From positions 124,001-188,000 of the forward strand of contig JAFXLL010000009.1 in assembly GCA_017531225.1 (NCBI GenBank): 64,000 nt of DNA, in the 5' to 3' direction. Shown piece by piece: positions 1 to 64,000 of the stretch. Made by a program: the position numbers and the translations under genes. The notes under the pieces were generated by a model. The model saw only the letters and a list, made by a program, of their open reading frames with translations. It was not told where the DNA came from and did no database searches. How positions within the stretch are numbered: position 1 is the stretch's first letter; every line of letters starts with the position of its first letter. The stretch comes from Bacteroidales bacterium (lineage in GTDB: Bacteria; Bacteroidota; Bacteroidia; Bacteroidales; F082).

Positions 1-1
1 C

Positions 2-151
2 ATCAACGGAGCGTTGTTCCAGGTGTTGGCTGACACCGCCCAGTTGCATCAGCTACAGCCTTTGCTCGACGTTAAGCTCGTGCAAGTTCCGGAGAACGTT
101 CAAGTGTTGAAAATCGAGCCGGAACAAGTGGAATATCTCATTGTGAATTGA
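2..151 (+). CDS. YbbR-like (CdaR family) protein, C-terminal end
   Basis: The window opens inside a reading frame that gives 49 residues and stops with TGA at 149-151. The visible part is a hydrophilic beta-rich tail ending in EYLIVN. A YbbR-domain protein commonly precedes coaE in Bacteroidales, so that is the best guess, but no diagnostic motif is present in this fragment. The stop is one base from the coaE start, which suggests translational coupling. The identity rests on position and is tentative. Confidence 0.45.
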   Translation: MNGALFQVLADTAQLHQLQPLLDVKLVQVPENVQVLKIEPEQVEYLIVN

Positions 152-152
152 G

Positions 153-764
153 ATGAGAGTTGCTATCACGGGAAATATTGGGTCGGGGAAGAGTTACGTC
201 TGTGATCTCTTTAAGTCTCTTGGTGTTCCTGTTTTTGATTCTGATCGTGAAGCCAAGCTGCTTTACGATCTTCCTGAGGTGCGTCAAAAGATGGTGGAGC
301 GTTTCGGCGCCAATATCTATAATGAAGAAGGAGCCTTGGATCGCAGGCTGATGGCTTCGAAGGTGTTTGCCGATGCTTGTGCTTTGGGCTATGTGGAGTC
401 GGTCCTGTATCCTGTCTTAAATAAGCGTTTCACGGACTGGGCTGACCAACAAGGAACTCCCTACGTGCTGTATGAATCTGCCTTGATCTTCGAGAAGCAT
501 CTGGAGGAGATGTTCGATGCCATCATTGTGGTGGCAGCTTCAGAGTCGGTACGCATCCGTCGGGTGATGACACGCGACCGTTGTACTGAGGAGCAGGTAC
601 GTGCCCGCATGGCGATGCAGCTGCCCCAGTCGGAGAAGGTCACCAAGGCTGACTTTGTCATCGCTCATGAAGACGATGATGAGGATGAATACCTAATGGA
701 ACAGGTTGGAAAAATCCACGCGATCTTGTTTAATCGATTAAATAATTTGTTTCTCGATTTCTAA
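153..764 (+). CDS. coaE: Dephospho-CoA kinase
   Basis: This enzyme catalyses the last step of coenzyme A synthesis, ATP-dependent phosphorylation of the ribose 3'-hydroxyl of dephospho-CoA, in the cytoplasm. The P-loop GNIGSGKS is at residues 7-14, followed by the family's FDSD motif near 28-31 and an RxxxR lid segment in the second half (TRDRCTEEQVRARM). At 203 residues it has the normal family length. The ATG lies just after the upstream stop. The 3' end holds the -33 element of the next operon's promoter, so CoaE and the ATPase genes are probably separate transcription units. Confidence 0.95.
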   Translation: MRVAITGNIGSGKSYVCDLFKSLGVPVFDSDREAKLLYDLPEVRQKMVERFGANIYNEEGALDRRLMASKVFADACALGYVESVLYPVLNKRFTDWADQQGTPYVLYESALIFEKHLEEMFDAIIVVAASESVRIRRVMTRDRCTEEQVRARMAMQLPQSEKVTKADFVIAHEDDDEDEYLMEQVGKIHAILFNRLNNLFLDF

Positions 765-777
765 TTTATTATCTTTG
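746..777 (+). promoter_or_regulatory. Promoter of the V-type ATPase operon
   Basis: TTTG at 746-749 and TATCTTTG at 770-777 are separated by 20 bases. This fits the Bacteroidota sigma-ABfr promoter (TTTG, 19-21 bases, TAnnTTTG). Transcription would start near 783, about 30 bases before the subunit E start codon. The -33 element overlaps the end of coaE. Confidence 0.75.
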
Positions 778-812
778 CACCCAATTCGATATTAGGTATA
801 AACAAAGATAGT

Positions 813-1424
813 ATGCAAGACAAACTTCAAGAATTAACCGATAGGCTCTATAACGAGGGCCTTTCAAAAGGTAAACAGGAAGGCGAAGAGCTGTTGCAAA
901 AAGCCCATGCCGAGGCCGACAACATTGTCGCTCAAGCCAAAGCTGAAGCTGAACGCATCATCGCCAAAGCCAACAAAGAGGCTGAAGAGCTGAAGACCAA
1001 AGTCACCGCTGACGTGAAGATGGCCGCTACCCAAAGCATCGCCGCAACGAAACAAGAAATCGAAAAGATGGTGGTGAGCAAGGCCGCTGCCGAAGGCGTG
1101 AAAGCCAATATGACCAACGTCGACTTCGTGAAAGAGTTGATCGCTAACGTGGTGAAGGCATTCAATCCCCAAAACGCCAGCCCCGTGGCACTTGACCTTA
1201 TCCTGCCCGAATCGATGAAAGCCCAACTGGAGCCTTTCGTGCAAAACGAAATCACTAACCAGTTTAAGGGTGAAATCAAGGTGGACTATTCCAAGAAGAT
1301 GAACGGCGGCTTCAAGATCGCTCCACGCGACGGAGGCTATGTGCTCCAGTTCACCGACGAAGAGTTTACCCAACTCATCGCCAACTACCTACGTCCCGCT
1401 ACCAAGAAAATCCTTTTCGGCTAA
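813..1424 (+). CDS. atpE: V-type ATP synthase subunit E (peripheral stalk)
   Basis: Subunit E forms the peripheral stalk that ties the catalytic head to the membrane part of the V/A-ATPase. The 203-residue protein has a long Ala/Lys/Glu-rich helical half (about residues 15-85, coiled coil) and a compact C-terminal domain. It is the first gene of a seven-gene operon. Its TAA stop overlaps the next ATG by one base (position 1424), so the two are probably translationally coupled. No subunit G partner gene is visible in the operon. Confidence 0.88.
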   Translation: MQDKLQELTDRLYNEGLSKGKQEGEELLQKAHAEADNIVAQAKAEAERIIAKANKEAEELKTKVTADVKMAATQSIAATKQEIEKMVVSKAAAEGVKANMTNVDFVKELIANVVKAFNPQNASPVALDLILPESMKAQLEPFVQNEITNQFKGEIKVDYSKKMNGGFKIAPRDGGYVLQFTDEEFTQLIANYLRPATKKILFG

Positions 1425-1996
1425 TGGATAACTACGTCTATATCGTGGCCGGCCTGCCGGAACTGACCTCGGGCTTCGAGAATACGGGCTTCGACTATAG
1501 CGCCGTCAAGGAAAGCATCATGGAACTGCTCTCCGAGAAGGATCAGCAACTGGTCGAGCTCATGGAAGAAGGCTTCGACGAGAATACCCTCGGCGCCGAC
1601 TTCTACGCCAAGGCCGCCGAGAGCAAAAACCGCTTCATCCGTGAGTACTTCGACTTCGACGGACGCCTGCGTAACCTCAAGGTGCAGTACCTGGCCAAAC
1701 GCCTCGGCAAACAAGGCGACAACTACCTCGTGGAATTACCCGAAGCCGACTTTGAAGAGGAGAAGCTGATAATGGATATCCTTGCCGAAGCCGACTTCGT
1801 GCAACGTGAGCAGAAGATGGATGAGTTGAAATGGGAAAAGGCATCCGATATCGCTCGCTTGGATTACTTCAACATGAACGCCATCCTGGCTTTTATGGTG
1901 AAAGCGAAAACCGTACAGCGTTGGGCTGAACTCGACCCTGCCAAAGGACAGGAGATGTTCAAGAAGTTGGTAAATGAGATAAAAGATAAGAGATAA
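1424..1996 (+). CDS. DUF2764 family protein of the V-ATPase operon
   Basis: This is a 190-residue acidic, helical, soluble protein with the N-terminal pattern YVYIVAGLPEL that typifies DUF2764 proteins. The family sits between subunits E and A in the reduced V-ATPase operons of Bacteroidetes, Chlamydiae and spirochaetes, which lack recognisable C, F and G genes. From the position I infer a structural role, perhaps as a C-like connector between rotor and stator, but no catalytic motif is visible. The end of the gene runs into an A/G-rich simple repeat (about 1976-2002) that forms the spacer before atpA. Confidence 0.8.
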   Translation: MDNYVYIVAGLPELTSGFENTGFDYSAVKESIMELLSEKDQQLVELMEEGFDENTLGADFYAKAAESKNRFIREYFDFDGRLRNLKVQYLAKRLGKQGDNYLVELPEADFEEEKLIMDILAEADFVQREQKMDELKWEKASDIARLDYFNMNAILAFMVKAKTVQRWAELDPAKGQEMFKKLVNEIKDKR

Positions 1997-2007
1997 AAGA
2001 TTAATAT

Positions 2008-3756
2008 ATGAAAACAACAGGAAAAGTTACAGGAATCATTTCCAACTTGGTCACCGTCGAGGTGAACGGACCTGTGGCACAGAATGAAATCTGCTTTATC
2101 GACTTGCAAGGCGTCAAGTTGATGGCTGAGGTCATCAAGGTGAACGGGAACAAAGCCTCCGTGCAGGTGTTTGAAAGCACCCGTGGACTTCAAATCGGCG
2201 ACCCAGTGGAATTCCAAGGCTACATGCTTGAGGTGACCCTGGGACCTGGTCTGCTTTCGAGCAATTTCGACGGCCTGCAGAACAACCTTGCCACTATGGA
2301 AAGCGTGTTCTTGAAACGCGGTGAATACACCAAGGCCCTTAATGAAGAAAAACTATGGGACTTCACACCTATTGCCCAAGCGGGACAACAAGTCGTTGCC
2401 GCCGACTGGTTAGGCGAAGTCAAGGAAGGCTGGCTGCCTCACAAAATCATGGTGCCGTTCAACTTCAAAGGAACATACACCGTGAAGAGTGTGGCCGCTG
2501 ACGGACAGTATAAGATTACCGACACCATCGCCACGCTGACCAATGAGGAAGGCGAGGATGTGAAGGTGACCATGATGCAGAAGTGGCCCGTGAAGGTGGC
2601 TGTGGGCGGTTATGTCGAGAAGCCACGTCCCTTCAAAGTGATGGAGACTGGCGTTCGTACCATCGACACGCTGAATCCTATCGCCGAAGGCGGCACAGGC
2701 TTCATCCCCGGACCTTTCGGTTGCGGTAAGACCGTGCTGCAACACGCCCTGGCAGAGCAAGCCGATGCCGACATCATCATCATGGCGGCCTGCGGTGAGC
2801 GTGCCAACGAGGTCGTTGAAATCTTCACCGAGTTCCCCGAACTGAAGGATAAACACACTGGCCGTAGCCTAATGGAGCGTACTATCATCATCTGCAATAC
2901 CTCCAACATGCCGGTCGCCGCTCGTGAGGCTTCCGTCTACACGGCCATGACCCTCGGCGAGTACTACCGCGCCATGGGTATGAAGGTGCTGCTGCTTGCT
3001 GACTCCACTTCACGTTGGGCACAGGCACTGCGTGAGATGAGTAACCGTTTGGAAGAGCTGCCCGGTCAGGATGGCTTCCCCATGGACCTTTCCGCGATCA
3101 TCTCCAACTTCTACGCTCGTGCAGGTTATGTGAAACTCAACAACGGCCAGTCGGGTTCCATCACCTTCATCGGAACAGTGTCGCCAGCAGGCGGTAACCT
3201 GAAGGAGCCTGTCACCGAGAGCACCAAGAAAGCCGCTCGTTGCTTCTACGGCCTCTCGCAGAACCGTGCCGACAAGAAGCGTTATCCCGCTGTTGATCCC
3301 GTAGACTCCTATTCGAAATATCTTGAATATCCTGAAATCATCGAATATCTGGATGAAAAGATTGAGAAGGGTTGGGTCGACAAAGTCACCAAGACGAAAT
3401 ACATTATTAGAAAAGGTAAGGACTCCTACGAGCAAATCAACATCTTGGGCGACGACGGCGTGCCGATGTCGTATCATGAGCAGTATTGGAAGTCGGAACT
3501 CATCGACTATGTCATACTTCAGCAAGACGCTTTCGACAGTATCGACGGTTGCTCTCCGCTCGAGCGTCAGAAGTTCATGCTCGACTTGATCCTTGAAATC
3601 TGCGACCGCAGCTTCAAGTTTGACAACTTCGAGGAGTGCATGACCTATTTCAAGGGTTTGATTAACATCTGCCGTCAGATGAACTACTCGGAATACGAGT
3701 CGGAAGAATTCAACAAATATTTGAACCAGCTTAAGGAGGAACTGAAACATGAGTGA
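2008..3756 (+). CDS. atpA: V-type ATP synthase catalytic subunit A
   Basis: This is the catalytic nucleotide-binding subunit of the V1 head. The P-loop GPFGCGKT is at residues 235-242, and the long V-type non-homologous insertion precedes it (about 115-190). Downstream, ADSTSRWAQALRE is the conserved adenine/Walker B side segment. At 582 residues it has full length for subunit A. The stop overlaps the subunit B start by 8 bases (3749-3756), so translation is probably coupled. Confidence 0.97.
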   Translation: MKTTGKVTGIISNLVTVEVNGPVAQNEICFIDLQGVKLMAEVIKVNGNKASVQVFESTRGLQIGDPVEFQGYMLEVTLGPGLLSSNFDGLQNNLATMESVFLKRGEYTKALNEEKLWDFTPIAQAGQQVVAADWLGEVKEGWLPHKIMVPFNFKGTYTVKSVAADGQYKITDTIATLTNEEGEDVKVTMMQKWPVKVAVGGYVEKPRPFKVMETGVRTIDTLNPIAEGGTGFIPGPFGCGKTVLQHALAEQADADIIIMAACGERANEVVEIFTEFPELKDKHTGRSLMERTIIICNTSNMPVAAREASVYTAMTLGEYYRAMGMKVLLLADSTSRWAQALREMSNRLEELPGQDGFPMDLSAIISNFYARAGYVKLNNGQSGSITFIGTVSPAGGNLKEPVTESTKKAARCFYGLSQNRADKKRYPAVDPVDSYSKYLEYPEIIEYLDEKIEKGWVDKVTKTKYIIRKGKDSYEQINILGDDGVPMSYHEQYWKSELIDYVILQQDAFDSIDGCSPLERQKFMLDLILEICDRSFKFDNFEECMTYFKGLINICRQMNYSEYESEEFNKYLNQLKEELKHE

Positions 3757-5074
3757 GAAAGCCTTTCAACGCATCTATACGAAGCTGAGCGCCATCACCA
3801 AGGCCACCGTGACCCTTGAGGCCCAAGGCGTGACCAACGATGAACTGGCCTTTGTGGCAGGCCGTTTGGCACAGGTGGTGAAAATCAAGGATAACGCTGT
3901 CACCCTGCAGGTGTTTGGCGGCACAGAAAACATCCCGACCAATGCTGAAGTGACCTTCTTTGGCGAGCCGCCTACTTTGAATGTAAGTGACGACCTCGCT
4001 GGTCGTTTCTTCAACGCTTACGGCGAGCCTATCGACGGTGGTCCAGCTGTCGAGGGTGAGAAACGCCAGATTGGCGGTCCCTCCGTGAACCCGTACAAAC
4101 GTCGTATGCCTTCAGAGCTGATCCCAACAGGTATCGCTGGCATCGACTTGAACAACACCTTGGTCTCCGGCCAGAAGATCCCGTTCTTCGCTGACCCCGA
4201 CCAACCCTATAACCAAGTGATGAGTATGGTGGCTCTCCGTGCTGATGTAGATAAGATTATCCTTGGCGGCATGGGTTTGACCAACGACGACTACTTGTTC
4301 TTCAAGAACGAATTTGAGAGCGCAGGTGCCCTGCATAAGATTGTAAGTTTTGTGAATACCACCGACCAGCCGCCTGTTGAGCGTCTGTTGGTCCCCGATA
4401 TGGCCCTGACTGCGGCTGAATACTTTGCCGTTGATAAGAACGAGAAGGTGCTGGTGCTGCTTACCGATATGACCTTGTATGCCGACGCTCTGAGTATCGT
4501 TTCGAACCGTATGGACCAGATTCCTTCCAAGGACTCCATGCCTGGTTCGCTCTACTCCGACTTGGCGAAGATTTACGAGAAGGCTGTGCAACTTCCTTCG
4601 GGCGGTTCCATCACCATCATTGCTGTGACGACCCTGAATGATGGCGACATTACTCACGCCATTCCTGATAATACAGGTTACATCACCGAAGGACAGTTGT
4701 TCCTCCGTGCCGACCCCGATTCGGGTAAAGTCATCGTTGACCCGTTCCGCTCGCTGTCTCGTCTGAAACAGCATGTGCAAAACAAGAAGACCCGTGAGGA
4801 CCATAGCGCCGTGATGAACACCTCAGTTCGTCTATACGCCGATGCTTCCAATGCCAAGACCAAGTTGGAAAACGGCTTCGACCTGAGCGACTACGACCTG
4901 CGCTGCCTCGACTACGCCAAGGAATACGCTACGAGACTGCTGGCCATCGACGTCAACATCTCAATCACAGAGATGCTCGACACCGCTTGGGAGTTGTTCG
5001 GCAAGTATTTCACCAAGGCCGAGACAGGTCTGAAGGAATCGTTGATTCAGAAGTACTGGAAAGAAAAAGCATAA
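3749..5074 (+). CDS. atpB: V-type ATP synthase regulatory subunit B
   Basis: This is the non-catalytic nucleotide-binding subunit that alternates with A in the A3B3 head. It is 441 residues long. It has the subunit B pattern SELIPTGIAGIDLNNTL and lacks a standard Walker A loop at the place where subunit A has one, which is expected for B. LLTDMTLYADAL and VSNRMDQIPSKDSMPGSLYSDL are conserved B segments. It overlaps atpA by 8 bases, and atpD follows after 3 bases. Confidence 0.96.
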   Translation: MSEKAFQRIYTKLSAITKATVTLEAQGVTNDELAFVAGRLAQVVKIKDNAVTLQVFGGTENIPTNAEVTFFGEPPTLNVSDDLAGRFFNAYGEPIDGGPAVEGEKRQIGGPSVNPYKRRMPSELIPTGIAGIDLNNTLVSGQKIPFFADPDQPYNQVMSMVALRADVDKIILGGMGLTNDDYLFFKNEFESAGALHKIVSFVNTTDQPPVERLLVPDMALTAAEYFAVDKNEKVLVLLTDMTLYADALSIVSNRMDQIPSKDSMPGSLYSDLAKIYEKAVQLPSGGSITIIAVTTLNDGDITHAIPDNTGYITEGQLFLRADPDSGKVIVDPFRSLSRLKQHVQNKKTREDHSAVMNTSVRLYADASNAKTKLENGFDLSDYDLRCLDYAKEYATRLLAIDVNISITEMLDTAWELFGKYFTKAETGLKESLIQKYWKEKA

Positions 5075-5077
5075 ACT

Positions 5078-5689
5078 ATGGCTATCAAGTTCCAATATAA
5101 CAAGACCTCGCTGAATGAGCTTAACAAACAGCTCAAGACGCGTACCCGTGCCTTGCCCACGCTGAAGAGCAAGGAGAGTGCCCTGCGCCTTGAGGTGAAG
5201 AAAGCCAAGCAGCATTCGGAGAGTCTTGTTGCACAGTTAGAGGCCGAACTCAAGTCGTATGAGTACATGGCCCGGCTTTGGAATGAATTTGAGCCAGGAC
5301 TGATTTCCGTGACCGATGTCAAACTGAAGACCGTCAAGATTGCGGGTGTTCCCGTGCCGGCCTTGGAAGAGGTGCTCTTCGATGTGAAGGATATCAACCT
5401 CTTTACCAAGCCGATGTGGTATGCCGACGGCGTTCAAATCTTGAAAGATCTGGCCCAACTGGGCATCGAGTCGGAGGTCTATACCGAGGTGAGCCGTATC
5501 TTGGATTATCAGCGGAAAAAGACCACACAGAAAGTCAACCTTTACGAGAAGGTGCAAATTCCTGGCTACAACGAAGCCATACGTAAGATTAAGCGATATA
5601 TGGAAGACGCCGAGAATCTCGACAAAGCTTCTCAGAAAATCGTGAAAAATAAACACATGGAAGAAGAGGAGGCAGAACATGGTAACTGA
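5078..5689 (+). CDS. atpD: V-type ATP synthase subunit D (central stalk)
   Basis: Subunit D is the coiled-coil shaft that turns inside A3B3. The 203-residue protein starts with the basic helical segment typical of subunit D (KFQYNKTSLNELNKQLKTR) and ends with a second long helix rich in Lys and Glu, matching the N- and C-terminal helices that pair in the shaft. No subunit F gene, its usual partner, is found next to it. The end overlaps the subunit I start by 11 bases. Confidence 0.92.
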   Translation: MAIKFQYNKTSLNELNKQLKTRTRALPTLKSKESALRLEVKKAKQHSESLVAQLEAELKSYEYMARLWNEFEPGLISVTDVKLKTVKIAGVPVPALEEVLFDVKDINLFTKPMWYADGVQILKDLAQLGIESEVYTEVSRILDYQRKKTTQKVNLYEKVQIPGYNEAIRKIKRYMEDAENLDKASQKIVKNKHMEEEEAEHGN

Positions 5690-7457
5690 AATGACGAAAT
5701 ATGGTTTCATCCTCATGAGCGGTGAAGCTGACGCCTTCTTGAAAAAACTTCAGGAGATCGGAATGGTCGACATCACCCGCTCGGTGAAGCCCATCGATGA
5801 GCAGTCGGAGAAGCTTTCCTCCAAAGCTGACATCTACCGGAAGGCCATCGTTGCCTTGAAAGAGGTGGAGCCGGCCGAGTTCGCCGAAAAGACTTACGGC
5901 GATCTCGCTGCCAATGTGTTGGAGACCGTCAACGGCATCGAATCGGATCGTAACCAGCTATCCCAGCTGCGCAGAGATCTCGAGGAGTGCCAGCCCTGGG
6001 GTAACTTCGACGTGAATGACATCGAGAGACTTGCCAAACAAGGACTGAAACTGCATTTCTACAAGGCTAAGGCAGTAGATCCCGCTTGGAAGGAGCAGTA
6101 CGCCTTGAGCGAGATCTCCAACGACGGCGTCAATACCTACTTCGTAGTAGTTGATGACCAAAATGAATATGAATTTCCTTTGAAGGAACTGCCAGCCCCC
6201 ACAAGGGATTGCGCTTCCATTAAGAAGGAAATCTCAGCTTTGGAGGACGATATCGAGCAGAAGAACAAGCATCTCTCTGAATTGAAGTGCCACGAGGACG
6301 ATCTCCGCAAGGAGATGGACAAAATGGCCTCAGAGCTTGACCTTCATCTGGCCCACGTGGCAGGGGAGAAGGTGGCTGAGGATTACATCACCGTATTTGA
6401 AGGCTTCGCTCCCGCCTCGTCCGAAGAGAGTCTGCGTGCGCTACTCGACCAAGAGGATGTGTTTTATGTAGCTGACAAGGCCAAGGTTGACGACAACCCG
6501 CCTATCAAGCTGAAAAACAATAAATACGTCTCGATGTTCGAGTTACTGACCGACATGTACGGCCGTCCGAAATACAATGAGTTCGACCCGACGGTGTTCA
6601 TCTCCATCTTCTTCATGCTGTTTTTCGCCTTCTGTATGGGCGATATGGGCTACGGTCTGGTGCTTATCGGTGCCAGCCTCGGACTGAAGAAGATGTTAGG
6701 CAACATCGCTCCTTTGGGTGTTACTTTGGGCATTGCCACCACCGTGGTGGGATTCTTTTTCCACACGTTCTTCTCGGTGGACATGCTCCAATGGAGCTGG
6801 CTTCCTGAAGGTGTGAAAAGCATCATGCTACCCTCGCAGATAGCGGGCTTTGATGGCACCATGGTGCTGGCACTTCTCGTCGGTGTTGTGCATATCTGTC
6901 TCGCCATGATAGTGAAGACCTACCAGGCCACCAAGACTAAAGGCTTTGCCAACTCTTTGGGCACCTGGGGCTGGACTTTGCTCATCGTGGGCGGCGTCAT
7001 CGTGGGCGCTTTTGCGCTCCTCGGAGTGATGGAGACCTCTTTGGCGACATGGGCCATAATCATCATCGGCATATTGTCGGCCTTGGGAATCTTCTTCTTG
7101 AACGATTTGCACAGAAACCCGTTGGTGAACATGGGAGCTGGGCTTTGGGACACCTATCAGATGGTCACGGGTTTGCTCGGCGACGTGTTGAGTTACCTTC
7201 GTCTGTATGCCTTGGGTTTGGCTGGTGCCAAGCTTGGTGAGGCTTTCAATGCCATTGGCGTGCAGGCCTTGGGTGATGGCGGTGTGAATTGGATATTCTT
7301 TATCCTCATCGTGGTTGTTGGCCATGTCCTGAACATTGCCATGTGCGTCTTGGGTGCTTTCGTTCATCCCTTACGTTTGAATTTCCTTGAGTTCTTCAAA
7401 AACTCCGGTTACGAAGGCTCAGGCCGTAATTATAATCCTTTGCAATCAACAAAATAA
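5679..7457 (+). CDS. atpI: V-type ATP synthase subunit I (a subunit, ion channel half)
   Basis: This membrane subunit provides the ion half-channels against the K ring. The N-terminal half (about 1-290) is soluble with coiled-coil segments. The C-terminal half has about seven to eight membrane helices. LLGDVLSYLRLYALGLAG (about 500-517) is the conserved helix carrying the functional Arg that faces the K ring. At 592 residues it is a compact subunit I. The ATG at 5679 overlaps atpD; an in-frame ATG at 5691 is an alternative start. Confidence 0.95.
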   Translation: MVTEMTKYGFILMSGEADAFLKKLQEIGMVDITRSVKPIDEQSEKLSSKADIYRKAIVALKEVEPAEFAEKTYGDLAANVLETVNGIESDRNQLSQLRRDLEECQPWGNFDVNDIERLAKQGLKLHFYKAKAVDPAWKEQYALSEISNDGVNTYFVVVDDQNEYEFPLKELPAPTRDCASIKKEISALEDDIEQKNKHLSELKCHEDDLRKEMDKMASELDLHLAHVAGEKVAEDYITVFEGFAPASSEESLRALLDQEDVFYVADKAKVDDNPPIKLKNNKYVSMFELLTDMYGRPKYNEFDPTVFISIFFMLFFAFCMGDMGYGLVLIGASLGLKKMLGNIAPLGVTLGIATTVVGFFFHTFFSVDMLQWSWLPEGVKSIMLPSQIAGFDGTMVLALLVGVVHICLAMIVKTYQATKTKGFANSLGTWGWTLLIVGGVIVGAFALLGVMETSLATWAIIIIGILSALGIFFLNDLHRNPLVNMGAGLWDTYQMVTGLLGDVLSYLRLYALGLAGAKLGEAFNAIGVQALGDGGVNWIFFILIVVVGHVLNIAMCVLGAFVHPLRLNFLEFFKNSGYEGSGRNYNPLQSTK

Positions 7458-7472
7458 CAAATCAACAAATAA

Positions 7473-7913
<441 letters not shown>

Positions 7914-7955
7914 AAGAACCACTAACCTCAATGAAAAATCCTGCCTTCGGGTGGA

Positions 7956-7992
7956 AGGTTGAGCCGCTGTAAGGGCGGCTCAACTTGTTTTC
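7956..7992 (+). terminator. Intrinsic terminator of the V-ATPase operon
   Basis: A perfect 10-bp stem (7958-7967 with 7975-7984), extended by two weaker pairs and closed by a 7-base loop, is followed by TTGTTTT. It lies 43 bases after the atpK stop. Confidence 0.8.
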
Positions 7993-8028
7993 GCAAAACT
8001 CTATTTGTAAAAAAAAAACTATATCACA

Positions 8029-9144
8029 ATGAAACGAATCCTCATGGTGCTCGCCGCCACCGTCATTCTCGGTTCTATGCTGATGACTTCGTGCAGCAAA
8101 AACGACATCCAGCCCTACACCGGCGTGCCGCTCGTCATTCTCGACACCGACATCTGCTCGTCAACTGACGACCTTTTTGCCCTCGAGATGCTTTACCGTT
8201 ACGAAGAACAGGGACGGTGCCGTCTGTTAGGCATAGTGGTGGACCGTGAGGGGGAAGAAAACGCCCGCTTTGCCGACGTGATGGGCACCTATTTCGGTCA
8301 TGCCAGTGTCCCCATTGGACTTGTTCGCAACGGCGTCAAAGACCCTCGGGTGTGGATCGACTACGCTCATGTGGCTGCCACGGAGGACAGCAATGGCCAG
8401 CCGATGTTTGCTTGCAGCATCGACGATTACTCGCAGCTACCCGATGGATGGCAGCTCTATCGTCGCTTACTGACCGCCCAGCCCGATAATAGTGTGAGTA
8501 TCGTTTCCACCGGCTTTGTCACCTGCCTGGCGCAGTTGCTGCAATCTGATCCTGACAGCTACTCTCCGCTCAACGGCGTGGAGCTTGTACGACGCAAGGT
8601 GAAGTGCATTTACGTGATGGGCGGTGTGTTCGGAGTGGCAGAGGAACCTGACTTCAACTTTGCCCAGAGCATCGAATTCGCCAAGGCCTTCTTCCGCCTT
8701 TGGCCGCAGGAGGTCGATATGGTGTTCTCGCCTATGGAGGTGGGACAGGATGTCGAGTATACACCCGAACAGGTCATCGCCGATGTCTCGTGGACCGACG
8801 TGCATCCCATCAAGCAGGTCTATCTACAGTGCAACTGCAACACCGGCCAGCGCATGTGGGACGCGATGTCAGCGATTCATGCTGTGGAAGGGGACAGCCA
8901 ATTCTCACTCTCCGAGCGTGGCACTGTGCAGCTTACTGACAATGCCGAAACCATCTTCACACCGTCGGCCACCGGCAACTGCCGCTACCAACTGCCCGGC
9001 GATGCCGCATGGGCTGCCGCTATGCTGGACCGCATCAGGACATCAACACGCTGTCGTCACTCGCCCTTGAACAGAACAAAACGATTCTCTTCACAATTAC
9101 AAATGTATTCCGTAGGTCCATTCGATGTAGTCGATGGAATTTAA
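8029..9144 (+). CDS. Nucleoside hydrolase-like lipoprotein (possible 3' frameshift)
   Basis: This is a predicted lipoprotein of the inosine-uridine nucleoside hydrolase (IUNH) fold. The signal peptide ends in a lipobox with Cys22 (LMTSC). The calcium/ribose-binding Asp cluster is DTDICSSTDDLFAL (39-52), a variant of the usual DTDPGIDDALAL with a longer loop. STGFVTCLAQLL and VMGG match the later conserved strands. The likely role is hydrolysis of nucleosides or a related ribosyl compound at the cell envelope, with substrate unknown. The last 35 or so codons look unnatural and run 48 bases into the convergent neighbour; one missing base near 9038 would restore a smoother hydrophobic ending. 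Confidence 0.78.
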   Translation: MKRILMVLAATVILGSMLMTSCSKNDIQPYTGVPLVILDTDICSSTDDLFALEMLYRYEEQGRCRLLGIVVDREGEENARFADVMGTYFGHASVPIGLVRNGVKDPRVWIDYAHVAATEDSNGQPMFACSIDDYSQLPDGWQLYRRLLTAQPDNSVSIVSTGFVTCLAQLLQSDPDSYSPLNGVELVRRKVKCIYVMGGVFGVAEEPDFNFAQSIEFAKAFFRLWPQEVDMVFSPMEVGQDVEYTPEQVIADVSWTDVHPIKQVYLQCNCNTGQRMWDAMSAIHAVEGDSQFSLSERGTVQLTDNAETIFTPSATGNCRYQLPGDAAWAAAMLDRIRTSTRCRHSPLNRTKRFSSQLQMYSVGPFDVVDGI

Positions 9145-10182
9145 GTGGATCTTCATGAAGGTCCCAATGAAATGATTTCGTTTTTCACCTAAGTAAAACT
9201 TGTAGCCGACGCGTTCGTAATAGGGCGTGTAAAACTCGGGGAGAAGTTTTGATCCGTGATATAGGTAGTAGGCCGCTCCAGCACAAAATGCGAAGCGCCC
9301 AAAAAGGACTTCAAAGTCGGCAGAGGCGGCCAGATGGGTTGAGTTCCAGAAACTGTATGGCTCGTTGGCAAGTTGATGACAATAACGGGTCTCACCAGTC
9401 CACAATAGATCTATGGCGACATCCCAGCGGAAACGCGGATGGAACTGTCTTGAAAAGCCGAAACGCAAGGTGTTGCCAATGAAAAATGGAGTCTCGTTAG
9501 GTAGCTGACCCTCCAAGCGGGTGTAGGTCTGAAGCCATCCGATGCCTTCCGAAATCATAAAATTATTCTTCTTTTTGAAGGGCTGGTTGTCAGGTTGAAT
9601 GACCTCTGTTTGTCCGTTGGGATGATAGCGTAGCGCCAGCCTTAGGAAATGGCTGTTGATGCCATTATCGGGAAGGAAGGTGGCACCGTTGGAGGAATGG
9701 TAGTACCCGTATCGGATGGCGGCATCCAACTGGTTGCTAAGACGAATGGTTGGACCCAAGTCAAAGCTGACGTGGAAGTTCAAGGCGGAACCTAACATCT
9801 CATTGCCATGACGCGTCCAAAGGTCGGCACCAAAGATGATGTCGAAGTCAAACGACCAGCGCTTCCCCTTATAGATATGTTCGTCCACGAAATAGGCCAA
9901 AGAAAAACACTCTCCGATGGGACCGTATTGGTCGCCTTCGTGAGTGTAATAGATGACGCTGTCAAGGGTGTTGTGGGTGTATCCAATGAGTAGCCCCTGG
10001 TGGCCTTGTCCTATGCGTAGATCGAATCCATAATGGTGATAATCGGCGATGTATTTATGCTTTTCGCTAAACGGAGTGTAATGCCCAAGGTCGAAGCCGG
10101 GCTCAAAGTAGAATGATTGGCCTAAGCAAATCGAAGAAAAGCCCAAAGCCCATAGCAAGAGCAAGAAACAACGCCCCTTCAT
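9097..10182 (-). CDS. PagL/acyloxyacyl hydrolase-like outer membrane protein
   Basis: This is an exported beta-barrel protein resembling lipid A 3-O-deacylases (PagL family, often annotated acyloxyacyl hydrolase in Bacteroidales). A signal peptide follows the ATG at 10180-10182 (MKGRCFLLLLW, cleavage near CLGQS); the upstream in-frame ATG at 10200 would only add a charged stretch before it. The HxSN catalytic signature appears as HSSN (His162, Ser164 from the chosen start) in a YYHSSNGATF context. Many alternating aromatic strands and a GIHL end fit a barrel. The likely effect is deacylation of lipid A or another envelope lipid. At 361 residues it is longer than classic PagL. Confidence 0.7.
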   Translation of the reverse strand: MKGRCFLLLLWALGFSSICLGQSFYFEPGFDLGHYTPFSEKHKYIADYHHYGFDLRIGQGHQGLLIGYTHNTLDSVIYYTHEGDQYGPIGECFSLAYFVDEHIYKGKRWSFDFDIIFGADLWTRHGNEMLGSALNFHVSFDLGPTIRLSNQLDAAIRYGYYHSSNGATFLPDNGINSHFLRLALRYHPNGQTEVIQPDNQPFKKKNNFMISEGIGWLQTYTRLEGQLPNETPFFIGNTLRFGFSRQFHPRFRWDVAIDLLWTGETRYCHQLANEPYSFWNSTHLAASADFEVLFGRFAFCAGAAYYLYHGSKLLPEFYTPYYERVGYKFYLGEKRNHFIGTFMKIHLNSIDYIEWTYGIHL

Positions 10183-10222
10183 AAACCTCTCATCTCTCAT
10201 CTCTCACCTTTCACCTCTCACC
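10183..10222. repeat. Short CT-rich imperfect tandem repeat between genes
   Basis: The 40-base spacer between the deacylase and cysS consists almost only of variants of a 7-8 base unit (CTCTCAT / CTCTCACC). On the coding strand it reads as GAGAGGTGA-like units, so it may also act as a purine-rich ribosome-binding region for the deacylase gene. Confidence 0.55.
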
Positions 10223-11713
10223 TCACTTCTTGCTCCAAGTCGTGCCTTCCTTGCCGTCCTTGAGGACGATGTCGTACTTGGCCAGCTCGTCGCGGATGAG
10301 GTCGGAGGTAGCCCAATCCTTCTTGGCGCGGGCTTCTTTACGGATGTCGATGATGGTCTGCATGAGGCCTTCCACCAGGTCTCCATTGCCTTCGGCGGCG
10401 CTGCTGTCAACCAAGCCGAGGATGTCGAACACGAAGTCATTCAAGGTCTTATTCAAAAGCTCCAGCTCCTTGGCGTTGATCTGTGCCTTGCCGTCCTTGA
10501 TGGTATTGATGATGCGCACCAGTTCAAAGAGGTTGGCGATGACAATGGGGCTGTTGAAGTCGTCGTTCATGGCGTCGTAGCAGGCATCAACGATCTTCTG
10601 GATGTCGAGGTCGGCAGCGCCTTCCGTGGCTTTCAAGTCCTTGGCGGTCTTCACGCCTTCCATCAGGCGGTTGTAGCCCTTCTCAGCGGCTTGCAGGGCT
10701 TCGTTGGAGAAGTCCAAAGTGCTGCGGTAGTGGGCTTGCAGGATGAAGAAGCGGATGGTCATCGGACTGTAGGGCTGAGCGATCATCTCTTCGCCCTTGG
10801 CGTTGATGTGGCTGCCGTTGAAGAACTCATCCAAAGTGATGAAGTTGCCTAATGACTTACCCATCTTCTGTCCGCCAATGGTGATCATGTTGTTATGCAT
10901 CCAGTAAACAACTGGTTGTTTGCCGTTGGCTGCCATGCTTTGCGCTATCTCCGACTCGTGGTGAGGGAACATCAGGTCCATGCCGCCACCGTGGATGTCG
11001 AAGGTCTCGCCGAGATACTTGCAACCCATGGCCGAGCATTCCATGTGCCAGCCTGGAAAGCCGTCGCTCCAAGGTGAAGGCCAACGCATGATGTGCTTGG
11101 GTTCAGCCTTCTTCCACAAAGCGAAGTCGACGGGGTTGTGCTTTTCTTCCTGACCGCTCAGCTCACGGGTGGTGTTAAGCATCTCCTCGAAGTTGCGACC
11201 CGAGAGGATGCCGTAGGGGTGCTCCTTATTATATTTCTCGATGTCGAAATACACCGAGCCATTCTCCACGTAGGCATAGCCGTGGTCGAGAATCTTCTGC
11301 ACCATGGCGATCTGCTCGATGATATGTCCTGAGGCATGCGGCTCGATGGACGGACGCAGCACGTTGAGCTTGTCCATGGCGGCATGGTAGCGGTTGGTGT
11401 AGTACTGTGCCACTTCCATCGGCTCGAGGTTCTCGAGACGTGCTTTCTTGGCGATCTTGTCCTCGCCTTCGTCAGCATCATGTTCGAGATGACCCACGTC
11501 AGTGATGTTGCGCACATAACGGACCTTGTAGCCCAGATGTTTCAGATAACGGAACACCAAGTCAAAGGTGATGGCTGGTCTGGCGTGACCCAGATGCGCA
11601 TCACCATAGACGGTGGGACCGCATACGTACATGCCCACATGTGGAGCATTCAAGGGTTTGAAAGGCTGTTTGCAGCGCGAAAGGCTGTTATAGATGTATA
11701 AGGCGTTTTCCAT
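10223..11713 (-). CDS. cysS: Cysteinyl-tRNA synthetase
   Basis: This class I aminoacyl-tRNA synthetase charges tRNA-Cys. The zinc ligand Cys31 ([12 protein letters not shown]) is followed directly by the HIGH-type motif HLGH (40-43). Further zinc ligands are in WHMECSAMG (Cys226) and HHESE (about 251-255). The KMSKS loop is KMGKS (283-287). The C-terminal helical anticodon-binding region is complete, and 496 residues is the usual length. A possible -7 box (TATCTTTG on the minus strand, 11742-11749) lies 29 bases upstream, back to back with the kbl promoter. Confidence 0.97.
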
Positions 11714-11741
11714 GATGCGAAGTTGTATTAAAAAAACCGTG

Positions 11742-11779
11742 CAAAGATAAACAATTTATCAATGCTTTTCGTACCTTTG
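11742..11779. promoter_or_regulatory. Back-to-back -7 boxes for cysS and kbl
   Basis: TATCTTTG on the minus strand (11742-11749) would serve cysS, and TACCTTTG on the plus strand (11772-11779) would serve kbl. Both fit TAnnTTTG. I see no good TTTG -33 element for either, so the call rests on the -7 boxes and their placement. Confidence 0.5.
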
Positions 11780-11812
11780 CGGCCAAAGATTCAACTTTAA
11801 AACATTTATACA

Positions 11813-13000
11813 ATGTACACGAACTTTCAAGAATATCTGAAGAAGGAATTGGCTCAGATTGAAGCCGATGGCCTCTACAAGCGTGAACGTATCATTGAGA
11901 GCGCACAGGGCGCTGAGATCATGGTCGGTGGCAAGGTTTGCCTCAACTTCTGCGCAAACAACTACCTCGGTCTTGCCGACAACCCGGAGCTGATTCAAGC
12001 TGCTAAGGAAGGCATGGACAGCCGCGGTTACGGTATGGCCTCCGTGCGTTTCATCTGTGGTTGCCAGGACCTCCACAAGAAGTTGGAAGCCAAGATCGCT
12101 GAGTTCTTCGGCACTGAGGACACCATCCTTTACGCTGCCTGCTTCGATGCCAACGGCGGTGTGTTCGAGCCTCTGCTCGGCGCTGAAGATGCCATTATCT
12201 CCGACGCTTTGAACCACGCTTCCATCATCGACGGCGTGCGCCTCTGCAAAGCCCAGCGTTTCCGCTATGCCAACGCCGATATGGCTGACCTCGAGAAGCA
12301 ACTCCAAGACGCTCAGAACTGCCGCTTCCGCCTGGTGGTTACCGACGGCGTGTTCTCGATGGACGGCAATGTTTGCCCTCTTGACAAGATCTATGAACTG
12401 GCTCAGAAATACAATGCCATGGTGATGGTTGACGAAAGCCACTCCGCTGGTGTGGTTGGTAAGACCGGTCGTGGTGTGACCGAGCACTTCAACCTCCGCG
12501 GTAAGATTGAGATCCTCACCGGCACCCTCGGCAAGGCCTTCGGCGGCGCTATGGGCGGTTTCACCACCGGTCGCAAGGAGATCATTGACATGCTGCGTCA
12601 GCGCTCACGTCCATACCTCTTCTCCAACTCAATGGCTCCAGGCCTCGTGGCCGCAGGCATCCGTATGTTCGAGATGATGAGCGAGACCAACACCCTTCAG
12701 GATAAGCTTCATGCCAACACCGACTACTTCATCAAGAAGATGACTGAGGCTGGCTTCGACTGCAAACCTTCACAATCCGCCATCTGCGCCGTGATGCTCT
12801 ATGACGCTCCGCTGTCACAGAAGTTCGCCGCCAAACTGCAGGAAGAAGGTATCTTCGTCACGGGATTCTACTATCCTGTGGTGCCTAAGGGTCAGGCTCG
12901 TATCCGTGTTCAGGTGAGCGCCGCCCACGAACGTGAACACCTCGACAAGTGCATCGCCGCCTTCGTCAAGATTGGTAAGGAACTCGGAGTCTTGAAATAA
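11813..13000 (+). CDS. kbl: Glycine C-acetyltransferase (2-amino-3-ketobutyrate CoA ligase)
   Basis: This PLP enzyme of the alpha-oxoamine synthase family cleaves 2-amino-3-ketobutyrate with CoA to glycine and acetyl-CoA, the second step of threonine breakdown. The PLP lysine is Lys241 in TGTLGKAFGG; VDESHSAG (207-213) holds the cofactor-binding Asp and His. FCANNYLGL (47-55) is the conserved N-terminal segment. Its length of 395 residues is standard. The first-step enzyme, threonine dehydrogenase, is encoded about 2.8 kb downstream, with two minus-strand genes in between. Confidence 0.95.
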   Translation: MYTNFQEYLKKELAQIEADGLYKRERIIESAQGAEIMVGGKVCLNFCANNYLGLADNPELIQAAKEGMDSRGYGMASVRFICGCQDLHKKLEAKIAEFFGTEDTILYAACFDANGGVFEPLLGAEDAIISDALNHASIIDGVRLCKAQRFRYANADMADLEKQLQDAQNCRFRLVVTDGVFSMDGNVCPLDKIYELAQKYNAMVMVDESHSAGVVGKTGRGVTEHFNLRGKIEILTGTLGKAFGGAMGGFTTGRKEIIDMLRQRSRPYLFSNSMAPGLVAAGIRMFEMMSETNTLQDKLHANTDYFIKKMTEAGFDCKPSQSAICAVMLYDAPLSQKFAAKLQEEGIFVTGFYYPVVPKGQARIRVQVSAAHEREHLDKCIAAFVKIGKELGVLK

Positions 13001-13044
13001 TTTATAATTAATAATTTAGAATTTAGAGAGACTATCAATGAACT

Positions 13045-13078
13045 GAGCCCCGAAAGTTTTTTCCAACTTTCGGGGCTC
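13045..13078. terminator. Strong hairpin after kbl
   Basis: A perfect 14-bp stem (13045-13058 with 13065-13078) closes a 6-base loop TTTTCC. It lies 45 bases after the kbl stop and 44 bases from the end of the convergent FISUMP gene, so it could serve either. No clean T-run follows on either side, so it may act as a transcript-end stabiliser as well as a terminator. Confidence 0.65.
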
Positions 13079-13121
13079 TGTTCGTTAGTAGGATTTATGC
13101 TGTTATGGCCTCAATGGAAAA

Positions 13122-13850
13122 CTAATTGGATGAACGCACGGGGCGAACTGAATGGCCACGGGAACGAGAAGTCCTATCTAGGGTTGGGTTGCCCATGTAT
13201 AGTTGCCACGCTCTTTCTGACCAGTGTGTATCAAGCGATTTCGACCAATAATGACCCGTTCCATCCAATCCGAATGAATTACCGTCTATACGCTCACCAG
13301 CAAATGGCAAAAAGAGGCTGTGTCCATTCGGTGCGGTGAACAGTCGACCTCCTTTACCATTCAGCCTTTTGTAAACATGGGTAGTACTCTGTATCAATTC
13401 CTGTAACTGCTCATCCGTAGGCATACACCATCCAGCGCCCCAATTTGCCGTAGCCGCATCATCTTCAGTCTGCAAAAGGGGCAGATTGTCAGTAAAATGA
13501 TGATAGCCAAGAACGGTATCGCAACAATACTTGGTCAACTGGTCATAATCGCCATTGGACCATTTATACGTATTCCAATCATAGTTTGTCTTAGTTTCTG
13601 TTTCTCCCCAAGCGAAATAGTCTCCGTAACCTTCGGGGGTGGTGGCACCCACGTTGCAGGTGGCCCAAAGGGTGCCACTCGGCAGGCCAAGGTCGACGTA
13701 ATCATGGCCGCTGTAGGTACCAGTACCATTGAGATTCACTTCGTTGTTGTCGCCCCCATTATTCGGTCCATCGTTTTTCGTGCATCCTGTGGCGCAAACC
13801 ACCGCCGTCATTAGCATTAAGGCTGCTACTGCCTTCATCATTTTTTTCAT
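13122..13850 (-). CDS. FISUMP-domain lipoprotein
   Basis: This is a predicted surface or periplasmic lipoprotein with the Fibrobacter succinogenes major paralogous domain. The signal peptide ends in a lipobox with Cys23 (CATGC), followed by a Gly/Asn-rich linker (about 24-44). The domain starts with YVDLGLPSGTLWATCNVGA and ends with the common HSVRPVR motif; WCMPTDEQ is another family signature. The biochemical function of FISUMP domains is unknown, with a binding or structural role suspected. It lies just downstream of the AraC-type membrane regulator on the same strand, 146 bases away, so it is a candidate target or partner of that regulator. Confidence 0.82.
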   Translation of the reverse strand: MKKMMKAVAALMLMTAVVCATGCTKNDGPNNGGDNNEVNLNGTGTYSGHDYVDLGLPSGTLWATCNVGATTPEGYGDYFAWGETETKTNYDWNTYKWSNGDYDQLTKYCCDTVLGYHHFTDNLPLLQTEDDAATANWGAGWCMPTDEQLQELIQSTTHVYKRLNGKGGRLFTAPNGHSLFLPFAGERIDGNSFGLDGTGHYWSKSLDTHWSERAWQLYMGNPTLDRTSRSRGHSVRPVRSSN

Positions 13851-13895
13851 ATTGGTTAAATTTAAAGATTAGTTGCTTAAATTTGTAGACAATAA

Positions 13896-13922
13896 ACGCT
13901 GTTTGCAACAGCGTGTTGCAAA
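13896..13922. promoter_or_regulatory. Two overlapping, mutually exclusive inverted repeats
   Basis: An 8-bp stem (13896-13903 with 13907-13914, 3-base loop) and a 9-bp stem (13902-13910 with 13914-13922, 3-base loop) share bases and cannot form together. They lie 46-72 bases upstream of the FISUMP start codon. They could be an operator or an alternating leader hairpin. No consensus promoter was recognised beside them. Confidence 0.4.
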
Positions 13923-13996
13923 AATCGGAATACGAGAAAGAATGTGTACTTACAAATTGTCAAAAAGGACTTACAAATGATATATTGTAAGTGAAT

Positions 13997-15700
13997 TTAT
14001 TGCTGATTGTGGCTTTTCCACTCGGAAGGCGTCATGCCGACGATGGCCTTGAAGGTGCGGAAGAAGGTCGTCTCGTTCGCGAATCCCGTCTCCATCCATA
14101 CCTCCGTGGCACGGGTGTCGGGCTTTCTGAGCAACTGCTTGGCGTGCTCCACACGATAGGTGTTGACGAACTGGCTGAACGAGCAGTGGTGCAGGTTGTT
14201 TATGCAGGCAGATAGTGTGTTGCGGTTGCAACCTACCATCGTCGCCACATCGGACATTTTCAGTCCGCTGTTCAAGTAAAGACGCTCTTCCTCCATCAGT
14301 TGGCAAATGCGCTGCAACAGCTCTTCTTCTGTAATGCTACTCGTCGGTCTCGTGGAGTCAGTCGAGTCTTCCGTTTCATTGGCTTCGTCAGTCTTTTCCT
14401 CCAAGTTATCCATGCGTTGTGATGCCTTCCGCGCGTGTATTATTATAAGGTACACGATAAATGCGGCCAAAAGAGCCAAGCCTACCCCAAGCCATAGCCA
14501 TGAAAACGATGCATGGGCAACAATCATTGGGACCTCGGGATTGACACGCAACACCACTACAGACTTGAGTGGGTAATAGTTGGAATTATCGAGTCCACCG
14601 GCAAGGATGAGGTTGCCGTCATCATCGAGGACAGGCCAACAGAGGCCCATGTTAGGCAGCGGGTCGGTATAATAGAGCGTCAATGGCGCTGGATTCTCCG
14701 TATAATCCACGCGCAACACATAGACCTGTTTGCTTTGTCGGTTAAAGCCCACCAAATAGCCCCGCCCACGCTGCCTGTCCATTACGGGAAAATGATACTG
14801 GATGCTGTCGCCTTGAAACATCATTGGCACCGCGCATGTGGTAGAAAGCAGGCTGAAGTCGGTGCCACAGGTTCTGACGAAGCTTATTTGATTTTCGGTG
14901 TTTTTCACGGGCAGCAAGTAAGCGAAGTCGCCGGCAGTCTCGTCGCCGATGAAACAGAAATCGCTTATTCGGGGAATGTCGTAGGCCAACGGACGCCATT
15001 CGTCAAGCAGAGGCGCGTGGAAAGGCTCACCTAATAGTTGGTCAACGATGATGCTGTCAGGACGAATGCCACTGGTGTGTTTTGTGTCCAAGCTGCTGAA
15101 TACCATTACGTTGTCTTTGGCCGTGCGCAAAATATAGGGACAGGAACGCTTTGCAGCCACATCCTTGACGCGAACAAAGGTCGAGTGGCCGTCAAAAAGT
15201 TCCATGCAGTCGTCGCTATACCAGTTACCTGAAATCACCACACGTCCGCTGTCAATTTCGGTGGCGGAGAAGTTGCTGCGTTTCATGTCCATGCAGCCAA
15301 AACCTTCAAAGGTATGGGTAGCAGGGTCGTACCATTCTGCCGGGTAAGTTCGCCCGATGCCCAATGGCTCATTGGCACCACCTAATGCCAGCACTTTGCC
15401 CGATTTCATGGGAACACCAATACCGAAGTCGTGCGAATAGACTGTTTGCACCGTATGCCAGGCGCCGTCGCTGAAATACTCTGCTGTTGCCGTTGGAACG
15501 AAGCCAGTGGTGTGACCCCCGATGACTGTCAGTTCGCCATTGACAAAGAAAGTGCAGTGGCCGTAACGTGGAATATTGAGGTCGGGTAGTTGCTCTGTTT
15601 CCAACTTTTTTTGCGTTAGGCCACTATTCTCCGACGATTGTCCTGCATGCAAGGATGCCGATGCCAGTAGGATTATAATAATAATAAGGTGTCTTTTCAT
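13997..15700 (-). CDS. Membrane-spanning one-component regulator: periplasmic kelch-like sensor, one TM helix, AraC-type DNA-binding domain
   Basis: This 567-residue protein starts at the ATG at 15698-15700, which opens a signal/anchor sequence (MKRHLIIIIILLASASLHAG); a TTG four codons upstream is less likely. Residues about 30-385 show repeated VIGGH, ALGGA and LILAGGLDN motifs of a kelch-like propeller that would be periplasmic. A membrane helix is at about 399-424 (WLWLGVGLALLAAF). An acidic Ser/Thr linker follows, then an AraC/XylS double helix-turn-helix (about 477-563; MSDVATMVGCNRNTLSACI and the second-helix segment ending GMTPSEWKSH). I infer direct signalling from periplasm to DNA without phosphorylation. 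The likely targets are its own gene or the adjacent FISUMP gene; the ligand is unknown. Confidence 0.75.
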   Translation of the reverse strand: MKRHLIIIIILLASASLHAGQSSENSGLTQKKLETEQLPDLNIPRYGHCTFFVNGELTVIGGHTTGFVPTATAEYFSDGAWHTVQTVYSHDFGIGVPMKSGKVLALGGANEPLGIGRTYPAEWYDPATHTFEGFGCMDMKRSNFSATEIDSGRVVISGNWYSDDCMELFDGHSTFVRVKDVAAKRSCPYILRTAKDNVMVFSSLDTKHTSGIRPDSIIVDQLLGEPFHAPLLDEWRPLAYDIPRISDFCFIGDETAGDFAYLLPVKNTENQISFVRTCGTDFSLLSTTCAVPMMFQGDSIQYHFPVMDRQRGRGYLVGFNRQSKQVYVLRVDYTENPAPLTLYYTDPLPNMGLCWPVLDDDGNLILAGGLDNSNYYPLKSVVVLRVNPEVPMIVAHASFSWLWLGVGLALLAAFIVYLIIIHARKASQRMDNLEEKTDEANETEDSTDSTRPTSSITEEELLQRICQLMEEERLYLNSGLKMSDVATMVGCNRNTLSACINNLHHCSFSQFVNTYRVEHAKQLLRKPDTRATEVWMETGFANETTFFRTFKAIVGMTPSEWKSHNQQ

Positions 15701-15738
15701 TTTTCTCGGCAAGAGAGTTCAAAAATACGATTTTTTTT

Positions 15739-15746
15739 TAATTTTG
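15739..15746 (+). promoter_or_regulatory. Putative -7 box for tdh
   Basis: TAATTTTG fits TAnnTTTG and lies 39 bases upstream of the tdh start codon. No clear -33 TTTG is present, so the call is weak. Confidence 0.35.
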
Positions 15747-15785
15747 CGAGCCTAAACAGAAGAATCATTAAATACTTACCATAAA

Positions 15786-16733
15786 ATGAAAAAGATATTG
15801 ATCGTTGGTTCCGGCGGACAGATCGGAACAGAATTGGTGAAGAAGCTCCGTGCCACCTACGGAAACGAGAATGTGGTGGCCTCGGATCTTCGCCCTTTAA
15901 CTGGTGAAATCGTTGAGAACGGTCCTTTTGAACGTATCGACTCGACACAGATCATGCAAATTGTCGATGTGGTGAAACGCTACAATATCGACACCATCTA
16001 TAACCTCGCTGCCATCCTTTCGGCTACTGCCGAGAAGAATCCCATGCTGGGTTGGAACGTCGGCATCGGCTCGTTGGTGAACTGCCTTGAAACAGCACGT
16101 ATTTTCAACTGTGCCGTCTTTACACCTTCTTCCATCGGCGCTTTCGGCGCTTCAACGCCTCACGACAACACACCTCAGGATACCATCCAGCGTCCTAACA
16201 CCATTTACGGCGTGACCAAGGTCACGGGTGAGTTGCTGAGTGACTATTACTACACCCGCTTTGGCGTGGATACCCGTAGCGTCCGTTTCCCTGGCTTGAT
16301 CAGTAACCTGACCTTGCCTGGCGGTGGTACCACCGACTACGCTGTGGAGATCTACTACGCTGCCGTGAAGGGTGAGAAGTTCTATTGCCCCATCAGCAAA
16401 GGCACCTATATGGACATGATGTACATGCCCGACGCTTTGGATGCCATGGTCGACATCATGGAAGCCGATCCTACCAAGCTGGTGCACCGCAACTCGTTCA
16501 ACGTCACTGCCATGAGCTTTGACCCGGAGATCATCTACAATGCCATCAAGAAGTACTATCCTAACTTCGAGATGGAGTACAAGTTCGATCCTATCCGTCA
16601 AGCCATTGCCGACAGCTGGCCGAACAAGATGGATGACAGCTGCGCCCGCAAGGAATGGGGCTGGAATCCGAAATACGACCTCGACAAGATGACGGTCGAC
16701 ATGATCGAGACGTTGAAGAAGAAGCTGCTGTAA
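15786..16733 (+). CDS. tdh: L-threonine 3-dehydrogenase, SDR type
   Basis: This is an extended short-chain dehydrogenase that oxidises threonine to 2-amino-3-ketobutyrate with NAD+, feeding Kbl. The dinucleotide-binding motif GSGGQIG is at 8-14. The catalytic Tyr141-x3-Lys145 is in YGVTKVTGE, and the active-site Ser is in TPSSIGAFG. At 315 residues it matches the SDR-type threonine dehydrogenases found in Bacteroidetes rather than the zinc-dependent MDR type. General NAD-dependent epimerase is the fallback annotation; the nearby kbl makes threonine dehydrogenase much more likely. Confidence 0.85.
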   Translation: MKKILIVGSGGQIGTELVKKLRATYGNENVVASDLRPLTGEIVENGPFERIDSTQIMQIVDVVKRYNIDTIYNLAAILSATAEKNPMLGWNVGIGSLVNCLETARIFNCAVFTPSSIGAFGASTPHDNTPQDTIQRPNTIYGVTKVTGELLSDYYYTRFGVDTRSVRFPGLISNLTLPGGGTTDYAVEIYYAAVKGEKFYCPISKGTYMDMMYMPDALDAMVDIMEADPTKLVHRNSFNVTAMSFDPEIIYNAIKKYYPNFEMEYKFDPIRQAIADSWPNKMDDSCARKEWGWNPKYDLDKMTVDMIETLKKKLL

Positions 16734-16751
16734 TGCAGTCTCTTTGTGAAC

Positions 16752-16785
16752 AAAAAAAGCGAAGGTAAACACCTTCGCTTTTTTT
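16752..16785. terminator. Bidirectional intrinsic terminator
   Basis: A perfect 15-bp stem (16752-16766 with 16771-16785) has an AAAC loop; its outer seven pairs are A on the left and T on the right. It therefore has a T-run on either strand and can end both tdh and the convergent YitT gene. Confidence 0.9.
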
Positions 16786-16804
16786 GTTGTTATGACTGAA
16801 TCGA

Positions 16805-17749
16805 TTATTCAGTCGGTAAGGCCTTAAAGCCGTTACCCATAATCTCCGAGCTCTCGATCACATTGACGAAAGCATTCGGATCAAGGAATCTCAAATTAGC
16901 CTTTAATTTCACCAAATCGCTACGGTTCAAGGTGACATAGATCATTTTGCGTTCTGCGCCTTGATAGAGGCCGCTACCAGCGAAAACAGTACCGCTGCGG
17001 TCAAGGTCTTTGATGATGAAATTGCGCACTTCGTCGATCTTGTCGGTGACGATGAATGCCGTCTTATAGCTCTTCACGCCTTCCACCACGAGGTCGATGA
17101 TCTTACTTTCAATGAAGATCAAGATGATGGAATAGATTGGGAGACGGATATCCTCAAAGGCCACGAGTGTGGTCAGCGAGATGATGCTATCGACAATCAG
17201 CACCAAAGTACCTAAGCTAATCTTAGTGTATTTATGAGCGATCATAGCGATGATATCGGAGCCTCCAGAGGTGGCACCCGAACGGAAAATGACACCAATG
17301 GCCACACCGTAGATCAAGCCTGACACCACAGTGTTAAGGAAGAAGTCGGGCATGAAGAAACGCTGCACCTCGCCATCCATGAAGAACAATGAGGACTGGG
17401 TAGCGGTATCGAAGAATGCACCATCGTGAATAACAGGAGCATACCCCCAGAAGGTCTCAACCAAATAGGTGAACACCGGGATTAATATCACCGAAATCAC
17501 TGTCTTGATGCCAAAACGAGGTCCCAAGATAATGGTACCGATGATAAGCAACGGGATATCCATGCAAATACCCGCCAAGGAGATCTTCCAACCCCACATG
17601 GCGTTGAACACGTTGGCGAGACCATACACGCCACCAGGAGCCATGTGATAAGGGTTCACAAACATCACGTCGCCAATGGCGAAAAGGGCTGAGCCCAGCA
17701 CCAGCAAGGCATAGGAAATAATTTGCTGCTTCAGTTTCTCGTTCTTCAT
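16805..17749 (-). CDS. YitT family membrane protein (DUF161-DUF2179)
   Basis: This 314-residue inner membrane protein has about five to six hydrophobic helices in the first 200 residues. MAPGGVYGLANVF and GATSGGSDIIAMI are the two related Gly-rich signatures of the YitT repeat. A soluble C-terminal DUF2179 domain follows (about 225-305; KTAFIVTDKIDEV, GAERKMIYVTLNRSDL). The family has no firmly established substrate; transporter-like roles are suspected. A promoter with both elements lies upstream (17771-17803). Confidence 0.85.
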   Translation of the reverse strand: MKNEKLKQQIISYALLVLGSALFAIGDVMFVNPYHMAPGGVYGLANVFNAMWGWKISLAGICMDIPLLIIGTIILGPRFGIKTVISVILIPVFTYLVETFWGYAPVIHDGAFFDTATQSSLFFMDGEVQRFFMPDFFLNTVVSGLIYGVAIGVIFRSGATSGGSDIIAMIAHKYTKISLGTLVLIVDSIISLTTLVAFEDIRLPIYSIILIFIESKIIDLVVEGVKSYKTAFIVTDKIDEVRNFIIKDLDRSGTVFAGSGLYQGAERKMIYVTLNRSDLVKLKANLRFLDPNAFVNVIESSEIMGNGFKALPTE

Positions 17750-17770
17750 AAGTCTATGACTTTAAAGCGG

Positions 17771-17803
17771 CAAAATTAAGAATTTTTCTCCTTCAAAATC
17801 AAA
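17771..17803 (-). promoter_or_regulatory. Promoter of the YitT gene
   Basis: On the minus strand, TTTG (17800-17803) and TAATTTTG (17771-17778) are separated by 21 bases, fitting the Bacteroidota consensus. It lies 22 bases upstream of the YitT start. It is back to back with the -7 box of the next gene on the plus strand. Confidence 0.6.
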
Positions 17804-17810
17804 CTTTCAC

Positions 17811-17818
17811 TATCTTTG
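17811..17818 (+). promoter_or_regulatory. -7 box for the TonB-receptor-like gene
   Basis: TATCTTTG lies 22 bases upstream of the start codon at 17841. No clear -33 TTTG is seen. Confidence 0.5.
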
Positions 17819-17840
17819 CTAAAAATAGGAAGTTATCCTC

Positions 17841-19937
17841 ATGAAGCGTTTCTCCCTCCTCCTAGCCCTCTTGCTGTGGCTGTTGGGCTTCCCGTTGGCA
17901 GCCCAAGAAGGTCCTCTTTTCGTCAACGAGGGTGAAACGGTAGTGTATCACATCAGCCGTGATCCCGAAGGTCGGAAAGGCACCGTTTCGGATGCGCTCC
18001 AGAACGTTCCTGGTGTAAAAGTCGATACCGAAGGTAATATCACACTACGTGGGGTAAGTCAGGTGGAGGTCTTTATCAACGGAAAGCCTGCCCACTTCGA
18101 TGAGGAAAGCCAGAAGAACTACTTGCAGCAGGTTTCAGCAGCCAACATTGAGCGGATTGAGGTGATGACTAATCCCTCGGCACGCTATACTACGGAAGCT
18201 GGCACGGGTGTCATTAACATCGTCACCAATAACAAAGGACGCTCCGAAAGGCATCTTAGCGTAGGGATTCAAACGAACACCCAACCTGTTGTCTCTCCAT
18301 GGATTTCCTACATTTGGAACAACGACAAGTTCGCTTTTACCGCCAACTTGAAAGGCACTTTCTCAAATACCACTGAACATGCAGAGAGTTACAGCTATTC
18401 CTTTGTGGATACTCCAATCAACACGCTTGACACAGCCAGCTACTCTCGATCGTTCAGCGATGACACCGCTATGTATTATAGCGCCGAGATTTACCTGAAA
18501 GGCGAATACCATCCCAACGAGCGTAACGACTTTGTGCTGTATTTCTATGGCACTCCGAATACCAGCAAAACATCATTGCTGACAAATACATACAGAAAAG
18601 AATACATCGATAACGCTGGCGAGTATGAATATTCGATTTACAATGACAATGTTCAAAGGATGGCGTATGGCTCAGCAGGATTCAGCTGGCACCATCGTTT
18701 TGCGAAACCTGGTCATAGCATCAGCTTCCAAACCAATTCCGACTATGACTTTGGAGGCAACATAGCCAAGGAGATTCGCTACTTTAAGGATCAACCGTAT
18801 CTGAACCGAAACATTCGTCTATCCAACGATTTCGTTGACATCGGAAATGTGTCTAAACTGGAATACATCTATCCATATAGCCATAAAGGCGAGATTTACC
18901 TCAGCCTAAGCAACACATTCATTCCCGACAACAACATCGGCTTATATGATACGCTCGGCATTGATGGTTATGTCAACGATGCGCTTCGATCAGAAAACCG
19001 AAAGTTCAGTAAAGATCATGTGATGGGAGTGGTTATGGTACAACATCATTTCGGTCGGCTAACCGTCAAGCCTGGATTGGGTTATGAGACCACCTTTTTG
19101 CGAGCACGCTATTTCGATACGCCTGAATACGACACATTGATGCGTTTCGCCCATTGGTTACCTTCGCTACACATCTCCTACCGCACCGATTCTCAGCACA
19201 ACTTCAGTCTGAGTTACACCCGTAAGAATGATTACCCTTGGATGCGCTATTTTACCCGACGCGTCATGTACGAGGAAGAGAGTTTCACCTTGGGCAATCC
19301 ATGGCTAAAACCCACTTTGATTGACGTCTTTGAGCTATCGTGGTCGAAATACTGGGAAGGCTTAGGATCAGTGAATATCAAAGGGTATTACAATAATTCC
19401 ATCAATGCCATCAACCAGGTAAGCGATGTGGCCTATAGCGAAGTCTGGGGACGCGTGGTGCCATATAGGAAGCCCGTCAACCTCAACAAATATTTCGAGG
19501 CGGGAAGCGAGTTCAATATCACATACCGTCCCACTCCTACCTTCAACGTCCGCTTGGACGCCATTGTGTTCGACTCATACATCGAGACCTATTATGAAAA
19601 GACGCAAGACAGCGTCATCATCAGCGAGCTGTGGGCCTATAACCTCAACCTCAGCGTCTGGGCCAAGTTCTGGAACAAACTCGAGGTCCACGCCACCGCT
19701 TATTACAATTCTCCTACACAAACCCTCTTCGCCACCAATCAAACGGCCTATGGCATCGATTTTGGTTTCCGTGCCGACTTTTTCGACAAACGGCTCTCGG
19801 TGCTGTTGAACGCTTACGACATCTTCAACTGGAACAAGGAGAACAATTACACATCCAATCCTTATTACATCTCCTACAGTTCCAAAAAAGTGAATAGCCG
19901 GTATGTCAGCTTGGAGTTGGTTTACAGGATACTGTAA
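17841..19937 (+). CDS. TonB-dependent receptor-like outer membrane beta-barrel protein
   Basis: This 698-residue outer membrane protein has a signal peptide (cleavage near PLAAQ). A short N-terminal extension is followed by a plug domain (about 35-130) with the patterns GTVSDALQNVPGVKVDTEG, ITLRGVSQVEVFINGKP and IERIEVMTNPSARY. The remainder (about 140-698) is rich in aromatic alternating strands of the OMP_b-brl_3 type. The peptidase-regulatory (CarboxypepD) domain often found before the plug in this family is absent, and no SusD partner is adjacent, so this is not a polysaccharide locus pair. The cargo is unknown. The stop is 3 bases from the end of convergent purN. Confidence 0.85.
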   Translation: MKRFSLLLALLLWLLGFPLAAQEGPLFVNEGETVVYHISRDPEGRKGTVSDALQNVPGVKVDTEGNITLRGVSQVEVFINGKPAHFDEESQKNYLQQVSAANIERIEVMTNPSARYTTEAGTGVINIVTNNKGRSERHLSVGIQTNTQPVVSPWISYIWNNDKFAFTANLKGTFSNTTEHAESYSYSFVDTPINTLDTASYSRSFSDDTAMYYSAEIYLKGEYHPNERNDFVLYFYGTPNTSKTSLLTNTYRKEYIDNAGEYEYSIYNDNVQRMAYGSAGFSWHHRFAKPGHSISFQTNSDYDFGGNIAKEIRYFKDQPYLNRNIRLSNDFVDIGNVSKLEYIYPYSHKGEIYLSLSNTFIPDNNIGLYDTLGIDGYVNDALRSENRKFSKDHVMGVVMVQHHFGRLTVKPGLGYETTFLRARYFDTPEYDTLMRFAHWLPSLHISYRTDSQHNFSLSYTRKNDYPWMRYFTRRVMYEEESFTLGNPWLKPTLIDVFELSWSKYWEGLGSVNIKGYYNNSINAINQVSDVAYSEVWGRVVPYRKPVNLNKYFEAGSEFNITYRPTPTFNVRLDAIVFDSYIETYYEKTQDSVIISELWAYNLNLSVWAKFWNKLEVHATAYYNSPTQTLFATNQTAYGIDFGFRADFFDKRLSVLLNAYDIFNWNKENNYTSNPYYISYSSKKVNSRYVSLELVYRIL

Positions 19938-19940
19938 AAC

Positions 19941-20507
19941 TTAGTGTTTTAACACCTGCTCAATTGCAACAGGGAAATAGGCCTGCTCCAGCTTGTGGAT
20001 TTTAGCCGCTAAGCTATCTGGCGTTTCACCAGGCTCTAATGCAGTGTAGGCTTGCAAAATGATTTCCCCGCTGTCGTAAATCTCGTTGACATAATGGATG
20101 GTGATGCCGGAAAACTGCTCCTTGGCAGCCACCACGGCCTCGTGCACATGCTCCCCATAGAAGCCCTTGCCGCCGTATTTAGGCAGTAGGGCAGGGTGGA
20201 TGTTGACGATCTGTCGAGGATAAGCCTGGATAAGGCTTGCCGGAATCTTCCAGAGGAATCCGGCAAGCACAATTAGGTCTAAATTCAAACTTCTCATCTC
20301 TTCGGTGAACTCAGGGCTGTTGAACTCAGCTTTGGTGATCATCCTCAAGGGGATGCCTAAGTTCTTGGCACGCTCGATGGAGTAAGCCTTGGGGTTGTTG
20401 CATACGACATTGACAATCTCAACGTCGTTGTTGCCTTTGAAATACTCGGCGATACGCTGCAGGTTAGTGCCGTTGCCGGAGACAAAGATGGAGAGTCTTT
20501 TCATCAT
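19941..20507 (-). CDS. purN: Phosphoribosylglycinamide formyltransferase
   Basis: PurN transfers a formyl group from 10-formyl-tetrahydrofolate to GAR in purine synthesis. SGNGTNLQ (10-17) binds phosphoribosyl substrate; the catalytic Asn102 and His104 are in IVNIHPALLP, and Asp145 is in IYDSGEI. Its length of 188 residues is normal. The ATG overlaps the ftsZ stop (TGATG), so the gene is read through from the cell division cluster. This pairing with ftsZ is probably positional rather than functional. Confidence 0.94.
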   Translation of the reverse strand: MMKRLSIFVSGNGTNLQRIAEYFKGNNDVEIVNVVCNNPKAYSIERAKNLGIPLRMITKAEFNSPEFTEEMRSLNLDLIVLAGFLWKIPASLIQAYPRQIVNIHPALLPKYGGKGFYGEHVHEAVVAAKEQFSGITIHYVNEIYDSGEIILQAYTALEPGETPDSLAAKIHKLEQAYFPVAIEQVLKH

Positions 20508-22117
20508 CAGTCAACGCCTTTGTGAAGGAATGAGTTCTCGGAGCTGATGCCTTGACTGGAGGCTGAATACTGCGAGACTTCTTCTTCGGAAACAATCTCT
20601 TCGTAGTCCATGTCCCTACGCATGTAGGCGGGCTGACGTTCCAGCTCTTCGAGGCCTTTCTGGGTCTTGAAGTTGAGGCTCAGGGCTCTGAGGCGGTTAC
20701 GCTTCAGCTCTTCTTTGGGATCGTAGGGCTTCTCCTTGGGTTCTTCGATTACGAGGGTCTCCACTTCGGTGACTTCATGCTGTGCTTCAGTGCCTAAAGT
20801 ATGGATATTGGAGATCTCAAAGCTATCGTCCTCGCAGTTGTTTTTGAAGGGGTTTTCATATACCTTGACAGAGGGCGCTGCTGGCTCATCGTGCTTGATG
20901 GTTGGGGTGTCGAAGCGGATGGGCTCGCTAGTCTCGTTCAACGAATGGACCACGGTGCCGATGTGTTCGTCCTCATCGTGTTCTGCTTCGGGTTCAGGCT
21001 TGCAGGTAGCTGGAATCTCTGAAATCACATGTGTTGTTACAGGTGCTGGTTCTGGTGTCACAGCAGGGATCACATGTTGTTCGGGCTCGTTGAGCGGATG
21101 AACGGTAGCGGTCTCCTTGGGAGCGATGACTGGCTCAATCTTTTTGGCTTTGTTTTCAAATCCAGTGGCGATGAGGGTCACGCTGATATCTTCGCCCAAT
21201 GACTCGTCGACGCCGTTACCCCAGATCACATCGGAGCAGTTGCCGCAGGTGTTCTGGACGTATTCGGTGATCTCAACCACTTCGTCGAGTGACACTTCGT
21301 CGGTGCCAGAGGTGATGTAGATAAGGATGTTCTTGGCTCCCTCGATGTTGTTGTCGTTGAGTAACGGTGAGTTGATGGCGAGCTTGATGGCTTCCTCGGC
21401 GCGGTTTTCACCTTTGGCGCGACCGGTGCCCATGATGGCTTTGCCGCTGTCTCTCATCACGGTCTTGACATCCTCGAAGTCAACGTTGACGTAGCCGGTT
21501 ACGGTGATGATCTCGGCGATACCTTTGGCGGCGGTGGTGAGCACATCGTCAGCCTTCTTGAAGGCCTCGGTGAGCTTCATGTTACCGTAAGAGTCGCGCA
21601 GCTTGTCACTGCTGATGATGATGAGGGTGTCGACGTTTTTCTTCAGTTCCTCGATGCCTGACTGGGCTTGCTGCTTGCGGCGGCGGCCTTCGCACTCGAA
21701 GGGGATGGTGACGATGCCGACGGTGAGGATGCCCTTCTCCTTGGCGATGTGGGCCACTACAGGAGCGGCGCCAGTGCCGGTGCCACCGCCCATACCGGCG
21801 GTGACGAACACCATCTTGGTCTTGTCGTCCATGATCTTGGTAATCTCTTCTTCGCTGCTCAAGGCGGCTTCACGGCCCACGGCGGGGTCGTTTCCGGCGC
21901 CAAGCTCACGCTTGCCGAGGTGTATCTTGGTGGGGACGGTGCTCCTCATGAGTGCCTGATAGTCGGTATTGCACAATACGAAGTCAACACCTTGGATGCC
22001 CTCTTCGAGCATGTGGTTGACGGCGTTACCGCCGCCTCCTCCCACGCCGATTACTTTAATATAGTTAGCTGGCTTTTCGCACAGCGGTTTGAACATGTCG
22101 TTAGTGAAGTTTTCCAT
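20507..22117 (-). CDS. ftsZ: Cell division protein FtsZ
   Basis: This tubulin-like GTPase forms the Z ring. The GTP-binding signature GGGTGTG is at 110-116, VGVGGGGGNAVNHM is near residues 23-36, and NVDFEDVKTVM is the T7-loop region. After the globular domain (to about 320) comes a long acidic, Pro/Glu-rich linker of about 180 residues. Near the end, RQPAYMRRD resembles the conserved C-terminal peptide that docks FtsA, here followed by about 40 more residues. The total of 536 residues is long for FtsZ but in keeping with Bacteroidetes linkers. Confidence 0.97.
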   Translation of the reverse strand: MENFTNDMFKPLCEKPANYIKVIGVGGGGGNAVNHMLEEGIQGVDFVLCNTDYQALMRSTVPTKIHLGKRELGAGNDPAVGREAALSSEEEITKIMDDKTKMVFVTAGMGGGTGTGAAPVVAHIAKEKGILTVGIVTIPFECEGRRRKQQAQSGIEELKKNVDTLIIISSDKLRDSYGNMKLTEAFKKADDVLTTAAKGIAEIITVTGYVNVDFEDVKTVMRDSGKAIMGTGRAKGENRAEEAIKLAINSPLLNDNNIEGAKNILIYITSGTDEVSLDEVVEITEYVQNTCGNCSDVIWGNGVDESLGEDISVTLIATGFENKAKKIEPVIAPKETATVHPLNEPEQHVIPAVTPEPAPVTTHVISEIPATCKPEPEAEHDEDEHIGTVVHSLNETSEPIRFDTPTIKHDEPAAPSVKVYENPFKNNCEDDSFEISNIHTLGTEAQHEVTEVETLVIEEPKEKPYDPKEELKRNRLRALSLNFKTQKGLEELERQPAYMRRDMDYEEIVSEEEVSQYSASSQGISSENSFLHKGVD

Positions 22118-22137
22118 AGTCTTTTGGGTTTATTGTT

Positions 22138-23502
22138 TTATTCTTTGATTTCGTTTTCTTCGGATAAGAACACAGTGATGATCTTGGTGAGATCGAAGCG
22201 ATGCTTCTTTTCTCCTTCTTTCTTCTGTCTTCTGCTCCTTCTGGTGGGCTCTTCAGGCTGTTCTTCCACTATTTCCTCCTCTTCGACGGGTTTGTGTGGA
22301 ATCACTACGATGGGCTCCTTGTGCTTGGCACGTTCCATCTTTTCCTGATATTCAGCTCTGGCGATACCTTCAATCACGAGACCGATACCGGTAGCGTACA
22401 TCGGGCTGGCCAGTTCCTTGATGCTGTCTTCCGACAGGTGCTCATTCGGGTAACCGATTCTAACGTCCAGACCGGTCTTGAATGAGGCTAACTGTTGGAT
22501 ATGTTTCATCAGGGCACCGCCACCGGTAAGCACGATGCCAGCGATGAGCTTATGCTGTGAATTGACCTTCTGAATCTCGTAGTTGACGAGTTCGAAGATT
22601 TCTTCCATACGGGCTTGAATGATGTTGGCGAGGTTCTTGAACGAGATCTCTTTGGGCGCTCTGCCGCGAATGCCTGGAATTGACACCAGTTCGTCGTCAC
22701 GGTTCTCGCTGGCCACGGCCGATCCGAACTTGACCTTCACGTCCTCGGCGTAGCGACGGATGATGGCGCAGCCTTTGCTGATATCCTCGGTGATGATGTT
22801 GCCACCGAAGGGGATCACAGCGGAATGGTAGATCTTGTTTTCATGGAAGATGGCGATGTCGGTGGTGCCGCCTCCGATGTCGACCAAGGCGACGCCGGCT
22901 TCTTTCTCTTCCTCGTCGAGTACAGCCTCAGCTGAGGCAATGGGTTCAAGGATCATGTGATCCATCTCAAGGCCAGCACGCTCGATGCATTTCAAGATGT
23001 TCATGGCGGCGGCGTTCTGTCCGATGATGACGTGGAAGTTGGCTTCCAGCTTGCTGCCAAGCATGCCCTTGGGGGTAGTGCCGATCTCACCGTCCACAAA
23101 GTATTCCTGTGGGATGACGTCGATGATCTCTTCACCAGGGATCATGTTGATCTTCCAAGTGTCAAGGCGCAGCTTCTCCAACTCCTCGTCGGAGATTTCC
23201 TTGTTGCGGTCGTCGCGCATCAACACGCCGCGGTGCTGCAGGCTCTTGATGTGCTGACCGGCGATGCCGACGTTCACCGACTTAATGTCGACGTTCGATT
23301 GGGCGGATGCCTCGTCTACAGCTGCCTTGATGGCGTTGACCGTTTCGTCGATGTTGGTCACGATACCCCTACTAACACCTGTGGATGCGGCTTTGCCGTA
23401 ACCCAGGATTTCAATCTTTCCATTGGCGCCTTTTCTTCCAACGATACATGCGATCTTGGTGGTGCCGATGTCTAATCCGACAATGATTTTTTCTTCACTC
23501 AT
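22138..23502 (-). CDS. ftsA: Cell division protein FtsA
   Basis: This actin-like protein tethers FtsZ to the membrane. The ATG at 23500-23502 (MSEEKIIVGLDIGTTK) is preferred over an upstream TTG because it leaves a 7-base gap after ftsQ and opens directly with the phosphate-1 motif. The 1C domain and a second phosphate loop (VDIGGGTTDIAIF) are present. The C-terminal region is unusually extended and basic/acidic (EEEIVEEQPEEPTRRSRR), followed by a short amphipathic segment that would bind membrane. It lies 20 bases upstream of ftsZ. Confidence 0.95.
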   Translation of the reverse strand: MSEEKIIVGLDIGTTKIACIVGRKGANGKIEILGYGKAASTGVSRGIVTNIDETVNAIKAAVDEASAQSNVDIKSVNVGIAGQHIKSLQHRGVLMRDDRNKEISDEELEKLRLDTWKINMIPGEEIIDVIPQEYFVDGEIGTTPKGMLGSKLEANFHVIIGQNAAAMNILKCIERAGLEMDHMILEPIASAEAVLDEEEKEAGVALVDIGGGTTDIAIFHENKIYHSAVIPFGGNIITEDISKGCAIIRRYAEDVKVKFGSAVASENRDDELVSIPGIRGRAPKEISFKNLANIIQARMEEIFELVNYEIQKVNSQHKLIAGIVLTGGGALMKHIQQLASFKTGLDVRIGYPNEHLSEDSIKELASPMYATGIGLVIEGIARAEYQEKMERAKHKEPIVVIPHKPVEEEEIVEEQPEEPTRRSRRQKKEGEKKHRFDLTKIITVFLSEENEIKE

Positions 23503-23509
23503 AGTATTA

Positions 23510-24286
23510 TTATTTTGTACACACAATTTGATTTTTATATTTCAAGTTCAATGTCTTGTATGCATTAAGTTCTTCTGTTCCGCTGAATTTTTCCAAAAGT
23601 GTCGCCAGACGCATCAGCTTGTTTTCAAGAGCATCGGTGTTGTTGAGTATGACTCTGGCTGAGAGGTTGTTGACGACCAGTTCGTATTCGTTGTGATCGT
23701 TTTTATAGATCTGACCGACGTTCCCTGAAAGGAATGGATCGTTGCCAATGGCCAAGGCGATGGAAAGTGCATCGTGGAGTCCAGCAATGGCATAAATGCT
23801 ATCGGTGACACGGCTGTTTTTGCTTGGCATGGGGAAGTCGAAGTTACCACTGGCGATGATCACACGGGGTGAGTAGTGGGGGCACGACGGGAAGACGATG
23901 CCTTCTCGGGTGACGTAAACCGAACCCTTGTCGTGGTTGAACACGCGGAGCACAGGCTCGAACTCCTTTGCCTTGATGACCAGTGTGTCGTTGAGACCGA
24001 TATAAGCGCTTGCTTGGTCGATCCACGGATTGCCATCGAGCAGTTTCTGAATTTGCATCATGTCGACAGAAGAGATGGCGGCATGACGATCTATCTTGCA
24101 GATGGCTTCGGCATGGGTGATGACGCTGTCCTTCTCCACGAAACCGTTCCTGTGGCAGCGTTCCAGCTGGAAAGTGATGCCTTTGAGAGGCGTATCCAGA
24201 TACTGCTTACGTCCGAAGACGAAGAGCACGATGAGAGCAGCTCCCGTGATCACCCATAACGCTATTTTCAAGATCTTCTTTACCAT
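23510..24286 (-). CDS. ftsQ: Cell division protein FtsQ
   Basis: This bitopic divisome protein has one N-terminal membrane helix (about residues 5-25, ILKIALWVITGAALIVLF) and a periplasmic POTRA-like plus beta domain. Of 258 residues, the segment with MQIQKLLDGNPWIDQASAYIG fits the POTRA strand-helix pattern. Sequence conservation of the family is low, so position between murC and ftsA is part of the evidence. It overlaps murC by 7 bases. Confidence 0.85.
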   Translation of the reverse strand: MVKKILKIALWVITGAALIVLFVFGRKQYLDTPLKGITFQLERCHRNGFVEKDSVITHAEAICKIDRHAAISSVDMMQIQKLLDGNPWIDQASAYIGLNDTLVIKAKEFEPVLRVFNHDKGSVYVTREGIVFPSCPHYSPRVIIASGNFDFPMPSKNSRVTDSIYAIAGLHDALSIALAIGNDPFLSGNVGQIYKNDHNEYELVVNNLSARVILNNTDALENKLMRLATLLEKFSGTEELNAYKTLNLKYKNQIVCTK

Positions 24287-25566
24287 TGGCTGATCATGTT
24301 TTGGAGTGGTTCAACGAAACGGTCGATATTGCCTGCGCCCATGGTCACCAACAACTCGGGCTTGCGCTCGGCGATGATCTCGAGCAGCTGTTCTTTGGGG
24401 CAGAGGCATTTGTCGCTCAGGTTGACCTTGTCGAGAAGGGCTTGTGAGGTGATGCCTTCGATAGGTTTCTCCCTGGCGGGATAGATGTCGAGTAAAATCA
24501 GGTCGTCGGCCATCGCCAGGACGTTGGCGAAGTCCTCCATAAAATCGCGTGTACGAGTGAAGAGGTGCGGCTGGAAGACCAGCGTCACCCGTTTTGACGG
24601 GAACGATGCTTTTATGGCCGACAGACAAGATTTTATTTCTTCAGGATGATGTGCATAATCATCGATATAGCAGTAATTGTCATTTCTGACGCGTATGTCA
24701 AAACGACGTTTCACACCTTTGAAGGTGGAGAGCGCTTTGGCAATCTCGTCAGGATTTAATCCTAATTGTGAAGCGGCTGCGAAAGCTGCGGTGGCGTTAA
24801 GCTGATTGTGCTTGCCAGGGATGGGCATTGGCAGATTAAGCTCGTTCACACGATAGTCGCAGTCTTCTCCAAAACCGAAGCTGACCTGATTCGAGACGTC
24901 AATGTCCAGCCCTTCTTTGACGATGACTATGTCTTGAGTCAGTTGAGCGAAGGCGTTGAAGCTTTCCACAAGATGCCGCTTGTCGCCATAGATGTCGAGA
25001 TGGTCAGCATCGATGGAGTTGATGATGCTGATGTTGGGCGAGAGCTGCAGGAAGGAGCGGTCGAACTCATCGGCCTCGACCACCAGCACCGACTCGGTAG
25101 TATGGCCGAGGTGCAGGTTGCTGCCGAAGTTGTTGGCAATGCCGCCAATGAAGGCGGTCATGTCGACACCGCACTCGTTGAGGATGTGTGCCACCATGGC
25201 AGTGGTCGTCGTCTTGCCGTGGGTGCCAGCGATGGCGATGGTGAAATGCTCCTTAGAGATGGCACCTAAGGCTTCGGCGCGTTTCATCATGGGGATGCCG
25301 CGACGGCGGAGCTCCACCAACTCGTTAAGGTCCTTGGGAACCGCTGGGGTGTAGACGACGATGTCGATGTCGTCAGGCAACAGTGCAGGGTTGTCCTCGT
25401 AATGAACGGCCATGCCTTCTTCTTCCAGCTGCTTGGTAAGGGATGACGGCGTGAGGTCGTAGCCAGCCACGGCGATGCCTTGGCTGTGGTAATACCTTGC
25501 CAGGGCGCTCATGCCGATGCCGCCTATGCCTACAAAATACACACTATGCAATCCCTTGATGTTCAT
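24280..25566 (-). CDS. murC: UDP-N-acetylmuramate--L-alanine ligase
   Basis: MurC adds L-alanine to UDP-MurNAc in the cytoplasm, using ATP. The N-terminal UDP-binding loop is FVGIGGIGMSALA (11-23), and the ATP loop GTHGKTT is at 114-120. IDDYAHHPEEI (the usual YAHHP motif) marks the central/C-terminal junction. The 428-residue protein is complete with all three Mur ligase domains, in contrast to the MurD-related protein in this cluster. It overlaps murG by 4 bases. Confidence 0.96.
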   Translation of the reverse strand: MNIKGLHSVYFVGIGGIGMSALARYYHSQGIAVAGYDLTPSSLTKQLEEEGMAVHYEDNPALLPDDIDIVVYTPAVPKDLNELVELRRRGIPMMKRAEALGAISKEHFTIAIAGTHGKTTTTAMVAHILNECGVDMTAFIGGIANNFGSNLHLGHTTESVLVVEADEFDRSFLQLSPNISIINSIDADHLDIYGDKRHLVESFNAFAQLTQDIVIVKEGLDIDVSNQVSFGFGEDCDYRVNELNLPMPIPGKHNQLNATAAFAAASQLGLNPDEIAKALSTFKGVKRRFDIRVRNDNYCYIDDYAHHPEEIKSCLSAIKASFPSKRVTLVFQPHLFTRTRDFMEDFANVLAMADDLILLDIYPAREKPIEGITSQALLDKVNLSDKCLCPKEQLLEIIAERKPELLVTMGAGNIDRFVEPLQNMISQW

Positions 25567-26663
25567 TTTTCGATGGCTTTTATGATGATGTCAACGATGT
25601 CGTCAGCGGCGTTGGGACGCGCAAACTGAGCGATGTTGGCTTTCATTTCGTTTTGTTTGTCTTTGTTGCTGAGCAACTCCTGCAAAGCAGGGACGAGCTT
25701 GGTCTCGGTCTCGTCGTTTTTGACCATCACAGCGGCGTTAGCATCGACCAGCTGCTTGGCGTTCTTGGTCTGATGGTCCTCAGCAGCGGTGGGCAGCGGC
25801 ACAAAGATGACGGGCTTTTGCACCAAGGCGAGTTCTGAGATCGACATGGCGCCGGCACGTGAAATCACCACGTCCGCAACGGAGTAGGCGAGGTCCATGC
25901 GGTCGATGAAGATCACGGGCTTCACTTTGTCTTCCAGTCCCAGTTCTTTGACCTCGTTGACTGCCTGCTCATGGTAGTATTTGCCAGTCTGCCAAATGAG
26001 TTGCATGTCGCTTTCCTTGAACTTGGCAAGCTGTGCCGAGATGCCTTTATTGATGCCTAAGGCGCCTTGGCTTCCGCCGACGAGTAGCACGACTGGCTGC
26101 TCGGCTTTGACGCCGAAATAATCAGCGGCTTCGTTACGATCGCAGTTGCCGTTGATATTGCCTCGCAGCGGGTTGCCGGTGAAATGGATCTTTTCTTTCG
26201 GGAACCATTGCTCCAAGCCGTTGTATGCCACACAGATGGCTTTGGCCTTTTGTCCTACATTACGGTTGGTCTTGCCAGGGTACGAGTTCTGCTCTTGGAT
26301 GATGGTTGGGATGTGGAGCCAGTTGGCGGCTTTCAGCGTGGGGCCGCTGGCGAATCCACCGACACCGATGACGGCATTAGGCTGGAATCGCTTCAGAATG
26401 CGACGGGCCTTGGTCAAGCTGCTGACGAGCTTGAACGGCAGGGTGATCACAGACAGGTCTTTGGTAAAGCCGCTGATCCATAGTCCTTCGATGGGGTAGC
26501 CAGCCTTAGGCACACGGTCCATCTCCATCCTGCCTTTGGCACCGATGAAAAGGATCTCCGCTTCAGGGAAACGTTTTTTCAATGCGTCTGCAATGGCTAT
26601 GGCGGGGAAGATGTGGCCTCCAGTGCCACCTCCACTGATGACAAATCTCAAGTTATTCTTCAT
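25563..26663 (-). CDS. murG: UDP-N-acetylglucosamine--lipid I transferase MurG
   Basis: This GT28 glycosyltransferase makes lipid II on the inner face of the membrane. The N-terminal GGGTGGHIFPA loop is at 11-21, with VIGVGGFASGP and SRAGAMSISEL (the UDP-GlcNAc-binding region) further on. Its 366 residues are the normal length. It overlaps ftsW by 11 bases. Confidence 0.96.
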   Translation of the reverse strand: MKNNLRFVISGGGTGGHIFPAIAIADALKKRFPEAEILFIGAKGRMEMDRVPKAGYPIEGLWISGFTKDLSVITLPFKLVSSLTKARRILKRFQPNAVIGVGGFASGPTLKAANWLHIPTIIQEQNSYPGKTNRNVGQKAKAICVAYNGLEQWFPKEKIHFTGNPLRGNINGNCDRNEAADYFGVKAEQPVVLLVGGSQGALGINKGISAQLAKFKESDMQLIWQTGKYYHEQAVNEVKELGLEDKVKPVIFIDRMDLAYSVADVVISRAGAMSISELALVQKPVIFVPLPTAAEDHQTKNAKQLVDANAAVMVKNDETETKLVPALQELLSNKDKQNEMKANIAQFARPNAADDIVDIIIKAIEK

Positions 26664-27975
26664 GGGCTACCTCCATTTCTTCGTTTTCTATTACTTCTTC
26701 TGTTTCCGTTTTCTGTTCTACGATTGGCGTTTCCTCCAAACTTCTTGTCACGCTGAGTATCATACCCACAGCAAATCCAGTCATAAGCATTGAGGAACCA
26801 CCTCTACTCACAAAAGGCAACTGTTGTCCCGTCACAGGCATCAGACCAGTGGACACCCCCATGTTGATCATGGCTTGCATGATCAGGATGAAGGCGATGC
26901 CGAACGCCATCAGCGCACCGAAGGTCAAAGGACGTTTTTTCATGATCCTGACAGATCGTGTGAGCAGAATGATATAGAGCAACATCACAAAGATGCCTCC
27001 CACCAATCCGTACTCCTCGATGATGATGGCATAGATACAATCTGAGAATGGCTGAGGTAAGAAGTTACGTTGGGTACTCTTGCCGGAGCCTTTGCCGAAC
27101 AGACCTCCGCGAGCGACGGCGATTTTGGCGTACATCTTCTGTGCGTTGCGATCGTCAATTTGCAGGGGTGAGTGTTCTGGGTCGATGCCGGCAGCGATCT
27201 TGGCTTCCCGCTCTTCTTTGGCGGCCTCAATACGGCCTTGCCAGGTCTTCACACGACTGATTCTGGGTTTCTTTTTGGCTTTCTCTTGTAACTTGGCATC
27301 CTCAGGGTGCAACTCGGCGGCGGCTACCACCTTCTCATAGCGGTTTTGCTTGATGTTGGCGACCATGTCGTCCGTCAGGATGTAAAGACCCATTCCTAAC
27401 ACCACGATGCCAATCAGTGCCATGAGATAGCTGAACTTGATCTGCCCGATGTAAAGCATCACGATGCAGACTACAAAGAGCATGGCGGCTGTGGAGAGGT
27501 TCTCGGGGAAGATAGGCCCCACAATTAGGACGATGGGCAGGAAGATGGGGACGATGAGATTCTTAAACGTATAGTCTCGGTTGTTCCAAACGACGATGTA
27601 TTTTGCTAAGTAGGCGATAAGCACGATCTTAGCCAGCTCACTGGTTTGGAATCCCATGATGCTACGTGAGGCACCGTTGATGCGGCTGCCAAAGAAATAT
27701 GTGAATATCAGCAAGATAAAGCAGAACAGAAGCACTAATTCGATCGCTCTCGAATAATGACGGTAATTGATCCGCGATGCGATGAACATCATCACGAATC
27801 CAGCCATCAGCGTGGCGGCATGCTTCAACAGCACCTTCTCGTTGTAAGCGCCGATACGAACATGCGCCTCAGAGCTGGTGGCACTGTAAACCGCCAGCAA
27901 CGAGATGATGCCTAAGATAAGCATCACCACCCAAATGACTCTGTCGCCTTTTAATATCTTGTTGATCCAACTCAT
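26653..27975 (-). CDS. ftsW: Septal peptidoglycan glycosyltransferase FtsW
   Basis: This SEDS-family lipid II polymerase works with the FtsI transpeptidase. The 440-residue protein has about ten membrane helices. Conserved segments include GFQTSELAKI, FPENLSTAAM, GGLFGKGSGKSTQRNFLPQPFSD and the closing PFVSRGGSSML. The large loop before GGLFGKG (about 203-283) is charged, Lys/Glu-rich and longer than in most FtsW proteins. A charged cytoplasmic C-terminal tail follows the last helix. Confidence 0.95.
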   Translation of the reverse strand: MSWINKILKGDRVIWVVMLILGIISLLAVYSATSSEAHVRIGAYNEKVLLKHAATLMAGFVMMFIASRINYRHYSRAIELVLLFCFILLIFTYFFGSRINGASRSIMGFQTSELAKIVLIAYLAKYIVVWNNRDYTFKNLIVPIFLPIVLIVGPIFPENLSTAAMLFVVCIVMLYIGQIKFSYLMALIGIVVLGMGLYILTDDMVANIKQNRYEKVVAAAELHPEDAKLQEKAKKKPRISRVKTWQGRIEAAKEEREAKIAAGIDPEHSPLQIDDRNAQKMYAKIAVARGGLFGKGSGKSTQRNFLPQPFSDCIYAIIIEEYGLVGGIFVMLLYIILLTRSVRIMKKRPLTFGALMAFGIAFILIMQAMINMGVSTGLMPVTGQQLPFVSRGGSSMLMTGFAVGMILSVTRSLEETPIVEQKTETEEVIENEEMEVAHEE

Positions 27976-27980
27976 TTTAG

Positions 27981-28008
27981 TTGAGCGTTTAGAGTTGAGC
28001 GTTTAGAG
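27981..28008. repeat. Perfect 14-bp tandem duplication at the MurD-like/ftsW junction
   Basis: The 14-base unit TTGAGCGTTTAGAG occurs twice without a gap (27981-27994 and 27995-28008). It covers the last codons and stop of the MurD-like gene and part of the spacer before ftsW. Related GTTTAGAG units occur between rsmH and mraZ (34690-34715). Confidence 0.85.
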
Positions 28009-28543
28009 ATTTTACTTCTTTCACAAAGGAATTGCCGCGCTCGGCGTAATCCATCTCATGGTCCTTGCAGGCAGGGGAGAAGAGCACGATGTCGTTCTTT
28101 TCGGCAATTGCGGAGGCCATGTGGACTGCCTCTGATAGCGAATCGGCCTCGTGGATCTCATTCACCACGCCGTTGAAGGTCAAGGCGATATTCTCTTTTT
28201 CATTACCTAAGGCGATGATGGTCTTGACTTTCTTTTTAGCGGTTTCGATGAGCTCGCTGTAGTTGTTATGGCATGAGCCGCCTACGATCCACACGACTGG
28301 ATTGACGATGTTTTCAAACGTGAACCAAGTGGCGTTGATGTTCTCGGCCTGTGCATCGTCGTAGTACATCACGCCATCGATGGATGTGATGAAGTGCTGA
28401 CGATGGGTCAAGGTGTTGAGGTCGCCCATGCAGTTCTTGATACTTTCTTTTCTGATTTCCAGAATCTTGGCAGTGATGCTGGAGGCCATGTTCTCAGGTC
28501 TGCGCTTGGAAAGGTTTTCCGTTTTTTCAAATAAGTATCTCAT
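27989..28543 (-). CDS. MurD C-terminal-domain-only protein (degenerate, lacks ATP-binding domain)
   Basis: This gene sits where murD belongs, between mraY and ftsW, but encodes only 184 residues against about 440 for MurD. Residues about 18-184 align by eye with the end of the MurD central domain and with domain 3: TAKILEIRKESIKN, then VVWIVGG, ALGNEKENI and LFSPACKDHEMDYAERGNSF. The UDP-binding N-terminal domain and the ATP loop GTNGKT are absent. The substrate-binding NDSKATN motif is replaced by DDAQAEN (62-68), and the SPACAS Ser is also changed. The ATG lies only 26 bases after mraY, so no room exists for the missing part. It cannot be a working MurD ligase by itself; a regulatory, scaffolding or relic role is possible. 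Confidence 0.82.
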   Translation of the reverse strand: MRYLFEKTENLSKRRPENMASSITAKILEIRKESIKNCMGDLNTLTHRQHFITSIDGVMYYDDAQAENINATWFTFENIVNPVVWIVGGSCHNNYSELIETAKKKVKTIIALGNEKENIALTFNGVVNEIHEADSLSEAVHMASAIAEKNDIVLFSPACKDHEMDYAERGNSFVKEVKSLNAQL

Positions 28544-28569
28544 AACTTTTATCTTTTATTTCTTATCTT

Positions 28570-29847
28570 TTATCTTATCTTGAAAGTTATCAGTGTGAAT
28601 GCAGCCAGCAAGATGGTGATGATCCAGAAGCGAATGGTGATCTTCACCTCGTGGTGGACGGTGTTGTAGCCCTCGCCGTGACCTTTGAAGGTGACTGTGC
28701 TGTTGGGCCATGCTTTCTTAAAGTCGCTATAGCTGGTGCGGAAGTGGTCGTGCAAGGGGCCTTTCTTCCATATTCTGTGCTTCTTGCCGGTCTTGACGAA
28801 GCGTTTCACATCGAGGTCAGAGAGGATCTCGAAAAGGAACACACCGCAAAGCAGAGGCAGCAGCAGTTCTTTATGCATGATGATGGCTGACACGGCAATG
28901 ATACCGCCGATGGTCAAGCTACCGGTGTCGCCCATGAAGATCTGGGCAGGGTATGAGTTGAACCACAGGAAACCGACGAGTGCGCCCACAAAGGCGGCTA
29001 AGAATACCACAAGCTCTTCGCTGCCTGGGATATACATCAAGTTGAGGTGCCCCGCCATGACGGCGTTACTGGAGATATAAGCAAGGATAACCAATGTGAT
29101 ACCTATGACAGCAGAGTTGCCTGAAGCCATACCGTCCATGCCGTCGTTGAGGTTGCTGCCATTGCTGACGGCTGCGACGATGAATACGGTGAGCATCACG
29201 AAGAATACCCATGCCAAGTTATACATCCACTTCGGTCCAGCCCATTTGAACAGGTTGGCATAGTTGAGATCGTGGCTCTTTACGAAAGGTATCGTTGTAC
29301 GAGTCGACTTCACGTCGGGACTTTTGATGACGATCTCTTTATTGTTCTCAATCTTTACTTGAACGTTTTCGTTGATTTGCACCGCAGGACTGAAACGCAG
29401 GGTGAGGCCTACGATCAAACCGAGTAGGATCTGGCCGCCAAGTTTGACCGCGGGCTTAATGCCGTCTTTCTTTTTCTTGAAAGATTTGACGTAATCGTCA
29501 GAGAACCCGATGATGCCAAGAATGAGTGTGGTGACGATCATCAGGATGGTGTAGATGCTGTGAAGCTTACACACCAACAGTACGGGGATCAGGATGGATG
29601 CGATGATGATGACGCCACCCATGGTAGGGACGCCAATCTTCTTGGTGTTATACGGGTCGATGGAAGCATCGCGTTGGGTCTCAACGACTTTTTTGCGCTT
29701 CAACATCTTGATGAACCAGTTGCCAAACCATACCGAAACTATAAGTGCAAGGATAATGGCGGCAGCGGCGCGGAAGGTGACATAGGTGAATACGCCTGCT
29801 CCGGGAAAGTTAATTTGGTTTAAATACTGGAAGAGATAGTATAACAT
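28570..29847 (-). CDS. mraY: Phospho-N-acetylmuramoyl-pentapeptide-transferase
   Basis: MraY transfers phospho-MurNAc-pentapeptide to undecaprenyl phosphate, giving lipid I. The 425-residue protein has about ten membrane helices. Conserved loops include PTMGGVIII, GFSDDYVKSFKKKKDG, NLNDGMDGMA (catalytic Asp region), FMGDTGSLTIGG and the late histidine region GPLHDHFR. A periplasmic insertion of about 80 residues (about 155-235) is typical of Bacteroidetes. The end of the gene is the low-complexity AAGATAAGATAA series. Confidence 0.96.
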   Translation of the reverse strand: MLYYLFQYLNQINFPGAGVFTYVTFRAAAAIILALIVSVWFGNWFIKMLKRKKVVETQRDASIDPYNTKKIGVPTMGGVIIIASILIPVLLVCKLHSIYTILMIVTTLILGIIGFSDDYVKSFKKKKDGIKPAVKLGGQILLGLIVGLTLRFSPAVQINENVQVKIENNKEIVIKSPDVKSTRTTIPFVKSHDLNYANLFKWAGPKWMYNLAWVFFVMLTVFIVAAVSNGSNLNDGMDGMASGNSAVIGITLVILAYISSNAVMAGHLNLMYIPGSEELVVFLAAFVGALVGFLWFNSYPAQIFMGDTGSLTIGGIIAVSAIIMHKELLLPLLCGVFLFEILSDLDVKRFVKTGKKHRIWKKGPLHDHFRTSYSDFKKAWPNSTVTFKGHGEGYNTVHHEVKITIRFWIITILLAAFTLITFKIR

Positions 29848-29850
29848 GGT

Positions 29851-31305
29851 TTATTTCTCCTTTAATGCTGATGAGAGTTCTTCTTTATCGTCGAAATGGC
29901 GTTTCACGCCTTTGATAATCTGGTAGTCCTCGTGACCTTTGCCTGCCAGCAGAATGATATCGCCTTTGTTGGCTAATGCCACGGCGGTACGGATGGCTTC
30001 GCGGCGGTCGGTGATGGCGAGTGCCTTGCGCATGTCCTCGGCAGCGATGCCTTCCTTCATCTGACGGATGATCTCATCAGGTTCCTCGTCGCGTGGGTTG
30101 TCGCTGGTGAGGATGACCTTGTCGCTAAGCTTGACGGCCACGGCAGCCATCTCAGGACGCTTGGTGGTGTCGCGGTTACCGCCACAACCTACCACGGTGA
30201 TGAGGGCCTCGTGATGCTTGCGCACCTCGTTGATGGTCTTGAGCACGTTCTCCAAGGCGTCAGGGGTGTGGGCGTAGTCGACAATGCCTACAATACCACT
30301 ATCGCTGTGAACCATGTCGAAACGACCGTTGGCGCCATTCAGCTTGCTGATCTCAACAAGCAGTTCCTCTTTGTTGAAACCCAAGGCGGTGGCGGCACCA
30401 TAGATAGCCAAGATGTTGCTGGCATTGAAGCCTCCGACCAGACGGGTGTACATCTCGGTGTTATTGACCTTCATCAACATGCCATCGAAATGGCTTTCCA
30501 ATACGACACCCTTGAAGTCGGCGTCATGTTTCAGAGCGTAGCCGAGCTTTTTGGCCTTAGTGTTCTGCAACATCACACTACCGTTCTTGTCGTCGAGGTT
30601 GGTTAAGGCGAAGGCGCTGGAGGGTAGATCGTCGAAGAACTTCTTCTTGGCGTTACGGTAGTTGACCATGGTCTTGTGATAGTCAAGATGGTCGTGGGTA
30701 AGGTTGGTGAAGATGCCTCCGGCAAACTGCAATCCTGCGATACGGCGCTGGTCGACGGCATGGGAACTGACCTCCATAAAGGCATATTCGCATTCACGAT
30801 CGACCATCTTCTTCAATAGGGCGTTCAGTTCAACGGGATCAGGGGTGGTATGGGTTGATGGGATGACTTCGTGGTCAACGATGTTTTCAATGGTGGAAAG
30901 TAAGCCACAGGCATAGCCGGCATCCGTGAAGAGACGGTAGAGCAGCGTTGCGATGGTGGTCTTACCGTTGGTGCCTGTCACTCCGACCAGCTTCAATGCT
31001 CTTGAAGGGTTGCCGTAGAAGTTGGAAGCTCCAACGCCTAAGACGTAAGCGCTGTCATCCACCCGGATGTAGGTCACGCCTTCTTTCAAGGTTTGTGGCA
31101 TCTTCTCGCAAACGATGGCTGAAGCACCTTTTTCCAGAGCCTTGTCGATGTAGTCGTGCCCGTCGGTCTGAGTGCCTTTCACGGCGAAAAACATGGTTCC
31201 TGGCTCAACGGTACGTGAGTCGAACGACACCTTGTTGATGTCAATGTCCTTGTCACCGATAAGTTCCGACAGGTTGCAGTTTACTATGATGTCTTTGATC
31301 TTCAT
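29851..31305 (-). CDS. murE: UDP-MurNAc-L-Ala-D-Glu--2,6-diaminopimelate ligase
   Basis: MurE adds the third residue of the stem peptide. The ATP loop [10 protein letters not shown] is at about 108-117, and [12 protein letters not shown] and [14 protein letters not shown] mark the central and C-terminal domains. The selectivity motif is DNPR (SDNPRDEEP), which in known MurE enzymes indicates meso-diaminopimelate. The 484-residue protein is complete. Its start overlaps the ftsI stop by one base, and it ends 3 bases before mraY. Confidence 0.95.
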
Positions 31306-33455
31306 TATTTTCCAAGTGTTAATCTAATTAATCCTCCCGGCTGAAGTGTATCGCCGGCTTTCACTGACTGTTGGTTGACCTTGCCGAATCCGTCGAAGGT
31401 GGCGACCCATCCCAAGTTCTCCAGCAGGTATACTGCATCGGTGACGTTCATTCCACGTACGTCGGGGACGCATAACGAGTCGAACTCCATGGGTCTCACA
31501 ATGTATTTATCGTCATTCTTTGAGTAGGAGGTGGTGACCCATTCGCTGCCTAACGAGTAGTCGACGTAGGTCACACCGATGCCTTGCAGATAAGGAGCGG
31601 CTTCCGTTTGATGGCGAATGACACTGTCGGCTTTCTTTTCGTCCTCTATCTCGGCTTCTCTCATGCCTTTGATCTTGATGGCATAGACGCGGTCGGCGAT
31701 CTCCTTGAAAGCGGGAGCGGCGACCTTACCGGCGGAATAGAAGCGCCCTTTGGCCTTGCTGATAACCACGATGCAGCTATAGACTGGGTTGTCGGCAGGG
31801 AAGAACCCTGCGAAGGTCACGTTATAGTCGCGCTCCCATCCTCCATGTCCATTGGGCCATTTGTAAGCTTTTCTCTCCACGTTGTAGAGCTGGGCGGTGC
31901 CGGTCTTTCCAGCGATACCGTATTCTGTGCCACGAAGCACCTTGGCCGTTCCGCGTTCCACCACGCCTTTCATCATGCTTTGGATAGAATCGATGGTCTT
32001 CTTGGAAGCAATCTGCTCTTTGAGTACCACAGGATCGATGGTCTGCAAGAGAACGCCTTCCTTTCGGATCTCTTTGACAAATTGAGGCTTCATCATCCTA
32101 CCACCGTTGGCCACGGCGTTGTAAAGGGTGAGAATCTGCAGCGGGGGCAAACGAAGCTCATAGCCAATGGACATCCAAGGGAGTGAGGTCTTCGACCAGT
32201 TCTTCTTATCGAGAACGGGATGTTTGATATAGGGCTTTGCTTCGCCAGCCATTCCTGTACCTAATGGTACGTTCAGCCCAATGCTGTAAAGCTTGTTGAC
32301 GTATTGCTCGGGGTTTTCGCCGAAGTAGTCGGTGATCAGTCGGGCAGTACCTTTGTTTGACGATTGCTCGAAGACCTCTCTGATAGTGACGATGCCGTCC
32401 TCGTTGACTGGGTGGTCGTCAAACATCTTCTTGTTGGAGAACACCAGTGGCGTATGCGCTCTGCCGATGTTGACGTTTCTTTTGTTGATGTCGAGTTCAG
32501 GATGGGCATCGAGCAGCACCAGCATGGAAGCAAGCTTGAAGGTCGATCCCGGCTCAATACCTACGCCGAGAGCAAAGTTATAGCCTTCGTAGCATTGATC
32601 TGTCACCTTGTCACGTTGCATATTGGAGATGGCTTTCACATCGCCAGTGGCCACTTCCATGACGATGGCGCAGCCTTGTTCTGCCTTGTTTTCGACCAAG
32701 GCGTGACGGAGCGCGCGTTCAACGATATCTTGTATGTTGATGTCAAGGGTCGATACGACATCGTTGCCGTTGACGGCTTCGATGTTGTTGTCGTCTTCAA
32801 CGGGAATCCACACGCCGTGATGGAGGTGGCGTTGTTTGCGGTGCCCGTCTTTGCCGCGGAGTATGGTGTCGCAGGCACTCTCAAGTCCCACCAACTTGTC
32901 GTCACTGACGTAGCCAATGGTACGGCTGGCCAATGATCCGTAAGGGTGGATACGTTTGAATTTGGGCTGTGACTTGGTGAGGCCGACTTTGCGCTTACCT
33001 TGGTTGAAGATATTGCAGGTCTCAAGTTCTTGATATTGCGCCAAGGTGGCGTTGAGGTCGATCAGGAAATACCGTTTGTGGTTGCCCTTGGCTTCGACGA
33101 GGCCTTGTTTCCACTTGGCGGCGTTACGTTTCGGGAAGAGCTCTGCCAGTTTGTGGCTCAACTGGTCCACACCCTTGTTGAAGGTGGTATCGTGGATGAC
33201 GGAGGGGTCGACGCCGATTTCGAAGATGGGCACGTCGGTGGCCAGCAGGCTGCCGTCGCAGGCGAGTATGTCGCCTCGTGAGGCTTGCAGCGTGTCAAAA
33301 CGGGTCTCCACCTGCTCGGCGAGGGCACGCAGATCGTCGCCTTCCTTGGTCTGCACTAACACGGCTTTGGCCAAAATAGCAATACCCACGACCAAGACGG
33401 CCATGTAAACCAGGAAGGTCCTGATCATGCATCTTGTTTGTGGATCCCGTGTCAT
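31305..33455 (-). CDS. ftsI: Septal transpeptidase FtsI (PBP3) with PASTA domain
   Basis: This class B penicillin-binding protein cross-links septal peptidoglycan together with FtsW. A single membrane helix is at about 12-34. The transpeptidase motifs are Ser304-x2-Lys307 (PGSTFKLAS), Ser365-x-Asn367 (SSNKG) and KTGTA (517-521). Residues about 650-716 form one PASTA domain ([21 protein letters not shown]). At 716 residues it has the length common in Bacteroidetes. Both ends overlap neighbours by one base. Confidence 0.95.
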
Positions 33456-33793
33456 TACTTTTCTTTTTTAACGATTCTTGTTTCCAACGATTCCTTCAGT
33501 CCTTCACCTGCCAGCTTGTCGATCAGGATGGTCTGAGTCGATTCTTGGGTGTAGGCTGACTTGGCATAGATATATTCCACGCGGAGGTCGCGCAGGAGCA
33601 AAGTGTTTTTTTTGATGGAGCGGCTGGTGCTCTCAGCGATGTAGGCGTTGGTGATGATGAGCATCAGCAGTACGGTAAGGTACACGAGGAAGGGGAAGAA
33701 CTTGGAGATATCCTCACGGGTGAGGAAATTACCGCCCAAGATTTTCATGAAGGCGCTACCACCTTTTGCACGGCTCTTTCTTTCTGTCTTCAT
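33455..33793 (-). CDS. ftsL: FtsL-like cell division protein
   Basis: This is a small bitopic protein with one membrane helix (about 33-52, FFPFLVYLTVLLMLIITNAY) preceded by a basic cytoplasmic tail and followed by a helical, coiled-coil-like periplasmic segment. At 112 residues, and placed between rsmH and ftsI, it matches FtsL by position and topology; sequence conservation in this family is poor. It overlaps rsmH by 4 bases. Confidence 0.8.
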   Translation of the reverse strand: MKTERKSRAKGGSAFMKILGGNFLTREDISKFFPFLVYLTVLLMLIITNAYIAESTSRSIKKNTLLLRDLRVEYIYAKSAYTQESTQTILIDKLAGEGLKESLETRIVKKEK

Positions 33794-34689
33794 AGCGGTT
33801 TCCTTTCTGCGATTCTGAGCTTGGCACTACGTGCACGGCTGTTGTTTGCGATCTCTTCCTCGGAAGGCACGATGGGCTTCCTGTTAATAATAATATAAGG
33901 TGTCAAGGAGTTGCCGAAGAAGTCTTTCTCTTCGTTACCCTCGGCGTTGCCTGTCTTGGTAAAGTTCTTCACCAGCCGATCCTCGAGCGAGTGGTACGAC
34001 AGCACCACCAGTCTTCCACCGGGTTTGAGCACATCGGCACATTGCGAGAGGAAGCGCTGAAGGGCGTCCATCTCCTGGTTTACCTCTATGCGGAGTGCTT
34101 GGAAGATCTGAGCCAAGACCTTGTTTTCGCGTCCATGGGGGAGCCTTGCTTGTACGGCTTCCTTAAGCTGCATGGTAGTCTCGATGGGTTGGATATCCCT
34201 GGCCATGATGATATCGGAAGCCACCAGATGTGCGTTTTGCACCTCGCCGTAGAGACTCAGCACACGGGTCAGGGCAGCGTGGTCGTAGGTGTTGACGACG
34301 GTGGCGGCGTCGACGGGGTTGGATTGGCTCATGCGCATGTCGAGACGGCCGTCGAAGCGAGTTGAGAAGCCTTTTTCGGGAGTGTCGAACTGGTGTGATG
34401 AGACGCCGAGGTCGGCCAAGATGCCGTCGATGCGACCTTGGTGGTAGAGCTGGATGAAGTTCTTGAAATAGCTGAAGTTCTGTGGGATAAAGGTGAACCG
34501 CTCGTCGTCGATGACGTTTTTGGCGGCATCTTCATCCTGGTCGAACGCATATAGATGTCCGGTGGTAAGGCGTTCCATGATGGCACGCGAGTGCCCGCCG
34601 CCACCGAAGGTGACGTCGGCGTAGACGCCTTCGGGATTGATGTTCAATCCCTCGATGCACTCGTTCAATAACACCGGATTGTGATACAT
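33790..34689 (-). CDS. rsmH: 16S rRNA m4C1402 methyltransferase RsmH
   Basis: RsmH methylates N4 of C1402 in 16S rRNA. The SAM loop VTFGGGGHSRAI is at about 26-37, and ILADLGVSSHQFD and LDMRMSQSNP are family signatures. RLVVLSYHSLEDRLVK is the conserved late motif. The 299-residue protein is complete. It starts 20 bases after mraZ. Confidence 0.96.
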   Translation of the reverse strand: MYHNPVLLNECIEGLNINPEGVYADVTFGGGGHSRAIMERLTTGHLYAFDQDEDAAKNVIDDERFTFIPQNFSYFKNFIQLYHQGRIDGILADLGVSSHQFDTPEKGFSTRFDGRLDMRMSQSNPVDAATVVNTYDHAALTRVLSLYGEVQNAHLVASDIIMARDIQPIETTMQLKEAVQARLPHGRENKVLAQIFQALRIEVNQEMDALQRFLSQCADVLKPGGRLVVLSYHSLEDRLVKNFTKTGNAEGNEEKDFFGNSLTPYIIINRKPIVPSEEEIANNSRARSAKLRIAERKPL

Positions 34690-34709
34690 TTTAGTTTAGA
34701 GTTTATGGT

Positions 34710-35174
34710 TTAGAGTCCGAAACTCAATCCGGAAAAGAGTTCTTCCACACCTTGTGCAAGCTCTTCGGTGGAGATGGCGTTGACGCGTTCGTCGTACTTC
34801 GCCTTATCCCAGATTTCCATGTTGGTGAACATGGAGTCGATGACGATGTCCTTGCAGAGACCGTGGCGTTCGACGAGATCTTTGGGGATCTGAAGTCGGC
34901 CGTTGGCATCGAGCTTCACGCGCTTCACTCCGTCGAGGTATTTACGCATGACATCGAGTTTGCGGCGGTCGAAGGTGTTCACCTGCATCAGTATCTCTTT
35001 GCGGCGGTTCCAATCGCTGTTGGTGTACAGCTCAAGGTAGTCGCCGTGCAGGCCTGGACGCAGGACGAAATCCTCCTCGGTTTGACTGCCCAACTGCTCC
35101 CTGAAATCGGCGGGAAGCATCAGTCGGCCTTTCGAGTCGAGCTTGCAAGTGAATGTTCCAGTGGGGTTACTCAT
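34710..35174 (-). CDS. mraZ: Transcriptional regulator MraZ
   Basis: MraZ is a dimer-of-repeats AbrB-fold protein that binds upstream of its own operon and represses dcw genes. The 154-residue protein has the two SpoVT/AbrB-like repeats, with the signature DxKGRLMLPADFR in the first (about 13-23) and DANGRLQIPKDLV in the second (about 89-101). It is the first gene of the dcw cluster and has a matching three-box operator upstream. Confidence 0.95.
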   Translation of the reverse strand: MSNPTGTFTCKLDSKGRLMLPADFREQLGSQTEEDFVLRPGLHGDYLELYTNSDWNRRKEILMQVNTFDRRKLDVMRKYLDGVKRVKLDANGRLQIPKDLVERHGLCKDIVIDSMFTNMEIWDKAKYDERVNAISTEELAQGVEELFSGLSFGL

Positions 35175-35194
35175 AATTCCGAATTATTTCGAAG

Positions 35195-35202
35195 CAAAAT
35201 TA
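35195..35202 (-). promoter_or_regulatory. -7 box of the mraZ/dcw promoter
   Basis: TAATTTTG on the minus strand fits TAnnTTTG and lies 21 bases upstream of the mraZ start. A canonical TTTG -33 is not obvious at the expected place, where the MraZ boxes lie instead. Confidence 0.5.
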
Positions 35203-35212
35203 TAAAATCAAT

Positions 35213-35240
35213 CCCATTTTGTTCCATTTTCTCCCATTTT
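35213..35240 (-). promoter_or_regulatory. MraZ operator: three TGG(G/A) boxes at 10-bp spacing
   Basis: On the minus strand, TGGGAGAAAA, TGGAACAAAA and TGGGATT follow one another, with the boxes at 35233-35236, 35223-35226 and 35213-35216. The exact 10-bp period and TGGG core match the direct-repeat operator described for MraZ in E. coli. The boxes sit just upstream of the -7 box, where a bound MraZ oligomer would block RNA polymerase. Confidence 0.75.
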
Positions 35241-35379
35241 TTTACACCACTATTTTTCAACAGAGTTATCAACAACCCTGTTAATATCTTGTTGATATGC
35301 TGTTAGTTAATAGTTAATTGTTGTTAATTTGTTGAAAAACAATGAATTATAGGATTGAAATTGAAATATTTTGCTTGGA

Positions 35380-35412
35380 TTTGGTTATGATTGAAAAAAA
35401 TCATTACTTTTG
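35380..35412 (+). promoter_or_regulatory. Promoter of glsA
   Basis: TTTG (35380-35383) and TACTTTTG (35405-35412) are 21 bases apart, fitting the Bacteroidota consensus. The start codon of glsA is 25 bases downstream. The 262-base region 35175-35436 between mraZ and glsA is AT-rich and holds this promoter and the divergent mraZ control region; no gene is seen in it. Confidence 0.7.
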
Positions 35413-35436
35413 TAGGTTGCAATAAAAGAATTCTCA

Positions 35437-36315
35437 ATGGAGGATAGATACGGTAACTTGATCGATTTCAAGAAGATACTTGAAGCCAAGGCTCCCAAGC
35501 TGATGAAGCGGATGCCCAATTGGCTGTTTCGCCGTATCCAAAAACTACTCCATGAGGACGATATCAACACCATCCTTAGTAAATACGGGCATCTTCAAGG
35601 TGTGGAGTTCGTTCAAGCTGTGGTCAAGGATTTCAACTTGAACGTTGTGGTGAAAGGCGCTGAAAACTTGACTGCCTCAGATCGTATCTTGGTGGCCTCG
35701 AACCATCCGTTGGGTGGGCTCGATGGCATCGCCCTCATCGGCACGGTAGGCAGCTATTGCCCCAACCCCGTCACTCCGGTCAACGATTTCCTGATGTATA
35801 TCAAGAACTTGCAACCGGTTTTTATTCCAGTCAACAAAGTGGGTAAGGGAGTGGCCAACCGTGAAGAGAACCTTCGTTTGTTCAATGAGACCTTCGCCAG
35901 CGATCGCGCCATCTGCTATTTCCCCTTCGGACTCTGCTCACGTAAAGTGAAAGGTGGCAAGATCATGGACCTGGACTGGAAGAAGACCTTTGTCTCTAAG
36001 TCAAAAGAATACCATCGCGACATCATACCCACCCATATCGACGGACAAAACACTCGTTTTTTCTACAATCTCGCTCGTCTGCGTAAACGCCTGAAAATCA
36101 AAGCTAATATTGAAATGGCTTTTCTCGTAGACGAATTCTTCAAGCAACGCAACAAGACCCTCACCATCATCTTCGGCAAGCCAATACCCTATCAAACCTT
36201 CGACAGCCGACTCTCTGATGCTGATTGGGCCGAGAAGCTGCGCTGTTTCTCTTACAACTTAGCCATCGACAAGGATCTCACTTTTGATCCGGAAAAACAG
36301 TACCTAATTCCATGA
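35437..36315 (+). CDS. glsA: PlsC-type acyltransferase, probable glycine-lipid O-acyltransferase GlsA
   Basis: This 292-residue acyltransferase has an NHPLGGLDG motif (89-97), a variant of the NHx4D catalytic motif with one extra residue. FIPVNKVGKG and ICYFPFGLCSRK are later substrate-side motifs. It is directly followed by a GNAT-type N-acyltransferase, the arrangement of the Bacteroides glycine-lipid genes, in which GlsB makes N-acyl-3-hydroxy-fatty acyl glycine and GlsA adds the second acyl chain. I infer the same pathway at the inner membrane. General 1-acylglycerol-phosphate acyltransferase is the alternative. Confidence 0.75.
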   Translation: MEDRYGNLIDFKKILEAKAPKLMKRMPNWLFRRIQKLLHEDDINTILSKYGHLQGVEFVQAVVKDFNLNVVVKGAENLTASDRILVASNHPLGGLDGIALIGTVGSYCPNPVTPVNDFLMYIKNLQPVFIPVNKVGKGVANREENLRLFNETFASDRAICYFPFGLCSRKVKGGKIMDLDWKKTFVSKSKEYHRDIIPTHIDGQNTRFFYNLARLRKRLKIKANIEMAFLVDEFFKQRNKTLTIIFGKPIPYQTFDSRLSDADWAEKLRCFSYNLAIDKDLTFDPEKQYLIP

Positions 36316-36332
36316 ATTGAAAAACCGTGATT

Positions 36333-37289
36333 ATGAAGCGTGTCATAGATCCTATACCAGTAAAGAAGATGCTTGAAGAACTGACGCAAGAGCGGTTCAT
36401 CAGGAAGACGAACAATGGCAAGAACGAGATATACATTGTCAATGCCTTCAATGCACCCAATGTGATGCGTGAGATAGGCCGTTTGCGTGAGTTGAGCTTC
36501 CGTGATTCAGGAGGTGGGACTGGATTGGATTGCGATATCGACAACTTCGACCATTGTGCGGAGAACTACTTTGAACAGCTCATCGTGTGGAATCCATTCG
36601 ATCAAGCCATTGTCGGCGGTTACCGTTTCCTGATGTGCGACAAGATAAAACCTCTTCCCGATGGCAGAATCGATACCCCTACGGGAGAGCTTTTCCAGTA
36701 CTCCGAGAGATTCATCAAAGAGTATTTACCTTATACCATCGAGTTGGGCCGCTCCTTTGTACAGCCTGACTACCAGCCGTCGAAGAGCCTCTCCAAAGGC
36801 ATGTATTCGCTTGATAACCTGTGGGATGGGTTAGGCTATCTCTGCACAGCCTATCCCCAAGCCAAATACTTCTTTGGCAAAGTCACGATGTATCCTCAAC
36901 TGGAACGTGAGTCACGAGATATGATTCTCTATTTCATGAAGCTTCATTTTCCAGATCCTGACGGTTTGCTCAAGCCTTGGCCTGAATTGAACCTGCCTAT
37001 TAAGATGGATGAAGCACAGCTTAAGTCGATCTTCACGGGCGAAAGCTATCAAGAGAACTATAAGATCTTGGTCAGAGGCGTGCGTGAACGCAATGCTGCT
37101 GTACCGCCGCTGGTCAATGCATATATGGGTCTCTCGGCCACCATGCGCTCGTTTGGAACGGCCGTCAACCCGCCTTTCGGCAACGTAGAGGAAACTGGTA
37201 TCCTGGTCACGATCAGCGATATCTATCCTGACAAATACGAGCGCTACACCACCTATGAACCCAATGAAAAACCCTTACACCTTAGTTGA
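36333..37289 (+). CDS. glsB: N-acyltransferase GlsB/OlsB-like (glycine lipid synthesis)
   Basis: This 318-residue protein has the hemolysin/OlsB type of GNAT acyltransferase fold: LRELSFRDSGGGTG near the N-terminus, VGGYRFLMCDK (the beta-strand/CoA-ACP site) and a long C-terminal extension. The ATG at 36333 is preferred over a GTG two codons upstream. In Bacteroides, GlsB N-acylates glycine to give a commendamide-like lipid. It follows glsA after 17 bases, and ysxC follows after 3 bases, so all three are likely co-transcribed. Confidence 0.75.
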   Translation: MKRVIDPIPVKKMLEELTQERFIRKTNNGKNEIYIVNAFNAPNVMREIGRLRELSFRDSGGGTGLDCDIDNFDHCAENYFEQLIVWNPFDQAIVGGYRFLMCDKIKPLPDGRIDTPTGELFQYSERFIKEYLPYTIELGRSFVQPDYQPSKSLSKGMYSLDNLWDGLGYLCTAYPQAKYFFGKVTMYPQLERESRDMILYFMKLHFPDPDGLLKPWPELNLPIKMDEAQLKSIFTGESYQENYKILVRGVRERNAAVPPLVNAYMGLSATMRSFGTAVNPPFGNVEETGILVTISDIYPDKYERYTTYEPNEKPLHLS

Positions 37290-37292
37290 GCC

Positions 37293-37916
37293 ATGATTAT
37301 CAAAGACGCCCACTTCATATCAAGCAATAGTAAGATCGATAAGCTTCCGAAGGACAACCTTCCGGAATACGCCTTCATCGGTCGCTCCAATGTGGGTAAG
37401 TCATCACTCATCAATGCATTGGTGCAACGCAAGGGCTTGGCCAAAACATCGGCCACGCCGGGTAAGACCATCGCCATCAATCATTTCGTGGTCAACAACC
37501 AATGGTATTTGGTCGACTTGCCGGGTTACGGTTATGCCAAACGCTCCAAGAAGGCGCGCGAGGAATGGCAGGTTATGCTTGCCAATTATATCAAGCGCCG
37601 TCGCAACCTGATCTATACCTTCGTATTGGTTGACTCGCGCATCGAGCCACAAAATAGTGATATTGGCTTCATGGAATGGCTCGGCGAGAATCAGGTGCCT
37701 TTCTGTATCGTCTTTACCAAAGCCGACAAGTTGAGTAAAGCTGAGTTGGACGGAAATGTTGAGGCTTACAAGCAACGTCTGTTGGAGGATTGGGAAGAGT
37801 TGCCTCCGATCTTTGTCACTTCATCGGAAACCAAGTTGGGACGTGACGAAGTGTTGGATTTTATCGAACAACAGAATGTTGAATTAGAGAATTATTTGAA
37901 AACAAAAGGATTATAA
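37293..37916 (+). CDS. ysxC: Ribosome biogenesis GTP-binding protein YsxC/EngB
   Basis: This TRAFAC GTPase is needed for large ribosomal subunit assembly. G1 is GRSNVGKSS (30-38), the G2 threonine is in SATPGKT, G3 is DLPGYG and G4 is TKAD. The 207-residue length is normal. It follows glsB after 3 bases and is followed by the small membrane protein after 18 bases. Confidence 0.95.
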
Positions 37917-37934
37917 AACTAAACAATATCAATC

Positions 37935-38201
37935 ATGATAGGAATTGGAATTTCTTTTATTTTAGGAGGTCTTATCGGATGGGCTGCCGACCACTTTTAC
38001 AACAGAGGTGAGCAAATGGTGATACACCCATTGTTATGCATCATCTTTGGTATTGTGGGAGCTGTCCTTGGCAGTTGGGCGATGGGCTCTCTGATTGGTG
38101 GTGGCCTTAAAGCCATTTTAGTTCAGATTGGAGCCGGTGCTGGTGGAGCAGTATTGCTCCTGCTGCTCATAGGCCTGTTCGGAATGGGTGACGATTATTG
38201 A
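37935..38201 (+). CDS. Small GlsB/YeaQ/YmgE-type membrane protein
   Basis: This 88-residue protein has three hydrophobic segments and the family pattern FILGGLIGWAADHF ... CIIFGIVGAVLGSWAMG. The YeaQ/YmgE (transglycosylase-associated) family is often stress-induced, with no established activity. The family name GlsB is unrelated to the glycine-lipid enzyme. It ends 9 bases from convergent mutS2. Confidence 0.75.
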   Translation: MIGIGISFILGGLIGWAADHFYNRGEQMVIHPLLCIIFGIVGAVLGSWAMGSLIGGGLKAILVQIGAGAGGAVLLLLLIGLFGMGDDY

Positions 38202-38210
38202 TTCGTCAAG

Positions 38211-40604
38211 CTATTTAAGCTCCACTTTGGTGACGCCGCTACCTCCAGTTTCGAGGGATGCGTCACTGAAGCGTTGTATATCATGGTCATGACTGAGGTA
38301 TTCGCGAATGAGTTTTCGCAGTATGCCGTTCCCCTTGCCGTGAAGTATGCTTACTTCTTTGATGCTAAGTAACTTGGCTTCGTCAAGGTAATGGGCGACA
38401 CAATCCAGGGCTTCTTCGGCCCGTTTTCCCCTTACATCTAAAGTCAAATCGAAATGTTCGGCTTTCTCGTTGAGCGTGTCAGAGAGCCCTGATTGCCATT
38501 TGCGCACTACCTTGCGGCTCTCGGCCCTGCTGATCTTGCGCAGCTTGTCAGGCATGGTGCGGAGCTTTACAGTGTCGAACAGGATGGTGGCGTCGGTGTC
38601 GCTGATACTCACAATCTCGCCGACAATCTCCATCTCGTCAATGCAAACGGTGTCGCCAACCTTTAAGGCTCCTTCGTCCTCCGGTTTTGGCTTCTTAGGC
38701 TCGGCCACCTTCTTGGCGGTCTCGGCGATATCTTCCTTGGTCTTTCGTAACTCTTGACGTACTTCCTTGGTACGTTCCTTCTCCGCTTGCGCTTCCTTGA
38801 TTTCTCGAATGGTACGCTCGATGCTGCTATTGGCCCTGTCGATGAGCTCTTGTGCCTCGTTGGCGGCATCACGAAGCAGCTGTTTTTTCTTGCTTTCCAG
38901 CTCGCTGAATAGCTTTTTGTACTTTTCCACTACTTCGGTGAGGAGGGTGTCGGCCACCTGAAGCTCACGCTCCTTTTTACGGATGGCTTTCTTGTCGACC
39001 TCGAGCTGTTGCAACTGCTGCTCAAACCTTAGGTGCTGCTCGCCAGTGATGTGTGAGGCCGAGTCGAGGATATCCTTCGGGAAGCCGATCTTACGGGCGA
39101 TCTCAAAGGCGAAAGAGCTGCCGGGCTTGCCGATGACCATGATGTACATGGGCTGCATAAACTTGGTGTCGAACAGCATGGCGCCGTTGACGATGCCTTC
39201 GTGATGGTCGGCTAACAGTTTCAGGTTGGCGTAGTGGGTTGTGACGATGCCGAAGATGTGCTTTTTGTTGAGTTCCAGCAGGATGGCTTCGGCAATGGCA
39301 CCGCCCAGCTGTGGCTCAGTGCCTGTGCCAAACTCGTCGATGAGGAACAATGAACGCTCGTCGGCATGTTCCAGCAACGCCTTCATGTTACGCAGATGTG
39401 AACTATAGGTAGAGAGGTCATCGAGGATGCTCTGCTCATCGCCGATATCGATGAAGAGGCTTTCAAACAGCCCACATTCTGAGTCGACGTGCATGGGCAC
39501 GCAGAGACCGCATTGCAGCATGTATTGGATGAGTCCAGTGGTCTTGAGGCATACTGACTTACCGCCGGCGTTGGGGCCTGAGATCACTAAGATTCGGTTT
39601 TCTTGATCAAGGTTGAGGTCGAGGGGCACGATGGTCTTGCCTTCGGACTTCAGCTTCTTTTCCAGCACAGGGTGCCGTGCCTGGATCCAGTGGAAGTAGG
39701 GCGTTTCGCGGATGATGGGCTTGATGCCGCCGATGCTTTGGCTATAGAGGGCTTTGGCACGGATGAAGTCGAGCTGCCCGAGCAGATCCCAGGCTTTCAG
39801 CAGGTCGGGTAGAGAAGGCCTGATGCGGTCAGTGAACTGCATGAGGATGCGTTGCACCTCGCGGCGCTCGGCGTATTCCAGCTCCTTGATCTCGTTGGAA
39901 GTTTCCACGATCTCGGAAGGCTCAATGTAGACCGTCTGTCCCGTGGCCGACTCATCGTGAACGAAACCTTTGATGGCGCGTTTGTCGCCAGCGTGGATGG
40001 GAATCACCATGCGGCCGTCGCGGATAGTGAGTTCGGCCTTTGGGTCGACCCATCCTGAGGTCTTGGCATCGCTCATGATCTGGCGGATACGCCGTTCGAT
40101 GCCGCCGGTCTTACGGTGGATGTCGCGCCGGATCTCAGCTAGCTCAGGCGAGGCGTTGTCAGGCATCTCGCCTTTGTCGTCGACGAGGCGGTTGGCTTCG
40201 CTGAACACGATAGGATCCACTTCGATGCCGTCGGTGAGGGCGCATAGCTCGGGGTAGTCCTCGCGGGCGTCGCTTTGACCAAACTTAAGGATGTACCCTA
40301 GGGCGTTAAGCGAGGGCTTCAGGGCGAATAGGTCTTCGAGGCTGATGGCTGTTCCCGGAATGCGGATGTGTTGGAACGCTTCGCGCAGGTCGTGGTAATC
40401 TCTCACGGGGAAGGGCACGCCGTTCTGAAGCAGTTGCATGAACTCCACGGTCTGGTCGAGGTTGCGTTCGATGGCTTCGCGGTTGGTGCTGAAGTTCATC
40501 GTTTCGGCTCGTTCCAGTCCCATGGCGCTGATGCAGTGACCTTTGATGGCTCCCCTGACATGGTTGAAGCCTATTTTCTGCTCGAAGTTCTCTGGGTGGA
40601 TCAT
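38211..40604 (-). CDS. mutS2: Endonuclease MutS2
   Basis: This MutS paralogue lacks the mismatch-recognition domain and acts on recombination intermediates or stalled ribosomes. The Walker A motif GPNAGGKS is at 343-350, and LFLIDEFGTGTEP is Walker B. A long charged coiled-coil segment (about 525-640) follows. The C-terminal Smr domain has LDVRGKRAEEA and LHGKGNGILRK. The protein is full length at 797 residues. A possible -7 box (TACCTTTG on the minus strand, 40613-40620) lies 8 bases upstream of the start codon. Confidence 0.95.
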   Translation of the reverse strand: MIHPENFEQKIGFNHVRGAIKGHCISAMGLERAETMNFSTNREAIERNLDQTVEFMQLLQNGVPFPVRDYHDLREAFQHIRIPGTAISLEDLFALKPSLNALGYILKFGQSDAREDYPELCALTDGIEVDPIVFSEANRLVDDKGEMPDNASPELAEIRRDIHRKTGGIERRIRQIMSDAKTSGWVDPKAELTIRDGRMVIPIHAGDKRAIKGFVHDESATGQTVYIEPSEIVETSNEIKELEYAERREVQRILMQFTDRIRPSLPDLLKAWDLLGQLDFIRAKALYSQSIGGIKPIIRETPYFHWIQARHPVLEKKLKSEGKTIVPLDLNLDQENRILVISGPNAGGKSVCLKTTGLIQYMLQCGLCVPMHVDSECGLFESLFIDIGDEQSILDDLSTYSSHLRNMKALLEHADERSLFLIDEFGTGTEPQLGGAIAEAILLELNKKHIFGIVTTHYANLKLLADHHEGIVNGAMLFDTKFMQPMYIMVIGKPGSSFAFEIARKIGFPKDILDSASHITGEQHLRFEQQLQQLEVDKKAIRKKERELQVADTLLTEVVEKYKKLFSELESKKKQLLRDAANEAQELIDRANSSIERTIREIKEAQAEKERTKEVRQELRKTKEDIAETAKKVAEPKKPKPEDEGALKVGDTVCIDEMEIVGEIVSISDTDATILFDTVKLRTMPDKLRKISRAESRKVVRKWQSGLSDTLNEKAEHFDLTLDVRGKRAEEALDCVAHYLDEAKLLSIKEVSILHGKGNGILRKLIREYLSHDHDIQRFSDASLETGGSGVTKVELK

Positions 40605-40632
40605 AGTGGCTGCAAAGGTAATATTTTTTTAT

Positions 40633-40727
40633 GTTACTTTTGGCTTGACCCAAAAGTAACCAAAAAGTCAAGGCCGTTGTTTTTGGCCTTGATCTTTTGC
40701 TTACTTTTCTAGCAAGAGAAAAGTAAG
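40633..40727. repeat. Intergenic element of three consecutive stem-loops
   Basis: Three inverted repeats follow each other: 11 bp (40633-40643 with 40650-40660), 8 bp (40669-40676 with 40685-40692) and 11 bp (40700-40710 with 40717-40727), all perfect. The first and third arms share the TTACTTTT/AAAAGTAA core, so the element looks partly self-similar. It resembles a REP/MITE-like intergenic module between mutS2 and the next gene. Confidence 0.7.
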
Positions 40728-40733
40728 AATTAC

Positions 40734-40741
40734 TATCTTTG
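40734..40741 (+). promoter_or_regulatory. -7 box for the second YeaQ-like gene
   Basis: TATCTTTG lies directly after the stem-loop element and 29 bases before the start codon at 40771. The third stem-loop occupies the place of the -33 element. Confidence 0.5.
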
Positions 40742-40770
40742 CAAAAACTAACCTTTAAAACTAATTCAAT

Positions 40771-41016
40771 ATGATGGGAATTCTTGTATCTCTGATTATC
40801 GGTGCAATCGCCGGATGGCTCGGCGGTAAGATCATGAACAAAGGCATGGGCCTGTTAATTTGTATCATCGTCGGCGTTATCGGCGGTTTCCTTGGTAGTT
40901 GGGTTTTCGGCCACCTTGGCATTTCAAGTGACGGATCGTTCTGGGGACAACTGCTGGTCGGTACCCTCGGCTCCGTGCTGTTCCTCTTCATTCTTTCTTT
41001 GTTCAGAAGAAAATAA
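40771..41016 (+). CDS. Small GlsB/YeaQ/YmgE family membrane protein
   Basis: This 81-residue protein has three hydrophobic helices and the family pattern LIIGAIAGWLGGKIM ... CIIVGVIGGFLGSWVFG. It is a paralogue of the 88-residue protein on the other side of mutS2 and closer to the family norm. A second ATG follows immediately. cutC starts 6 bases downstream, so the two are probably one transcript. The family's function is unknown. Confidence 0.8.
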   Translation: MMGILVSLIIGAIAGWLGGKIMNKGMGLLICIIVGVIGGFLGSWVFGHLGISSDGSFWGQLLVGTLGSVLFLFILSLFRRK

Positions 41017-41022
41017 AACCTT

Positions 41023-41754
41023 ATGATCCGTCTCGAAATCTGTGCCAATGGCATCAAAAGCCTGCGCAATGCCATGGAAGGCTGCGCCCAATGTGTTGAA
41101 CTTTGCGAAGCTCTCGAAGTAGGCGGACTGACTCCTTCGTTCGGAACTTTGGCCAAAGCCATCGATATCTCTTTCATCCCTATGCGGGTGCTCATCCGTC
41201 CAAGACCGGGCAATTACATCTACGATGAGGAGGAAATCGACCTAATGAAGACTGATATCATGCTTTGCAAGAAACTCGGTTTCGAAGGCGTGGTCATCGG
41301 CGCTTTGAACAACGAGGGAATGCCCGATGTGGAGGCACTGAAAGCACTTATGGAAGCCGGTGAAGGAATGAAATTTACCTTTCACCGTGCTATCGATGCT
41401 TGCGTGAAGCCTTTCGAGGCCATGGAGCAGATTATAGGACTGGGCTTCGACAAGGTGCTGACCTCTGGTGGCAAACCCACTGCCGAAGAGGGCATCCCGA
41501 TGATTGCGGAGATGCAGCTGCGTTATGGCGACAAAATCGCCATCATGCCAGGTGGTGGCGTTAATTTAGGCAACGTAATGGATATCGTCAATCAGACTGG
41601 AGTGGTCAACGTGCATGCCTCATTGGGTCATTGGGTACCGCGATTCAACGAGAAGCTCTATCCCAACCAAAAAGACGCTACAGGCGCTTCCATGGTCTGG
41701 ACTGAGTCGAATTACGACATTATTTATGAGATGGAAAAGCTGATTAATCCATGA
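41023..41754 (+). CDS. cutC: CutC family protein
   Basis: This 243-residue TIM-barrel protein has EICANGIKSLRNAMEGCAQCVELCEAL at its start (conserved Cys-rich family signature), VLIRPRPGNYIYDEEE, FHRAIDACVKP and LTSGGKPTAEEGI. CutC was linked to copper homeostasis, though its enzymatic role is unsettled. The end overlaps the beta-mannosidase start by 4 bases (ATGA). Confidence 0.92.
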   Translation: MIRLEICANGIKSLRNAMEGCAQCVELCEALEVGGLTPSFGTLAKAIDISFIPMRVLIRPRPGNYIYDEEEIDLMKTDIMLCKKLGFEGVVIGALNNEGMPDVEALKALMEAGEGMKFTFHRAIDACVKPFEAMEQIIGLGFDKVLTSGGKPTAEEGIPMIAEMQLRYGDKIAIMPGGGVNLGNVMDIVNQTGVVNVHASLGHWVPRFNEKLYPNQKDATGASMVWTESNYDIIYEMEKLINP

Positions 41755-44003
41755 GAAAATCAGTTGTTTTATTCTCACTACTGATCGCGTTGACAGCCTG
41801 TACCCATCGCCAACCTGTGGTGGAGCGATCCCTCAGCGACGGATGGACGCTTGCGGGTGATACTTTGGATATTCATCTGCCTGTCAGCGTACCTTCGGTA
41901 GTGCAGCAAAGCCTCTATGATGCTGGACTGATTCCGCATCCATACCTTGGTGTTGTCGAAGAGGAACTACTTTGGATCTCCGACCATCCTTGGATATACA
42001 CCACCCACTTTGATGTGGATAAGGAGTTGCTGGAAAAAGACGTGGTAGAACTGGTGTTTGAAGGCATCGATACCTACGCTTCGGTGGCACTGAATGGCCA
42101 GAAACTCTTTGATGCGGATAACCAATTCCGTACTTGGAAAACCGATGTGAAACCGCTCCTGAAACCCACTGACAACCTGCTGGTGGTGGACTTTCCACGC
42201 TATGACAGCACCCAGTTGGCATTGTATGAAGCGCACCAACCACGGCTGCCTGAGAAGTATGCAGTCACCCGTAAGGCTCCTTACCAGCATGGCTGGGACT
42301 GGGCTCCGAAATACAAAAACGTGGGTTTGTGGAAACCTGTCTTACTTCAGGCATGGTCTACCGCAAGGCTCGAAAACGCTTATATCGTCACCAATGAGGC
42401 CTCAGAGAGCCAAGCCAAGCTGACGCTCCACCTTGATGTGGAGAGCACCTCCGGAGGCGACATGATTGCTGAAATCCATCAAGATGGCAAACTGTTCCAA
42501 AGCTTCCCGTTCCAACAGGAAAACGGCAACCATCATAAGATGTTCAGTTTCAATATCCAAGATCCAAAGCTTTGGTGGCCCAATGAGATGGGAGACCAGA
42601 CGCTCTATGATTTTGAGGTCGTGCTGAAAGAGAATGGCAAGCTGTTGGATTCCCGAAAGATTACGACCGGTATCAAGACCGTTCAGATTGTGCAGGAACC
42701 CGACGAGAAAGGTTTTTCGTTCTATTTCAAGGTGAATGGCGTGCCGATGTATGCCAAAGGCGCCAACTACGTTCCCGAAGAGATGATTGAGACCTGGATC
42801 AATCCTGATAACACGCTGAAGCTGCTCCGTATGGCCCAAGAGGCGCATTTCAATATGTTGCGTGTATGGGGTGGCGGCATCTATCCATCGGATGATTTCT
42901 TCAATATCTGCGACTCCTTAGGTATCTTAGTTTGGGAGGACTTCATGTATGCGGGTACAATGTATCCATACGATGAGGCTTTTCTCGAAAACGCCAAGGT
43001 TGAGGCACTTGAGCAGGTGAAACGTCTTGCCTCACATCCTTCGTTAGGCTTGTGGTGTGGCGGCAACGAGATCTCCGAAGGCTACTACAACTGGGGCTGG
43101 CAACAGTCGTTGGAGTGGTCAGAGGAGGACGATCAAGCCATCAAGGCAGGCTATGACCGTCTATTTGAAACCATCCTCCCCATGGTGGTTGACACCTACG
43201 ATGGCACCCGTCCTTATTGGCCCAGTTCGCCCTCCAAAGGATGGGGGAGACCTGAGAGCTTGACCCAAGGCGATGTGCACTACTGGGGCGTTTGGTGGGG
43301 CGAGCAACCCTACGAGGTCTACCGTGAGAAGGTGGGACGCTTCAATAGCGAATATGGCTACCAAAGCTATCCTGACTATTCCACTTTGCAAAAGATCGCC
43401 CAAGGGGAATCGCTGAGCATAGATGCCAAGGTCATTGCGGCACATCAAAAACACGCCCGTGGCACCCGACAGATCGACGATTTCATCCAACGGTATTATC
43501 CAACGGCTCAGCCCAAGGACTTCGAAGAATATGTGTATCTGAGCCAACTTTCCCAAGCCTACGGGATGGAGATCGCCATTGAGGCGCACCGCACAGCTAA
43601 GCCATACAACATGGGTACGCTTTATTGGCAACTCAACGACGCCTGGCCTGTGACCTCATGGTCGTCGATCGATTATTATGGCAATCCCAAAGTGCTGCAG
43701 GAACGGCTCAAGGTCCTCTATGCTCCGGTACTTTTAAGCCTCGATCGACGGGATTATCAGGTGTTTGTGACCTCCGATCTGCTCCGCAACATCGACGGCA
43801 TGCTGAAGGTCTCTGTGAAGGATAAGGAAGGTAACCACCTGTTTGATCAAGAGGTGAAGGTGGAGATGAATGCCAACCAGAACAAGAAATACTATGTGGA
43901 GGGCCTGAGCGAATGTCTGCTAAATGCAGATCCGCAGCAGGTTTGCGTGAAGTTGGAGCTTACCGAAGGCGATTCGGTATTAGCGACTCGCGAGCTCTTT
44001 TAA
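41751..44003 (+). CDS. GH2 beta-mannosidase-like lipoprotein
   Basis: This is an exported glycoside hydrolase family 2 enzyme, probably periplasmic or outer-membrane anchored: the lipobox ends at Cys17 (LTAC). The order is jelly-roll, immunoglobulin-like and TIM-barrel domains. The acid/base Glu440 is in WCGGNEISEG and the likely nucleophile Glu534 in RFNSEYGYQS. WQLNDAWPVTSWSSIDYYG is the typical beta-mannosidase segment. At 750 residues it is somewhat shorter than usual, lacking the last C-terminal domain. It overlaps cutC at the start and overlaps the convergent anti-sigma gene by 24 bases at the end. Confidence 0.88.
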   Translation: MRKSVVLFSLLIALTACTHRQPVVERSLSDGWTLAGDTLDIHLPVSVPSVVQQSLYDAGLIPHPYLGVVEEELLWISDHPWIYTTHFDVDKELLEKDVVELVFEGIDTYASVALNGQKLFDADNQFRTWKTDVKPLLKPTDNLLVVDFPRYDSTQLALYEAHQPRLPEKYAVTRKAPYQHGWDWAPKYKNVGLWKPVLLQAWSTARLENAYIVTNEASESQAKLTLHLDVESTSGGDMIAEIHQDGKLFQSFPFQQENGNHHKMFSFNIQDPKLWWPNEMGDQTLYDFEVVLKENGKLLDSRKITTGIKTVQIVQEPDEKGFSFYFKVNGVPMYAKGANYVPEEMIETWINPDNTLKLLRMAQEAHFNMLRVWGGGIYPSDDFFNICDSLGILVWEDFMYAGTMYPYDEAFLENAKVEALEQVKRLASHPSLGLWCGGNEISEGYYNWGWQQSLEWSEEDDQAIKAGYDRLFETILPMVVDTYDGTRPYWPSSPSKGWGRPESLTQGDVHYWGVWWGEQPYEVYREKVGRFNSEYGYQSYPDYSTLQKIAQGESLSIDAKVIAAHQKHARGTRQIDDFIQRYYPTAQPKDFEEYVYLSQLSQAYGMEIAIEAHRTAKPYNMGTLYWQLNDAWPVTSWSSIDYYGNPKVLQERLKVLYAPVLLSLDRRDYQVFVTSDLLRNIDGMLKVSVKDKEGNHLFDQEVKVEMNANQNKKYYVEGLSECLLNADPQQVCVKLELTEGDSVLATRELF

Positions 44004-44741
44004 GTCTTTGACAGTTTCGCTGATATAGCAGTCCGCTGTGTAAACGGCTGATAAAAAGGCTTTGGCGGTCTTTTTGTAGATCGAGTTTTTAACTTTTTGG
44101 GTGTTTTCGTATAGGTCATCATCAATGGCCGAGAAAACGGATGTTTCCGGATCGTCGACAGACTCTAGTACGGCGAGGAAAATCTCGGGTTCCCGATAGT
44201 TCAGCTCAGTCTCAGTTTCTGTCTCGTTGAAGACAATGGTTGACTTGATGGGCTCTAAGGTGGGAATTACCTCGTTTTGGGCCAACATCACGGGTTCGTC
44301 TACCTCAACGATGTCTTTGGGAATAGGAATGGCTTTCAATGTAGATGGCTTCAGCAGGGAAGGACTTTGCGGATTGTCGATCATGGTCGACTTTATTGGT
44401 GTTAAACCGGTTATGAGTGGCGTCTTTTCGAGCACAACATCCTGCCTGGGCTTCATGAAATGAATGCCAATCCCAATCAGTAAGGCGACGGAGGCAGCGA
44501 TGGCGGCAACTCTAATGAATAAAGGCATCACTGTGGTTTTCTGCTTCATCAGCTTGTCCTTTTGGGCGAAGACGATGGTGGTGTCGGGTGCCAACTTGCT
44601 GGAGCAGAAGAGTTTAAAGTCTTCTTCGAGTTCGGGGTGCAAGGCCACAAACGCCTCTACCTCCTTCATCTCGGCAGCGTCGAGTTGGCCTTCCATGTAG
44701 TCCACAAACCTTTCTTCGTAGTTTTCCATGTTCGTTTTCAT
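43980..44741 (-). CDS. Anti-sigma factor-like membrane protein
   Basis: This 253-residue protein has an N-terminal zinc-less anti-sigma-like helical segment (about 1-65; YMEGQLDAAEMKEVEAFVALHPELEED), a single membrane helix (about 73-95) and a Pro/Thr-rich periplasmic part. It overlaps the ECF sigma gene by 4 bases, the usual coupling of such pairs, so I infer it holds that sigma factor at the membrane. No FecR domain is visible. The 3' end runs 24 bases into the convergent beta-mannosidase gene. Confidence 0.7.
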   Translation of the reverse strand: MKTNMENYEERFVDYMEGQLDAAEMKEVEAFVALHPELEEDFKLFCSSKLAPDTTIVFAQKDKLMKQKTTVMPLFIRVAAIAASVALLIGIGIHFMKPRQDVVLEKTPLITGLTPIKSTMIDNPQSPSLLKPSTLKAIPIPKDIVEVDEPVMLAQNEVIPTLEPIKSTIVFNETETETELNYREPEIFLAVLESVDDPETSVFSAIDDDLYENTQKVKNSIYKKTAKAFLSAVYTADCYISETVKDLKELASR

Positions 44742-45244
44742 GACTCAATATCAATTAGGTTGTCCATGCTTTTCAAGTAATTTTTGAGGGCGGTACGTCC
44801 TCTGAAGATGTAGACCTTCACTTGCGATTCGGTCAGTCCTGTGATGTTGCTGATTTCCTCGTAGGAATAGCCTTCGTAGTCGCGGAGCAGGATGACGGAC
44901 GCCTGCACCTCAGGCAAGGTGGCGAGGGCTTTGTGCAGCACTTCTTGCACATCGGGATACTGCGTCCTGCCGTCTTGCTCATTAATGTTGAATGCAGCCT
45001 CTTCGGGAACGGAGGCTGCGTAGTCTTTTCGCCGCGTTTGGTCGATCATGGTGTGGTAGGCGGTGGTGAACAGATACGATTTGGCTTTTTCGAGGGGGAT
45101 GCCGTCACGTCTTTCCCATACCTTCACGAAACTCTCTTGCACGATGTCCTCGGCCATTTCGCGGTTGCGTAAATTAGAAAGGACGAACCTGAACAGTCCG
45201 TCTGAGAAGTGTTGAACGCACTTGTTGTATTCGTCCTTTGTCAT
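44738..45244 (-). CDS. ECF-type RNA polymerase sigma factor
   Basis: This 168-residue sigma-70 family protein has region 2 (about 10-80; VLSNLRNREMAEDIVQESFVKVWER) and region 4 (about 110-160; LPEVQASVILLRDYEGYSYEEISNITGLTESQVKVYIFRGR). These are the only regions, as expected for ECF factors. It lies 9 bases after the GIN-domain gene and is coupled to the anti-sigma gene, suggesting an envelope-signal circuit. Confidence 0.92.
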   Translation of the reverse strand: MTKDEYNKCVQHFSDGLFRFVLSNLRNREMAEDIVQESFVKVWERRDGIPLEKAKSYLFTTAYHTMIDQTRRKDYAASVPEEAAFNINEQDGRTQYPDVQEVLHKALATLPEVQASVILLRDYEGYSYEEISNITGLTESQVKVYIFRGRTALKNYLKSMDNLIDIES

Positions 45245-45253
45245 ATAAGTAGT

Positions 45254-46426
45254 TTAGAAATTCAGACTCAATCCGAAGCTGAGTGTGTGTGCCTCTGGGG
45301 CCTTGTCCACATTGAAGAGCGGCAGGAGGCTGTAGTGGGCGAAGAATCCGAGGAGTCTGCCGCCGGCGCGGAGCGATGCATCCAGTTTGAAACGGTTGAC
45401 GTAATAGTCGTTATGAATCTTTTCCTTAATGCCGTTTTCGAACTTGACCTTAGTCCAAGTGTCGATGCGGAGTCCGCCGGTAACGCCGATGGCGATGTAT
45501 GATTTTTCGGTTGGCCTAAATTCCACCATCAAAGGCATCTGGAGGTATAACACACCTAGTTTACTTTTATTCACCCTGCCTTCCACTGACTCGTCGATGG
45601 CGTTGCAAATCAGTGCGTTCTTGCCTTTCTCAAGTCTTACAGGAGTATTGAAACTGTAGTTGTTCCAGCCTAAACCGATACCCGTATAGATGCCAACGCG
45701 ATGGGAGTAGGAGAAGGCCAACCCGACGTCGGCAATGTTGAAGTTGAAGTTCCAGCTTCTCATAGGACGCAGATCCAGGAGTGCGTATGGGCCGCTGAAT
45801 TCATCGTTTGGCTTGGCGCCCAAGAGCATGTTCAAACCTGCTTCGACACCGTTCCAACGGGGGTTGAAGAGCAAGGTGCTATGCTTTTTCGAAGTTTTTT
45901 TCGTTTCTTTAGTGCCTTTTTTTGATTCCCAATACCATTCCCAGCTTTCACTTCCATTTTTGAGGATGGAGATGGAGTCTGCCTTGAAATTGTCAAAATC
46001 CAAGTCACCCATTCCTGTGATGTTGGCTTGCAGATAACGGCAGTGACCAGTGAGGTTCAGGTCGCCGGTGCCGGTCAGTGTGGCTTTGATGGTGTCACAT
46101 TCCACGGTCAGGTCTGCATCGCCAGTGCCAGAGATCAAGATGTTCAACGTGGGGAACGCCAGGGTACCTTCGCTTTGAACATCGCCAGCGCCGGTGATAC
46201 GGATGTCGCGCAGGTCGGGCATGGTAAGATCGTAGTCTTTGTAGGAACTCAAAACAATCTTGCCGTCGAGGGTGAATGTGATCGGTTGGCCTTCGCATCT
46301 GACTTCCAACACTTCTCCTTGCTTGAGGGATACGTCGCCTGAGCCAGCCACCACCACTGTGTTTTGGGCCATCATGCCCGATAAGCCGAGCATCAGTGCC
46401 ATCATTGTAATAATACCTTTTTTCAT
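45254..46426 (-). CDS. Secreted GIN-domain (DUF2807) and outer-membrane barrel fusion
   Basis: The ATG at 46424-46426 opens a signal peptide (MKKGIITMMALMLGLSGMMAQ); upstream in-frame extension is not needed. Residues about 22-165 have the repetitive GSGDVS/ITGAGDV/SGTGDADL/TGTGDLNL pattern of the DUF2807 head-GIN beta-helix. After a Lys-rich linker (about 170-185), the rest (about 190-390) reads like a PorT/OmpA-type beta barrel and ends in Phe. I infer an outer membrane protein with a surface or periplasmic beta-helix. It precedes an ECF sigma/anti-sigma pair and may be part of the sensed or regulated set. Confidence 0.75.
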   Translation of the reverse strand: MKKGIITMMALMLGLSGMMAQNTVVVAGSGDVSLKQGEVLEVRCEGQPITFTLDGKIVLSSYKDYDLTMPDLRDIRITGAGDVQSEGTLAFPTLNILISGTGDADLTVECDTIKATLTGTGDLNLTGHCRYLQANITGMGDLDFDNFKADSISILKNGSESWEWYWESKKGTKETKKTSKKHSTLLFNPRWNGVEAGLNMLLGAKPNDEFSGPYALLDLRPMRSWNFNFNIADVGLAFSYSHRVGIYTGIGLGWNNYSFNTPVRLEKGKNALICNAIDESVEGRVNKSKLGVLYLQMPLMVEFRPTEKSYIAIGVTGGLRIDTWTKVKFENGIKEKIHNDYYVNRFKLDASLRAGGRLLGFFAHYSLLPLFNVDKAPEAHTLSFGLSLNF

Positions 46427-46515
46427 TGCTATTTTTGTTTGTTGATGTTCTGTTCTAAAAACACCAATTAGACGCTTCAAAATTAAAAATGTTACAGCTA
46501 TCCAGAAATAAATTT

Positions 46516-46523
46516 TACTTTTG
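46516..46523 (+). promoter_or_regulatory. -7 box for lgt
   Basis: TACTTTTG lies 18 bases upstream of the lgt ATG at 46542. A divergent minus-strand TAATTTTG (46478-46485) may serve the GIN-domain gene. No good -33 elements were found for either. Confidence 0.45.
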
Positions 46524-46541
46524 CCAAAAAATATCACGACT

Positions 46542-47453
46542 ATGATTTTGAATTACATCACATGGAACGTCGATCCAGTGGCCCTGTCGTTAGGACCGTT
46601 GCAGATCCGTTGGTATGGCCTCTGCTGGGCAGTGGGCTTTTTGCTGGGCTATATATTAATGAGTAAGATTTACAAGCACGAGAAGATGCCGGATTGGTCG
46701 ATGGATTCGTTGCTACTCTACATGTTGGTGTCGACCGTTATTGGTGCCCGTGTGGGTCACTGCCTCTTCTATGAGCCTGAGTATTACCTCGTCCATCCTT
46801 TGGATATGCTCAAGATTTGGGAAGGTGGACTGGCCAGCCATGGTGGTGCTATTGGTATTTTGTTGGGCCTGTTGCTTTATGTGCGCAATTTCAATAAGTC
46901 AACCAAGAAAGCAAAAGGGGAGAAGACGCATATTACCTACCTCTGGATCCTTGACCGTGTTGTGATAGCCGTATGTCTTGTCGGCTCGCTGATTCGCTTG
47001 GGCAATGTGTTCAACCATGAGATCTACGGCACCCCGACTTCATTGCCATGGGGCTTTGTGTTCCTTCGTGGTAACGAGCAGTTCTGCGGTACAGTCGATA
47101 ACTACACGCCTTGCACCTCCTGGGCTTCATGCTGCCCGCCTGAGGAATGGCTTCCATGCCACCCAACGGGTCTCTACGAAGCTTTCTTCTGCCTTTTGGC
47201 GATGGGTCTTCTGCTATGGATGTACTATAAATACAACATCGGCGACAAGCGTCAGGGTATGATGTTCGGTACTTTCTTGATCATCATCTTCGGATCACGC
47301 ATCTGCATAGAATTCCTTAAGAACGTACAGGTCGACTTTGAGCGCAACATGACCTTCGATATGGGTCAATGGCTCAGCATCCCATTCGTTGTGGTGGGTA
47401 TCGTGATGATCGTCAGATCACTCCTTAATACTTCAAAAGATAGTCGTTCATGA
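46542..47453 (+). CDS. lgt: Prolipoprotein diacylglyceryl transferase with Cys-rich insertion
   Basis: Lgt attaches diacylglycerol to the lipobox Cys of prolipoproteins, of which several are encoded in this window. The 303-residue protein has about seven membrane helices, the HGGAIGIL motif and SLIRLGNVFNHEIYG with the catalytic Arg/Asn. Start: ATG at 46542, since the upstream TTG lies in the promoter. Between RLGNVFNHEIYG and HPTGLYEA is an insertion of about 30 residues with five cysteines (Cys182, 191, 197, 198, 206), predicted to face the periplasm. The 3' end overlaps the convergent DUF2723 gene by 29 bases. Confidence 0.95.
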   Translation: MILNYITWNVDPVALSLGPLQIRWYGLCWAVGFLLGYILMSKIYKHEKMPDWSMDSLLLYMLVSTVIGARVGHCLFYEPEYYLVHPLDMLKIWEGGLASHGGAIGILLGLLLYVRNFNKSTKKAKGEKTHITYLWILDRVVIAVCLVGSLIRLGNVFNHEIYGTPTSLPWGFVFLRGNEQFCGTVDNYTPCTSWASCCPPEEWLPCHPTGLYEAFFCLLAMGLLLWMYYKYNIGDKRQGMMFGTFLIIIFGSRICIEFLKNVQVDFERNMTFDMGQWLSIPFVVVGIVMIVRSLLNTSKDSRS

Positions 47454-50400
47454 TGGGCTCAAGTTCAGCCTGCATCTCTTCACGGTCATAGCGCTGAGCG
47501 ATCAGCTGCATCTGGCTGAGGATGGAGAGTTGCTCATCAATGTCTTCTTCGTAGTATGTGGCGAATTTCGGCTTCATACCGAGATAGTAGTCGGCTTTGT
47601 CTTTGGCGTTCTTCACCATCTTACGCATGAAGTCATCGCCTTTCTCCATCTCACCGCAGATGTAGTACATCTCTGGGAATTGGTAGAGACGGAGTGCGAA
47701 CGGGAACTTCTCGTTCGGGAAGAACTCCTGGTATTTGTCCATCACGATGACGGCTGAGTCGTACTGCTGGTGGTTCACCAAGCTCTGGGCGAGGCGGACG
47801 TAGCTCTGGCGGGCAAACTCAGCGTTGCGCATGCTTTCGCGGTCGGGTACGACACCCTCTTCGTTCATGCTACCCCATTGGGCCTTGTTGACCAACAGGT
47901 CATAGCTGCCGTCGCGGTAAACGCCGCCGAGACCTTTATAGTAATCATCAGCCTTCACAGGAATGAAGCGGTAGGAGAGGCCTTCCATGTGGAGGTATTC
48001 CTGAATGCCAAGCACCGAAGCCATGTCGCTGAACGAGGTGAAATACACCGGACGTTCCCAGTTGTTGCTGGCCATGAAGTCGAGCAACAGCAGAGCGTTC
48101 TTATAGAGATAGGTATCATTGATTTCCCAACGGATCTCGTCAACGATTCTATCCTGCATGTCCTCGGGGACGATGCCATTGCGGATGCAAGCCTCTTTGT
48201 CAACGGTCAGCTTCAGGGTGCGAACCGGGACGTAGTGGGTGGAGGCGCCAGTGGTGTAGTATTTCACGGCTTTCGGGTTGTGGATGAAGTCAATGACTTG
48301 CTTCAACTCCATATATTTGCCTTTAAATGCCTCTTCCTCAATCACACGGATCGACTCGTTGACGCCGTTGTCGTATTCTTTCGAAGACAAAGTCAGGGGG
48401 AGTTTCTCGGAGTCATAGACCTTGCGTCCCATCTGGTGAGCATACCAGTAGCCCGAGGAGAGCATGTAGTTGACCACGCGTACGTCGGTACGGAAGCCTT
48501 CGACCTCCTGAATGTACCACAAGGGGAAGGTGTCGTTGTCGCCACGGGTGAAGATCACCGCATTGGGAGGCAGCTGTGCCAAGTAGTTGCGTGCCCAGTC
48601 GCGTGCTGAGGTCTTGCCGCCACGGTTGTGCTCGTCCCAGCCTTGTGAAGCCATGAGGCCTGGCACGGCGATGAGACAGATCAGCGCTACGAGGGTCGTG
48701 GTTACGATGTTCTTGCTCTTGGTGAGTCGCTCAATCCAGTCGATGATGGCCAATGCGCCAAGACCGATCCAGATGGCGAAAGCATAGAACGAGCCAGCAT
48801 AGCTGTAGTCACGCTCACGAGGCTGATATGGGGTCTGGTTCAGATAAACCACGATGGCCAAACCGGTCAACAGGAAGAGCAGGAAGATAACCCAACTCGA
48901 TTTCATGTCTTTACGTAACAGCCAAAACAGACCGCAGAGTCCGAGAATCAACGGCAGGAAGTAATATTTTGTCCTGCCAGGGTTCTTCAGACAGTCAGGG
49001 ATATTGGTTTGGTCGCCCAAACGAGCACTGTCGATGGCGTCGATACCGCAAATCCAGTTGCCGTGCTCAATCTCGCCCTGGCTTTCAATGTCGTTCTGAC
49101 GGCCAACGAAGTTCCACATGAAATAGCGCCAATACATCCAATTGCACTGGTAGCTGATGAAGAACCGCAGGTTCTGTCCGAAGGTGGGTTTGTTGACCAC
49201 TTGAGTAGTGCCGTCGATGTTGCGCACTGTGACTTTGTTGCCTTGCATCACACCACGCTGATCCTTGCGATAGCTCTCGTACATCGACACATGACGGGGC
49301 TGGTTGCTCCACATACGGGGGAACAAGGTCTTCATCTCTGCAGGATACTCGGGTTGTGTGTTGCGCTTGTCGTCGGTAATCACATAACGGCCGGCTTTTT
49401 TGTCTTTCACATAGATCGGTTTGCCGTCCGAAGCACTAGAGATTGGTGCATTATAATAAGCTCCGTACAGCAACGGCCACGATCCGTACTGCTCGCGGTT
49501 GAGGTAGGCGAGCATCGAAAGGGCGTCCTTGGGCTCATTTTCATTAATAGGTGTATTGGTGTTAGCACGGATTACCAGCATGAAGAAAGATGAATAGCCG
49601 ATCAGGATGAACATGAACGACAGGATGGCGATGTTGCCAATGACCTTTTTCTTCTTGGTGGTATAGAGCAATCCCCAAACGATGAGGCCGATCAGGATGG
49701 CGAAGTAAACGATGACGCCCAAGTTGAACGGAGCGCCCAAGCTATTGACGAAGAAGAGTTCGAACTTGCCTGCAAGGTTGACGATCTGAGGCACCAGGAA
49801 CATGTTGATGAGCCACAGCAATCCCAATGACACCAGGCCTGCGAGCAGGAATCCCTTGAACGTAGTTTTCTGCCATTTTTTGAAATAAACCACATACACG
49901 AAGGCCGGGATGCACAGCAGGTTGAGCAAGTGCACACCGATGGAGAGGCCGATGAGGAAAGCAATCAGAATGATCCAACGGCTGCTGCCGGGTTCGTCGG
50001 CTACACGTTCCCATTTCAGGATGGCCCAGAAGGTCACTGCGGTGAAGAACGATGACATGGCATAAACCTCGCCCTCAACGGCGTTGAACCAGAACGATTC
50101 AGTGAAAGTGTAGGCCATGGCACCCACGAAAGCGGCTGCCAACACGCCTATCTTGTTGCTCCAAGGCGAGTCCTCACCCTCTTTCATCCAAATCTTGCGG
50201 GCAATCATGGTGATGCTCCAGAACAGGAAGGTGATTGTCAAGCCGCTGCAAATGGCCGACATGGCGTTGACCATCATAGCCACCTTGGTGACGTCGCCTG
50301 CCGCAAACAGGGTGAAGAAACGTGCGATCAGCTGGAACAAAGGTGCCCCAGGCGGGTGACCCACTTGAAGTTTAAACGAGGTTGAGATGTATTCTCCACA

Positions 50401-50502
50401 GTCCCACCAGCTTACGGTAGGCTCCATGGTCGTGAAATAAACAACGGTGGCAATGATACCTGCCAACCATCCAATAATGTTGTTTAACTTCTTAAAGTTC
50501 AT
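47425..50502 (-). CDS. DUF2723 membrane protein, probable protein O-glycosyltransferase
   Basis: This large inner membrane protein has about 1025 residues from the ATG at 50500-50502 (MNFKKLNNIIGWLAG); the extra upstream reading frame lies antisense to the tRNA. The DUF2723 region (about 10-170) has TMEPTVSWWDCGEYISTSFKLQVGHPPGAPLF, with the acidic residue typical of GT-C glycosyltransferases, and about a dozen membrane helices. A soluble C-terminal part (about 600-1025) is probably periplasmic. The human relative TMEM260 is an O-mannosyltransferase, so a protein O-glycosylation role is a reasonable inference. Bacteroidetes carry an O-glycosylation system for exported proteins. Confidence 0.82.
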   Translation of the reverse strand: MNFKKLNNIIGWLAGIIATVVYFTTMEPTVSWWDCGEYISTSFKLQVGHPPGAPLFQLIARFFTLFAAGDVTKVAMMVNAMSAICSGLTITFLFWSITMIARKIWMKEGEDSPWSNKIGVLAAAFVGAMAYTFTESFWFNAVEGEVYAMSSFFTAVTFWAILKWERVADEPGSSRWIILIAFLIGLSIGVHLLNLLCIPAFVYVVYFKKWQKTTFKGFLLAGLVSLGLLWLINMFLVPQIVNLAGKFELFFVNSLGAPFNLGVIVYFAILIGLIVWGLLYTTKKKKVIGNIAILSFMFILIGYSSFFMLVIRANTNTPINENEPKDALSMLAYLNREQYGSWPLLYGAYYNAPISSASDGKPIYVKDKKAGRYVITDDKRNTQPEYPAEMKTLFPRMWSNQPRHVSMYESYRKDQRGVMQGNKVTVRNIDGTTQVVNKPTFGQNLRFFISYQCNWMYWRYFMWNFVGRQNDIESQGEIEHGNWICGIDAIDSARLGDQTNIPDCLKNPGRTKYYFLPLILGLCGLFWLLRKDMKSSWVIFLLFLLTGLAIVVYLNQTPYQPRERDYSYAGSFYAFAIWIGLGALAIIDWIERLTKSKNIVTTTLVALICLIAVPGLMASQGWDEHNRGGKTSARDWARNYLAQLPPNAVIFTRGDNDTFPLWYIQEVEGFRTDVRVVNYMLSSGYWYAHQMGRKVYDSEKLPLTLSSKEYDNGVNESIRVIEEEAFKGKYMELKQVIDFIHNPKAVKYYTTGASTHYVPVRTLKLTVDKEACIRNGIVPEDMQDRIVDEIRWEINDTYLYKNALLLLDFMASNNWERPVYFTSFSDMASVLGIQEYLHMEGLSYRFIPVKADDYYKGLGGVYRDGSYDLLVNKAQWGSMNEEGVVPDRESMRNAEFARQSYVRLAQSLVNHQQYDSAVIVMDKYQEFFPNEKFPFALRLYQFPEMYYICGEMEKGDDFMRKMVKNAKDKADYYLGMKPKFATYYEEDIDEQLSILSQMQLIAQRYDREEMQAELEPIMNDYLLKY

Positions 50503-50573
50503 GTCGAATTTGAATTGAAAATGCAAAAATACAAAAAATATCAAAAAATACTTGCTATGAATAAAAAAAGGCG

Positions 50574-50581
50574 TATCTTTG
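50574..50581 (+). promoter_or_regulatory. -7 box of the tRNA-Gln promoter
   Basis: TATCTTTG lies 24 bases upstream of the tRNA, with a partial -33 (CTTG at 50551-50554) at about 19 bases. Confidence 0.55.
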
Positions 50582-50605
50582 CACCCGCATTCAGTCGAAT
50601 GTAGG

Positions 50606-50676
50606 TGTCGAGTGGTGTAATGGCAGCACTGCAGATTTTGGTTCTGCCTGTCAAGGTTCGAATCCTTGCTCGACAA
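50606..50676 (+). tRNA. tRNA-Gln (anticodon TTG)
   Basis: A cloverleaf can be drawn by hand. The 7-bp acceptor stem is TGTCGAG/CTCGACA (50606-50612 with 50669-50675), with discriminator A at 50676. The anticodon stem GCAGA/TCTGC encloses the loop TTTTGGT with anticodon TTG. The T arm contains GGTTCGAATCC. The 3' CCA is not encoded. Confidence 0.93.
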
Positions 50677-50692
50677 CATGTTGGAAGTGGAG

Positions 50693-50724
50693 AAAACCTG
50701 CTACGGGATGTAACAGGTTTTTTT
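50693..50724 (+). terminator. Terminator or attenuator between tRNA-Gln and rimP
   Basis: An 8-bp perfect stem (50693-50700 with 50714-50721) is followed by a run of T. It lies 16 bases after the tRNA and 15 bases before rimP. As no separate rimP promoter is seen, it may act as an attenuator. Confidence 0.75.
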
Positions 50725-50738
50725 AATTGTATAAAAAA

Positions 50739-51194
50739 ATGATCGAAAAAGAAGCAATTTCGAAATTAGTGGAAGAAGCTATTCAGGATAGCGACCTCTT
50801 CCTGGTTGAGGTGAAAGTGAAACCCGCCAACGTCATCGAAGTGTATGTGGACGCCGACTCGGCCGTCAACATCGACCAGTGCGTGCAGATCAGCCGCTTT
50901 GTGGAAGGCAAGCTGGATCGTGATGCCGAAGACTTCGAACTGAGCGTGTTTTCTTGGGGCCTCAGCGGCGCCCTTAAACTGGACCGTCAGCTGCAGAAGT
51001 ATGTCGGCAAGGATGTAGAGGTGAAGACCAAGGAGTTGTGTAAGGTGAAAGGAAAGCTGATGGGCTTCGATGCCGAGCGTGTGGATATCCTTCTTGCGCC
51101 TAAGAAAGTATCGAAAAAACAGCCGGCGGAAGAACCAAGGATGCTCCCTTTGGATCGGAAATCCACTGAAATCAAACCCGCAATAATATTTTAA
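50739..51194 (+). CDS. rimP: Ribosome maturation factor RimP
   Basis: RimP helps 30S subunit maturation. The ATG at 50739 is chosen over an upstream TTG (MIEKEAISKLVEE). SRFVEGKLDRDAEDFELSVFSWGLSGALK contains the conserved inner segment; a C-terminal SH3-like domain follows. The 151-residue length is normal. It is followed by nusA and infB in the classic rimP-nusA-infB order. Confidence 0.92.
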   Translation: MIEKEAISKLVEEAIQDSDLFLVEVKVKPANVIEVYVDADSAVNIDQCVQISRFVEGKLDRDAEDFELSVFSWGLSGALKLDRQLQKYVGKDVEVKTKELCKVKGKLMGFDAERVDILLAPKKVSKKQPAEEPRMLPLDRKSTEIKPAIIF

Positions 51195-51205
51195 AACTAC
51201 ATATA

Positions 51206-52465
51206 ATGGAAAACTACAAATTAGTTGAAACATTCTCCGAATTCAAGGAGTTCAAGAACATCGATCGTGAAGCCATGATGCGTATCATCGAGGACGTGTT
51301 CAGAGGCATGTTGAACAAGAAATTCGACACCGATACCGAAGACTTCATCGATATCATCGTCAATGTGGACAAGGGTGACTTCGAGATCTACCACAACCGC
51401 ACCGTGGTGGACGATAACGAGGTCGAGGATCCGCTCCGTCAGATCAAGCTCTCCGATGCTATCCGCATCGAGCCTGACTTTGAGGTGGGTGACGACGTCT
51501 CCGAGATCCTTAAGATCGAAAGCTTCGGCCGTCGCGATATCCTCGCCCTGCGCCAGAACCTCCAGACCAAGATCAGCGAGTACCAGAAGGAAAACATCTT
51601 CCAGAAGTATAAGGACAAAGTCGGTGAGATCATCAACGCCGAGGTCAACCATGTGTGGAAACGCGAGATTGTGGCCATCGATGATGAAAACATCGAGCTG
51701 ATCCTGCCTCGCAACGAGCAGATCCCGTCAGACATTTATAAAAAAGGTGAGAGCGTCCGCGCCATCGTGAAGAGCGTTGAAAACGTCAACGGTTCCCCGG
51801 TAATCACCCTTTCACGTACCTCCGAGATCTTCCTCCAGCGCTTGTTTGAGGCTGAGGTTCCTGAGGTCTATGATGGCCTGATCACCATTAAGAAGATCGT
51901 TCGTGAACCTGGTCAACGTGCTAAAATCGCCGTTGAATCCTACGACGACCGTATCGACCCCGTCGGCGCCTGCGTCGGTATGAAGGGTTCCCGTATCCAT
52001 GGCATCGTCCGTGAGCTCCGCAACGAGAACATCGATGTCATCAATTGGACCACCAACCCGACCCTGTTCATCACCCGCGCCCTCAGCCCGGCTAAGATCA
52101 CCAGTATCGTCCTCGACAACGAGAACATGCTCGCCAACGTCTACATGGACAACGACCAGGTCAGCCTCGCCATTGGTAAGGGCGGCTACAACATCAAGTT
52201 GGCCGGCAAGCTGACAGGTTACAACATCGACGTTTACCGTAACAGCGAGATCACTCCTGACGAAGAGGATGTCGACCTCCAGGAGTTCTCCGATGAAATC
52301 GAACAGTGGGTCATCGACGCCCTCGTCGGCATTGGCTGCGACACTGCTAAGCAGGTGCTCGCCATCAGCCCAGAGGAAGTCGCCCGCCGTGCCGACCTTG
52401 AGATTGAAACCGTCAACAACGTGTTCAAGATCCTCAAGGCCGAATTTGAAAATGATGCCGAATGA
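51206..52465 (+). CDS. nusA: Transcription termination/antitermination factor NusA
   Basis: NusA binds RNA polymerase and nascent RNA. The 419-residue protein has an N-terminal RNAP-binding domain (about 1-130), an S1 domain (about 135-200) and KH1/KH2 domains (about 200-345; DPVGACVGMKGSRIHGIVREL and VSLAIGKGGYNIKLAGKL). A short helix-hairpin-helix-like C-terminal segment follows. The second acidic repeat region of E. coli NusA is absent, as in many phyla. Confidence 0.96.
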   Translation: MENYKLVETFSEFKEFKNIDREAMMRIIEDVFRGMLNKKFDTDTEDFIDIIVNVDKGDFEIYHNRTVVDDNEVEDPLRQIKLSDAIRIEPDFEVGDDVSEILKIESFGRRDILALRQNLQTKISEYQKENIFQKYKDKVGEIINAEVNHVWKREIVAIDDENIELILPRNEQIPSDIYKKGESVRAIVKSVENVNGSPVITLSRTSEIFLQRLFEAEVPEVYDGLITIKKIVREPGQRAKIAVESYDDRIDPVGACVGMKGSRIHGIVRELRNENIDVINWTTNPTLFITRALSPAKITSIVLDNENMLANVYMDNDQVSLAIGKGGYNIKLAGKLTGYNIDVYRNSEITPDEEDVDLQEFSDEIEQWVIDALVGIGCDTAKQVLAISPEEVARRADLEIETVNNVFKILKAEFENDAE

Positions 52466-52510
52466 TGCTTTAAGGCACGAATCACATATTATTAACAAAG
52501 AGAAGAAACT

Positions 52511-55378
52511 ATGTCCGAAGAATCAACTATCAACATTCGATTGTCGAAAGCGGCAAAAGAATTCAATGTGGGTAGGGAGACCATAGTGGAGTTCCTCACC
52601 AAAAAGGGATTCCAGGTGGACCCGTCACCCAACACGAAGCTCACATCGGAGATGTATGCGCTGCTCGTGAAGGAATATCAGGGCGAAAGGGACGTGAAGA
52701 ACGAGGCGAAGAAATTGGGCGACCTCTCCTATAAAGGTGGTTCGGTTTCAGTGGATTCGGCCGTGCAGTCATCGGTAAGCAACAAAGAGGAAGAAGAAAC
52801 TGAAGAGGTGTTTATCCGCACCAGCACCATAAGCCCTCAGACGATGGTGGAGAAGGCAGAGAAACCCGCTCCCGCAGAAGTCGTCGAAGAGAAAAAGGAA
52901 GAAAAGAAAGAGGCTCCTAAGCAGGAAGAGACTCCCGATAGCGACAGCCCACTGAAGGTGGTCGGCAAAATCGACCTCGACAGCCTGAACCCCAAGACGC
53001 GTCCTGACAAGAAATCGAAAGAGGAACGTCAACGCGAAGCTAAGGAAAAGGCTGAACGCGAAAAAGCCGAAGCCGAAAAACGCAAGGCTGAAGCTAAGAA
53101 GGCTCAAGAGGCTCAAGAAGCCGAAAAGGCTGCCCAAGCAGCCAAGGCTGAAGCAGCTAAGAAAGCCGAGGAAGCCAAGAAAGCTGAGGCACAGGCTCCT
53201 GCTGAACCGAGATTCATCAAGACCGAGGTCAAGAAACTCGATGGTCCCAAGATCCTCGACAAGATCGAGCTGCCCGAAGAGCGCAAACGCTCCAAGCAAC
53301 AGCCCGTAGCTTCGTCAGAAAGCGGCGACGCCAAGAAGAAGAAACGCAAACGTATCGGTGGAAAGCCCGAAAACGTAGCTGGTAAAGTTCAGCCTGAGCA
53401 ACCACAAGGCAAGAAGAATCCTAAGAAGGAGAAAGGCAAACCACAACCCAAACACGAGGAAAAGGTGGAACTCTCCGACGAGGAAATCTCAAAGCAAATC
53501 AAGGATACTCTGGCTCGCCTGTCGCCATTGGGTAAGTCGAAGACCTCAAAACACCGTCGTGAGAAACGTCAGCAGGTGGCTGGCAACATGATGGAGGAGC
53601 AGATGCGTCAGCAGGAGCAGCAGTCAGTGCTGAAAGTCACTGAGTTTGTAACTGCTAATGATCTGGCTGTGATGATGGGTGTCCCTGTTACCAAGGTTAT
53701 CGCTACCTGCATGGGCTTAGGTATGCCTGTGTCCATCAACCAGCGTCTCGACGCTGAGGCTTTGTCGGTGGTGGCCAGCGAGTTCGGCTTCCAAGTTGAC
53801 TTCGTCAGCGCTGACGTGCAAGAAGCTATCGCTGAGACCGAAGAGGTTGACCACGAGGAAGACATGGTGCCACGCGCTCCTGTCGTCACCGTCATGGGTC
53901 ACGTCGACCATGGTAAGACCAAGCTCCTCGACTACATCCGTAATACTAACGTGGTGGCCGGTGAAGCAGGTGGTATCACCCAGCACATCGGTGCTTACGA
54001 GGTGACCACTGCCAGTGGCAAGAAGATCACTTTCCTTGATACCCCTGGTCACGAAGCATTCACCGCTATGCGTGCCCGTGGTGCCAAGATGACTGACGTC
54101 GCCATCATCGTCATCGCTACTGATGACAACGTGATGCCGCAGACCGTTGAAGCCATCAACCACGCCCAAGCTGCTGGTGTTCCGATTGTGTTCGCTCTCA
54201 ATAAGATCGATAAACCTACCGCCAATCCCGATAAGATCCGTGAACAGCTCTCTAAGATGAATATCTTGGTGGAAAGCTGGGGTGGTAAGTATCAGGAGCA
54301 GGAGATCGCCGCTAAGACGGGTCTCCATGTGGATGAACTGCTGGAGAAGGTCTTGCTTGAGGCTGAGTTCCTTGACCTGAAGGCTAACCCCAACAAGCTG
54401 GCTAAGGGCACCGTCATCGAATCAGCTCTCGATAAAGGCCGTGGCTATGTGGCCAAGATTCTGGTGCAGGGTGGTACCCTCCGCGTTGGCGACATGGTGC
54501 TTGCCGGCACAACCTACGGTAAGGTGAAGGCCATGTTCAACGACCATAACCAGAAGATCCAGGCCGCAGGACCTTCAACTCCTGTGTTGCTGTTGGGTCT
54601 CAATGGCGCTCCACAACCCGGTGACACCTTCAACGTGATGACTGACGAGCGCGAGGTGAAAGACATCGCTAACCGCCGTGAGCAGCTGCAACGTGAGCAG
54701 ACTCGCCGTACCAGCCCTCACATCACCTTGGACGAGATCGGACGCCGTATCGCCATTGGCGACTTCAAGGAGCTCAACATCATCGTCAAGGCCGACGTGG
54801 ACGGCTCTGTGGAGGCTTTGGCCGACAGCTTGCTGAAGCTCTCCACCGAGGAGGTGCAGGTTAACGTCATCCACAAGTCGGTGGGTGCCATCAGCGAGTC
54901 CGACATCATGTTGGCTTCGGCATCCAACGCTGTCATCGTGGGCTTCAACGTGCGTCCTACCGTGCAGGCTCGTAAGCTGGCAGAGCAGGAGAAGATCGAT
55001 ATCCGCATCTATTCCATCATCTACCAGGCCATCGAAGAAATCAAGGCTGCTATCGAAGGTATGTTGGCACCTGAAATCGAAGAAGTGGTCACCTGTAACC
55101 TCGAGATCCGTGAGACCTTCAAGATCAGCAAGGTTGGCACCATCGCCGGCTGTATGGTCTTGGACGGCAAGATTACCCGTAACACGAAGATCCGTATCAT
55201 CCGTGACGGTATCGTGATCTACACCGGTACACTCGGCTCCTTGAAGCGTTACAAGGACGACGTCAAGGAAGTCGCCGCCGGTATGGACTGCGGTCTGAAC
55301 ATCGAGAACTTCAACGACATCAAGGTCGGTGACATCATCGAGGGTTATACCGAGAAGGAGATTGCACGCAAGTTGTAA
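52511..55378 (+). CDS. infB: Translation initiation factor IF-2
   Basis: IF-2 brings initiator tRNA to the 30S subunit. The N-terminal domain (about 1-340) has a short IF2 N-domain and a long Lys/Glu/Ala-rich linker. The G domain has G1 GHVDHGKTK (about 462-470), G3 DTPGHEAF and G4 NKIDKP. Domains II-IV with the C-terminal fMet-tRNA-binding region follow. The 955-residue length is normal for Bacteroidetes. A terminator follows the gene. Confidence 0.97.
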
Positions 55379-55402
55379 CGCACGTGCGATTTACTATGCG
55401 AA

Positions 55403-55431
55403 AGGGGAGCGGGTTAAACCGCTCCTTTTTT
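55403..55431 (+). terminator. Intrinsic terminator after infB
   Basis: A 7-bp GC-rich stem (55406-55412 with 55419-55425), a 6-base loop and a T-run mark the end of the rimP-nusA-infB transcript. Confidence 0.85.
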
Positions 55432-55501
55432 CTTGCCTTTTGATGGGGACTCCAAGTTCGTTTTTTTATTGTAAAAGTTTTTATCTTTATAGAATAATTA
55501 T

Positions 55502-55532
55502 TTTGTTAATATATAAAATATATTTATATTTG
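55502..55532 (+). promoter_or_regulatory. Promoter of the CdiA-CT-like nuclease gene
   Basis: TTTG (55502-55505) and TATATTTG (55525-55532) are exactly 19 bases apart, the ideal Bacteroidota spacing. The start codon lies 31 bases downstream. The surrounding 55445-55560 is strikingly AT-rich compared with the rest of the window. Confidence 0.8.
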
Positions 55533-55563
55533 CGGATTAAATTATATACGTAAATGTAAAGAT

Positions 55564-56157
55564 ATGTCAATCAAAATAAGTGCTTTTGATGCATATTGGA
55601 TCGAGAAGTCGGAAAAGAAATACTATGCTTTGCCCACCGATGAATGGGTAAAACAATGGTTTTGTGCCGCTTCGGGAGGTTTTGTTGCTGCACATGTGAA
55701 AAAGACTGTTGACAATATGACTCGTAACGGTATTGCTGCAGAAGTCAGAGGCTGTATGAGTTTGGCTAAAATGGGCAAACACGTGTTGAGGCTTCCTGAA
55801 AACATCCCGAACCTTATAGATGAGATCTTTATAGAAGGTAAGCCTTATCGGGAATTGCTAAAATTTCGAATAGGTGAAACTAAACCGAGAGGCTATCCTG
55901 ATGTATATTTTGATGGGCAAACCTGGGATTTCAAGGCTCCCACATATCAAAATGTCGATTCTGTAAGACAGTTAATCAAGGAATCGAGGAAGGCGGATAA
56001 TGTTATTTTTGTTGTTTCGAATTTTTATGATATTGCAGCGGTTCATTCTGCTATTGGAAGGGAATGTGGTAGAAGAAAGGGAAATGTAACATTGAACGAG
56101 TTGCCTAATGTCTACTATCTTCTTGAAAATCAATTGACTGAAATATGGATAAAATAA
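55564..56157 (+). CDS. Stand-alone PD-(D/E)xK nuclease, CdiA C-terminal tRNase-like
   Basis: This 197-residue protein has no signal peptide or membrane segment. The pattern Glu60 (IAAEVRGCMSLAKMG), LPEN, PDVYFDG (Asp113) and WDFK (Asp122-x-Lys124) is the PD-(D/E)xK nuclease core as arranged in CdiA-CT/tRNase-type toxin domains that often end phage head-morphogenesis-like or contact-dependent inhibition proteins in Bacteroidetes. Here the domain stands alone in AT-rich DNA, with its own promoter and a bidirectional terminator directly after the stop, and no recognisable immunity gene follows. I infer an orphan or remnant toxin cassette acquired by transfer; the substrate (tRNA or DNA) is unknown. 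Confidence 0.65.
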   Translation: MSIKISAFDAYWIEKSEKKYYALPTDEWVKQWFCAASGGFVAAHVKKTVDNMTRNGIAAEVRGCMSLAKMGKHVLRLPENIPNLIDEIFIEGKPYRELLKFRIGETKPRGYPDVYFDGQTWDFKAPTYQNVDSVRQLIKESRKADNVIFVVSNFYDIAAVHSAIGRECGRRKGNVTLNELPNVYYLLENQLTEIWIK

Positions 56158-56219
56158 AAAAGACAGAATCTCTCTGTCTTTTCGTGGGGCGGGAAAAGCC
56201 ATTTTCATGGCTCGACCTA
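56156..56219 (-). ncRNA. Candidate short minus-strand RNA ending at the nuclease gene stop
   Basis: On the minus strand, ATTG-N19-TATCTTTG (-7 at 56225-56232, -33 at 56252-56255) would start a transcript near 56219. It would contain a small hairpin (AGCCAT/ATGGCT, near 56197-56212) and end at the A/T-flanked 10-bp stem 56158-56182, giving a T-run on this strand too. The predicted length is about 60 bases. No reading frame of note is present. Confidence 0.4.
56158..56182. terminator. Bidirectional terminator after the nuclease gene
   Basis: A perfect 10-bp stem (56158-56167 with 56173-56182) has an A-run on its left and T-run on its right. The nuclease stop codon is at 56155-56157. The next 106 bases to about 56290 contain no gene apart from the candidate minus-strand RNA and its promoter. 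Confidence 0.8.
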
Positions 56220-56313
56220 CGTTGCAAAGATACACATCTTTTTTTATTCCGCAATAAAAAAGTAAGATTTTTGTCGAATACATTTTAATTTAGCATTTTT
56301 CAAGGATTATTAT

Positions 56314-56321
56314 TATCTTTG
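56314..56321 (+). promoter_or_regulatory. -7 box of the structured RNA
   Basis: TATCTTTG precedes the hairpin RNA by a few bases. The -33 position is a near match (TTTAG around 56289-56293, about 20 bases away). Transcription would begin near 56328. Confidence 0.6.
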
Positions 56322-56327
56322 CCCCGT

Positions 56328-56545
56328 CTAGCCGTTTCGGCTGGACATACATATTGAGAGAAGGCGTTTGCCGGCTTGTTTTTGGGTCTCATTGAACCTC
56401 GGAAATTCAACAACCCTGATCGAAGACAAAGCAGCGGCAGATGCCCACGTAAACAAGCGTGGGTGTCTGAACTGTTTGTTATCAGGGAGGTTTTCCGAGG
56501 ACCTAATGAGACAGCAAGCAGCGAAAGACACCCCGCTTTCTTTTT
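56328..56545 (+). ncRNA. Long single-hairpin structured RNA, 6S RNA-like candidate
   Basis: Bases 56374-56519 fold by hand into one long interrupted hairpin. Stems, from outside in, are 56374-56380/56513-56519, 56386-56393/56505-56512 (8 bp), 56397-56405/56492-56500 (9 bp), 56414-56420/56481-56487 (7 bp), 56425-56430/56475-56480 and 56441-56449/56458-56466. Internal bubbles lie between them, as in 6S RNA, which mimics an open promoter and binds RNA polymerase. A Bacteroidota -7 box lies just upstream, and a weak hairpin plus T-run (about 56522-56545) marks the 3' end. The Bacteroidales-1 RNA motif is another possible identity. It may instead be a 5' leader of the next gene. Confidence 0.6.
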
Positions 56546-56589
56546 GTATGTAGCAAAACTAAGTGGAATGTTACATCAAAAACAAAAAA

Positions 56590-57519
56590 ATGAAAAAAGT
56601 ATTTCTCTTCATTGCAGTTATGGTGACCATTGCTGCCAATGCACAAAACAGTGGTTTGGGCTTCAATTACCAAGCTGTGGTAAGAAACCTTAGCGGTGTG
56701 TTGCTGGCCGACACCACCGTTAATTTACGTGTTTCACTTTATCCTGGGCAGCGGTCCAGTACGCCCACTTGGGTGGAAATCCATGTGGTCCATACGGATT
56801 TCTCGGGTTGTTTTGGTACTACCATAGGTAAGGGTGAGCGCGACGACAGCAGCATTGTTCAAAACTATTCCGATGTCAATTTCTCAGCCATTTACTATTG
56901 GATGAAAATAGAAATCCTTGAAGGCAATGCCTATCGAGAGTTAAGCTATTCGCAACTGCCCAGTTCGCCCTATTCGGAAGTAGCACATAATGCCATATTG
57001 TTCCCTCCAGGAATGGTTTCGCCTTTTGCTGGTGATAGTATTCCTGCAGGATGGCTGTTGTGTGATGGCTCTGAAGTTAGCAGGACGGAATATGCCAATC
57101 TATATAATGTAATAGGTGTAAGCTGGGGGGCTGGAGATGGCTCAAACACTTTCAATCTTCCAGATATGAGAGGTATGTTCCTTCGTGGCGTTTCTGGAGA
57201 ATCAGGAAATGACCCTGATGCAATAGATAGAATCGTTTTAAATGATAATGGAGGAAACACCGGTAATCAAGTGGGAAGTTATCAAGGCGATGCGATAAGG
57301 AACATTACTGGTACTTTTGCTGGAAATGACCTTACCGATAATGCTTCACAACCAGTAGTTAATGGAGCGTTTTATAGATTCTGGTCTGGTACCAGAGATG
57401 CGGATGATGGGAGCAATGGCGGTAATTATGGGTTTGGTTTTGATGCTTCCCGAGTTGTTCCTGTCGGAAGTGATAACCGTCCAAAAAATGTATATGTAAA
57501 CTATATCATTAAATACTAA
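56590..57519 (+). CDS. Secreted phage tail-collar-domain protein, paralogue 1
   Basis: This 309-residue exported protein starts at the ATG at 56590, which opens a signal peptide (MKKVFLFIAVMVTIAANAQ). The first domain (about 22-140) has the FNYQAVVRN start and ELSYSQLPSSPY end common in exported Bacteroidetes fibre-like proteins. The second domain (about 145-309) is a phage tail-collar fold: GDSIPAGWLLCDG, EYANLYNVIG, FNLPDMRGMFLRGV and a closing RPKNVYVNYIIKY. A variable stretch (about 248-290) precedes the conserved end. A second copy follows directly. No phage structural genes surround it; a surface or adhesion role is inferred. Confidence 0.75.
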   Translation: MKKVFLFIAVMVTIAANAQNSGLGFNYQAVVRNLSGVLLADTTVNLRVSLYPGQRSSTPTWVEIHVVHTDFSGCFGTTIGKGERDDSSIVQNYSDVNFSAIYYWMKIEILEGNAYRELSYSQLPSSPYSEVAHNAILFPPGMVSPFAGDSIPAGWLLCDGSEVSRTEYANLYNVIGVSWGAGDGSNTFNLPDMRGMFLRGVSGESGNDPDAIDRIVLNDNGGNTGNQVGSYQGDAIRNITGTFAGNDLTDNASQPVVNGAFYRFWSGTRDADDGSNGGNYGFGFDASRVVPVGSDNRPKNVYVNYIIKY

Positions 57520-57524
57520 TCATT

Positions 57525-58475
57525 ATGAATAAGCTTTTATTCATCTTTGCAATGATGGTCGCTATTGCTGCCCATGCACAAAACACGCAAACACAAAGTA
57601 ATAGTGGCTTGGGCTTCAATTATCAAGCCGTAGTAAGAAATGAGAGCGGCGTAGTGTTGGTTGATACTACCGTTAATTTGCGCGTTTCCCTTTATCCGGG
57701 ACGATATGCTTCAGCTCCCACATGGGTTGAAACGCACGAAGTCCAAACGGATTTTTCAGGCTGTTTCGGCATTACTGTAGGAAAGGGCGAACGCGACAAC
57801 AGCAGCATTGCCCAATATTTTACTGATGTCAATTTCTCTGCCGTTTATTATTGGCTGAAAATAGAAATTCTTGAAGGTGGTACTTATCGGGAAATCAGCT
57901 ACTCGCAATTGCCCAGCTCACCATACGCTGAAGTGGCTTATAATGCCTTTGCCATTCCTGCAGGTGTAATCGTGCCTTTTGGAGGAGAAGAGGTTCCTTT
58001 CGGGTGGATGCTTTGCGACGGTGCAGAGGTCAGCAGAACGGAATATGCTAACTTGTATAATGCCATTGGTGTTTGCTGGGGCATTGGTGACGGAGCTACC
58101 ACTTTCAACCTTCCAGACATGAGAGGTGTGTTCCTTCGCGGTGTTTCTGGAGCATCAGGGAATGATGAAGATGCAGAAGACAGACTTGTGTTGAATGATA
58201 ACGGTGGAAACACAGGTAATAATGTCGGCAGTTATCAAGGCGATGCGATTAGGAATATTACAGGTAGTATGTCGCCTGTGCGTGGTTTTCAAACTAACCC
58301 AAGTGTGAGGACAACTTCTGGCGCATTTAATTCAACAGATACAGGTTTAGAAGGAGGTAGAAACTCTGAATGGCGTGGAGCATCTATTATAACTTTTGAT
58401 GCCTCTCGCGTAGTTCCTGTTGGCAATGACAACCGACCGAAGAATGTTTATGTAAACTACATCATTAAATACTGA
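57525..58475 (+). CDS. Secreted phage tail-collar-domain protein, paralogue 2
   Basis: This 316-residue tandem paralogue starts 5 bases after the first copy and has the same signal peptide, FNYQAVVRN domain and tail-collar domain (VPFGWMLCDGAEVSRTEYANLYNAIG, FNLPDMRGVFLRGVSGASGND). It is clearly similar to the first copy along most of its length, with the same last 20 or so residues. The stretch about 253-295 is completely different, which makes this the likely specificity-determining tip. Together with the large T9SS-sorted protein downstream (5-base gap) it may form one operon. Confidence 0.75.
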   Translation: MNKLLFIFAMMVAIAAHAQNTQTQSNSGLGFNYQAVVRNESGVVLVDTTVNLRVSLYPGRYASAPTWVETHEVQTDFSGCFGITVGKGERDNSSIAQYFTDVNFSAVYYWLKIEILEGGTYREISYSQLPSSPYAEVAYNAFAIPAGVIVPFGGEEVPFGWMLCDGAEVSRTEYANLYNAIGVCWGIGDGATTFNLPDMRGVFLRGVSGASGNDEDAEDRLVLNDNGGNTGNNVGSYQGDAIRNITGSMSPVRGFQTNPSVRTTSGAFNSTDTGLEGGRNSEWRGASIITFDASRVVPVGNDNRPKNVYVNYIIKY

Positions 58476-58480
58476 TTATC

Positions 58481-61400
58481 ATGAGAAAACTATTCTTTTC
58501 CATCATACTAATGATGTTTGGACTGTCGGCTTTTGCACAGCCACAGACCAAGTATGCCCATTTCATTCCTGCTTATCCGCCTGTGGTGGGGGAAAGCACC
58601 TATAACAATCTGGTTTTCACTCATAACGGACTGTATCTGCACGACATTATTTTGGATTCGCTGCCCCATTATGAAATAGAACAGATTCCAAATCAGACCG
58701 TCCGTTTCCTTGAAGACGGTATCGGCTTTTATGTAAAGGCAGACTCGCTGCATTCCAATCAGGTGGTCTACAGTTATTCGGTTGATAATCCACCTATCGG
58801 CCCGTTTGAGTTCAATGCCAACACAGGACGATTCAAGTTTTATCCTAACACGGGTGATTACAGAACGTTCCATGTGACATTTACGGCGACGGCAGGTTTG
58901 AATAGCTTATCGCAGACCGTTGAATTCGACATCATGCCAGAAGTAGTACCAGAAGAATATGCTATCCAAAACCTAGGTGAAATGCCTTCTGCACAAAACT
59001 ATACCATCCTTGCGGAATCGCATACGCAGATGTTTTTGAACAACACAACCCGAACCGTCTATAGCTACAGTGTTTCTGGTAAAGACGTTGTTTTCGACAA
59101 CAATTTGCAGAACAAGGTATGGGGATTAAGCGGCCAGGAAAACATTTATGAGTTGAACATTTTCGCTGAAAGACTCTACATCCGTTCTGCCCTTGCCTTT
59201 CCACACACCAATGTCAATATCTATGCAAGAGAGCTTATTTTTGAGGACAATGGAAGCGAGATAGCCTCCATCAACACAACACCGTCAGCAATCATACCAA
59301 TTACCAATGAAACAGGCATGAACGGTGAAGACGCGGGAAACATTACGCTTCATGTCAACAAACTAACAGCGAATTATGCCAAAAGGTTTATCCTTAATGG
59401 AGCTAAAGGACAAAGCACAAACCTCAACGGAACGCCAGGCAATGGTGGTAACGGAGGCGTTTTATCCGCACCTATTAATATAGAGGGCTATGGTGATTTC
59501 GCCAGAGGAAGTGCAGGAGTGAGGTACGACACGCTGAATTCGGTTATCGGTGCAGGACAAGCTGGTATAAATGGACATTTTGAACGCATCACAGACCAGT
59601 ACAGTTGGATGCATCCCTATTACATCGCAGCGGTTGTCAGGCATATCAACGATTCCTATTTGAACAACTATTTTAGCTACTCCAAAACTACTGCCAATGA
59701 TTACTACAACCTCATCAATGAGTTTGAAGCCTCTGACGAATGGGATGATTTTGACGGAACATTGAAGGTCGAATTGCAAGATCAGCGGACCGAATTAGAA
59801 GGATTGTTGTACAAGCTCAATGAAAACCTCGACTTTTTTGGCAATCCGTTGGGTTGGGCACCTATGCTTTCGTTTGAAGTGCTCCTTTCCAATTATAATA
59901 ATGAGATCGACCGCGCCATTCCGACATTGTATCTCAATTATTGGTTGCAACATATTGACCAGACCTTGGAAAGTTGGGTAACGGCAAGTCAGGAAGCAGC
60001 AAGTCAAACGCAGAATGACATTGTAGCGGCACAGGGACAAATCAATTCGTTGACAAATGAAATCCCTGTTTTGGAGAACAAAATCAACGTATTACAAGGA
60101 CAGATTGAAGAAACCCAAAACAGATTGGAGCAGTTGAAAGCTAAATTGATGGCGAAAGCCAAGCACAATGTGAAGAAAAGAAATCGGCTCAAAAAGGCTT
60201 TCGGTATCTGCAAAGCAGTAGCCAATTGCATTCCAGTTTACGGACCTGCAATCAATACTGGGCTAAGTGTTGCTGGGAACTATTTTGGCATTTCCGACAC
60301 ATACGGTTATGAAAGTGCCCTGACAAGTGCCTATCAAAGTTTTACTAATTTCGACTATGGTGCGGCATTGGGTACGTTACGGCAGGCCATCAATGGCATC
60401 GACTTGAGTCATCTTGGGCAAACGGGTCATCAACTCAAAGACAGTTATCAACAACTCGAGTCTGCCATCAAACCAGTCTATAACAGTATTGCCAGTCTTC
60501 ACGAGACTTTTGCCAAAAGTTCTGCTCCCAACGACCAGGTGCAAGCAGAGTTTGACAAGCTTTGCTCGCAATCGGCAGAATTTCAAAATTTCAAGGCAGA
60601 AATAGAAGCTCTTCAGCAAAGTTATGCGGAATTTGCGGCTGTTCTTACACAGACCTTCGTCGATATAGTTAATCTGACTAGTGAAGTCAGCAATGATATG
60701 GTCACATTGGATGCTTTAAGAAATGATGTGTTCCAAGGCAACAGCAAACGCGACCTGCAAGCCATGCAATGTGTGGAAAAGATGAGACAACGCGCCATGA
60801 ACCGTTTGGTGAAATATCATTATTATATGAGAAAGGCGTACGAATACAGACTGCTGAGTCCATATCAAGGTGATTTCAGTTTGGAGAGCATGTATAATCG
60901 TTTGGAAGCCATGATTGACCAAGGGCAAGTCATTTTTGACAACTCAACACCTGCTTCTCCGACGGCTTATAGTGTGCTTGCTGCTTTGTTCAGGGAAGAA
61001 GTTTCGGTTGTCATTGAGGATGTCATAGATGATTTGGTTTACAATGCACCTGAACAAACGACCTCCATTTCCTTGGTTATCCCTAAAGAAGTGCTGGACA
61101 AAATCAACGCAAATGAGGAATATAACCTGGATTTGTATAATCTCGGTGTCTTGTCACCCGACGAGGAAAACATCAGGATTACGGGTTTCGATGTGCAATA
61201 TATGGAAGCGCATACGGAAGGGAATACAGGTATGTCAACCTATATGGATATTGACCTTGTACACAGCGGTATTTCAAGATTCAGAAAGGACGGAGAAGTG
61301 TATTGGTTTAATCATATTTCCAGAAAGACGCAGAATCCCCATCCTAACACATGGAAAATCAGATATAATCCAACCAACCAAGAGACGACAGCCATTGGTC

Positions 61401-63865
61401 CCTCGTTGGCCACGCAGTCATTGTTATATTCCTTGTTAAACGGTAATGCGCAGAACATCATGCTGTTTTCAAGGCCTGCCGCTTGGAGCGACATTTTCAT
61501 GTCAAAGAAAGTACATTCTTCGGGTAATGCCGACATTGTAATAGATTCTCTCGTTTTGAGTTTGCAATATGACTTCACGCCACGTCCTGATGCCATTCGC
61601 AATATTGACATTACTACGAGTGATGGCTTGCTGGCCTACATCACTTGTTCAGAAGCGGATAGAAACGGAAGAAGCAATGGAAAGGGCAGTTTTCACCGCT
61701 CCTACACCAGAGGCGGTGGAACGGTAACTTTCACTGCTGAAGAGACATACGGCAACTATCATTTCCTGAATTGGACAAATAGAGCAGGTAATGTAGTGTC
61801 GGAAACTGCCGAATTGATCATCAACAAGATGACCGACCAATTCTACAGAGCTAATTACGAACTTTGGATTCCAGTCATTAGTGTGGCAGACACAATATTT
61901 GTTGGTAGTGGTGGTGGTGAATATGAGGTGCAAATCCGAAATGTAGGATTGGGCGACATAGAAATGGATTGGTATGTTTCGGATTCTCTGAGCACTTGGG
62001 TGCATCTGAATGGTGTTGCAGAAGGAATCGATGATGGATACTTCACTTTCTCCTATGAACCGTTTAGTAATCAGGGTACGAGGATAGATTCACTTGAAAT
62101 ACTCGCTCCCGAAATAGAGGGAATGTCAAAGATGATTTATATTGTTCAAAAAGAGTTTTTATGGGAAGTTAGTGTGGACATTAACCCCGATGGAGCAGGA
62201 GAAGTTATTGGCACTGGCTTCTATCAAGATGGTGCCAATTGCACATTGACCGCCTCTGCTAATGAGAATTACGCATTTGTCAATTGGACAGAGAACGACT
62301 CAATTGTCTTTACTGATGCCACATGCCATTTTACTGTTACTGCGGATAGAAATCTTGTGGCTAATTTTACATCGACGGCCAACCACTGGACACCAGAAGA
62401 TACTAACTATTCGGACAATATGGGTTTGACTGGCATTATCCAAATCAATGGTGTGGAACAACGTACCGAAACTCTTGAAGTTGGCGTATTTTGTGGTAAT
62501 GAGTGTAGAGGTTCGAATACTTTGTCATATTTCCAGCCCACCGATCGGTATATTGTAATGCTCACCATTTATGGCAACACTGGTGATAACCTTTCCTTCA
62601 AACTATACGACCATGTTACCGAGCAGGAACTCGACTTGACATCACCAGAGGATGTGACATTTAATGTTGATGGCTATGGAACACCAGTCGCCCCATATGC
62701 TCTGGATTTCTTTAATACCATCACTCACACGAGAGCCCTTGTTTCAGGCTGGAACTGGTATTCCACCTATATTGAGTTGAACGGCATCAATGGCCTGACC
62801 ATGCTTGAGAATAGCTTGGGCGATGCGGGCATCCGCATTCAGGGTAGGAACGGATATGTCGAACAATTTGAGTACCAAGGGATCAAGACTTGGTATGGAA
62901 CACTCAATGGTATTAATAATGAGCAGATGTATAAAGTGCGCACTAACGTCGCATGCAATGTTGAAATGATTGGTGATGTAGCCTCGGTAGCCAACCACCC
63001 AATCACCATCAACCGAGGGTGGAATTGGATAGGATTCCCGGTTAACCATAGCGTTAGCGTGACGAGTGCATTGAGCGGGTTTGTGCCGGAAGCCGACGAT
63101 ATTATCAAAGGTAGAAACGGCTATTCGACTTTTATTGTGTACGGAACCACCACCATGTGGTATGGTACATTGAACAATTTGGAGCCAGGCCAAGGATATA
63201 TGTACAAATCGAATAGCAACACAGCAAAGACCTTGACTTTCCAAATCGACAGAGGAGAAGATAAGCTTGCCAACAACACATTTGAAAATAACGTCTTTAT
63301 ACATAGCAATGCTCGTTTTGCCGACAATATGACGGTGACTGCGGTCATTGACATGGATGGCGAGGAACTGCGTTCAGAAAACTATGAGTTGGCAGCTTTC
63401 GTCGGCGACGAATGCCGCGGTAATGTTAGGTTGATGTATGTGGAGCCATTTGACAGATACGTAGCCTTCCTTACTATCTTTGGCGAAGGAAATGAAGACG
63501 TTCGTTTCGCTTTGACCAATGGTTCCGAAACTAAATGGTCCGAAGACCAACTGTTATATGTATCCGACGCTACGATAGGTGCGTTGTCAAAGCCTGCTAC
63601 CATCCATTTTGGTGCTTGGAATGTGAATGAAGATAAGCAAATCCATGCCGTGGTTTATCCAAATCCTTCGAAAAATGTATTTAACATCCAGTGTGCGGGA
63701 ATCCGCAAGATAGAGGTTGTCAACATTTACGGACAAGTTATCATATCAAAGGAAATTGAAGGTAACTTCCTGCAAGTTGACCTGAGTAACTATGCTGCTG
63801 GAACCTATATGTTACATGTAATTACAGATAAAGGAGTTATTTCTAAACAATTGATCAAGAAATAG
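58481..63865 (+). CDS. Giant modular surface protein with T9SS type A sorting domain
   Basis: This 1794-residue protein has a signal peptide (ending SAFAQ). The N-terminal part (about 20-340) contains beta-rich and Gly/Asn-rich segments. A coiled-coil/helical region follows (about 420-860; a strong heptad stretch near 515-560). Two InlB-like bacterial repeat modules are at about 1049-1115 and 1229-1297 (each with NWT). Then come two related domains beginning near 1300 and 1607 (DNM...T, with GDECRG/GNECRG), between which lie two tandem GWNW repeats (about 1421 and 1512, each with GRNGY and MWYGT/TWYGT). The last about 70 residues are a type IX secretion type A sorting domain (VVYPNPSKN, then IYGQVI and SKQLIKK). 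I infer a secreted or surface-attached adhesin- or binding-type protein. Confidence 0.82.
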   Translation: MRKLFFSIILMMFGLSAFAQPQTKYAHFIPAYPPVVGESTYNNLVFTHNGLYLHDIILDSLPHYEIEQIPNQTVRFLEDGIGFYVKADSLHSNQVVYSYSVDNPPIGPFEFNANTGRFKFYPNTGDYRTFHVTFTATAGLNSLSQTVEFDIMPEVVPEEYAIQNLGEMPSAQNYTILAESHTQMFLNNTTRTVYSYSVSGKDVVFDNNLQNKVWGLSGQENIYELNIFAERLYIRSALAFPHTNVNIYARELIFEDNGSEIASINTTPSAIIPITNETGMNGEDAGNITLHVNKLTANYAKRFILNGAKGQSTNLNGTPGNGGNGGVLSAPINIEGYGDFARGSAGVRYDTLNSVIGAGQAGINGHFERITDQYSWMHPYYIAAVVRHINDSYLNNYFSYSKTTANDYYNLINEFEASDEWDDFDGTLKVELQDQRTELEGLLYKLNENLDFFGNPLGWAPMLSFEVLLSNYNNEIDRAIPTLYLNYWLQHIDQTLESWVTASQEAASQTQNDIVAAQGQINSLTNEIPVLENKINVLQGQIEETQNRLEQLKAKLMAKAKHNVKKRNRLKKAFGICKAVANCIPVYGPAINTGLSVAGNYFGISDTYGYESALTSAYQSFTNFDYGAALGTLRQAINGIDLSHLGQTGHQLKDSYQQLESAIKPVYNSIASLHETFAKSSAPNDQVQAEFDKLCSQSAEFQNFKAEIEALQQSYAEFAAVLTQTFVDIVNLTSEVSNDMVTLDALRNDVFQGNSKRDLQAMQCVEKMRQRAMNRLVKYHYYMRKAYEYRLLSPYQGDFSLESMYNRLEAMIDQGQVIFDNSTPASPTAYSVLAALFREEVSVVIEDVIDDLVYNAPEQTTSISLVIPKEVLDKINANEEYNLDLYNLGVLSPDEENIRITGFDVQYMEAHTEGNTGMSTYMDIDLVHSGISRFRKDGEVYWFNHISRKTQNPHPNTWKIRYNPTNQETTAIGPSLATQSLLYSLLNGNAQNIMLFSRPAAWSDIFMSKKVHSSGNADIVIDSLVLSLQYDFTPRPDAIRNIDITTSDGLLAYITCSEADRNGRSNGKGSFHRSYTRGGGTVTFTAEETYGNYHFLNWTNRAGNVVSETAELIINKMTDQFYRANYELWIPVISVADTIFVGSGGGEYEVQIRNVGLGDIEMDWYVSDSLSTWVHLNGVAEGIDDGYFTFSYEPFSNQGTRIDSLEILAPEIEGMSKMIYIVQKEFLWEVSVDINPDGAGEVIGTGFYQDGANCTLTASANENYAFVNWTENDSIVFTDATCHFTVTADRNLVANFTSTANHWTPEDTNYSDNMGLTGIIQINGVEQRTETLEVGVFCGNECRGSNTLSYFQPTDRYIVMLTIYGNTGDNLSFKLYDHVTEQELDLTSPEDVTFNVDGYGTPVAPYALDFFNTITHTRALVSGWNWYSTYIELNGINGLTMLENSLGDAGIRIQGRNGYVEQFEYQGIKTWYGTLNGINNEQMYKVRTNVACNVEMIGDVASVANHPITINRGWNWIGFPVNHSVSVTSALSGFVPEADDIIKGRNGYSTFIVYGTTTMWYGTLNNLEPGQGYMYKSNSNTAKTLTFQIDRGEDKLANNTFENNVFIHSNARFADNMTVTAVIDMDGEELRSENYELAAFVGDECRGNVRLMYVEPFDRYVAFLTIFGEGNEDVRFALTNGSETKWSEDQLLYVSDATIGALSKPATIHFGAWNVNEDKQIHAVVYPNPSKNVFNIQCAGIRKIEVVNIYGQVIISKEIEGNFLQVDLSNYAAGTYMLHVITDKGVISKQLIKK

Positions 63866-63884
63866 TTTAAGATATTCAATAAAG

Positions 63885-64000
63885 ATGAAAAAAGTATTTT
63901 TGTTATTATTCGCTTGTTGTGCCTGCTTGTTGTCGCAGGCACAGGGGCTGCATTGGACTCCAGTCGATGAAGGCCTCTATTCAGGTTCTACCACGATTAT
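63885..64000 (+). CDS. Exported protein, N-terminal fragment (cut by window end)
   Basis: The ATG at 63885 opens a signal peptide (MKKVFLLLFACCACLLSQAQ) and the mature start LHWTPVDEGLYSGSTTI. The HWTP start resembles the HWTPEDTNYSDNM start of a domain at residue about 1300 of the preceding protein, so this gene probably encodes another member of the same modular family. The frame remains open at the window end. Confidence 0.7.
   Translation, partial: MKKVFLLLFACCACLLSQAQGLHWTPVDEGLYSGSTTI

Follow-up and report, generated by a model that had tools for sequence, protein, structure and literature searches.

A stand-alone MurD C-terminal domain in the dcw cluster of MurL-positive Bacteroidales and a possible internal start in murD

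MurD is a textbook single-function enzyme, essential and a drug target. In the 64,000-nucleotide stretch of Bacteroidales DNA analyzed here (herein referred to as the window), the place of murD in the dcw cluster is taken by an open reading frame (ORF) encoding only 184 amino acids. This locus raises the questions of what the short gene encodes, how glutamate is ligated in the same organism, and how the short form came to stand where a full-length murD is expected.

The short gene and its conservation

The short gene (27989..28543) and the other genes of the cluster lie on the reverse strand. It is preceded by full-length murE (29851..31305, 484 aa) and full-length mraY (28570..29847, 425 aa) and followed by ftsW (26653..27975, 440 aa), murG (25563..26663, 366 aa), and murC (24280..25566, 428 aa). 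The original prediction described all neighboring mur genes as full length; for MurE and MurC this was confirmed by scores over the NCBIfam cut-offs, while MraY, FtsW, and MurG were assessed by frame length and named from sequence. The FtsW of the window is 440 aa long, as compared with approximately 370–415 aa for most FtsW frames in the compared loci, and has a charged stretch in the middle of the protein. The spacer from the mraY stop to the first codon of the short gene (28544..28569, reverse strand) measures 26 bases, the figure given originally, and the start region is A-rich (A fraction 0.63 in the 24 nt before the ATG).

The murD profile (NCBIfam TIGR01087) aligns to residues 19–178 of the clean-framed ORF, corresponding to profile positions 278–440 of 441, in good agreement with the earlier description of a 184-residue protein that is MurD-like from about residue 18. 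The score, 108.7 bits, is below the cut-off for a full-profile MurD (211.95). The Pfam family Mur_ligase_C matches residues 47–159. Neither the ORF nor the 26-base gap upstream of it encodes the P-loop, E157, K198, the N-terminal UDP-binding domain, or the central ATP domain, so the reported loss of the ATP loop and the UDP-binding domain is borne out. The ORF encodes approximately 183 C-terminal MurD residues and nothing else. The designation "C-terminal-domain-only" holds with respect to the missing N-terminal domain and P-loop but needs one correction: by alignment to full-length relatives, the ORF also spans the final ~40 residues of the central domain, and the cut is therefore not precisely at the domain boundary.

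The substrate motif NDSKATN (317–323) was read as DDAQAEN and the SPACAS segment as SPACKD, both as first noted. Residues T321, K348, S415, and F422 are D-Glu contacts of MurD; in the window, T321 is replaced by E, and the K348 and S415–F422 segments are altered. Roles of K348 and K319 in glutamate selection are also given in the literature on MurD2 (excerpts of PMC8788868). An AlphaFold2 model of the short protein, built on 55 aligned sequences, is of moderate quality (pLDDT 74), with low confidence at residues 1–14 and 36–47. The top Foldseek matches of this model in the PDB are MurD structures (e.g., 7ti7, 7u35, 2uag), with a TM-score on the query of 0.64–0.68. Homology to the MurD C-terminal domain and its fold is thus supported by the profile, by Pfam, and by the model. 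A search of plasmids yielded 18 records, all below 60% identity, with a murD annotation on 3 of the 5 matches listed.

The conservation of the gene was analyzed in a family sample of 174 genomes, 100 of which belong to the genus of the window. A strong match to the C-terminal domain (CTD) model was found in 96 of these 100 genomes; the remaining 4 are 62–72% complete. Frames were listed for 80 of the 96 matching genomes, the frame length of the other 16 being absent among the matches listed, and 78 of the 80 frames are 179–222 aa long. The two exceptions are run-on frames (G111, 420 aa; G014, 343 aa). In other genera of the family, the listed frames are 446–501 aa long, except those in G094 (200 aa), G069 (143 aa), and G181 (284 aa). 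Among 64 named loci, mostly from metagenome-assembled genomes (MAGs) of Bacteroidales/Bacteroidia, many titled as ruminant or horse gut genomes, and one labeled Candidatus Limimorpha equi, 58 carry the short gene, always between mraY and ftsW, and 6 carry a full-length MurD.

The window gene gave dN/dS values of 0.07–0.17 against 15 relatives, which are rough because synonymous divergence is high, and 46 positions are invariant among 22 aligned members. Neither a broken frame nor relaxed selection, as would be expected of a pseudogene, was found. The short gene encodes a stand-alone protein under purifying selection and is not debris. A conserved pseudoenzyme and not decay had been suggested from the sequence, together with two checks, comparison of the locus in relatives and estimation of dN/dS; both show a short form that is kept genus-wide under purifying selection.

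Glutamate ligation in the own genome and across the order

The genome that contains the window (2.58 Mb, 14 contigs, 98.4% complete) has 9 matches to the murD profile. A genome-wide search for a full-length MurD had also been proposed, and it yielded one homologue over the murD cut-off (316.9 bits), located on another contig (C9). This gene, herein referred to as murD2, is preceded by murL with an 8-base overlap. The MurL protein (L009:5990-7336) shows homology to NF041275 (E 3.8e-80, residues 15–407 of 448) with a score of 269.5 bits, below the equivalog cut-off of 700, which was built for Xanthomonadales. No Pfam family matched this protein over its cut-off, a weak match to DUF6395 being the only one. 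No match to the glutamate racemase family MurI was found in a profile search of the contigs of this genome. MurD2 carries E182 and R348 (Escherichia coli numbering), and E182, I319, and R348 occur in 31 of 31 MurD2 rows, all of the window's genus and with the own gene counted twice.

In Xanthomonas oryzae, MurD2 is reported to ligate L-Glu, after which MurL converts it to D-Glu using ATP; the stereochemistry is set by E197 and R358 of MurD2, corresponding to D182 and K348 in E. coli, and the K319T variant of E. coli MurD acquires the use of L-Glu (excerpts of PMC8788868). The own genome shares with this system a MurL adjoining a MurD paralogue with E182, R348, and a changed position 319, as well as the lack of a MurI match. 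Judged by homology and residues, the MurD2-MurL pair very probably carries out glutamate ligation and epimerization in this organism. The expectation that the D-Glu ligase is encoded elsewhere was thus right as to a full-length MurD-type ligase, found beside MurL on C9, but not as to its substrate, since MurD2 is a predicted L-Glu ligase. MurL orthologues are reported from Gamma- and Alphaproteobacteria and actinobacteria, with some low-similarity ones elsewhere; the excerpts of these reviews name neither Bacteroidota nor a CTD-only MurD (PMC8788868, PMC5808125). Among the matches listed in a search of the open-licence literature, nothing relevant to MurL in Bacteroidota was found beyond these two sources.

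The remaining murD matches in the own genome, other than the weak C2:131851 (E 8.8e-4), were assigned by profile to MurC, MurE, MurF, a fusion of MurF with alanine racemase, and a MurC/Mpl-like ligase. A split MurD was also considered and rejected: no separate N-terminal half was found among the 9 matches, all of which except C2:131851 were scanned. Two genes of the MurF type are present in the own genome: the 822-aa MurF-alanine racemase fusion (L007:310-2778; G000:C7), which scores over the cut-off, and an unfused MurF of 423 aa (L004:1246-2517; G000:C2), which exceeds that of murF. Its MurC/Mpl-like ligase (L006) is below both cut-offs. In some relatives, MurL-MurD2 fusions seem to occur, with matches to both proteins in single frames of 885–915 aa (G152:C30:6078-8726, G028:C22, G031:C23, G252:C12). 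A 901-aa MurL frame was found in G024:C4, with no MurD2 part among the matches listed.

The analysis was extended to 393 genomes sampled evenly across the order Bacteroidales. MurL was found in 125 of them (in G248 as a 37-residue match only) and MurI over the cut-off in 241. The two were found together in none of the 393 genomes, the best MurI-like match in a MurL-positive genome having an E-value of 6.2e-22. Of the 125 MurL-positive genomes, 44 have a short MurD, 64 a full-length one, and 3 a frame of 267–285 aa, two of these frames beginning at the first bases of the contig (the third is in G225); no canonical murD frame was among the matches listed for the other 14. For MurL-negative genomes with a listed frame, the frame is full-length in 91 of 95, the exceptions being G360 and G453 at contig ends, G424 (391 aa), and G051, with a short form. 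As a control, 21 MurI-positive genomes with weak CTD scores were inspected; 19 have full frames (446–865 aa), and the other 2 are the contig-end cases just named.

In total, short forms were found in 19 MurL-positive families, 10 of which also include full-length members, and short and full-length murD are mixed inside a single genus four times (g6, g50, g65, g132). In every tabulated short locus that is complete on both sides, the gene is preceded by mraY and followed by ftsW; L119, L136, and L149 miss one side. In the G051 locus (L153, family f16), mraY and ftsW flank a gene for a 212-aa CTD-only MurD; this genome is 98% complete, and neither MurL nor MurI was matched in it in the profile searches. 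Two further genomes, G117 and G023 (95–97% complete), have the short gene and lack both a MurL match and a MurD over the cut-off; both absences are possibly due to missing contigs.

Full-length MurD of MurL-positive genomes was characterized in 57 genes, a non-random set consisting of the 30 best-scoring genes of family f1 and 27 from the order sample (L040-L069, L160-L179, and seven others). L059, probably another MurD paralogue, was retained among these genes. The D-Glu residues K319, T321, K348, and S415 are intact in 57 of 57 and D182 in 56 of 57. The persistence of canonical full-length MurD in 64 MurI-less, MurL-positive genomes of the order is not explained by the model that we favor.

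A common start and repeated truncation

Variable cuts had been anticipated. Instead, the first Met of 63 out of 66 distinct short ORFs is located at model positions 264–271, and that of 53 out of 66 at positions 267–268; these coordinates are approximate because the alignment was extended without gaps. The short form thus starts as M-TLEELALQG, ~40 residues ahead of the domain boundary. The homologous residue, Met268, is internal in full-length MurD and is present in 56 of 57 MurL-positive genes and in 30 of the 42 MurI-positive genes with a residue there. For the window ORF, an alternative start at M19 was rejected, its upstream A fraction being 0.29, which is not start-like, as compared with 0.63 for M1.

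Bacteroidetes are reported to lack Shine-Dalgarno sequences, their initiation of translation depending on how the mRNA is structured and on particular bases, among them A at -3 (excerpts of PMC6847099). In the full-length MurL-positive genes, the 24 bases upstream of Met268 have an A fraction of 0.53 and a G fraction of 0.06, and A at -3 occurs at ~0.8. True starts of short genes have upstream fractions of A 0.55/G 0.07 in other families and A 0.51/G 0.11 in the window's genus, and other internal Met codons of the MurL-positive full-length genes A 0.32/G 0.23 (p 3e-25 vs. Met268). The minimum free energy of the 45 nt at Met268 is -1.25 kcal/mol in MurL-positive genes, vs. -6.31 in the rest of the gene; the corresponding values in MurI-positive genes are -4.76 and -7.00 kcal/mol. 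Ranked within each gene, Met268 comes first by A-minus-G context in 49 of 56 MurL-positive genes and has the least structure in 48 (8.5 expected).

The genes in these tests are related, 30 of the 57 coming from family f1; by family means, the difference between MurL- and MurI-positive genes is smaller yet present (p 0.0017, 0.0024). The start signal reaches the 0.9 percentile or higher in 12 of 20 MurL-positive families and in 9 of 30 MurI-positive ones. Of 30 MurI-positive genes, 16 have their best A-minus-G context at Met268 and 11 have their least structured Met there (3.3 expected). The start-like signal is therefore not unique to MurL lineages, and the nested start may predate MurL. A start-like context was thus found at the homologous internal Met, weaker in some MurI-positive families, and on this evidence of context and conservation the short product is probably translated from Met268. 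To our knowledge, no internal-start isoform of murD has been described, and a search of the open-licence literature gave nothing relevant to a CTD-only or internally started murD among the matches listed.

The number of truncations was estimated on an MraY+FtsW tree of 96 loci, 5 of the 101 chosen having been dropped for missing or partial neighbors. If truncation is irreversible, there are 9 all-short MurL-positive clades, or 5 after collapsing branches with SH-aLRT <95; with G051 included, these numbers are 10 and 6. A single clade of the 43 MurL-positive short rows is rejected (p-AU 2.8e-8). Some placements are doubtful because the tree splits family f1; the mixtures of short and full-length forms in the same genus are independent of this tree. 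Taken together, 5–9 truncations are needed among the MurL-positive genomes. Horizontal spread of one short gene found no support where relatives are close: in family f117, short forms share 71% identity with full-length MurD of their own genus, as against 62% with the closest short form from a different family; other rows are too diverged for this comparison.

Our favored explanation combines these lines of evidence. MurD2 would add L-Glu and MurL would flip it to D-Glu for the peptidoglycan stem, and the ligase part of the dcw murD would have become dispensable because MurD2 and MurL supply the glutamate step. The short product would already have existed, translated from the internal start inside full-length murD, and several MurL-positive lineages (5–9) would have retained solely this nested product. 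The remaining gene would make a free MurD C-terminal (Rossmann-like) domain with the preceding helix, no longer a ligase. As a whole, this explanation, with takeover by MurD2/MurL, a kept nested product, and a non-catalytic role, is held with moderate confidence.

The strongest competing explanation is repeated N-terminal deletion followed by translation from the first available ATG. In this case, the CTD would be functional, no nested product would have existed before truncation, and Met268 would be conserved for reasons of the protein. The frequency of Met268 in MurI-positive MurD, given above, is in line with this, as is the Lys/Asn-rich loop preceding Met268, which itself raises the A content (0.469 expected from the amino acids, 0.505 observed). 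However, synonymous choice before Met268 is shifted toward A (p 1.4e-7) and away from GC3 (p 6.6e-5) in MurL-positive genes, and no such bias was found in MurI-positive genes (p 0.93 and 0.59). Codon identity at same-residue sites also has its gene-wide maximum here, at columns 260–269 in family f1 (0.85 vs. 0.47) and near Met268 in all MurL-positive genes (0.74 vs. 0.45), a peak absent in MurI-positive genes. Moreover, none of the 69 rows begins at Met285, another Met that is often conserved further down. A first-ATG origin is considered rather unlikely, though it is the rival to be taken most seriously.

Function of the short protein and significance

With respect to function, catalysis in trans would require the CTD to complement another Mur ligase, or to bind Glu or a UDP-MurNAc-peptide on behalf of MurD2/MurL, acting for instance as a stereochemical gate. 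The association of the short form with MurL-positive genomes is compatible with such activity, and substrate residues persist in many short forms of other families, with NDSKATN intact in 17 of 42 rows and PACASF in 15 of 42 (the duplicate short genes L033/L149, L127/L151, and L138/L152 are counted twice in these counts, in the 69 rows above, and in the start-context counts, but once among the 66 distinct ORFs). In the window, however, T321, K348, and the S415 region are changed; the scanned MurC, MurE, MurD2, MurC/Mpl-like ligase, MurF, and MurF-alanine racemase match over their own C-terminal parts; and no separate N-terminal MurD half is among the 9 murD matches (all but C2:131851 scanned). 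Activity in trans thus appears improbable.

A passive relic, in which the short ORF is a spacer or translational coupler between mraY and ftsW, would fit the short distance between mraY and the gene (a median of 32 bases separating stop and ATG in 65 loci) and the loss of the catalytic motifs in the window's genus. It is hard to reconcile with the low dN/dS values, the invariant positions, and retention of the same segment in 19 MurL-positive families, and is regarded as very improbable. An artefact of assembly or binning, or a pseudogene of recent origin, suggested by draft assemblies, many of them MAGs, and by full-length murD in other genera of the family, is refuted by the spread of the form: the genus has a strong CTD match in 96 of its 100 genomes, a short frame lies on 58 out of 64 named contigs, and the form also occurs on long contigs such as G428:C1 (5.26 Mb). 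The original prediction had named a full-length murD in raw reads or in a close relative as a sign of an assembly deletion or a recent pseudogene; as to relatives, such genes do exist in other genera, but the argument does not apply here because the short form is genus-wide and occurs in 18 further MurL-positive families.

Under the explanation preferred here, the short protein may be a non-catalytic docking or regulatory subunit of the membrane-side complex of MraY, MurG, and FtsW, a role that we put forward tentatively and at less than even chance. MurD of Thermotoga is reported to bind MurG and MreB, and the C-terminal regions of Mur ligases are reported to be mobile; in the excerpts of these sources, the domain responsible for the binding of MurG and MreB is not named (PMC6420597, PMC4929429).

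Several known systems are comparable. With full-length MurD, the short protein shares homology over profile positions 278–440, the MurD fold, and the position between mraY and ftsW, as in E. coli; it differs in lacking the UDP-binding and ATP domains, in its changed D-Glu residues, and in being a stand-alone ORF. The Foldseek list also includes a plastid RNA polymerase subunit (8ras_Q, 8r6s_Q), which we take to be the MurE-like PAP11. Here too a Mur-ligase fold is a structural part of a complex, although the ligase and the complex are different and the domain is not a free CTD. Internal-start isoforms, in which a short C-terminal product is nested in a longer gene, occur in bacteria; the present case differs in that the short product is the sole one left in several lineages.

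The catalytic two thirds of MurD were repeatedly lost and the tail was kept, which suggests that the tail has another job. In the broadest form of this proposal, murD would be two genes in one, its internal start yielding a non-enzymatic protein of lipid II assembly that 5–9 lineages kept alone; we rate the chances of this as evenly balanced. The MurD2-MurL route, described in the excerpted sources for proteobacteria and actinobacteria (PMC8788868, PMC5808125), is extended by these data to about one third (125/393) of the sampled genomes of the order. The place to look for the function of the tail is beside MraY, FtsW, and MurG, and the protein-protein role proposed for Mur ligases could be tested with a free domain that has no catalysis. 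If the proposal is true, the second function of the CTD predates D-Glu ligation and can be separated from it.
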